A stretch of 28,440 bases of DNA from the IMG/VR virus record IMGVR_UViG_3300005062_000016, positions 1-28,440 of that record; one strand, 5' to 3'. The DNA is from a virus. Below are positions 1 through 28,440 of this stretch, in pieces. Made by a program: the position numbers and the translations under genes. The notes under the pieces were generated by a model. The model did not search any database and was not told where the DNA came from. It saw only the letters and a program-made list of their open reading frames with translations. Positions within the stretch are counted from its first letter, which is position 1. Each line of letters begins with the position of its first letter.

Positions 1-139
1 GGGTCGTGGACGCCCGGACAGGCGCTGTGTGCAAGGCAGCGCGCAAGGGGACATGCGCAACGGGTCGTGGACGCCCGGACAGGCGCTGTGTGCAAGGCGG
101 CGCGCAACGGAACATATGCAACGGATCGTGGGCATCGGG
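1..139. repeat. 61-bp tandem direct repeat, two full copies and a partial third
   Basis: Positions 1-61 and 62-122 are near-identical (56 of 61 bases by eye). A degraded third copy starts at 123 (ggatcgtggg) and fades out before the primase start. The array may begin before the window. The unit is GC-rich and not a multiple of three, so any protein read through it changes frame relative to the repeat in each copy. It sits directly upstream of the replicative primase-helicase, so an origin or iteron role is possible, but no known iteron is recognisable. Confidence 0.85.
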
Positions 140-165
140 TTAATGATGCAGGAGGCAAGGCATGA
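1..165 (+). CDS. Possible 3' end of an upstream gene (partial, unrecognised)
   Basis: The frame starting at base 1 is open from the window edge to a TGA at 163-165. It overlaps the primase start codon at 162 in the ATGA arrangement used throughout this phage, so it could be the tail of an upstream cotranscribed gene. The predicted 54 residues show no known domain. The other two frames are also open across this 61-bp repeat region until 143 and 168 or so, so openness alone is weak evidence. No start codon for such a gene is in the window. Confidence 0.25.
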   Translation, partial: GSWTPGQALCARQRARGHAQRVVDARTGAVCKAARNGTYATDRGHRVNDAGGKA

Positions 166-1832
166 GTGACGAAATCAAGAAAAAAGTCGAGGAGCGGGTC
201 CGGGCCGAAGAGGAGACCGAAGCTGCTGAGGGACGAGGTCGCACCAGGGCAAATACCGGAGGCACGGCGCAACAGCCGCCAGCGGAATTGAGCGAGGAGT
301 TTCTCCTTGAGTGCTACCGGGCCAACCGAGTGGGGGATGCCATGATTTTCAACGCGTTGCAGCGGGGCAAGTTCGTGTTCGTCAAGCGTTGGGGGCGATT
401 TTTGCGCTGGGCCGGGCACCACTGGGAGGAGGACATCGACGAGACGGCCTTGGCCGAGGTGGAATCCGTGTGTGAGCAGTATCTTCGCGTGGTGGCGCGG
501 TTGAAGCGCCAAGCCGAAGGACTGACCGGACCAGAGGCCAAGGCCAACGAGGATTTGCGCAGCGGCCTGCTCAAGCGTGTGGCCCTGCTGCGGGACACCT
601 CCGGCAGAGAGAAACTGCTCACCTGCGCTCATACGATTCGGGATCCGCTTTCAATTCGTGGTGACGAACTGGACCAACTGCCCTATCTGCTGGCCACCAG
701 AAACGGCGTTATTGATTTGCGCACCGGCGATGCTCGGGATGGGCGACCCGAAGACTATATCCTCAACGCTTGTCCCATCGAGTGGCAGGGCATTGACGCA
801 CCTTGTCCGGAGTTCGAGCGCTTCATGCTCTCTTGTCATGACGGAAATCAGACCATGGTGGACTTTCTCCAGCGGGCTCTTGGGTACGGCATTTTGGGAT
901 GTCGGGATGATCACGTTTGGCTGGTGTTTTATGGGGCGCGGGGGCGCAATGGTAAAGATACTTTACTCAAGACGCTCATGGCAGTGCTCGGCAACGACTT
1001 GGCCAATGTCATCCCTACGGAGATGCTTTTGGATTCAAGAATGCCGCGTAATTCGGGGGGGCCTTCGCCGGACGTGCTTTCCCTGCGGGGCAAGCGCATG
1101 GCCTTTGCCTCGGAATCCGAAGACGGGCAGCGTTTCGCCATGTCCAAGATTAAGCAGCTCACGGGGGGAAGCCTGCTTTCCGCACGCGGGCTTCAGGATA
1201 AATTGTACACCTCCTGGAAACAGACGCATCTGCTCTTCCTTTTGACCAACGAGATTCCGAGGGCCAAGGCGGACGATGACGCGTTTTGGTCGCGGCTGCT
1301 GGCCGTACCCTGGAAACTGCGCTTTGTGGATAATCCATCAACCCCTGATGAGCGGCAACGGGATCCGCAGATGGAATATAAGCTTCAGACTGAACTGTCA
1401 GGCATTTTGGCCTGGTTGGTTCGCGGAGCACTGGCCTACCAGCGTGATGGATTGGCCCCGCCGGACGCCGTGCTTTCCTGCACTCGGGAGAAACGCGATT
1501 CGTTTGACGACGTGGGGCGGTTTTTGCGGGAATGCTGCGAACTGGAACGCGTGCCGGAAGGGCAGGAGTCGGATTTGCGTATCGGGGCCACAGAGTTGCT
1601 CAGGGCCTTCAACTGGTGGCTGCACAAGAATGTGGATTCGTCTTACTCCTACAGTCCGCGTCGATTTGGCGACGTGCTGGGCAAGAAGGGCATCCCCAAG
1701 AAGAAGTCCGGCGGCATGGTTTATCTCGGGGTTTGCTTGTTGGAAGAGGTCCGGGACGAGATGGAGCAGGACCTGGAGCAGGAAAAAGACAAGGGGGAGC
1801 GGCATGAGCGGCGCAAAAAGCTCTTTGATTGA
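162..1832 (+). CDS. Phage primase-helicase, D5/P4 type with SF3 helicase core
   Basis: The 556-residue protein is the likely replicative helicase-primase of the phage. The middle region (about residues 170-235) carries the D5_N-type pattern LPYLLATRNGVIDLRTG. The SF3 helicase Walker A loop is at about 258-267 (GARGRNGKDT), with an aspartate directly after the lysine where many relatives have serine or threonine. A Walker B-like segment with SESEDG follows at about residue 320, and motif C-like LLFLLTNEIPRAK near 400. The C-terminal 80 residues look like the winged-helix end of D5 proteins. The start ATG at 162 has a strong AGGAGG at 150-155. The N-terminal 45 residues are charged and low in complexity. 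The zinc-finger/Toprim protein downstream probably supplies primase activity to the same replisome. Confidence 0.9.
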   Translation: MSDEIKKKVEERVRAEEETEAAEGRGRTRANTGGTAQQPPAELSEEFLLECYRANRVGDAMIFNALQRGKFVFVKRWGRFLRWAGHHWEEDIDETALAEVESVCEQYLRVVARLKRQAEGLTGPEAKANEDLRSGLLKRVALLRDTSGREKLLTCAHTIRDPLSIRGDELDQLPYLLATRNGVIDLRTGDARDGRPEDYILNACPIEWQGIDAPCPEFERFMLSCHDGNQTMVDFLQRALGYGILGCRDDHVWLVFYGARGRNGKDTLLKTLMAVLGNDLANVIPTEMLLDSRMPRNSGGPSPDVLSLRGKRMAFASESEDGQRFAMSKIKQLTGGSLLSARGLQDKLYTSWKQTHLLFLLTNEIPRAKADDDAFWSRLLAVPWKLRFVDNPSTPDERQRDPQMEYKLQTELSGILAWLVRGALAYQRDGLAPPDAVLSCTREKRDSFDDVGRFLRECCELERVPEGQESDLRIGATELLRAFNWWLHKNVDSSYSYSPRRFGDVLGKKGIPKKKSGGMVYLGVCLLEEVRDEMEQDLEQEKDKGERHERRKKLFD

Positions 1833-1903
1833 CGGAACCTCCCGGATTCTCCCAGCGTTGTTGGTTATTTTCAGAACTCAAGACCTTGGAATGTTATCTT
1901 TTT

Positions 1904-2050
1904 ATTGAATTATGGGAGCGTGGGAGCTTTGCCAGCAATCTTTTCACAGGTGCGCGCGTAAAAGGGTTCATGGGCGTAATACGTCTCTTTATCCTCCCAT
2001 GTTCCCAAAATTAAATAATAGTAAATAAAATAGACGGATAAGAAAAATAC
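1904..2050. other. Intergenic long stem-loop and AT-rich tract (candidate origin or operator)
   Basis: The 259-bp gap between the two replication genes holds an imperfect inverted repeat. Bases 1908-1926 (aattatgggagcgtgggag) and 1994-2012 are complementary at 16 of 19 positions, and two of the three mismatches would be G-U pairs in RNA. A further three pairs (1904-1906 with 2014-2016) are possible beyond one mismatch. The arms are built from repeated TGGGA motifs. Immediately after the second arm, about 2007-2048 is strongly AT-rich in an otherwise GC-rich window. GGGAG motifs recur at 2056-2060, 2066-2070 and 2079-2083, the last serving as ribosome-binding site for the next gene. The function is inferred only: replication origin, single-strand initiation site or protein operator. 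Confidence 0.5.
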
Positions 2051-2091
2051 TGGCCGGGAGCCTTCGGGAGCTTCGCCAGGGAGACGGGGAC

Positions 2092-3555
2092 ATGAAGCAC
2101 TGCATTCTGGATCGGCTGCGTTCGCGAGGGCTGGAGCCACGGCACCAAGCCGCCACGCATGGCGGAGAATGGGCCAGTCCTTGCCCTCTTTGTGGCGGTC
2201 GGGATCGGTTTCGGATTTGGCCGGACCAGGAGGGAGGACCTGCTTGTGCCCAGTCCGGGGTGCGCGGCACCTGGTACTGCCGTCAGTGCGGCAAGGGCGG
2301 GGACGCGCTTCAATTTTTGATGGATGTGGAGCGGCTGTCTTTTCCCGAAGCTTGCCGGGCGCTTCGTCTGGAGCTGCCCGAGAGGCATGGTCTGCCCCGG
2401 GTTCCCCGGCCTGATGTCCGGCGCACGTTCTTGCCGCGGGAGGCGGGCCTGCCCTCTGCGGCCTGGCGCGAACAGGCCGCCAAGCTGGTGCAGCGGGCGC
2501 AAACAGCGTTGCTTCGGGATCGGGCCATGCTTGATTGGCTGGAGCGACGGGGTGTGCCCGAGTCTGCGGTGCGGCGTTTTCATCTCGGACTGGTGCAGGG
2601 CGAGCGCGGGCGCATGGGCATGATTCGGCCCCGGTCGGTTTGGGGACTGGAACCTCGGCAGGTACGCAATCAGGACGGAAGCGTTACGATGAAGAAGGCG
2701 TTGTTCATTGCACGGGGGTTGCTGATTCCGAGTTTCGGCCCGGACAACGAGCCTAGGAGCCTGCGCGTGCGACGTTTGGCCAAGGATGTGGCTCAGTGGG
2801 GCGATAAGTACATGGTTGTGGAGGGCTCGGCCATGACTCCGCTGCTGCTCGGTCAGGATCTTCGGGCCGTGGTGGTGGTCGAGGCCGAGCTGGACGCCCT
2901 GGCCGTGGCGGCCTGGGCCGGGGATATGGCGGGCGCGCTGGCTGTTTTGACCAACCGGGGCAAGCCGGACGCAGCCACGCATGCGCGGCTTTCTCGGGCC
3001 TTGCGGATTTTGGTGGCTCTCGACTTCGACAAAGCCGGGGCCCAGGGCTGGAGCTGGTGGCGTGAGACCTATGCTTCGGCACGGCGCTGGCCTGTGCCTG
3101 AGGGCAAGGATCCGGGCGACTACGTGGGCCTTGGCGGGGACTTGCGGGGCTGGGTGCGGGCCGGGTTGCCTCCGGCGCTGACCTTGGGAGCGTCGGAACC
3201 TGTGGTGCAGATTTCCGGGGCAGCGAAGGCGGTGATACAGGCGACGTCATCGCAGGACGAAGGACTGGCGTTGCAGTCTGCATCCGTACCGCAGCCGGGC
3301 ACTGAGCTGCGTGAACTGGCCAAGCTGCTGCGCCGGAAGTTCGGCTGCCTCTGGCTGAGCAGCTCCGGGGGCGGCAAAATGCTCGGGGGGCAGATCGACG
3401 CGGAGGTGCTGCCGAGCGTATCTGCGTTGCTGGAGCGGTCCGATGTTCTGCCGAAGCTGCTGGAAGCCGGACGCCCCCAGGAAGACGGATTGGTGATTGT
3501 GGACGCGGTGGATATTTCCCGCTGGCTACGGAGTCAGGCCGGGAGCAGGCGATGA
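2092..3555 (+). CDS. Zinc-ribbon/Toprim DNA primase
   Basis: This 487-residue protein joins an N-terminal P4/DnaG-type zinc ribbon to a Toprim catalytic domain. The zinc ligands are C31-x2-C34 (SPCPLCGGRDRF) and C63-x2-C66 (YCRQCGKGGD), followed by the helix typical of CHC2-like primase fingers. In the Toprim region, E264 sits in VVVVEAELDALAV, and D311/D313 in ALDFDKAG form the DxD that binds metal. The motif PEGKDPGDYV (about residue 335) matches primases of this class. The last 120 residues are less conserved and may bind the helicase. The ATG at 2092 has GGGAG at 2079-2083 with a longish spacer. The gene converges on the minus-strand toxin-antitoxin operon, with only 16 bp between the stops. 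Confidence 0.88.
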   Translation: MKHCILDRLRSRGLEPRHQAATHGGEWASPCPLCGGRDRFRIWPDQEGGPACAQSGVRGTWYCRQCGKGGDALQFLMDVERLSFPEACRALRLELPERHGLPRVPRPDVRRTFLPREAGLPSAAWREQAAKLVQRAQTALLRDRAMLDWLERRGVPESAVRRFHLGLVQGERGRMGMIRPRSVWGLEPRQVRNQDGSVTMKKALFIARGLLIPSFGPDNEPRSLRVRRLAKDVAQWGDKYMVVEGSAMTPLLLGQDLRAVVVVEAELDALAVAAWAGDMAGALAVLTNRGKPDAATHARLSRALRILVALDFDKAGAQGWSWWRETYASARRWPVPEGKDPGDYVGLGGDLRGWVRAGLPPALTLGASEPVVQISGAAKAVIQATSSQDEGLALQSASVPQPGTELRELAKLLRRKFGCLWLSSSGGGKMLGGQIDAEVLPSVSALLERSDVLPKLLEAGRPQEDGLVIVDAVDISRWLRSQAGSRR

Positions 3556-3571
3556 AGAGCCGAGGAGCTGA

Positions 3572-3898
3572 CTACGGACGGCTTTCCTTTGGCGCGTCCT
3601 GCTTTTCGGCGGGACGCTGCTGTTCGTCCTGGGTCTGGGCATACGCCTTGAGCACCGCGTTCATGAGGGTCTGCCAGCCCTTGCCTTTGGCCTTGTACCA
3701 TCTGAGCACTTCGGCATCGATGCGCATGGAAACGGGCTCCTTGGGCTTCGGCAGCAGATCCTGCACGCGCATCATCACGGCCTGGCCCAGGTCTTCGTCG
3801 GTCCAGGGCTGGGCGTCCGGATCAGCCAGGGCTGCACGCTGCACGTCCTCTTCGCTCATGGCGCGGACCTTCTTGAGGTCACTCCTGGTGGGCTTCAT
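3572..3898 (-). CDS. BrnA-like antitoxin, no adjacent BrnT
   Basis: The chosen start ATG (3896-3898) gives 108 residues; a longer open frame back to 3988 would overlap the preceding gene and lacks support. The core VSMRIDAEVLRWYKAKGKG followed by WQTLMNAVLKAY is the ribbon-helix-helix signature of the BrnA antitoxin family (PF14384), which normally binds the RNase toxin BrnT (DUF497) and represses the operon. No BrnT-like ORF lies next to it. It is the third gene of a minus-strand operon behind a HigB/HigA-type pair, 46 bp after the antitoxin stop. The C-terminus is a short glutamine- and lysine-rich tail. It could act as an operon repressor, a neutraliser of BrnT encoded elsewhere, or a relic. 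Confidence 0.75.
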   Translation of the reverse strand: MKPTRSDLKKVRAMSEEDVQRAALADPDAQPWTDEDLGQAVMMRVQDLLPKPKEPVSMRIDAEVLRWYKAKGKGWQTLMNAVLKAYAQTQDEQQRPAEKQDAPKESRP

Positions 3899-3944
3899 AT
3901 GCCTGCCTCTCTTTCTTGTTGGCCCGGCGCGGCGAATGCTGGGT

Positions 3945-4265
3945 TCAGAGCCGGGCTTCCGTGCCTTCAGCGGAAAGGCGCAGTCCAACAGCCTTGAGCA
4001 CGGCGGAGAGTGTCTTCAGGGTGGGGTTTCCCTTGGGGGAAAGGGCGCGGTAAAGCGTTTCGCGTTTGATTCCGGCAGATTCGGCCACGGTCTGCATGCC
4101 ACGCGCCTCGGCAACGTGACGAAGCGCGATGAGCAGCGCCGTGGGGCAGTCCGCATTGTCTTCAAGACTGGCCTTGAGATATTCGGTCGCCAACTCCGGA
4201 TCGGCGCGCAGCATCTTCACTGTGGCACTGTCATGGGAGACGCTGGGAGAGTGCTTTTTGGTCAT
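3945..4265 (-). CDS. Antitoxin, HI1420/HigA-like HTH protein
   Basis: This 106-residue protein matches the addiction-module antidote family typified by HI1420 (TIGR02684). It contains a DPELATEYLKASLEDN segment, then a Cro/C1-like HTH (about residues 52-80, VAEARGMQTVAESAGIKRETLYRALS) and the family ending GNPTLKTLSAVLKAVGLRLS. It is expected to bind and block the toxin encoded just upstream and to repress the shared promoter. The start at 4265 overlaps the toxin stop as ATGA, and on the minus strand AAGGAG lies about 7 bases before it, inside the toxin gene, so the two are translationally coupled. Toxin-before-antitoxin order is normal for this family. Confidence 0.88.
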   Translation of the reverse strand: MTKKHSPSVSHDSATVKMLRADPELATEYLKASLEDNADCPTALLIALRHVAEARGMQTVAESAGIKRETLYRALSPKGNPTLKTLSAVLKAVGLRLSAEGTEARL

Positions 4266-4585
4266 GGCTTTCTCCTTTTGAAATCGTTGAAAAATTCCAC
4301 GGCCCGTTCGATATCCGCACTCTGGGTGCTTTTGTCGCCTCCGCAGAGCAGCAACATGATCACTTCGCCCACGCGGGCGAAATACACGCGATAGCCGGGG
4401 CCGTAGTGGATACGCATTTCACAGACGCTTTCCCGGACGGCTTTGGAGTCGCCCAGGTTCCCGGATTCCATGCGGTCAATGCGGGTCAGGATTCTGGCCT
4501 TGGCGCGCACGTCGCGCAGGCTGCCCAGCCAATCCGCGAAGACATCTCGTCCCTCTTCGGTCTGGTAGTGCTCCACTTTGTACAT
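4262..4585 (-). CDS. Toxin, HI1419/HigB-like (RelE superfamily)
   Basis: The 107-residue basic protein fits the phage-derived addiction killer family typified by HI1419 (TIGR02683, RelE/HigB fold), which cleaves mRNA on ribosomes. Family landmarks are the N-terminal VFADWLGSLRDVRAKARILTR, the central NLGDSKAVRESVCEMRIHYG, then GYRVYFARVGEVIMLLLCGGDKSTQ and the C-terminal helix DIERAVEFFNDF. Catalytic basic residues are probably among the arginines and lysine of these blocks. It is the first gene of the minus-strand operon. No Shine-Dalgarno sequence precedes ATG 4585, and the best promoter puts the transcript start at or beside this ATG, so leaderless translation is possible. Confidence 0.88.
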   Translation of the reverse strand: MYKVEHYQTEEGRDVFADWLGSLRDVRAKARILTRIDRMESGNLGDSKAVRESVCEMRIHYGPGYRVYFARVGEVIMLLLCGGDKSTQSADIERAVEFFNDFKRRKP

Positions 4586-4590
4586 GCTTA

Positions 4591-4619
4591 TTTGTAGCTT
4601 TTAATTCACAAACGGTCAA
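4591..4619 (-). promoter_or_regulatory. Candidate promoter of the toxin-antitoxin operon
   Basis: Read on the minus strand, TTGACC (4614-4619) and TACAAA (4591-4596) are separated by exactly 17 bases and resemble sigma-70 -35 and -10 boxes. Transcription would start near 4584, essentially at the toxin ATG. Confidence 0.55.
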
Positions 4620-4748
4620 GGGCGGCGCGAGAAAAAAGTGGAAAGTGAAGAAAGAAAGCCTGTTGCAGGTGTCGAAACTGTGCAGCTTTGTGGTGAACAG
4701 ATGAAACTAATCGTCGATTTCTTTTCATTGAGGGCAAGGCGGTTTTTC

Positions 4749-4778
4749 TTGACGCTGGTCGCGGCATGGGGCAAACAT
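4749..4778 (+). promoter_or_regulatory. Candidate promoter of the c4-like immunity operon
   Basis: TTGACG (4749-4754) is a near-consensus -35 box. An 18-base spacer leads to aaacat (4773-4778), a weak -10. The predicted start near 4785 falls immediately before the first arm of the structured RNA (4788), which is what an antisense RNA made from its own promoter would need. The -10 match is poor, so this is tentative. Confidence 0.4.
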
Positions 4779-4784
4779 GGAACA

Positions 4785-4950
4785 GGAGCTGGTAACTCCT
4801 TGATCCAACGGCGGCCCCACGCCCGTCAGACATCGTGGGATTTTTGCTTTCCAGCCTCTGGAAAGCGGCTCGGCATTTCCAGCCGGGTGTGGGACGAATA
4901 CAAGACCCTTTGGGGGAACACTCCCGCCGTCCGTTGGCGGTTACCAGCAC
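4785..4950 (+). ncRNA. c4: C4-like antisense RNA controlling the antirepressor operon
   Basis: The region folds into a multi-branched RNA visible by eye. The closing helix pairs 4788-4796 (GCTGGTAAC) with 4940-4948 (GTTACCAGC), 9 perfect pairs. A second helix pairs 4805-4811 (CCAACGG) with 4931-4937 (CCGTTGG). Inside are a hairpin 4816-4821/4834-4839 (CCCACG/CGTGGG), a 9-bp hairpin 4846-4854/4858-4866 with a 3-base loop, and a short one 4867-4870/4881-4884. The 3' strand 4930-4946 is also complementary to 4982-4998, the ribosome-binding site of the next ORF, at 14 of 17 positions in two blocks. In phage P1, C4 RNA has two blocks (a', b') that bind the icd-ant leader in the same way, and the same gene order follows. 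Exact ends and processing are inferred. Confidence 0.8.
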
Positions 4951-4981
4951 CCGGCCTTTGTCGATGGTACGGCAAGGGCAA

Positions 4982-5000
4982 TGGTAAAACCCAACGGAGG
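4982..5000 (+). promoter_or_regulatory. Antisense target: ribosome-binding site of the icd-like ORF
   Basis: TGGTAA (4982-4987) and CCAACGGA (4991-4998) are the complements of 4941-4946 and 4930-4937 in the c4-like RNA, with a three-base mismatch between them. The second block contains the GGA of the Shine-Dalgarno GGAGG (4996-5000), seven bases before ATG 5008. Pairing would block initiation of the small ORF and, through coupling, of the antirepressor. Confidence 0.75.
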
Positions 5001-5007
5001 TTCCGTC

Positions 5008-5277
5008 ATGGAACGCACAAGCATCCTCTTTCCTCTTTCCGAACTGGACGTTCTGCGCGGCAAGGCCGCCAATGTGGAAGCCGGACTGCGCTGTCTGGCC
5101 GCATTGCTTTTCGAATTGGGCGTCAGCGGGCCTGCCCGGGAGAGCGGTCGGCTCATGGGTCTGGCCGCGCTGCTGCGCACGCAGGCGGACCGGACCGCGG
5201 AACTGCTCGATCCCCTGGACGCGGAGTACCGTCTGTCCGGGGAGCGCTCGCCGGGCGGTGAGGGACGCCATGTCTGA
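5008..5277 (+). CDS. Small icd-like leader protein coupled to the antirepressor
   Basis: This 89-residue protein starts at ATG 5008 with GGAGG at 4996-5000. An in-frame ATG at 4981 lies upstream of the ribosome-binding site and is rejected. The sequence is mostly helical, with an amphipathic pattern (SELDVLRGKAANVEAGLRCL, then LMGLAALLRTQADRTAELLD), and has no recognised catalytic motif. Its place between a c4-like RNA and an antirepressor, with its last 8 bases overlapping the next start (5270), matches icd of P1, a 73-residue protein whose translation is required for ant expression. Whether it inhibits cell division like Icd cannot be told from sequence; similarity is positional only. Confidence 0.8.
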   Translation: MERTSILFPLSELDVLRGKAANVEAGLRCLAALLFELGVSGPARESGRLMGLAALLRTQADRTAELLDPLDAEYRLSGERSPGGEGRHV

Positions 5278-5995
5278 ACTGCTGCCCTTTGACTTTGACG
5301 GCAATGCGGTGCGCGTTGTCCTGCGCGAGGACGCGCCCTGGTTCGTGGCCAAAGACGTGTGCAATGTGCTGGACATCTCCGACCATCATCAAGCGGTTGA
5401 ACGCTTGGATGATGATGAAAGGGGTAGGTACAGTATACCCACCATAAAAGGCCTTCGTGAAGCCAAGGTGGTTTCCGAGTCCGGTCTGTACGCCCTGATC
5501 TTCACCAGTCGCAAGCCCGAGGCCCGGCGCTTTCGCCGCTGGGTCACGGGGGAGGTCTTGCCGTCGATCCGCCGCACCGGCGGATACGGGCGGCCACCCC
5601 TGGCCGCTGCCGTGGGCGGGCTGCCGTCCGGGTTGCGGGCTAAGGCCATGCACGCGGCTGTGCAGGCCGTGCGACTGACCGGGGGGACCGAAGCCGACAT
5701 CGAGCGGCTCTTCGTGACCTATTGCGGCTGGCTGTCCATGGAGAAGCCGCGACTGCCCGCGCCGGACTGGACCGGGCAACTGGAGCGCTGGATCAGCCGC
5801 CATCTGGACAGGACCAACACGGCCAGCACAAAATCCATGAGACTCTATGAGCATTTCAAAGGCTTTTTGCGGGAGCAGGGCTGGGACCAGCCCATGCCCA
5901 GCGTCCGGGTTTGGGGCGAGCACATGAACGCGCGCTTCCGGCGGATCAAGTCCGACCGGATGCGCTACTACGTAAGCTTGCGGGAGGACGAATGA
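5270..5995 (+). CDS. BRO-family antirepressor
   Basis: The ATG at 5270 gives 241 residues beginning MSELLPFDFDGNAVRVVL; a longer frame from 5072 is only the reading frame through the preceding gene. Residues about 5-105 form a BRO-N domain (PF02498) with the hallmarks APWFVAKDVCNVLDI, VSESGLYALIFTSRKPEARRF and RRWVTGEVLPSIRRTGGYG. Phage antirepressors with this domain bind and inactivate the prophage repressor. The C-terminal half (KSMRLYEHFKGFLREQGW then VRVWGEHMNARFRRI) resembles the winged-helix end of phage primase/antirepressor proteins. The gene overlaps the small icd-like ORF by 8 bp and terS by 4 bp, so it stands at the junction between immunity control and late genes. Confidence 0.88.
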   Translation: MSELLPFDFDGNAVRVVLREDAPWFVAKDVCNVLDISDHHQAVERLDDDERGRYSIPTIKGLREAKVVSESGLYALIFTSRKPEARRFRRWVTGEVLPSIRRTGGYGRPPLAAAVGGLPSGLRAKAMHAAVQAVRLTGGTEADIERLFVTYCGWLSMEKPRLPAPDWTGQLERWISRHLDRTNTASTKSMRLYEHFKGFLREQGWDQPMPSVRVWGEHMNARFRRIKSDRMRYYVSLREDE

Positions 5996-6666
5996 CGCTG
6001 AAACAGGCGGCGGAAGCGGGAGCCGGGGGCGACCCGGCTCCGCAGCAGGGGGGGCGGACCTTCAAGACCCAGCTGGAGGCCGTGGACTTTCTCACGGCTC
6101 AGGGCTTTAAGGTGGGCAAGAGCAAGTTCAGTAAGGACGTGCGGAGCGGGCGCGTGGCCCCTGGTGGAGAAGGCGTGTTTGAGGCTGGGGTGCTGCTGGC
6201 CTATGCGGCCACGCACCTGACCCCGCTGGCCCGGGCCGAGGACCGGGCCGGGAACCAAGCCGCAACCCAGAAGATCGCTGCGGATGCGGACCTCAAGGCC
6301 GTGCAGGCAGAGCGCATGCGCCTCAAGCTCCAGAAGGAGCAAGGCCTGCTCATGCCGCGCGCGGAGCACGAGGAGGCTCTGGCGGCTAGGGCGCAGTTCT
6401 TCAAGTCCGAGGTGGAAGGCTTTATCCACCGCGCGGGCGCGGACTTGATTTTACTACTGCGCGGGGACGAGGCCCGCTTTCCGGAGCTGGTGAATTGGTG
6501 GGAGGAAAAGACCGCGGAATGGATGGATGCCTGGAGCGGGGACCGGGAGTTCGGCGTGGCGGACGCGGAGCTGAGCGCTGGGGGTTTTGGGCCAGACCAA
6601 ACGCAGACGGAGATCGGGCCTGACCGGGATTCGGAATTTGCCAGCGGGCCGGAGACTGGGGCATGA
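5992..6666 (+). CDS. terS: Terminase small subunit, Nu1/DUF1441-like
   Basis: From ATG 5992 the protein has 224 residues and overlaps the antirepressor stop as ATGA. Residues about 22-60 (FLTAQGFKVGKSKFSKDVRSGRV) look like the winged helix of Nu1-type small terminases, which recognise the packaging site. A charged helical stretch follows (about 85-125, AADADLKAVQAERMRLKLQKEQG then LLMPRAEHEEALAARAQFF), the usual oligomerisation region. The acidic, glycine-rich C-terminus is probably the contact with the large subunit, encoded immediately downstream with another ATGA overlap. The earlier in-frame start at 5911 would run inside the antirepressor gene and is not supported. Confidence 0.85.
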   Translation: MTLKQAAEAGAGGDPAPQQGGRTFKTQLEAVDFLTAQGFKVGKSKFSKDVRSGRVAPGGEGVFEAGVLLAYAATHLTPLARAEDRAGNQAATQKIAADADLKAVQAERMRLKLQKEQGLLMPRAEHEEALAARAQFFKSEVEGFIHRAGADLILLLRGDEARFPELVNWWEEKTAEWMDAWSGDREFGVADAELSAGGFGPDQTQTEIGPDRDSEFASGPETGA

Positions 6667-8504
6667 ACCGGAGCTTTCGCTTCACTCCGGGTGAGCGGCA
6701 TGTGTTCCGCCGCCGTCCGCGCGTTCCGGTTTCGCGCTGGGCTGCGGACAATCTTGTGGTGCCGGACGGGCCGTTTTCTGGCGGGCGCTTCCGGCTGGAC
6801 GTGAATCCATACCTTGCGGGAATTATGGATTGCTGGGGCGAGCCGTGGACAGAGGAGGTGGTGGTGTGCGGTGCGCCCCAGACCGGTAAGACCCTGGCCA
6901 TGTACGCTTGTCTGGCCTTTGGGGTGGAGATGCGCCCGGGGCCGCGCATGTTGGCTATGCCGGACGACGATACCTTGGACCGGGTGGGCAAAGGCAAGCT
7001 CCGGCCACTGTTTCGGGCCTGCCCACCGATACGCGCCCTGCTGGGCCGGGCCACGGCCTCGCAGATTCGTTTCCGCGACGGCACGGCCTTGTATCTTTCC
7101 AGCGCGCAAAGCCCGGCACAGCGTGCCTCCATTTCCGTGCAGGACCTCTTTCTGGACGAGGAGGCACTCTACCGGCAGATCGCGGGGCAGGGTGTGCCTG
7201 TGCTCGATTTTGTGGAGCGGACCCGTTCTTACGCGCACAAGCGCAAGATTTTGCGTGTGTCCAAGCCCGTGGGCGGGGAGGACTGCTCCATTGTCCAGGC
7301 CGTGCGCGAGGGCGTGGACGAGTTGCGGCGCTTTGAGGCGCGCTGCCCGGCCTGCATGACCTTCCAGGTTCTGGAGGAACCCGGGCTTATTTGTACGGAG
7401 AAATGCGAGAGCCCTACTGAAATTCGGCGGCGCAGGCTCGGGCGCTATAAGTGCGCGCATTGCGGCTACCTTTGGAGCGACCATGTGCGCGACGTGGCCG
7501 TGTCCTACGGGCGCTGGGCCGCAACCGAACCCGTGGCCCGGCCCGGCCGGGTGGGCTTCCACCTGCCTGCGATCCTCTCGCGCACCGTGAGCCTTTCCGA
7601 GATTTTGGCAGCCCAGGCAGCGGCCGAGGCCTCGGACTCGCCCGACGAGAAGCAGGCCTACGCCAACGGCTACTGGGCCGAGCCGTATCTGGCGGCCGAG
7701 GTCGCGCCGGAGCAGAGCGAACTTTTGGAGCTACGCGAGCCGGACCTGGCCCCGCGCACCGTGCCGCGCGAGGCTGTAGCCCTGACCTGCGGCATCGACA
7801 TGCAAAAGCGCAGCTTCTACTTCACGGTCTGGGCCTGGGCCGAAGGACTGCGCTCCTGGCTGGTGGACTACGGCAGATTGCGCGATTGGGAGGACGTACT
7901 TTCCCTGGCCGCGGAGACCTGCTACCCGCGCGAGGGCGGCGGGGAACTGCCCATCTGGCGCACGGCCCTGGACACGGGGGGCGGCCGGACCGACCCGGGC
8001 GTGCTCACGCGCACCGAGGAGGCCTACCAGTTTTTGCGCACACACCATGGCTACCGATTGCACGGCACCAAGGGGCTCTCGCGGCCGAGCCAGACTCCGG
8101 TGCGCTGGACCGTCATCGACAAGATGCCCAAGTCCAAGAGGCCGATCATGGGCGGGCTGACGCTCTACCTGCTGGACGTGGGCTACTTTAAGTCGCTGCT
8201 TTTTGGGCGGCTGACGCCGGAGGCACGCCAGCCTGCGCGGCTCTATGATGCACCCGAGGAGGACCTGGTGGACTACCTGGAACAACTTACGGCGGAGCGG
8301 CTGGTGCGGGGGCGGGACGGCAAGCTGCGCTGGGAGCGACTGCATAGGAACAACCACTACCTGGACGCCACGGTGCTGGCCCATGCCTGCGCGGATGGCT
8401 CCTGGACCCCGAGCTTGCAGGGCATGATCCTGCGGGACAAGGCTAAGCCGACGGGGCGGCAGCACAAGACGGGCGAAAAACGAGCAGGGGGACGGCGATG
8501 GTGA
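6663..8504 (+). CDS. terL: Terminase large subunit, GpA family
   Basis: The 613-residue protein is the packaging motor of the lambda GpA class. The Walker A loop is at 70-77 (GAPQTGKT) and Walker B at about 160-166 (VQDLFLDEE). A zinc-ribbon-like insert has C228-x2-C231 and C264-x2-C267, with C244 and C248 between. The C-terminal nuclease half starts with CGIDMQKRSFYFTVWAWAEG (D379 probably metal-binding), then ALDTGGG (about 436-442), and ends with the NHYLDATVLAHACA segment typical of the family. Length is normal. It lies in an ATGA overlap with terS, and the following small HTH gene starts within its last codons. Confidence 0.95.
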   Translation: MNRSFRFTPGERHVFRRRPRVPVSRWAADNLVVPDGPFSGGRFRLDVNPYLAGIMDCWGEPWTEEVVVCGAPQTGKTLAMYACLAFGVEMRPGPRMLAMPDDDTLDRVGKGKLRPLFRACPPIRALLGRATASQIRFRDGTALYLSSAQSPAQRASISVQDLFLDEEALYRQIAGQGVPVLDFVERTRSYAHKRKILRVSKPVGGEDCSIVQAVREGVDELRRFEARCPACMTFQVLEEPGLICTEKCESPTEIRRRRLGRYKCAHCGYLWSDHVRDVAVSYGRWAATEPVARPGRVGFHLPAILSRTVSLSEILAAQAAAEASDSPDEKQAYANGYWAEPYLAAEVAPEQSELLELREPDLAPRTVPREAVALTCGIDMQKRSFYFTVWAWAEGLRSWLVDYGRLRDWEDVLSLAAETCYPREGGGELPIWRTALDTGGGRTDPGVLTRTEEAYQFLRTHHGYRLHGTKGLSRPSQTPVRWTVIDKMPKSKRPIMGGLTLYLLDVGYFKSLLFGRLTPEARQPARLYDAPEEDLVDYLEQLTAERLVRGRDGKLRWERLHRNNHYLDATVLAHACADGSWTPSLQGMILRDKAKPTGRQHKTGEKRAGGRRW

Positions 8505-8710
8505 GCGAGACCGCGTTGGTGGGCATGGCCGAGATTTGCGAGTACGTGCGGCGCAGCGACGCCACCGTGCTCAAGTTGATCCGGGATGAGGGGTTTCCGG
8601 CAAAGAAAATTGGTGGTATTTGGGAGTCGGATAAATTATTGATAGATGAGTGGCGAGTGCAGGTACTTCGGTGTTCCGAAGTGAAAGGAGCAAATCAGCG
8701 GGGTCACTGA
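8498..8710 (+). CDS. Small HTH (excisionase/MerR-like) protein
   Basis: This 70-residue protein has one winged-HTH unit: MAEICEYVRRSDATVLKLIRD, then GFPAKKIGGIWESDKLLIDEW, the pattern of AlpA/Xis-type DNA-binding proteins. Its place directly behind terL suggests a packaging or late-gene accessory role rather than excision. The ATG overlaps the terL stop, with AGGGGG upstream. Base composition turns from GC-rich to AT-rich inside the gene at about 8600, continuing into the AT-rich gene that follows. The last 15 codons may therefore have been altered when the foreign segment arrived. A 7-bp inverted repeat (8665-8671/8676-8682) sits near the 3' end. Confidence 0.75.
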   Translation: MVSETALVGMAEICEYVRRSDATVLKLIRDEGFPAKKIGGIWESDKLLIDEWRVQVLRCSEVKGANQRGH

Positions 8711-8730
8711 TATTGGTTGCAGGGAATAAT

Positions 8731-9693
8731 ATGCAAAAAATAAATTCGCTTTTGCTTCCAACAAATTTTCCAACTTTGAATGCGATAAAGTCATGCAAAG
8801 ATAATTTGTGTGGATATGAACCAGAATTTTGGGAGTTTTTTTATGAGGCTAATAGGTACTTAGAACGTGTTGACATTGAGACACTTTCAGAAAGGTATCG
8901 AGCTCTGTTGAGAAATCTTACATGCCTATCAAGTAAAGAACGGGATGTTATCCCTCGACAATCCACGTTAAGCTCTTGGTATTGGTTCATTAAAGAACAC
9001 CAAACACGGTATGAATTTTTTCTCAGGGGAGAACCATTGCCGGTAGAGCCTCCCGCAGGTGTTGTATGCAACGAGCATGTTGATGCTCCGCTACGCCCCA
9101 GAACACTTAACGGAACGGATGTTATTTTTCGAAACTGCAAACAACAACATGCAATCTCTTTGGTGGAGAGAGGTGGATTACGGATTTGGCCCGCCTCAAA
9201 ATATAGTGAACTTGAAGGAGACAAAGCAAGAGCGGACGATGAGTTAAACAAGTCGGTTTTCTGGTCGGGTGCTAAAATTAAGATCACAACACAAAGCGGC
9301 AATGAGATTCCTGTTCTTGGGAATTTTGAGCGTTTAACATCTATGCATGACTATTACACATATTGCACTTCATGCAATTTTGTCTCTGAATTGAAAAATG
9401 AATGTGGCGGTGCATGTGTTGTTATCAATGATGTTGCTAAATTTTCTAATCGTTTAAATAATGCTATCAATAAAATACTAGACAATTGGTATGATTTTCA
9501 TTGTCCTGTGCAATACTATGATCCGTATGACTGCCCCCCAAATCAACAAATTGACACGGCTATGTATAAAGATTTTAAATTTGCGTATCAACAAGAATAT
9601 CGTTTTATTTGGATACATATGGAAGGTGTCGAAGCTGCTGGTTACTTGGATTTGGAATTGGGATGTCTGTCCGATATTGCTCAGTTATTATGA
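8731..9693 (+). CDS. AT-rich accessory gene (moron) of unknown function
   Basis: The ATG at 8731 (AGGGA at 8721-8725) gives 320 residues; a GTG frame back to 8650 lies inside the HTH gene and lacks a ribosome-binding site. Base composition is strikingly AT-rich compared with both flanks. The N-terminal 110 residues look helical (EPEFWEFFYEANRYLERVDIETL). The C-terminal half has landmarks seen in uncharacterised proteins of mobile elements: GGLRIWPASKYSELEGDKARADDE, ACVVINDVAKFSNRLNNAI, VQYYDPYDC and FAYQQEYRFIW, ending in a LDLELGCLSDIA strand. That plan recalls DUF2971-like proteins, but this is a weak resemblance. There is no signal peptide or membrane segment. Its place between packaging and head genes suggests a cargo gene expressed late or in the lysogen, possibly in defence. 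Confidence 0.8.
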   Translation: MQKINSLLLPTNFPTLNAIKSCKDNLCGYEPEFWEFFYEANRYLERVDIETLSERYRALLRNLTCLSSKERDVIPRQSTLSSWYWFIKEHQTRYEFFLRGEPLPVEPPAGVVCNEHVDAPLRPRTLNGTDVIFRNCKQQHAISLVERGGLRIWPASKYSELEGDKARADDELNKSVFWSGAKIKITTQSGNEIPVLGNFERLTSMHDYYTYCTSCNFVSELKNECGGACVVINDVAKFSNRLNNAINKILDNWYDFHCPVQYYDPYDCPPNQQIDTAMYKDFKFAYQQEYRFIWIHMEGVEAAGYLDLELGCLSDIAQLL

Positions 9694-9915
9694 TAGCGTT
9701 TGTTTTTTGTTGCGAAAAGCTCGAATGTATTTATCGATCAAAAATAAGCTAAAATGAATTGAACTTGATTGATGTCAAGCCCAAAGATCCGAAATGATCC
9801 GAAACCACACCCTGTCCATCCCAATATAAGCCCAAATTCCCGAAAATTTCCGAAGTGCCCAAAAAACGGGGGTATGTTCGTTCCGTAGACTGAACCTCAG
9901 CCGTACGGAGCGGGC
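9694..9915. other. Non-coding junction with short repeats after the AT-rich gene
   Basis: No convincing gene is present. Composition returns from AT-rich to GC-rich near 9780. Short CCGAA repeats occur at about 9790, 9801, 9840 and 9850. The 10-mer TTCCGAAGTG at 9848-9857 also occurs at 8674-8683, so it brackets the AT-rich gene as a direct repeat. The last bases hold the GGAG (9907-9910) of the next gene. No clear terminator was seen. Confidence 0.55.
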
Positions 9916-10143
9916 ATGGCCGCAAGTTTCACCACCTGGACCGCCTTGCGGACGCAACTCCTGGACGATTTTGCCCGGGGCGCGCATGTCCAGAAATCCT
10001 ATACCTGCGGTGAGACCACCATCACCTACCGGGATTTTGCCGAGTTCCGGGAAATGCTTGAATACGTGGAGCGCCGTGCTGCCGCGGAAACGGCCCGGCC
10101 CGTGCGCCGTACTTATGCGGCCCAGGGGGGCGGGAAGTGGTGA
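9916..10143 (+). CDS. gpW-like head-tail joining protein
   Basis: This 75-residue protein fits the gpW size and plan: a first helix TTWTALRTQLLDDFARG, a beta-hairpin around VQKSYTCGETTITYRDF, and a second helix AEFREMLEYVERRAAAE. gpW joins filled heads to tails and normally lies between terL and portal, as here. The ATG has GGAG five bases upstream, and the stop overlaps the GTG of the portal gene. The disordered basic C-terminus is usual for the family. No sequence motif is strictly diagnostic, so the call leans on position and secondary structure. Confidence 0.78.
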   Translation: MAASFTTWTALRTQLLDDFARGAHVQKSYTCGETTITYRDFAEFREMLEYVERRAAAETARPVRRTYAAQGGGKW

Positions 10144-11699
10144 GGCGGCTCTTCGGATTTCTGCGGGGCGGTCCGGCCCCTGACGCGGACCGCGAGCAGC
10201 AGCGGACCAGCCCTGCGGAGCGGCTGCGCTACGCCGCTGCCCAGACCGGGCGGCTTGTGGGGGATTGGTTCCCTGCAAATCAAAATATCAACACGTTGGT
10301 CTCCCAGGCCTCGCCCCTGGTGCGCTCACGCATGCGCCAGCTGGTGCGCGACTTCCCGCCTTTTGCCCGGGCCGTGAACAGCCTTGTGAAATACACGGTG
10401 GGCACGGGCTTTCAGTTTCAGAGCCACGCGGCCCTGCCGGACGGAAGCCCGGACAGGCGGGCCCGGGCCGCCATCGAGGAGGCTTGGCGCGTGTTCTGCG
10501 AGGAAGCAGACGCGGCGGGATCGCCTGCGTTGCGGCTTTCCCTGCATGAACTGGCGGCCCTGGCCAGGCGGCAGGACTGTGAACAGGGCGAATTTCTCGC
10601 AGTGTTTCAGGAACGCAGGGACCGGCGCGACGCGTTGCTGCCTTTTGGCCTGGCCTTTTATGAATCCGAACGTCTGACCGCGCTGCACGCCCGTGCCGAG
10701 AACGGCAACGAGGTGCACGACGGTGTGGAGTATGACCGCCGCACCGGGGCGATTGCGGCCTTTCACCTGTTGGAGGACGGCTATGCCCGGCGCGTGTTTC
10801 GGGTGCCTGCGGAGCGGGCCGTGTTCGGCCTGAATCGGCTGCGCGTAGGGCAACTGCGTGGGATCACGCCGTTTGCCCCGGCCCTGCTTCTGGCTCGGGA
10901 TCTGGGCATGACCATGGACGCGGAGATCGACGCGGCCAAACTGGCCAGCAAATGGCTGGCCGTGGTCAAGACCCCGGACGCGGCCGGGTACCAGCGTGAG
11001 CGCATTACAGGCCAGGACGAGGAGGGCCGCTCCATCGAGAACATGGAAAACGCCATCCTCGAATACCTGGAACCGGGCGAGGACATCGAGATCAAAAGCC
11101 ACCAGCGTGGAGGCGAAAACTTCCAGAGCTTTACACGCTTTATCCTTCGGCTCGTGGCCATCACCGTGGACCTGCCCTACGAGATTCTCTCGGGCGACAC
11201 CTCGGGCCTGAATTATTCCACACTGCGCGTGATCCGAAACGACTTTGCCCAGGCCCTGGCCCCGGATCAGCGGCGGCACATCAGCCAATTTTATCAGCCC
11301 GTGTTTCGGCATTTTTTGGACGAGGCCGTGCTGCGAGGTCGGCTACGGCTGCCGGGCTACTGGTCTGAACCCTGGCGCTACCGCCGGGGGCTCTGGATCC
11401 CGCCGGGCATGAAGCCCGTTGATCCGCTGCGCGAGTTCAAGGCCGCGGCGGAGGCCATCAATGCCGGGCTGCGCTCGCCTCAGGAAGTCATTCTGGAGTG
11501 GGGCGGGGATCCGGAACGGGTTTTGGCTGAGCTGGCGGACTGGCGGCGGATGCAGCGGGAGCACGGACTGGACGGGGCCGGAGCAGAGATCGGGACGGTT
11601 TCCACGGCGTTGGCAAATAATCCGGCGGCCGTGGCGGGCGAGAACGACGAAAACGACGCAGACGACGGGAACGGCGAAAAAGCGGAGGGGCGCACATGA
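10137..11699 (+). CDS. Portal protein, lambda gpB family
   Basis: The 520-residue protein starts at GTG 10137 or the adjacent GTG 10140, overlapping the gpW-like gene. The N-terminal YAAAQTGRLVGDWFPANQNIN and the run LVRSRMRQLVRDFPPFARAVNSLVKYTVG are typical of lambda-type portals, as is the late core ITVDLPYEILSGDTSGLNYSTLRV, followed by GLWIPPGMKPVDPLREFKAA and GLRSPQEVILEWGGDPE. The protein forms the dodecameric DNA gate at the head vertex. Length is normal. The C-terminus is acidic and asparagine-rich, as often seen in portals. The stop overlaps the capsid-fusion start as ATGA. Confidence 0.93.
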   Translation: MVRRLFGFLRGGPAPDADREQQRTSPAERLRYAAAQTGRLVGDWFPANQNINTLVSQASPLVRSRMRQLVRDFPPFARAVNSLVKYTVGTGFQFQSHAALPDGSPDRRARAAIEEAWRVFCEEADAAGSPALRLSLHELAALARRQDCEQGEFLAVFQERRDRRDALLPFGLAFYESERLTALHARAENGNEVHDGVEYDRRTGAIAAFHLLEDGYARRVFRVPAERAVFGLNRLRVGQLRGITPFAPALLLARDLGMTMDAEIDAAKLASKWLAVVKTPDAAGYQRERITGQDEEGRSIENMENAILEYLEPGEDIEIKSHQRGGENFQSFTRFILRLVAITVDLPYEILSGDTSGLNYSTLRVIRNDFAQALAPDQRRHISQFYQPVFRHFLDEAVLRGRLRLPGYWSEPWRYRRGLWIPPGMKPVDPLREFKAAAEAINAGLRSPQEVILEWGGDPERVLAELADWRRMQREHGLDGAGAEIGTVSTALANNPAAVAGENDENDADDGNGEKAEGRT

Positions 11700-13837
11700 C
11701 GAGAGCGCGAAAGTCGCAGGACGAGGGCATGCGCACGCGGGCCGCACGCCTGCGCCTGGACGAAGCGGGCCGCCCGGCCAGTTTGGACGAGGCCGCGCGC
11801 AGCGTGGAAATCGTGGCGGCCAGCGAGGCTCCGGTCATGGTTTGGGACTGGGAGTTGGGCCGGGTGCCGGAGATTTTACTTATGTCCGGCTTGCGCGAAG
11901 TGGAACAGGTGCCCTTGCTGGATACGCACAACGCCTGGGAAACGAATTCGGTGTTCGGTTCGGTGCGTGGGCTGCGTGTGGCCGGGGACCGGCTGTTGGG
12001 CCGGGCTTTTTACTCCAGTGTGGAGGAGGCGGACAAGGCCTTTACCAAGACCCGGGAAGGGCATCTCACGGACTATTCCATTGGCTACCGGGTGCGCACG
12101 TATCTCAAGGCGCGGGAAGGCGAAAACGTGGTCCACGAAGGCCGGAGCTTTACAGGGCCGTGCATTGTGGGCGTGGAATGGGAACTGCACGAGGTGTCGG
12201 CCTGCGCTGTGGGCGCGGACGCCTCGGCCAAGGCGCGGGCCGGAACGGACCGGAGCGCAACCAAGGAGGATGGCATGGAAACATGGATGCGCAGAATGCG
12301 CGAAAAACTGGGCCTGCCCGAGAACGCGGATGCGGATGCCGTCCGTGCTGAATTGGAGCGGCGGGCCGGAGCTGGGCCGGACAGCGGAAATATTGAAGAC
12401 CAGGGCGGCGCATCGGAAACGGACCTGGAAACGGATGGGGTCGCGGACCGGAGTTTGCCGCAATCCGGATCGGCTTTGCATTTGGATTCTGCGTCTGGTT
12501 TTGCACCGAGGGTGCAGACCAGCGCTGCTGGGGGAGACGCGGCTGTACTTGCTGCGCGCGAGGCTGTGGTTGAAGAGCGGGCCAGGGTGGCCGAGATCCA
12601 GGCGCTTTGCGCGCGGCACGGCTGCGAGGATTTGGTCCCGGGGCTGGTGGCGGACGGGACCGGCGTGGACCAGGCCCAACGCAGAGTCCTGGAGCGGTTG
12701 GCGGCGTGCAGCGGAGACGGAACACGGAACGTACCGGGGTTCCGCGTGGAGATGGGCGCGGCCGAGGCGGACAAGTTTCGGGCCGCCGCCAAGGACGCTC
12801 TGCGGCTGCGCGGGGGCGGGAGCTTCGCTTCGGACGGGGCTCCGGCCGAGGGCGCACGGGAGATGATGTCCTTGAGTCTGCGGGAGCTGGCCCGCGAATG
12901 CCTTGTCCGCTCGGGCCAGCGCGCGCCGGGCAACGTGCTGGAGCTGGTGGGCCGGGCCCTGACCAGCTCGGACCTGCCGAACATTCTGGCGGACGTGGCC
13001 AACAAGAGCCTGCTGGAGGGCTTTGAACTGGCCGGGGAAACCTGGGGCGAATGGTGCGCGGACGGCAGCCTGGGCGACTTCAAGCCTGCGACTCTGGCCC
13101 GGGCCGGGGAGTTCGACGATTTGGAGGAAGTGCCCGAGGGCGGCGAATACAGCTACGGCAGCCTTGAAGATGTCAAGGAGACCGTGAAGCTCGCCACCTA
13201 TGGCAAGCTTTTTGTGATCACCCGGCAGGCGATCATCAATGACGACCTCGGGTTGATCACCGAGACTCCGCGCAAGATGGGCGAGGCGGCCGCGCGCAAG
13301 GTAGGGGACCTGCCTTACGCCGTACTCGCGGCCAACGCGGCCATGGGGGATGGCAAGCCGCTCTTCCATGCCGGGCATGCCAACCTGGCCCCGGCCGGGA
13401 CCGCCCTGGACGTGGAGCCGTTGGACGCGGGGTTTTTGGCCATGAGTTCCCAGAAAGATCTTTCCGGGAAAGCCCGACTGAATATCCGGCCGACCTTCCT
13501 CCTGGCTCCGGTTTCGCTCATGGGCACGGGGGAACAGTTCTTCAAGACCGAGAGAATCGGGGGACAGGAGAACAAGCCTAATCTTGCGAACATCTATGCT
13601 GGCGACGTGCTGAGGCGCATCTACGAGGCCCGGCTGAACGACGCCTCGACCAAGGCTTGGTACCTGGCTGGGCCCAAGGGAAAAACAGTGAAGGTCTTTT
13701 TCCTCAACGGACAAAAGAGCCCCTACCTGGAAAGTAGGCAGGGCTGGAGCGTGGACGGCACGGAGTACAAGGTGCGCATTGATGCGGCGGCCAAGGCTGT
13801 GGATTACCGCGCGTTGTACAAAAACCCTGGAGCTTAG
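11696..13837 (+). CDS. Prohead protease-scaffold-major capsid fusion protein
   Basis: The 713 residues read as three parts. Residues 1-185 are an S78 (HK97-type) prohead protease: H78 in VPLLDTHNA and S128 in HLTDYSIGYR are the likely catalytic histidine and serine. Residues about 190-385 are charged and low in conservation (METWMRRMREKLGLP onward), fitting a scaffold or delta domain. Residues about 385-713 are a Mu gpT-like major head subunit (LTSSDLPNILADVANKSLLEGF, VKLATYGKLFVITRQAIINDD, then the ending VDYRALYKNPGA). Fusions of this type are known; the protease is thought to cut itself and the scaffold away during maturation. An internal ATG at 12274 (METWMRRMRE) could start a separate scaffold-capsid form. 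Confidence 0.92.
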   Translation: MTRARKSQDEGMRTRAARLRLDEAGRPASLDEAARSVEIVAASEAPVMVWDWELGRVPEILLMSGLREVEQVPLLDTHNAWETNSVFGSVRGLRVAGDRLLGRAFYSSVEEADKAFTKTREGHLTDYSIGYRVRTYLKAREGENVVHEGRSFTGPCIVGVEWELHEVSACAVGADASAKARAGTDRSATKEDGMETWMRRMREKLGLPENADADAVRAELERRAGAGPDSGNIEDQGGASETDLETDGVADRSLPQSGSALHLDSASGFAPRVQTSAAGGDAAVLAAREAVVEERARVAEIQALCARHGCEDLVPGLVADGTGVDQAQRRVLERLAACSGDGTRNVPGFRVEMGAAEADKFRAAAKDALRLRGGGSFASDGAPAEGAREMMSLSLRELARECLVRSGQRAPGNVLELVGRALTSSDLPNILADVANKSLLEGFELAGETWGEWCADGSLGDFKPATLARAGEFDDLEEVPEGGEYSYGSLEDVKETVKLATYGKLFVITRQAIINDDLGLITETPRKMGEAAARKVGDLPYAVLAANAAMGDGKPLFHAGHANLAPAGTALDVEPLDAGFLAMSSQKDLSGKARLNIRPTFLLAPVSLMGTGEQFFKTERIGGQENKPNLANIYAGDVLRRIYEARLNDASTKAWYLAGPKGKTVKVFFLNGQKSPYLESRQGWSVDGTEYKVRIDAAAKAVDYRALYKNPGA

Positions 13838-13923
13838 ATGGGCGTTGAAAATTTTCTGATGGCGCTGTTGCCGCGCCCTTGGAATTTTTGAACGGCCCTC
13901 CCAAATGGAAGAAGGAGCAGGAC

Positions 13924-14265
13924 GTGGCCAGAAATTTTATCGAAGATGGGCGGGTACTTCAGTACCTGAACAATGGGGGCGCGGACATTGTCTCGGGCGA
14001 GGCGGTGCTCGTGGGCAAACTTATGGGCGTGGCCCTGGTGGATATTCCGGTGGGCGCTTCGGGCAGCGTGGTTCTGGAACGGGTTTGGGAGTTGCCTAAG
14101 GCGGCCGGGGCCGTGCCCCAGGGGGCCCAGCTTTTCTGGGATCCTGCGGCCGGGGCCCTGACAACGGAGGCAGCGAACGGCGAGACGGACAACGTGCCCG
14201 CGGGCAAGGCTTTTGCCACGGCCGCAGCGGATGCAACCACGGTGCGCATCAAAATCAACGCCTAG
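13924..14265 (+). CDS. DUF2190 capsid decoration (cement) protein
   Basis: Starting at GTG 13924, behind AAGGAG at about 13912, gives 113 residues beginning ARNFIEDGRVLQYLNN, the usual DUF2190 opening. The frame is open to 13879, but that start has no ribosome-binding site. The all-beta body (GKLMGVALVDIPVGASGSVVLER, then QGAQLFWDPAAGALTT and VRIKINA) fits small trimeric capsid stabilising proteins encoded directly after the major capsid. Alanine- and glycine-rich composition is typical. It is followed by a hairpin-containing gap and then the lysis genes, so it ends the head block. Confidence 0.85.
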   Translation: MARNFIEDGRVLQYLNNGGADIVSGEAVLVGKLMGVALVDIPVGASGSVVLERVWELPKAAGAVPQGAQLFWDPAAGALTTEAANGETDNVPAGKAFATAAADATTVRIKINA

Positions 14266-14281
14266 GGAACCCTCCATAACC

Positions 14282-14349
14282 GCCTTTGGACGGTTCGGCC
14301 TTGGGGAAGCACCGGGCCGTCCAAAGGCCAACTGCCCACCGGGAGTTGG
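14282..14349 (+). promoter_or_regulatory. Two adjacent RNA hairpins upstream of the holin; the second covers its ribosome-binding site
   Basis: Hairpin 1 pairs 14282-14293 (GCCTTTGGACGG) with 14317-14328 (CCGTCCAAAGGC), 12 perfect pairs with a 23-base loop and no U-tract. Hairpin 2 pairs 14328-14333 with 14344-14349 (CCAACT/AGTTGG) and, after a bulged G, 14335-14337 with 14341-14343 (CCC/GGG). It buries the GGGAG (14341-14345) that precedes the holin ATG at 14358. They may attenuate or process the late transcript between head and lysis genes and delay holin translation. This is inferred from sequence only. Confidence 0.6.
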
Positions 14350-14357
14350 GGACGCAC

Positions 14358-14867
14358 ATGGATCTGAGCAGCCTTGCCGCCGAAGCGGTCTGCCGATTTC
14401 GGGATTTGTCCGCGGAGTTCAGCTTTCGGGCCTTTTGGGCCGCGGTTGGCTCGGGCCTGACGTGGCTTGTGGGCGGCTGGGGCGAGGCTCTGGGGGCGCT
14501 GGCAGCTCTTTACGCCATCGATTTTGTGTTGGGTTTTTCCGTGGCCTGGAAGGAGGAGCAGCTCTGCGCGGCGCGGTTTCGCGGCGGACTGTATAAAATT
14601 TTGCTTTACGGACTGGTGATCATGGTTGCCAATCTGCTGGACATGGCAATGGGCGATCTCCCGGTTCTTGCCCATCCCACACGGGCGTTATTTGTCATCT
14701 ATCTTTCCTTGGGTGAATTTCTGAGTGCCTGCGCGCATATCAGCCGATTGCGGCCGGGCATCCTTCCGGCCGGGCTACTCACGCGGGTGCGCAATTATCG
14801 GCAGAGCATGTTTCGCCCGGGCTGTGCTGCCGGGCAGACGAACGGAGGCGGTGATGTCCGTTCTTGA
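14358..14867 (+). CDS. Phage holin (holin_4_1-like)
   Basis: ATG 14358 gives 169 residues; the frame upstream to 14286 runs through the hairpins and is unlikely to be used. Three or four hydrophobic segments are visible: about 28-62 (GSGLTWLVGGWGEALGALAA then LYAIDFVLGFSVAW), about 80-98 (LYKILLYGLVIMVANLLDMA) and about 112-132 (ALFVIYLSLGEFLSACAHI). The block YAIDFVLGFSVAWKEEQL and the later LSLGEFLSACAHI are characteristic of the phage_holin_4_1 (toxin-secretion/lysis holin) family. It should form the inner-membrane lesion that starts lysis. It overlaps the DUF5675 gene by 14 bp. Confidence 0.87.
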   Translation: MDLSSLAAEAVCRFRDLSAEFSFRAFWAAVGSGLTWLVGGWGEALGALAALYAIDFVLGFSVAWKEEQLCAARFRGGLYKILLYGLVIMVANLLDMAMGDLPVLAHPTRALFVIYLSLGEFLSACAHISRLRPGILPAGLLTRVRNYRQSMFRPGCAAGQTNGGGDVRS

Positions 14868-15276
14868 AGTGCTTCGTGACGAATTTCTGCCCACCTGCAT
14901 TCGGGGCCGCCTACTGCTGAACGGTGCAGACTGCTGCCGGACATTGGAGCCGCCTTGGCAGGGGAATGCTCCGGGGAAGAGCTGCATTCCGGCCGGGACC
15001 TACGGGCTGCGGCTCTCCCGGTCGCAACGCTTTGGTCGGCTGCTGCCGGAGCTGCTGGACGTCCCGGGTCGGAGCATGATCCGGATCCACGCGGGCAACG
15101 GACCCGGGGACACCGAGGGCTGCATTCTGGTGGGACCGGAGCGCGGGCCGTACCGGGGCATGCCCGGATTGCTCTACCCGGCCAGGCGGAGCGAGACAAT
15201 CTTGGTTTCGCGGCTGCTGGAGCTGGTGGGCCGGGACGGTTTGGCTACAATTACGATTTGGGAGGAGCGGGGATGA
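14854..15276 (+). CDS. DUF5675 protein, candidate muralytic lysis protein
   Basis: ATG 14854 with GGAGG at 14844-14848 gives 140 residues. The pattern CIPAGTYGLRLSRSQRFG, then VPGRSMIRIHAGNGPGDTEG leading into GCILVG matches the DUF5675 family. H79 and C90 in that block are arranged somewhat like the catalytic histidine and cysteine of YkuD L,D-transpeptidases, so a cell-wall role is conceivable. No other endolysin-like ORF lies in the cassette, and it sits between holin and spanins where the endolysin is usually found. There is no signal peptide, so it would depend on the holin for export. Enzymatic activity is an inference and has not been established for this family as far as I know. Confidence 0.82.
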   Translation: MSVLEVLRDEFLPTCIRGRLLLNGADCCRTLEPPWQGNAPGKSCIPAGTYGLRLSRSQRFGRLLPELLDVPGRSMIRIHAGNGPGDTEGCILVGPERGPYRGMPGLLYPARRSETILVSRLLELVGRDGLATITIWEERG

Positions 15277-15656
15277 GGCTTTGGGGCACGCTGGCCGGGA
15301 AGATTCTGGGCTTGGTCCCCTTGAAGTGGTGGCTGGCCGGGATGGGGGCGTTGTTGCTTTTGGGGAGCGGGTATTGCGGGTTGCGTTGGCAACTGGCCGA
15401 AGCGGAGATCGTGCGGCTGGATGCACGGGCGACGCTGCTTGCAAAGGAACGGGACCTGGCAAGGGCTGACCAGGATGCGCTGCGCCTGCAACTGGAAACG
15501 GCGCAGGCGGACTTTGCAGCCCATGTTGCCGGGATAGCAGAAGATAGAAGACGTCTTGCATTGGCGATTGAACGGCCCGCAATACCGGGCAGGGTGGTGG
15601 ACGATGCGACAAGTGAATGGGCTTTGGATCGCCTTGATGCTTTGCTGGTTCGCTAG
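15273..15656 (+). CDS. Rz-like inner-membrane spanin
   Basis: ATG 15273 overlaps the previous stop as ATGA and gives 127 residues. One N-terminal membrane segment (about 18-36, KWWLAGMGALLLLGSGYCG) is followed by a long charged helix (about 40-95, QLAEAEIVRLDARATLLAKE, then RDLARADQDALRLQLETAQA), the N-in, C-out type II plan of Rz i-spanins. With its lipoprotein partner it would bridge and fuse inner and outer membranes, so the host must be Gram-negative. The longer open frame upstream (from 14955) is a shadow of the DUF5675 gene. The i- and o-spanin genes overlap out of frame by 53 bp. Confidence 0.8.
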   Translation: MRLWGTLAGKILGLVPLKWWLAGMGALLLLGSGYCGLRWQLAEAEIVRLDARATLLAKERDLARADQDALRLQLETAQADFAAHVAGIAEDRRRLALAIERPAIPGRVVDDATSEWALDRLDALLVR

Positions 15657-15885
15657 CGGATGCGCCGGGCAGGACACGGCTCCGCTTGCGGTGACGCAGC
15701 GGCTGGAGTCCTGCCCGGCGCCCAGGCCTCTGCCGCCTGTGCCCTTTGCGCATGGCGAGCATATTGGCAGCCGGGCCAATGTGGAGGCCTTGCTGGAAAA
15801 TACCAGACGCTTGCGCCTTGAAATCGACGGGTTGCGCGGCACACTGCGCTGCTACGAGGCGCAGGCCCCAAAGGACCAGCCATGA
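15604..15885 (+). CDS. Rz1-like outer-membrane spanin lipoprotein
   Basis: ATG 15604 lies inside the Rz-like gene in another frame and gives 93 residues. A short signal sequence (NGLWIALMLCWF) ends in the lipobox FASGC with C20 as the lipidated residue. A proline-rich stretch follows (SCPAPRPLPPVPF), the hallmark of Rz1 o-spanins, then a helical C-terminus containing NVEALLENTRRLRLEIDGLR. It is longer than lambda Rz1 and extends beyond the i-spanin stop, so the pair is of the overlapped rather than fully embedded type. The stop overlaps the next ORF as ATGA. Confidence 0.82.
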   Translation: MRQVNGLWIALMLCWFASGCAGQDTAPLAVTQRLESCPAPRPLPPVPFAHGEHIGSRANVEALLENTRRLRLEIDGLRGTLRCYEAQAPKDQP

Positions 15886-16247
15886 GCTTTGCGGATGCTG
15901 CCCTGGGCCTGTTGCTGCTTTCCGGGCGGGAAGTGGTGTTGCGCCGTGCCGACAAAGGGGAAGGAGTGCTGCGCGCCCTGGTGACGGAATACGGCTTTGG
16001 CGACGCTCCCGGGAATTGGCCCGAGGTTTCTGCCTCAGGCATGGGGCGCTACGCTGAGTTCCGTTTGCGGCCTGGAGACTTGAAGGCAGATTCCGGACTG
16101 GGGGAGCCTCATTACCAGGATGTGATTGTATTTGGGGAAGGGGAATACGAAATCCGGGCCGTGCGGTTTGAGCCGTGCTGCTTTGGCGAGGACGGGCCGC
16201 TTTGGTGCGTGGTGCTGGCCGTGTCTGATCAGCGGGGACGGGCATGA
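15882..16247 (+). CDS. Putative head-tail connector/neck protein
   Basis: This 121-residue protein starts in an ATGA overlap with the Rz1-like gene and ends in one with the next gene. It appears mostly beta (REVVLRRADKGEGVLRALVTEYGF, then YEIRAVRFEPCC and LWCVVLAVSDQRG). No signature is diagnostic. The place between head/lysis genes and the gp10-like and tail-terminator genes fits a head-closure or stopper protein of the gpFII type. I do not recognise a specific family. Confidence 0.6.
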   Translation: MSFADAALGLLLLSGREVVLRRADKGEGVLRALVTEYGFGDAPGNWPEVSASGMGRYAEFRLRPGDLKADSGLGEPHYQDVIVFGEGEYEIRAVRFEPCCFGEDGPLWCVVLAVSDQRGRA

Positions 16248-16993
16248 GCGGAAAGGTCTACGCACTGCACGCACTGCGTCTGGAGGACGAAACAGGGCCG
16301 TATCTTGAATTCTTGAAGCGGAGCTTTCCGAGGGAGATGCGGCGCGCCTTGCGCTCCTTGGGCTTCTGGATGCGGGGGGAGATGCGCGCCGCCATTTGGA
16401 GCGGGGGATCGAGCATCGGGGAATCCTGGCCGGAGCGCGCAGACGCGACCCGCTCCCGGCGGCTGACATTGCTCAAGGCTGGAAAATATTCTGAACGTCG
16501 GGGGCGCTGGACCAGATCCAAAAAGTTGAACCTTGTGCGCGGGGAGCGCCTGGACCTTTCCACCGGGCGCAAAGGACGGCCCCTGGGACCGGAACCCTTT
16601 GGCAATAAGCTTGCGGCGGCTGTGCGTTACAAGCTGCAACCGGAGTTCGACCGCGTGCAGATCGGCTTTCTTTCGCCCTCGGCCATTCGTTTTGCCGAAG
16701 CGGTGCAGGAGGGCAGGCGCGGCGCGCGTCGGAATATGACCTACACCGAGACGCAGCCCATGGGGGAGAACATGCGGCGCATGTTCTGGGCTGCGGGCAT
16801 TCCCTTGGCCCGGGGAAGGCGAACCCTGCGCCAGGAGAAGCGGCCGCTGGTGGAGCCGCTTTTCCGGAGGCGGCAGGCGGAGATCAACCGTCGGCTGAGC
16901 GCCCGGGTGGAGGCCTATCTGCGTGGATTGGACAAGGAGGCGGCCAGCGCCTACGTGCGGACAGCCTTGGACCGGGGGGGCGAAGGCCTTTAA
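16244..16993 (+). CDS. Tail completion/HK97 gp10-like or virion morphogenesis protein
   Basis: The 249-residue basic protein contains the segment FWMRGEMRAAIWSGGSSIGESWPE, like the phage virion morphogenesis (Mu gpG) family, which begins with a helix and a region stating that samples are made under substrate conditions such as W-P-x-L. The middle part (NKLAAAVRYKLQPEFDRVQIGF) and SAIRFAEAVQEGRRGARR support a beta-rich neck or tail-completion fold. The high arginine content fits DNA or nucleic acid proximity in the neck. Order (connector, this, tail terminator, tail tube) matches siphophages. A small GC hairpin around its stop (16984-16998) separates it from the next gene. Confidence 0.68.
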   Translation: MSGKVYALHALRLEDETGPYLEFLKRSFPREMRRALRSLGFWMRGEMRAAIWSGGSSIGESWPERADATRSRRLTLLKAGKYSERRGRWTRSKKLNLVRGERLDLSTGRKGRPLGPEPFGNKLAAAVRYKLQPEFDRVQIGFLSPSAIRFAEAVQEGRRGARRNMTYTETQPMGENMRRMFWAAGIPLARGRRTLRQEKRPLVEPLFRRRQAEINRRLSARVEAYLRGLDKEAASAYVRTALDRGGEGL

Positions 16994-17041
16994 GGCCTCT
17001 CACGCCACCGGAAGTTGCAATTGGGACAAGGAGGACGGCGA

Positions 17042-17506
17042 ATGCGGATGACCTCGCTGGCCGTGGCCAAAGGCTGGCGCGACGCCTTGCGCGGGTGTGC
17101 GGCCCTGAACGACTACTGCATGGAGCGCTTTGGGCGGCTGCCGAGGCTTTTTCTCGGCGTGGACGAGCGGGACCTGCCCGGGGCCGGGGAAGCGCCCTAC
17201 GTGGCGCTCGCACCTTTTGGCGTGCGCGGCGGACCGGAAACCGGAGAGACCAGGATCACGGTGCGACTGGCTGTGGGGGCGGTTTTGGGCGGTACGGAGC
17301 ATCTTTCGGAGCGAGAGACGGAGTACCCGGCCTACGCGCGCATGGAAGAGGAGCTTTGGCCATTGGTTTTGGGAGCGATTCAGGCTGCGGACCCGGAAGC
17401 GGCACCCGCCACTGTGGAGACGGAAATGGACGCGTTGTCCCGCGAATTTTTGGAGCTGCGGGCCGAATGCGTGGTGACCCTGGAAAATACCATTGGAGGA
17501 TATTGA
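17042..17506 (+). CDS. Putative tail terminator
   Basis: ATG 17042 follows AAGGAGG (17028-17034) at ideal spacing and gives 154 residues; the earlier in-frame codon at 17015 lies before this site. The protein begins MRMTSLAVAKGWRDALRGCA and is alpha-beta, with strands such as APYVALAPFGVR and ARITVRLAVG-like ETRITVRLAVG, and the closing FLELRAECVVTLE. It lies directly before the tail tube gene, the usual place for the lambda gpU/HK97 terminator. It is called by order and size; no family motif was firmly recognised. Confidence 0.6.
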   Translation: MRMTSLAVAKGWRDALRGCAALNDYCMERFGRLPRLFLGVDERDLPGAGEAPYVALAPFGVRGGPETGETRITVRLAVGAVLGGTEHLSERETEYPAYARMEEELWPLVLGAIQAADPEAAPATVETEMDALSREFLELRAECVVTLENTIGGY

Positions 17507-17507
17507 G

Positions 17508-18920
17508 GTGAGCATGCAGGAAAAAGGTTACCGGACCAGGGCCTGCTTGGCCTTTGAACAGGAGTACAAAACCCTGCCGGAAACGCCGCGTGGGATGTTG
17601 CTGCCCGTGAACCGCAATACCGTGTCAGGCTCACGCAATCAAAATGCATCTGAAACCCTGACTGGTCGTCGGGACCCGGTGGAACCGGACCAGGGATATT
17701 TGGATGTGAGCGGCTCATTGGTGGTGCCTGTGGATGCACACGCCTTTGGGCTGCATCTGCGATCCATGTTTGGCGAGGCGCAGAGCGCAGTGGTCCCGGC
17801 TGTGGCGCTTTGCGAAGGCATGGTTTTGGATTTGGGATCGGGCAAGGTGGGACTGCCCTGCCTGGGACACGGATTGGCGGCGGGGGCGCCTGTGCTGCTT
17901 ACGGGGACGGAGCAGTATGACGGCGCCTATGTGCTTGAGCCTGAGACAACGGATTCATTGCTGGTGATCCGGGCTGGATTTGCGGAGGCAAGCGCCGTAA
18001 CCAGTGCGGCCACGGTTACACTGGCCCGGCAGGTGCAACTCGATGTGGGGGCTGTTTCAGACCTTGGCAACGGGTGCGTGGGACTGCCCAGCACCGGGCA
18101 CGGTCTGCCTGTGGGGGCGGAGATCGAGCTTGCGGGCAGCGCGCACTACGACGGGACGCACCTGCTCGTGCGCGGAACTTCAGCCAATCGATTGGTTATT
18201 GAGGCGGACTTTACGGCGGAGGAACTGGACGGGATGGAGACGGCCACGGCCCGGCTGCGCGATCATGTCTTCACCGTGCAGGACGCGGCTATGCCCTCCT
18301 TTACCCTGGAGAAGGCCTTTCCCAGCATTCCCGTTTATTTGCGCTCGCGGGGCTGCAAGATCAATCAGTTTTCCATGACGCTGGGAGGGGACGGAGAGCT
18401 GACTGCCTCCCTGGACATCAAGGGCGCGGCCGAGGACAAGGCTGTCGCTGTTTTGGACGGTACTGCCGTGCGTTGGCCCTTTGTTCGGTTCAAGCAGTTT
18501 CAGGCTGGGGTGAGCGAGTCCGGGGTGGTCCGGTCTGGACGGTTCACGGAATTGCAGATGACCTTGGGCTTTAATCTGGACGACGACACCTACACCCTGG
18601 GAGACGGCGGCGAGCGTGGGGACCTGGGCGAGGGAGTGATTTCCCTTTCCGGCAATTTGACCGGCTTGTTCAAGGATTCTGATTATCTGGATAAGGCGCT
18701 ATCCGGGACGGTCACGAATTTTTCCACCCGTCTGGTGAACGGGGGATACAGGCTGGTTTTTGATTTTGAGGAAGTGCTCCTGGCCAGGACCTCGCCCAAG
18801 GTGGAGGGCAGCAAAGGCGTTAAGGAGTCCTTTGACTGGAGTGCGTTTTACAATTCCGGCGCTTCGGATACGTCGGTGAAGGTTACCTTGCGCAACGAGA
18901 TTGCAAATTGGGAGGTCTGA
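17508..18920 (+). CDS. Major tail tube protein with two inserted repeat domains
   Basis: GTG 17508, eight bases after GGAGG (17495-17499), gives 470 residues; ATG 17514 is the alternative. Residues 1-100 and about 255-470 look like a tail-tube protein (MLLPVNRNTVSGSRNQN, then CKINQFSMTLGGDGELTASL, and WSAFYNSGASDTSVKVTLRN at the end). Between them lie two related modules at about 108-162 and 185-239. Both have a GLP-x2-GHGL start, then L-x-G-x2-x-YDG and a closing VIxAxF strand. This HGL/YDG pattern recalls the ubiquitin-activating E1 FCCH-like repeat found in some phage proteins. They probably decorate the tail surface. The gene is followed by the tail chaperone at 18921 with no gap. Confidence 0.85.
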   Translation: MSMQEKGYRTRACLAFEQEYKTLPETPRGMLLPVNRNTVSGSRNQNASETLTGRRDPVEPDQGYLDVSGSLVVPVDAHAFGLHLRSMFGEAQSAVVPAVALCEGMVLDLGSGKVGLPCLGHGLAAGAPVLLTGTEQYDGAYVLEPETTDSLLVIRAGFAEASAVTSAATVTLARQVQLDVGAVSDLGNGCVGLPSTGHGLPVGAEIELAGSAHYDGTHLLVRGTSANRLVIEADFTAEELDGMETATARLRDHVFTVQDAAMPSFTLEKAFPSIPVYLRSRGCKINQFSMTLGGDGELTASLDIKGAAEDKAVAVLDGTAVRWPFVRFKQFQAGVSESGVVRSGRFTELQMTLGFNLDDDTYTLGDGGERGDLGEGVISLSGNLTGLFKDSDYLDKALSGTVTNFSTRLVNGGYRLVFDFEEVLLARTSPKVEGSKGVKESFDWSAFYNSGASDTSVKVTLRNEIANWEV

Positions 18921-19190
18921 GTGGTGGAAGTCACGCTGACAAGCGGGCGCGCCGTGCGCGTACGGAGCCTGAGCTGGGACGATGTGGAGTGGCACGCTGG
19001 ACGCGAGGAGCAAAGCCTCGGCCAGTTGGGGGAGCGGCGAATATTGGTGCGGGAGACTTTGGAACGGCTGTACGGTGAGGATGTTTTTGCCGAGGCGGCC
19101 GAGTCCAACGCGGATGTGTTGGCGCTCTACAACGCTACGATTCGTCATAGTTACGGGATGGGACTGGAGGAAGAAATAAAAAACTCCTGA
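18921..19190 (+). CDS. Tail assembly chaperone G-type (shorter, unshifted product)
   Basis: GTG 18921 directly follows the tail-tube stop, with GGGAGG at 18910-18915, and gives 89 residues (VEVTLTSGRAVRVRSLSWDD start, RETLERLYGEDVFAEAAES middle). This is the unshifted product. Lambda G-type chaperones bind the tape measure with the frameshift fusion GT and keep it soluble during tail assembly. Ribosomes that slip at 19178-19184 make the fusion with the downstream frame. Chaperone identity rests on position between tail tube and tape measure and on the shift site. Confidence 0.82.
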   Translation: MVEVTLTSGRAVRVRSLSWDDVEWHAGREEQSLGQLGERRILVRETLERLYGEDVFAEAAESNADVLALYNATIRHSYGMGLEEEIKNS

Positions 19191-19220
19191 CGGCTTGGTC
19201 CTGGGCCACGAACCCGGACC
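19178..19220 (+). promoter_or_regulatory. Programmed -1 ribosomal frameshift site (slippery heptamer plus hairpin)
   Basis: In the G frame the codons ATA AAA AAC contain the canonical heptamer A-AAA-AAC at 19178-19184, just before TCC TGA. After a 12-base spacer a hairpin forms between GGTCC/GGG (19197-19205, one bulged T) and CCC/GGACC (19213-19220). A -1 shift leads into a frame open to 19519. Confidence 0.88.
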
Positions 19221-19519
19221 GGATCGAATATTGCCGGGCTTGCGGCATGGCTCCGGAGGGATGTGTGGATTGCCCAGAGGCTGAGGGGCCGGAGCTGGTT
19301 CGGGAAAACGAGGACGCTTGGCGGCTTTGGCTGGCTGGGCAGACGCAGTGGCGCGGAGCAGGCCTTGGGATCATTGGTCTGGACTACCCGGCGCTGGAAC
19401 TGGTGGGGCGGCTGCTGCTGCCGCCGGTGGAACTGGACCCCACCACTTTGCGCAAAGTTCAAGCTCTGGAGCGGGCCGAGCTGGCACGTCTGCATACGAG
19501 GATGACGGATCATGCCTGA
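19184..19519 (+). CDS. T part of the GT tail chaperone, expressed by -1 frameshift
   Basis: After the shift the -1 frame reads LLTAWSWATNPDRIEY and adds 111 residues to the first 88 of G, for a 199-residue fusion. The core RENEDAWRLWLAGQTQWRGA, then GLGIIGLDYPALELVGRLLL, matches the DUF1799/lambda gpT-like family, which is found as the frameshifted half of tail chaperones. It carries a CRAC...CVDC motif (C-x2-C-x6-C-x2-C), possibly zinc-binding, just after the junction. The ATG at 19247 would be a poor independent start, lying inside this domain and lacking a good ribosome-binding site. The last 8 bases overlap the tape measure start. Confidence 0.85.
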   Translation, partial: LLTAWSWATNPDRIEYCRACGMAPEGCVDCPEAEGPELVRENEDAWRLWLAGQTQWRGAGLGIIGLDYPALELVGRLLLPPVELDPTTLRKVQALERAELARLHTRMTDHA

Positions 19520-22475
19520 AACCAGGATCATCATTTCCGCCCGGGATCTTTCCTCGGCTACGTTCCAGCAAGTGGAGGGCCGGGTGCGGCGCATGCGGGG
19601 CGAGTTCGCCCAGGCAAATACCGGCATGGCCGCGTTTACTGCCACAGCCAAAAAAGCTGTGGCGGCTCTGGCTGGAATTCAGGTGGTCGATTTTGCACGA
19701 AGCATGGTTCAAGGGTTTGCCGAGTTCGACAAGGGATTGGTGGGCGTGGCCAAGACCACGAACATGGGCGGCCAAGCTTTGGCCGAGTTGGGTGCTGCAA
19801 TTGATACGATGACCACCAGGTTGCCTCTGGCCGCTACGGAGCTCTTGAGCATTGCCCAGGCCGCCGGACAGTTGGGCGTTTCGGGTCACGATCATATTCT
19901 CCGGTTCACCGAGACAGTGGGCATGCTTGGCATGGCCTCGGATCTGGTGGGAGAGGAGGCGGCCACAACCCTGGCGCGGATGCTTACCGTCACAGGCGAA
20001 TCCATGGACTCCGTGGGGAGGCTCGGCTCGGTGATCGTGGCCCTCGGTAACAGCATGGCGGCCACGGAATCGGAAATTGCGAACATGGGGACGCAGGTGG
20101 CCCAGGCTACGGCGGTTTTCGGTGTTTCGAGCGCCGAGGCTTCGGCCCTGGGGGCTGCACTGCGTAGCATGGGGGTGCGTGCGGAATTGGGCGGGTCCAC
20201 AGTGGGCCGGGCTTTTCGGGCTATTGATGATGCCTTGCGGAACGGAGGTGCGCGGCTGGAGTACCTTTCGCGGCTTACAGGCATGACGGGTGAAGAGTTG
20301 ACCCGGGTTTTTGGAACGGATGCGGTTACGGTGTTCCAACGTTTTGTTGAAGGGTTGGGCCGAGCTGTCAACCAGGGACAGAGCGCAACAAAAGTGCTTG
20401 GCGCATTTGAACTTTCCGGTGAAGAAGTGCTTAAGGTTCTGCCCACCATGGCCAAACGTTCTTCCGAATTGGGCCGGGCCTTGGCCATTGCCAATGCGCA
20501 ATTGCGGGACGGCACGGCGTTGACACGGGAGGCAGCGGCGGCTTCGCACTCCCATGCGGCCAAGATGCAGATCGAGGCGAACAAGACCGCTTTGCTTGCC
20601 CGAAAGACAGGGCAGGATCTGGCTCCTGCTTTTGAGACTGCCGCAAGGGCAGCGGCCGTGTTGGTGGGCTGGTTGGATCGGATTGGAACGCGTCTGGGCA
20701 AAAATATTTTTATGGTCCGGGAACTGGTTCAGGGCAATGTGGGGATTTTCGATGCGGCGCTTTGGTCCACCTCGGGCACGGATGCCTACCTGAAACGACT
20801 TGAGGACGGCAGCGCCGCACTGCTGCGGGCTGAGCAGGAGCTGGCGCGGCTGGGCAGCAGGGCGCAACCGCGTAATGCTGCGGAGGCAAGGGCCCTGAGA
20901 GAGGCCATTGCCTTACAGACGGAAAAGGTCCGGCTGCTGCGGGAGTGGGCCCTGGAAGAGCAACAAGCGGGGCAGGGAGTACAGGGAGCTTCCGGCGGGA
21001 GGATGGAGGGCATCCCCCTTGGGCAGGGTTTTACCGAAGCCGTTGGGGACGCAAGCATAGGGGCCGACAATACGGAAGGCGGGGATCTGACGCCACCGCC
21101 TGCCGCCTCCGAAGGGGGGACTGCCAAAGCCGTGGAACGGCTCTTGCGGCAATGGCAAGAATACTACCAGGAGCGCAAACTATCGGCATCGCAGTTTATC
21201 GCATGGCAGCTTGACCAAGAAGAGCAGGCCTTCAGGGCGTCGGATGTCTATTTGCAGTCCTCGCTTCGGCAGCGCCGTGAACTGGTGGACGGATTTAACC
21301 GGTACAGGGAAGCCAAACTGGCCGAGCAGCAGGAGCAACGGGGGCGTACCGTACGCGAGGCCCTGCTCCTTGCGCAGCAGAGCGCTTTGTCTGCGGGGCC
21401 GCGTTCCGGCCAGATGCGTGCGGAGCTGGACCTGGAAATGGCCGAGTACCGGAAACGTGAAGGGTATATGCTGGCTTCGGACGAACAGCGCCGCCGCATG
21501 GACGAGTCGTATGCCGAATGGCGGTCAGCCCGGGAACGGGAAATTACCAGGCAGATTCAAAGGGAACAACTGGAGCGGCAGCGGCCCGTGCAGGAAGCCC
21601 TGCACGCTTCCCGGCAGGCGGCGCTTTCCGTTGCGCCGCGTTCCGAGCAGCTGCGTGCGGAGATGGAGCGGGAGCTGGCGGAGTATCGCACCCGGGACGG
21701 GTATCTCGCTGCCTCGGACGCACAGCGCCGCCGCATGGACGGAGATTACGCCACCTGGAGGGCTGCCCGGGAGACCGCGTTGACCGAGCAATTGAATGCA
21801 GAGCAGCGCGAGCGGCTGGCTACTTCGGACAGCCTCTTGGACGGCATGGCACTCGGACTTGAGCGCTGGGCCGAGCAGACCGAGGGGACCGCGGGCAAGG
21901 TGGCGGACGTGTTTACGGGCATGTTTTCCGGGATGGATGCGGCCATGGGGGAGCTGACCAGTACGGGAGAACTCGACTTTAGCCGGATGGTGAGCGCCTG
22001 GCTGGCGGACATCGGGAGGCTTTCGAGCCAACAATTGCTGACCGGGCCCCTGGCGGCGCTTTTCTCCGGTACGGGCGCGAGCGAAGCCGGGGGACTGGTT
22101 TCCATGTTTGCCAACATGTTTCACTCCGGCGGGGTGGTGGGCGGACCGGGAGGCGGCAGTAGGGCGGTCTCTCCGCTCTATTTTGCCGGGGCCGGGCGCT
22201 ACCACGGCGGAGGAGTTGCCGGTTTGCGGCCGGACGAGGTGCCGATCATCGCGCTGCGCGGCGAGGAGGTGCTGACCCGGCGGGACCCCCGGCATCGGGA
22301 GAATCTGGTAGCTCCGCACGGAAGGGGGGCCGGAGGCGCGGCCGCGGACCGCGTGGGCGTGCGGATCATCAATAGTCTTGATCCGGGCATTGTGCGCAAC
22401 TATCTGGACAGCTCCGAAGGGGAGCGGGTCATCCTTAACGTGATTCGGCGTAATCCACAGATTTTACGCGGCTAG
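19512..22475 (+). CDS. Tape measure protein
   Basis: The 987-residue protein is the tail-length ruler. Residues about 1-400 form the TP901-type tape measure domain (FAEFDKGLVGVAKTTNMGGQ, GVSSAEASALGAALRSMGVR, ALRNGGARLEYLSRLTGMTG). The later part is coiled-coil-like and holds two tandem 79-residue repeats (from R612 and R691; 237-bp period in DNA) with the block QRRRMD. A degenerate earlier copy lies before them. The end is glycine-rich (FHSGGVVGGPGGGSRAV, then EVPIIALRGEEVLTRRDP), usual for lambda-like tape measures. Tail length should scale with the protein. It overlaps the GT gene by 8 bp and has no separate ribosome-binding site of note. Confidence 0.93.
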   Translation: MPETRIIISARDLSSATFQQVEGRVRRMRGEFAQANTGMAAFTATAKKAVAALAGIQVVDFARSMVQGFAEFDKGLVGVAKTTNMGGQALAELGAAIDTMTTRLPLAATELLSIAQAAGQLGVSGHDHILRFTETVGMLGMASDLVGEEAATTLARMLTVTGESMDSVGRLGSVIVALGNSMAATESEIANMGTQVAQATAVFGVSSAEASALGAALRSMGVRAELGGSTVGRAFRAIDDALRNGGARLEYLSRLTGMTGEELTRVFGTDAVTVFQRFVEGLGRAVNQGQSATKVLGAFELSGEEVLKVLPTMAKRSSELGRALAIANAQLRDGTALTREAAAASHSHAAKMQIEANKTALLARKTGQDLAPAFETAARAAAVLVGWLDRIGTRLGKNIFMVRELVQGNVGIFDAALWSTSGTDAYLKRLEDGSAALLRAEQELARLGSRAQPRNAAEARALREAIALQTEKVRLLREWALEEQQAGQGVQGASGGRMEGIPLGQGFTEAVGDASIGADNTEGGDLTPPPAASEGGTAKAVERLLRQWQEYYQERKLSASQFIAWQLDQEEQAFRASDVYLQSSLRQRRELVDGFNRYREAKLAEQQEQRGRTVREALLLAQQSALSAGPRSGQMRAELDLEMAEYRKREGYMLASDEQRRRMDESYAEWRSAREREITRQIQREQLERQRPVQEALHASRQAALSVAPRSEQLRAEMERELAEYRTRDGYLAASDAQRRRMDGDYATWRAARETALTEQLNAEQRERLATSDSLLDGMALGLERWAEQTEGTAGKVADVFTGMFSGMDAAMGELTSTGELDFSRMVSAWLADIGRLSSQQLLTGPLAALFSGTGASEAGGLVSMFANMFHSGGVVGGPGGGSRAVSPLYFAGAGRYHGGGVAGLRPDEVPIIALRGEEVLTRRDPRHRENLVAPHGRGAGGAAADRVGVRIINSLDPGIVRNYLDSSEGERVILNVIRRNPQILRG

Positions 22476-22483
22476 GAGGCGAC

Positions 22484-23392
22484 ATGGCCACGGAACAGGG
22501 CACGGCGGAGAATCATCTGGATCTGCTGGATCGGCTCCGTACTTTTTTGGTCGCCCAGGGATGGATGGCCGATTATTGGGATGCGGAAGCGGGCGTACTG
22601 GTGATGCATGGACCGGGTGCGAACGGAACGGACGAGGTCTACGTGGGGGCGCGCTGCTACGGGGACGAGAACGAAGACGCCTACGGCTGGGAGTTGCAGG
22701 GGTTCACCGGTTATGCCGCAGGGCGTGAATTCCTCCAGCCCGGACGTATCGAATCGTCTCCGCCGTTGCTGCCGCTCTGGAATACGGCCCTGCCTTACCG
22801 GTTCGTGGCGTCGGGACGGCGGGTGGTCGTGGTGGCTCAGGTCAGCACCGTGTTTACGGCGGCCTATCTCGGGCTGCTCAAGGCCTATGGTTCGCCCGGG
22901 CAGTATCCGTATCCGCTGGCCGTGGGCGGCACGGGCACGGGCTATGGCTCGCGGCGCTGGTCGGCCATGGGCGTGGACGCCAGGCAATTTGTGGATCCGG
23001 GAGCGCATCATGACGATTCGGACCGCAGCGGGCTGCGGGTGCTCTTTGGCTTTTGGGTCGGGCTGCGCAACGTGGCCAGAGAGAACGAGGAACCGCGCCT
23101 GGACCGGTATGTCTGGCCCTTTTCCAATCAGTATCGATATTCGAGTTCGCGCAGCGGCGGAATCATCAATTTGGTTCAGGCCCTGGACGGAACCTGCGTG
23201 CTTACGCCGCTGATTGTGGGCATTACCACTCCCTCCAGGGAAACCTTTGGCGAGCTGGAAGGTTGTTTTCATGTTTCGGGGCAGGGGCTGGCCGCGGGGG
23301 ATCTGGTCACTGTGGGAGATACGGCGCATCTGGTGGTGCCGAACCTCAACCGCGCGGGCCGGGCCGACTACTGGGCCCTGGCCCTGGAGTAA
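22484..23392 (+). CDS. Tail tip structural protein, first of a paralogous pair
   Basis: ATG 22484, behind AGGAGG (22474-22479), gives 302 residues. The first 60 (LDLLDRLRTFLVAQGWMADY) contain the L-x2-FL-x3-GW motif common in virion proteins of many tailed phages. It is followed by beta-rich sequence with ARCYGDENEDAYGWELQGFT and PYRFVASGRRVVVVAQVST. The ending GDLVTVGDTAHLVVPNLNRAG parallels the end of the next protein. It lies just after the tape measure where distal tail and tip proteins are encoded. A specific function is not recognised. Confidence 0.8.
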   Translation: MATEQGTAENHLDLLDRLRTFLVAQGWMADYWDAEAGVLVMHGPGANGTDEVYVGARCYGDENEDAYGWELQGFTGYAAGREFLQPGRIESSPPLLPLWNTALPYRFVASGRRVVVVAQVSTVFTAAYLGLLKAYGSPGQYPYPLAVGGTGTGYGSRRWSAMGVDARQFVDPGAHHDDSDRSGLRVLFGFWVGLRNVARENEEPRLDRYVWPFSNQYRYSSSRSGGIINLVQALDGTCVLTPLIVGITTPSRETFGELEGCFHVSGQGLAAGDLVTVGDTAHLVVPNLNRAGRADYWALALE

Positions 23393-23395
23393 GGC

Positions 23396-24406
23396 ATGGG
23401 CAAGGCAGTATTTTACCCCACGGGCCCGCTGGAGGTTGTTGCAAATTTGCATCAGTTCCTGGCGGATGAGGGTTGGAGCATCGACCACTACGGTGATTAC
23501 ACCTATAGCACCTACTCCGGAGCCCAGGCTGATGCGGGGTTGCGGCTGCACGCCAGCATGGATGGCCTGCATTTGGAGGTCTACGGGTATGCCGGAGCCT
23601 GCCGACCGTTCGGCTTTTCCCACGTGACCAGCATTGCGGACGGGGTGGCGCTTTCGCTCTGCACTGGATTTGACGCGGGAGGGGCCTGGGAGTTGCAGCC
23701 CGGAAGCTGCCGGAGCCACTATGGAACGGGAACCGGTGCTCTGATTTCGCACGCTGCGGAGGGCGGCGTATTGCGGCTCTATTCCTGGGCTGGGCGGCCC
23801 CACGTGGCGATTGTGTTCGAACGGGGGGCGGGCGCGTTCCAGTGGCTCTGCTGGGGCAGGTTGGACCCCTTTGGCATGTATGCCGGTGGGGAATATTTTT
23901 GTGGCAGCCGGAGCAGCCAGGACTACAGCGTGGGACCGTTTGTGGTCGGCTCCCAGGGGAGCTCTTCGTCTTTTGGCAGCAGCTTTGTCCGGCTTGACGC
24001 AGAGGAGTTTCCGGATATGGCGGATACCGCGGGGTGGCTCCTGCCCACGCCCAATGGTGCCCGGCGACGCGTGCGTTGGCCGCTGCCCGGTTCGGACGGT
24101 GGACAGGTACGCTCTTCATCGGAAAACAAGGACTTATCCTTGATCCATTACACGGGTCTGGGCGGTCGGCCTTCCTCGCTCTTGGGGCTTTGTCCGCTTT
24201 TGCCCGTGCCTGCATTCGGCGAGACCGGCCAGGAAACGAACCTCTGGATGCCGCTGGGCACCGTGCCCGATATCCGTTTCGTGGACATGACCTCTCTGAC
24301 GCCGGGGGCGGAGATGGCCCTGGGAGACGACGTCTGGGTCTGCTGGCCGCTTTTGGCCCGCAGCGACGCGGACGCGCGGGGCTTGGCCCTGCGGGTGGAG
24401 GACTGA
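23396..24406 (+). CDS. Tail tip structural protein, second of a paralogous pair
   Basis: This 336-residue protein starts 3 bp after the previous stop. It shares the layout of its neighbour: VVANLHQFLADEGWSIDHY with the same FL-x3-GW motif near the N-terminus, SWAGRPHVAIVFERGAGAF in the middle, and an end PGAEMALGDDVWVCWPLLAR that aligns with the GDLVTVGDTAHLVVPNL end of the first copy. It is serine- and glycine-rich in the centre (GSQGSSSSFGSSF). It is probably a distal tail or tip protein. The stop TGA is directly followed by the next ATG. Confidence 0.8.
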   Translation: MGKAVFYPTGPLEVVANLHQFLADEGWSIDHYGDYTYSTYSGAQADAGLRLHASMDGLHLEVYGYAGACRPFGFSHVTSIADGVALSLCTGFDAGGAWELQPGSCRSHYGTGTGALISHAAEGGVLRLYSWAGRPHVAIVFERGAGAFQWLCWGRLDPFGMYAGGEYFCGSRSSQDYSVGPFVVGSQGSSSSFGSSFVRLDAEEFPDMADTAGWLLPTPNGARRRVRWPLPGSDGGQVRSSSENKDLSLIHYTGLGGRPSSLLGLCPLLPVPAFGETGQETNLWMPLGTVPDIRFVDMTSLTPGAEMALGDDVWVCWPLLARSDADARGLALRVED

Positions 24407-25558
24407 ATGGGCGCGTTTACCGGGGTGCGTTTGCCGTCCGTGGATTGGCTTGGATACGGGCTGAGCGCGAACCTTACCGGCAGGGCTCCGGGCGTGGCGG
24501 GGAATGCGTTGCAACGGGTCGGGCGGTGGACTTTGGGCGGGCGCACCAAGGCTCCGGCCCCGGCTTTGCGGGAACGGGCTTGGGGCGGGGCGCATTCTCC
24601 GAGTTATGCGAATGACCTCTACGGGCGGCTGCTGGTGCTGCCCGCCCGAGTGGATGCGGGCTTTCTGGGCTCGGACGCGACCCGGGACGTGGAGGTCTGG
24701 AACACGAGGGATCAGGCCGCCACGCTGGCGGACGTGATTCTGGACGGCGGGGACGGCCTGGAGATTTCCGCTCTGCCCGGCGAGGTCTTTGGCCCTCGTC
24801 AGTCCCGGCGTTATGAGCTGACGCTTTTTTCCGAACGGGGCAGCTCTATGCTGGACGGGGACGTGGCTCTGGTTTTTACGGACAACACGTTGCTGGTCCT
24901 CACGGTCACGGCGCAGCGGCTGGCGGTTTGGCCGTTTGTCCCTTTGCAGCCTTATTCCGAAGCGTTGGAATGGCTTACGGACGTGGTTACGGCGCGTTCC
25001 GGCCTGGAAAAACGTACCCGGCTGCGCGGTGGTCCGCGCCTGCGTCTCGAGCTGGACTATAACCTGCGCACGCCATGGGAGCGGGGGCTTTTTGAAGCGC
25101 TTTCCTATACGGCGCAGGAACAGGTCTGCGGCGTGCCCTGGTGGCCGGGGCAGCGGCTGGCGGGCGCGTTGCCCGCCGGGACGCAAACGATCCGCTGGTT
25201 CCGGGATCCATCCCGCGATCCGGACCGGGAACAGGAATTTACGCCGGGCGGTCTGGCGCTCGTTCTGGAGGACGCCGCCGGTTGGGAGGTGGTGGAGCTG
25301 GCCGGGGTGGCCGCCGGGGAGTTGCAACTGGCCCGGCCCCTGGAGCGCGAGTATGCGCGGGGCGTGGTGGCGCCGCTCTTGCGCTGCCGCATGGACGCCG
25401 CGTTTACACGCACGGACCTGCCTGCGGCCAGGAGCACGGCGCACGCGGCTTTTGATCTGCTGGAACCTGAGGTGCGGTCCACCGAGGAGGCGGCGCAGAC
25501 CTGGCAAGGGCTTGAGGTCTACCCGCAACGACTTTGGTGTGATGTCGGGGGGGGGTGA
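24407..25558 (+). CDS. Tail protein, N-terminal part of a probable split gene
   Basis: ATG 24407 abuts the previous stop and gives 383 residues. Features are the beta-rich LYGRLLVLPARVDAGFLGSD, the block PLQPYSEALEWLTDVVTARS with EKRTRLRGGPRLRLELDYNL, and PWWPGQRLAGALPAGTQTI. Together they match a widespread phage tail tip protein of about 550 residues. The protein ends inside a G9 tract (GGG GGG GGG TGA), and the next ORF continues in the -1 frame with what looks like the missing C-terminus. It is therefore probably not a complete protein unless frameshifting or a base error restores the frame. Confidence 0.75.
   Translation: MGAFTGVRLPSVDWLGYGLSANLTGRAPGVAGNALQRVGRWTLGGRTKAPAPALRERAWGGAHSPSYANDLYGRLLVLPARVDAGFLGSDATRDVEVWNTRDQAATLADVILDGGDGLEISALPGEVFGPRQSRRYELTLFSERGSSMLDGDVALVFTDNTLLVLTVTAQRLAVWPFVPLQPYSEALEWLTDVVTARSGLEKRTRLRGGPRLRLELDYNLRTPWERGLFEALSYTAQEQVCGVPWWPGQRLAGALPAGTQTIRWFRDPSRDPDREQEFTPGGLALVLEDAAGWEVVELAGVAAGELQLARPLEREYARGVVAPLLRCRMDAAFTRTDLPAARSTAHAAFDLLEPEVRSTEEAAQTWQGLEVYPQRLWCDVGGG
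25547..25555 (+). other. Nine-G tract between two halves of a tail protein
   Basis: Nine Gs (25547-25555) end the first ORF with GGG GGG GGG TGA, while a -1 shift there gives GGG GTG AGC and continues in the following 178-residue ORF. It may be a sequencing or assembly indel, a phase-variable tract, or a -1 frameshift site. Confidence 0.7.
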
Positions 25559-26091
25559 GCATCCAAGGCGGGCGCGAACTGGAGGACTTGGACGGTGAAA
25601 CCGGCGGGGTTCACCGGGTCGTGCATTCGGCTGCTGCGGCAGGTGTGATTCCGCTGCGGCTGCGGGCCGTGACCCGGCGCGAGTCGGCAACATTGCGGGC
25701 TTTGCTGCATCGCCTGGCCGGGCGCTTCACACCGTTTTGGCTGCCTTCCGGGCGTGCGGATTTGCAGCTCGTTGCGGACGTTGTTGATGGGGGAACCACG
25801 TTGCGCATTGCCGCCTGCGGGTGCGCGCGCATCGTTACTTCGCCCTCGCGACGCGCCCTGGCCCTGCGCACAGGGGACGGGGAGTTGTTGTATCGGGGGC
25901 TGCTTGCGGCCCGGGATGTGGGCGGCGGCGTGGAGGAGCTGGAGCTGGACGAGGCCCTGCCAACCCTGGGCAGGGATGTGCTGGTTTCCTGGCTGCGCCG
26001 GGTGCGCCTGGATGCTGACCGGGTGGAGCTTTCCTTCACGCGGGTCGGAGCGTGCACCGCAAAAGTACGGGTCCGGGAGGTGACGGCATGA
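25555..26091 (+). CDS. Tail protein, C-terminal part of a probable split gene
   Basis: The 178-residue frame begins at GTG 25555, within the G9 tract and overlapping the preceding TGA. The sequence LEDLDGETGGVHRVVHSAAA, then RAVTRRESATLRALLHRLAG, RFTPFWLPSGRADLQLVADV is what I would expect to follow the first ORF's QRLWCDVG in the ~550-residue tail protein family. It is followed by a beta-rich ending DRVELSFTRVGACTAKVRV. If translated separately it would use the GTG with a G-rich upstream that could serve as ribosome-binding site. The stop overlaps the next ATG as ATGA. Confidence 0.75.
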   Translation: MSIQGGRELEDLDGETGGVHRVVHSAAAAGVIPLRLRAVTRRESATLRALLHRLAGRFTPFWLPSGRADLQLVADVVDGGTTLRIAACGCARIVTSPSRRALALRTGDGELLYRGLLAARDVGGGVEELELDEALPTLGRDVLVSWLRRVRLDADRVELSFTRVGACTAKVRVREVTA

Positions 26092-26846
26092 GCGCGGACG
26101 TGGAGATTTACCGCTTTGAACTGAACGGCGAGGTGCGGCGTTTTACGAGCGCGGATGCGGCCCTGGAGTACGCCGGGGAGACTTATGAGCCTTTGGATGG
26201 TCTGCATCGTGATGATTTGGAGCAGACCGGGGAGTCCGCACGTTCGTCCCTGGTGGTGGAAATGCCGGCCACGGCGTTTCCTGCGTCGCTTTTTGCCGGG
26301 GGCGTGCCGGACGGAGTCGTTTTGCTGCGGCTGATGCAGCGTTCGTCCGGTGCATGGCGCATGATCTGGCGCGGGCGGGTGCTCTCCTGCGAGTATCAGG
26401 GCATTTTTGCCCGGTTACAGTGCGAGCCGTGGTTTACCTCCCTGAAGGCTCCGGGGCTGCGCCGGATGTTCACGCCGAGCTGCCCGCATGATTTTTGCGA
26501 CTGGCATTGCGGACTGGATCCGACGGATTGGACCGTCACCGACCGGGTGGCCGCAGTGGACGGGACGTGGTTGCACCTGCCGCGGGCCGGGGAAATGGCG
26601 GAGGGCTCGCTTTGCGGAGGGGTATTGCGGTTTGGCGGAGCGGCTCGGGAGGTCCTTGGGCATGCGGGCGCGGATTTGGAGCTGATGCGTGCCCTCTCCG
26701 GATTGAAGGCCGGGGAGTACGTCAGCGTGCTGGCCGGGTGCGACAAGAGTACGACGACATGCGCCGCTCGGGGCAATCTGGCCAATCATGGGGGGTGGCC
26801 CAATATTCCCCATAAGGATCCGACCACGGGGGACCCTGTATTATGA
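26088..26846 (+). CDS. Tail hub/DUF2163-BR0599 protein (GTA gp13-like), cysteine-rich
   Basis: ATG 26088 gives 252 residues; a longer frame to 26052 lies in the preceding gene. The sequence belongs to the DUF2163/phage_BR0599 family, the hub protein also found in gene transfer agents. Landmarks are the beginning ADVEIYRFELNGEVRRFTSA, RMFTPSCPHDFCDWHCGLDP and the family end VLAGCDKSTTTC, then NLANHGGWPNIPHKDP. Cysteines at 132, 137, 141, 218 and 225 are the likely cluster ligands; the GTA homologue is known to carry an Fe-S cluster in its hub. It probably forms part of the cone at the tail tip and the channel for DNA exit. ATGA overlaps on both sides. Confidence 0.9.
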   Translation: MSADVEIYRFELNGEVRRFTSADAALEYAGETYEPLDGLHRDDLEQTGESARSSLVVEMPATAFPASLFAGGVPDGVVLLRLMQRSSGAWRMIWRGRVLSCEYQGIFARLQCEPWFTSLKAPGLRRMFTPSCPHDFCDWHCGLDPTDWTVTDRVAAVDGTWLHLPRAGEMAEGSLCGGVLRFGGAAREVLGHAGADLELMRALSGLKAGEYVSVLAGCDKSTTTCAARGNLANHGGWPNIPHKDPTTGDPVL

Positions 26847-27079
26847 GCGCTTGGTGGTGGATCGTGGCCTGGGTGGCCGTGGCCGTGTTGGGGTCGGTGT
26901 TGAATGGTGGGCAAAAGGCTGCCCAGGTCCGGCCGGAAACGGACATCGACGTTAGTACCGCTCCGGAAGGGCGTCATATTCCCGTGGTCTTCGGCACGCG
27001 GCTGATGACCGGGCCAAGCATCGTCTGGTGGGGAGATTTGCGTACCTCGGCCATTAAAAGCAGCGGGGGCAAAAAATGA
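26843..27079 (+). CDS. Small tail-tip associated membrane-segment protein
   Basis: This 78-residue protein starts with a single hydrophobic segment (WWWIVAWVAVAVLGSVLNGG, about residues 4-23), followed by a soluble tail with VSTAPEGRHIPVVFGTRLMT and a GPSIVWWGDL motif. The RxIPVVFGT block also occurs near the N-terminus of some large phage tail-tip proteins, so it may be a detached piece of that module. A role as a tail-tip assembly factor or a tip plug inserting in the host membrane is possible. ATGA overlaps join it to both neighbours. Confidence 0.7.
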   Translation: MSAWWWIVAWVAVAVLGSVLNGGQKAAQVRPETDIDVSTAPEGRHIPVVFGTRLMTGPSIVWWGDLRTSAIKSSGGKK

Positions 27080-27297
27080 ACGTGCGGGTGCATGTTCGCC
27101 ACATGCGGGCATTGGGATATTGCCTGAAAGGGTGCCGACGTTTTTACCGCGAGCATGGGCTGGACTGGGGCGCATGCTTGCGCGAGGGCACCAAGGCGGA
27201 CGAACTGGCCCGGCTGGGCGACGCCATGGCGGACCGCGCCGTGGCCTTGGCCGAGGCCGAGGCGGCTTCTGACGGGGACGGGGAGGGCGCGGCATGA
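27076..27297 (+). CDS. Small conserved tail-associated protein
   Basis: The 73-residue protein begins MNVRVHVRHMRALGYCLKGC and continues FYREHGLDWGACLREGTKA, ending in an alanine- and glutamate-rich tail. Three cysteines (16, 20, 33 or so) might bind a metal or form disulphides; no known motif was matched. A protein of this pattern is commonly found between the hub and the tail-tip protein in related prophages, from memory only. It overlaps both neighbours as ATGA, so it is probably real despite its size. Confidence 0.7.
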   Translation: MNVRVHVRHMRALGYCLKGCRRFYREHGLDWGACLREGTKADELARLGDAMADRAVALAEAEAASDGDGEGAA

Positions 27298-28440
27298 GCG
27301 GCGGAGGCTCCAGCAAGAAAACCACGGTGGGGTATCGGTATTACTGGGGGGCGCAGGTGGTCATCGCCCATGCCGTGGACGCTGTGCTCGGGCTGCGCTT
27401 TGGCGAACAGTACGGCTGGACCGGAGAGCAGGACACTTCCGGCAGGATTCATGTTTCCGCTGCGAGCCTTTTTGGCGGGAAGGGCAGCCAGGGCGGAGTG
27501 TCCGGGGCTGTGGACGTCTGCATGGGCGAGGCGGATCAGCCCGTGAATGATTATCTGGTTTCGCGGATTTCCGGACCGGTTTCCGCTGCGCGGGGAGTGG
27601 CCTCTTTGGTGTTTCGGTCTTTTTATTGGGGCAACAATCCCTACATGCGCCAGATCGGGGTGCGGGTGCGGCGCATTTTGCGTTGCGGACGAGGACGGGG
27701 GCAATGGTATCCGGAACGGGCCGAGGTGGGGGCCGGGGACATGAACCCGGCGCATATTATCCGTGAGTGTCTGACCGATCCGGACTGGGGGCGGGGACTG
27801 CCCGAGAGCCTGCCGGACGAGACCGCTTTTCGTGCGGCTGCGGATATGCTTTTTGCCGAAGGATTCGGCCTTTCCGTGGTCTGGTCCTGCGCGTCCGGCA
27901 TTGACGACTTCATCCAGAGCATTCTTGACTGCATTGATGCGGTGCTTTTTGAGGATCCGGAGAGCGGGGGCATTGGCCTGCGGCTTTTGCGCGACGATTA
28001 TGACGCGGATGCATTGATCGAGTTGGGACCGGACGAGATTGTCCGTTGCGAAAAATTCGCCCGCCCGGCCTGGGGCGCTACCGTGACCGAGGTCAAGGTG
28101 GTCTGGCTGGACGAATTAAACCACGAACGGACGGTCTATGAGCGGGATCAGGCCGCTGCGGCCATGCAGGGAAACCAGGTTTCCGAGACATTGCGTTATC
28201 CCGGCATCAGCCGTGAAGAGCTTGCCCAGCATGTTTGCGGACGGGAGCTGCGCCAGCGTACCGGGAACCTGGCCCAGGTCACGTTGGTCTGCACGCGGGC
28301 TGCTGCGGGGCTGCGGCCCGGAGACGTATTTGCTTGGATTTGGCCGGAGTACGGCATCGTGCGCATGGCGTTGCGAGTGGTGCGCGTTGGGTATGGGGCG
28401 AACGCCGCCGGAGCCGTGCGGCTGGAATGCGTTGAGGACG
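27294..28440 (+). CDS. Large tail-tip/host-specificity protein (partial, runs off the window)
   Basis: ATG 27294 overlaps the previous stop as ATGA. The frame is open for 382 codons to the window end, so the 3' part is missing. Diagnostic runs are GYRYYWGAQVVIAHAVDAVL, LFGGKGSQGGVSGAVDVCMG, GNNPYMRQIGVRVRRILR, then DMNPAHIIRECLTDPDWGRG, FGLSVVWSCASGIDDFIQ and RLLRDDYDADALI. These match the N-terminal region of large phage tail-tip (TipJ-like) proteins that contact the host receptor. Together with the hub it should form the base of the tail. Receptor specificity would lie in the unseen C-terminal portion. Confidence 0.88.
   Translation, partial: MSGGGSSKKTTVGYRYYWGAQVVIAHAVDAVLGLRFGEQYGWTGEQDTSGRIHVSAASLFGGKGSQGGVSGAVDVCMGEADQPVNDYLVSRISGPVSAARGVASLVFRSFYWGNNPYMRQIGVRVRRILRCGRGRGQWYPERAEVGAGDMNPAHIIRECLTDPDWGRGLPESLPDETAFRAAADMLFAEGFGLSVVWSCASGIDDFIQSILDCIDAVLFEDPESGGIGLRLLRDDYDADALIELGPDEIVRCEKFARPAWGATVTEVKVVWLDELNHERTVYERDQAAAAMQGNQVSETLRYPGISREELAQHVCGRELRQRTGNLAQVTLVCTRAAAGLRPGDVFAWIWPEYGIVRMALRVVRVGYGANAAGAVRLECVED

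Follow-up and report, generated by a model that had tools for sequence, protein, structure and literature searches.

An sRNA-Xcc1-Type RNA in a Putative C4-Type Switch on a Phage Antirepressor Operon

A stretch of viral DNA (IMG/VR record IMGVR_UViG_3300005062_000016, 28,440 nt, the whole of which is called the window here) very probably carries an RNA switch of the C4 type on the operon of a phage antirepressor, in which an antisense RNA would silence a Shine-Dalgarno (SD) site and a leader upstream of it would act through termination or as a decoy (Table 1). Comparative evidence supports this assignment through the family of the RNA, the complementarity of its blocks a' and b' to a leader pair (a1/b1) and a target pair (a2/b2) with covariation in both, a conserved terminator-like hairpin, and the antirepressors that appear to be its targets. 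From these we infer processing of the RNA, a block of translation, a termination or decoy role for the leader, and control of lysogeny. The best supported mechanism is repression of the first ORF through SD pairing, by which the antirepressor would be silenced through its overlap with that ORF. A previous sequence-only reading had proposed the c4-icd-ant logic of phage P1 for this locus, and the proposal is supported by covariation in more than 100 relatives, by the antirepressors that usually lie downstream, and by a leader common to P1.

Table 1. Elements of the proposed switch in the window
Feature	Positions	Strand	Evidence
Presumed leader promoter, -35-like hexamer TTGACG	4749–4754	+	Sequence; CTTGAC retained in most close relatives
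Leader hairpin AGGAG-c-TGGTAA-CTCCT, loop exposing block a1 (TGGTAA, 4790–4795)	4784–4800	+	Stem covaries in 51 leaders; a1 covaries with a'
Block b1 CCAACGG (4805–4811), then conserved CGG	4805–4814	+	Pairing of loop with upstream block across loci
Intrinsic-terminator-like hairpin CCCACG-cccgtcagacat-CGTGGG-ATTTTT with conserved loop CCCGWYAG; putative leader attenuator	4816–4845	+	Terminator counts, covariation, model R1
Hairpin GCTTTCCAG-cct-CTGGAAAGC	4846–4866	+	Present in close relatives (alignment A3); folds
sRNA-Xcc1-type antisense RNA (RF02221 match); predicted mature RNA ~4882–4960	4881–4964	+	cmscan 49 bits, E = 1.3e-7
Closing stem, 5' strand GCCGGGTG	4882–4889	+	Pairs with CACCCGGC at 4948–4955
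Hairpin-1 core ATACAAGACCCTTTGGGGGAA, conserved	4898–4918	+	RF02221 match, core-pattern scans
Hairpin 2, loop bearing b' (CCGTTGG, 4931–4937)	4926–4941	+	Pairs with b1 and b2; covaries
Single-stranded block a' (TTACCA)	4941–4946	+	Pairs with a1 and a2; covaries
Hairpin 3' of the RNA, third a-like block TGGTA (4965–4969)	4957–4978	+	Covaries with a' in close relatives
Target block a2 (TGGTAA)	4982–4987	+	Sequence; pairing of a'b' with a2b2
Target block b2 (CCAACGG, 4991–4997), overlapping SD GGAGG (4996–5000)	4991–5000	+	Duplex of a'b' with a2b2
89-aa ORF occupying the place of icd; probable translational coupling with the antirepressor	5008–5277	+	Counterpart in L252
Bro-N antirepressor, 241 aa	5270–5995	+	PF02498 E = 4e-23; PHROG anti-repressor Ant E = 4.4e-49

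The Predicted Antisense RNA Is a Borderline Match to sRNA-Xcc1

A permissive Rfam scan of 4600–5300 gave one strong match, to RF02221 (sRNA-Xcc1) over its full length, and positions 4882–4955 hold the features of that family: an AUACAA-ACCC-GGGGAA core within hairpin 1, a closing stem and hairpin 2. The window copy is borderline for RF02221 (49 bits against a cut-off of 53 bits), though all structural features are present, and no match was returned for the window at Rfam gathering cut-offs; its relatives L046 and L107 score 63.7–63.9 bits, above the cut-off. The C4 model (RF01695), by which the RNA might have been recognised as the sequence-only reading expected, scores 68.8 bits on P1 and has no match at E ≤ 10 in the window record, so that the RNA is assigned to sRNA-Xcc1 instead. 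The description “C4-like” holds for the blocks, the overlapping short ORF and the leader shared with P1; for the family it does not. The c4-2 model (RF02944) was unmatched in the window and at every sRNA-Xcc1 RNA in the 30 records searched, the c4-a1b1 model was unmatched in the window, and isrK (RF01394) was not among the matches up to an E of 10 across 4600–5300. Matches to DUF3800-XI (minus strand, 4913–4946, E = 0.03) and to the sR30 snoRNA were discarded as weak. BLASTN of 4755–5290 against named phages gave no match.

Positions 4788–4948 had been taken for one strongly structured RNA. Folding of 4785–4950 bears out the stability (z = −4.7, with none of 200 shuffles equally stable), and the single unit resolves into two, a leader (4784–4845) and the antisense RNA (~4882–4960); the strong pairing of the 5' and 3' arms is pairing of leader a1b1 with antisense a'b'.

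The Predicted Target Site Overlaps the SD of an 89-aa ORF

The antisense arm 4930–4946 pairs with 4982–4998 at exactly 14 of 17 positions, as had been reported, and the best of 200 shuffled targets reached 13. The predicted duplex of a'b' with a2b2 has an energy of −25.9 kcal/mol, matched by none of 300 shuffles. The leader blocks TGGTAA and CCAACGG do duplicate the two target blocks, the 89-aa and BRO ORFs do share 8 nt, and the Pfam match of the latter agrees with its earlier identification as a BRO-N antirepressor. No Pfam or PHROG family was found for the 89-aa ORF, and a peptide-pattern search with it found no relative; it is very probably a real gene, because direct comparison with the ORF at the same place in L252 gives 65% identity over 72 aa (E ~1.6e-26). 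The short ORF overlaps the antirepressor in the window and in its close relatives L252, L248 and L271; in L263 the antirepressor is itself the first ORF.

Seven loci (L248, L252, L263, L271, L325, L135 and L145) can be aligned with the window across the entire element (alignment A3). The block pairs in this alignment differ (b' is, for example, CCGTTGG, CCTCTGG, CCTGTTG or CCTGTGG) yet fit their own b1 and b2, and the third a copy, in the hairpin 3' of the RNA, tracks a' in most of them (TGGTA, TCGTA, TAGTA) and is missing in L252.

Pairing Is Conserved across the Family While Its Sequence Varies

The core pattern ATACAANACCCNNNNGGGGAA occurs in at least 120 viral and at least 118 genome stretches. 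Among the matches listed, 156 non-redundant loci with the closing stem were kept, 143 of them with a definable hairpin 2 and start site; some core-pattern loci resemble chance matches or a different RNA. Downstream pairing was scored as a run of at least 7 nt between the hairpin-2 loop and the 30 nt 5' of the start codon, and the mismatched control combined loops and targets of different loci, which retains the common SD complement. By this measure the loop pairs with the SD region of the next ORF in 57% of the 143 loci, compared with 1.2% of mismatched combinations, and the pairing involves 75 different blocks across 81 loci. The covariation between arm and ribosome binding site (RBS) that the sequence-only reading had looked to is thus strong, and the locus, which it had considered an independent case, is one member of a large family (143 non-redundant loci analysed). 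The 3' block pairs with the spacer in 43% of these loci (mismatched, 4.6%), the loop pairs with an upstream block over at least 7 nt in 76% (3.2%), and the tail block pairs with the upstream region over at least 8 nt in 50% (3.5%). Twenty-seven loci retrieved with the Rfam model, not the core pattern, behave similarly for runs of at least 8 nt (downstream 37% versus 4.4%; upstream 78% versus 11%). Whole-region duplex energies and longest runs free of position limits gave a weak contrast, and position-specific tests were used instead. That the region is merely a stable hairpin (a terminator or DNA structure) whose repeats arose by duplication can hardly be right: strong folding and repeated blocks fit it, but the RNA core is conserved and the blocks vary between loci yet remain complementary, a covariation that already contradicts it.

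In the 51-kb phage record of L012 (G018), four of five sRNA-Xcc1 modules are readable, and their block pairs differ, each fitting its own target. Some modules of this phage have a near-consensus promoter (TTGACT-N18-TATAAT) just 5' of the RNA, in place of the usual terminator-like leader.

The first ORFs downstream (n = 117) encode Bro-N (21), Rha (12), AntA (11), P22_AR_C (11), KilA-N (8), ORF6N (6) and SymE (3) proteins, and their top PHROGs are anti-repressors. The first downstream ORF of X. arboricola L180 encodes SymE, and the loop of the RNA, CTTCGAG, fits the symE RBS region. sRNA-Xcc1 thereby appears, from these gene neighbourhoods and pairings, to silence antirepressors in phages across Proteobacteria. 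Of 299 genomes sampled from one phylum, about 15% carry it, a frequency equal to that of C4; many prophages, including those with several copies, thus offer a specific target that can be tested.

Seven loci (L002, L005, L020, L028, L030, L102 and L105) have the same core with a different hairpin 2, and share a similar G-rich/C-rich element downstream (GGGGGCGACCCCACCGCA in most); they are perhaps another RNA class.

A Conserved Leader Is Shared with P1

The TTGACG noted earlier as promoter-like is present, and most close relatives retain CTTGAC; a convincing −10 hexamer was not found 3' of it in the window. In 124 related leaders, TTGACN occurs ~55 nt 5' of b1 in 68%, compared with 6% of shuffles, and a terminator-like hairpin separates the upstream copies from the RNA at 97 of 124 loci, compared with 24% in locally shuffled sequence. 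Covariation is seen in both the a1 hairpin and the terminator when 51 leaders are aligned, with 83 cells changed on both sides (30 in shuffles) and a covariation score of 0.494 (shuffled, 0.178; slid controls, at most 0.13); compensatory changes occur at all five pairs of the terminator stem. The conserved positions in alignment A4 include the CGG after b1, the loop CCCGWYAG and an RYGYCC after the T run, some of which recur in P1. Pairing of the CGG after b1 with the 5' strand of the terminator, as an antiterminator, was unconvincing (48%, against 35% in mismatched pairs). A sigma70 signal between leader and RNA was not found in general (4% versus 2%), and the RNA therefore most likely derives from read-through.

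A covariance model of the leader (R1), whose E-values are rough, matches the window at 4776–4853 (E = 1.8e-10, the window being part of the training set), finds the leader in most viral sRNA-Xcc1 loci, mostly just 5' of the RNA, and, of 30 loci kept out of training, recovers it in 27. R1 also matches P1 at 48242–48319 (E = 2.4e-5); there, GCGG, a CCGCA...TGCGG stem and TATTTTTGTGTCCG come after b1. Among nine other C4 loci, R1 matches four in the equivalent position (E ≤ 0.0013). The shared leader suggests common descent of sRNA-Xcc1 and C4 loci; it adds to the P1 c4 system a terminator-like element that is absent from the annotation of the P1 record, and it ties that system to IsrK.

Proposed Mechanism and the Role of the Leader

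In the proposed mechanism a single transcript would begin near 4785, and most transcripts would probably end at the leader terminator, giving a short RNA that exposes a1 and b1. Read-through would span the sRNA-Xcc1-type RNA and continue into the 89-aa ORF and the BRO antirepressor. The RNA, probably processed out of this transcript, would display b' on a hairpin loop and leave a' unpaired, and the two would pair with a2/b2 of the mRNA, covering the SD site and blocking the 89-aa ORF; because of the overlap, the antirepressor would be blocked too, and the prophage would stay quiet. Pairing of a'/b' with a1/b1 of the leader would probably either favour termination of the nascent transcript, as in P4, or make leaders into decoys that relieve silencing, as with IsrK.

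It is possible that the leader is the main target, the antisense RNA chiefly driving termination at the leader terminator and RBS pairing serving as a secondary lock, although we consider this somewhat doubtful. The P4 CI RNA and plasmid copy-number antisense RNAs stop nascent transcripts at leader terminators. The conserved terminator lies immediately 3' of b1, upstream copies are commoner than downstream ones in the pairing tests above, and SD pairing is absent in about a third of loci, many of them in Lysobacteraceae, Xanthomonas and Pseudomonas, with the upstream copy kept in 32 of 45 such loci. Against this, SD pairing is itself far above chance and covaries in its 75 versions, and the antiterminator alternative tested weakly. 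Eleven loci of Xanthomonas and its relatives (L126, L137, L158, L161, L167, L175, L188, L197, L199, L206 and L232) have the conserved leader with matching a1/b1, and the 600 nt downstream contain no match to the loop; this subgroup may be controlled through the leader alone or may have distant targets.

A second reading, likewise possible but somewhat doubtful, is that the terminated leader is chiefly a decoy, or sponge, that would bind the antisense RNA and turn the antirepressor on, as IsrK does for anrP. A hairpin loop of the leader exposes a1 and b1 is left unpaired, the mirror image of a'/b', and isrK lies directly 5' of the C4 RNA in G004. The Salmonella Gifsy-1 operon isrK-STnc1160-orf45-anrP resembles the present locus in its terminated leader RNA, read-through, stable RNA, small ORF, coupled antirepressor and complementary segments: there IsrK, the short leader, acts in trans to increase translation of anrP more than 100-fold, and the stable downstream RNA STnc1160 shares complementary sequence with IsrK (PMC4825925). 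It differs in that the Rfam isrK model is unmatched here and in that the published mechanism is refolding of the mRNA by IsrK in trans; moreover, extra STnc1160 did not counteract IsrK, which warns against a simple decoy model (PMC4825925). The record of L013 (G004) combines, at 6192–6276 and 15277–15365, a C4 RNA immediately preceded by isrK with an sRNA-Xcc1 RNA.

Relation to Known Systems

Silencing of the first ORF by SD pairing, the account preferred here, corresponds closely to the c4-icd-ant system of P1/P7 (RF01695; c4-a1b1, RF03163), which has the same order of a1, b1, terminator-like hairpin, antisense RNA, a2, b2 and a short ORF overlapping the antirepressor. The P1/P7 C4 RNA likewise has a closing stem, two hairpins, an antisense loop and a single-stranded block. 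In contrast, the Rfam C4 model is unmatched here, hairpin 1 is larger and contains the distinct AUACAA/ACCC-GGGGAA element, the antirepressor is of the Bro-N type, and no link between the short ORF and icd was detected. Satellite P4, with its CI RNA and seqA/seqC, also has an antisense RNA that is processed and has complementary copies on both sides (PMC4825925), but CI RNA targets replication genes via transcription termination, and the likeness is drawn from the published description.

In sequence and structure the RNA resembles sRNA-Xcc1 of Xanthomonas, which was cloned from Xanthomonas campestris (88 nt by RACE, ~100 nt by Northern; PMC2996969) and is trans-acting under HrpG/HrpX control according to the title of Chen et al. 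(2011). It has also been reported from integron cassettes that carry symE (PMC12444791) and, as a candidate effector RNA, from the vesicles of Xylella (PMC12189769). As published, sRNA-Xcc1 is an orphan sRNA that acts in trans and is linked to virulence, whereas in the window it lies on an antirepressor operon and has a local target, as predicted from pairing. That these RNAs are regulators of host or virulence genes in trans, with incidental local complementarity, is very unlikely: the title of the 2011 paper and the missing downstream pairing in some Xanthomonas copies favour it, but local pairing is far above mismatched controls, the neighbours are antirepressors or SymE, and the X. arboricola RNA pairs with the symE RBS region. 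If the main target is the next gene, predictions of distant targets, for a virulence sRNA acting in trans or a Xylella vesicle effector, would need rethinking. Our literature search returned no paper with both Xcc1 and an antirepressor; the 2011 sRNA-Xcc1 paper lay outside its scope, so earlier recognition is possible.

On the comparative evidence, sRNA-Xcc1 RNAs seem to form a second structural class among antisense RNAs of the C4 type. On balance we lean towards a broader view, in which this class would be a standard silencer of antirepressors in proteobacterial phages, and both classes would share an ancestral leader whose leaky terminator yields a short RNA with a1 and b1, able to tune the silencer or to counteract it; a single three-part RNA switch would then unite P1 c4, IsrK and sRNA-Xcc1, and SymE toxins in integron cassettes would have captured it too.

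Other Genes in the Window

Downstream of the terminase large subunit, an ORF of ~320 aa (8650–9693) without a significant Pfam or PADLOC match is possibly a cargo gene. The minus-strand region 3572–4585 contains a BrnA-type antitoxin ORF (PF14384, E = 3.6e-18), for which no toxin partner was recognised, beside a pair comprising a Gp49/HigB-like toxin and an HI1420-type antidote, and is divergent from the antirepressor operon.
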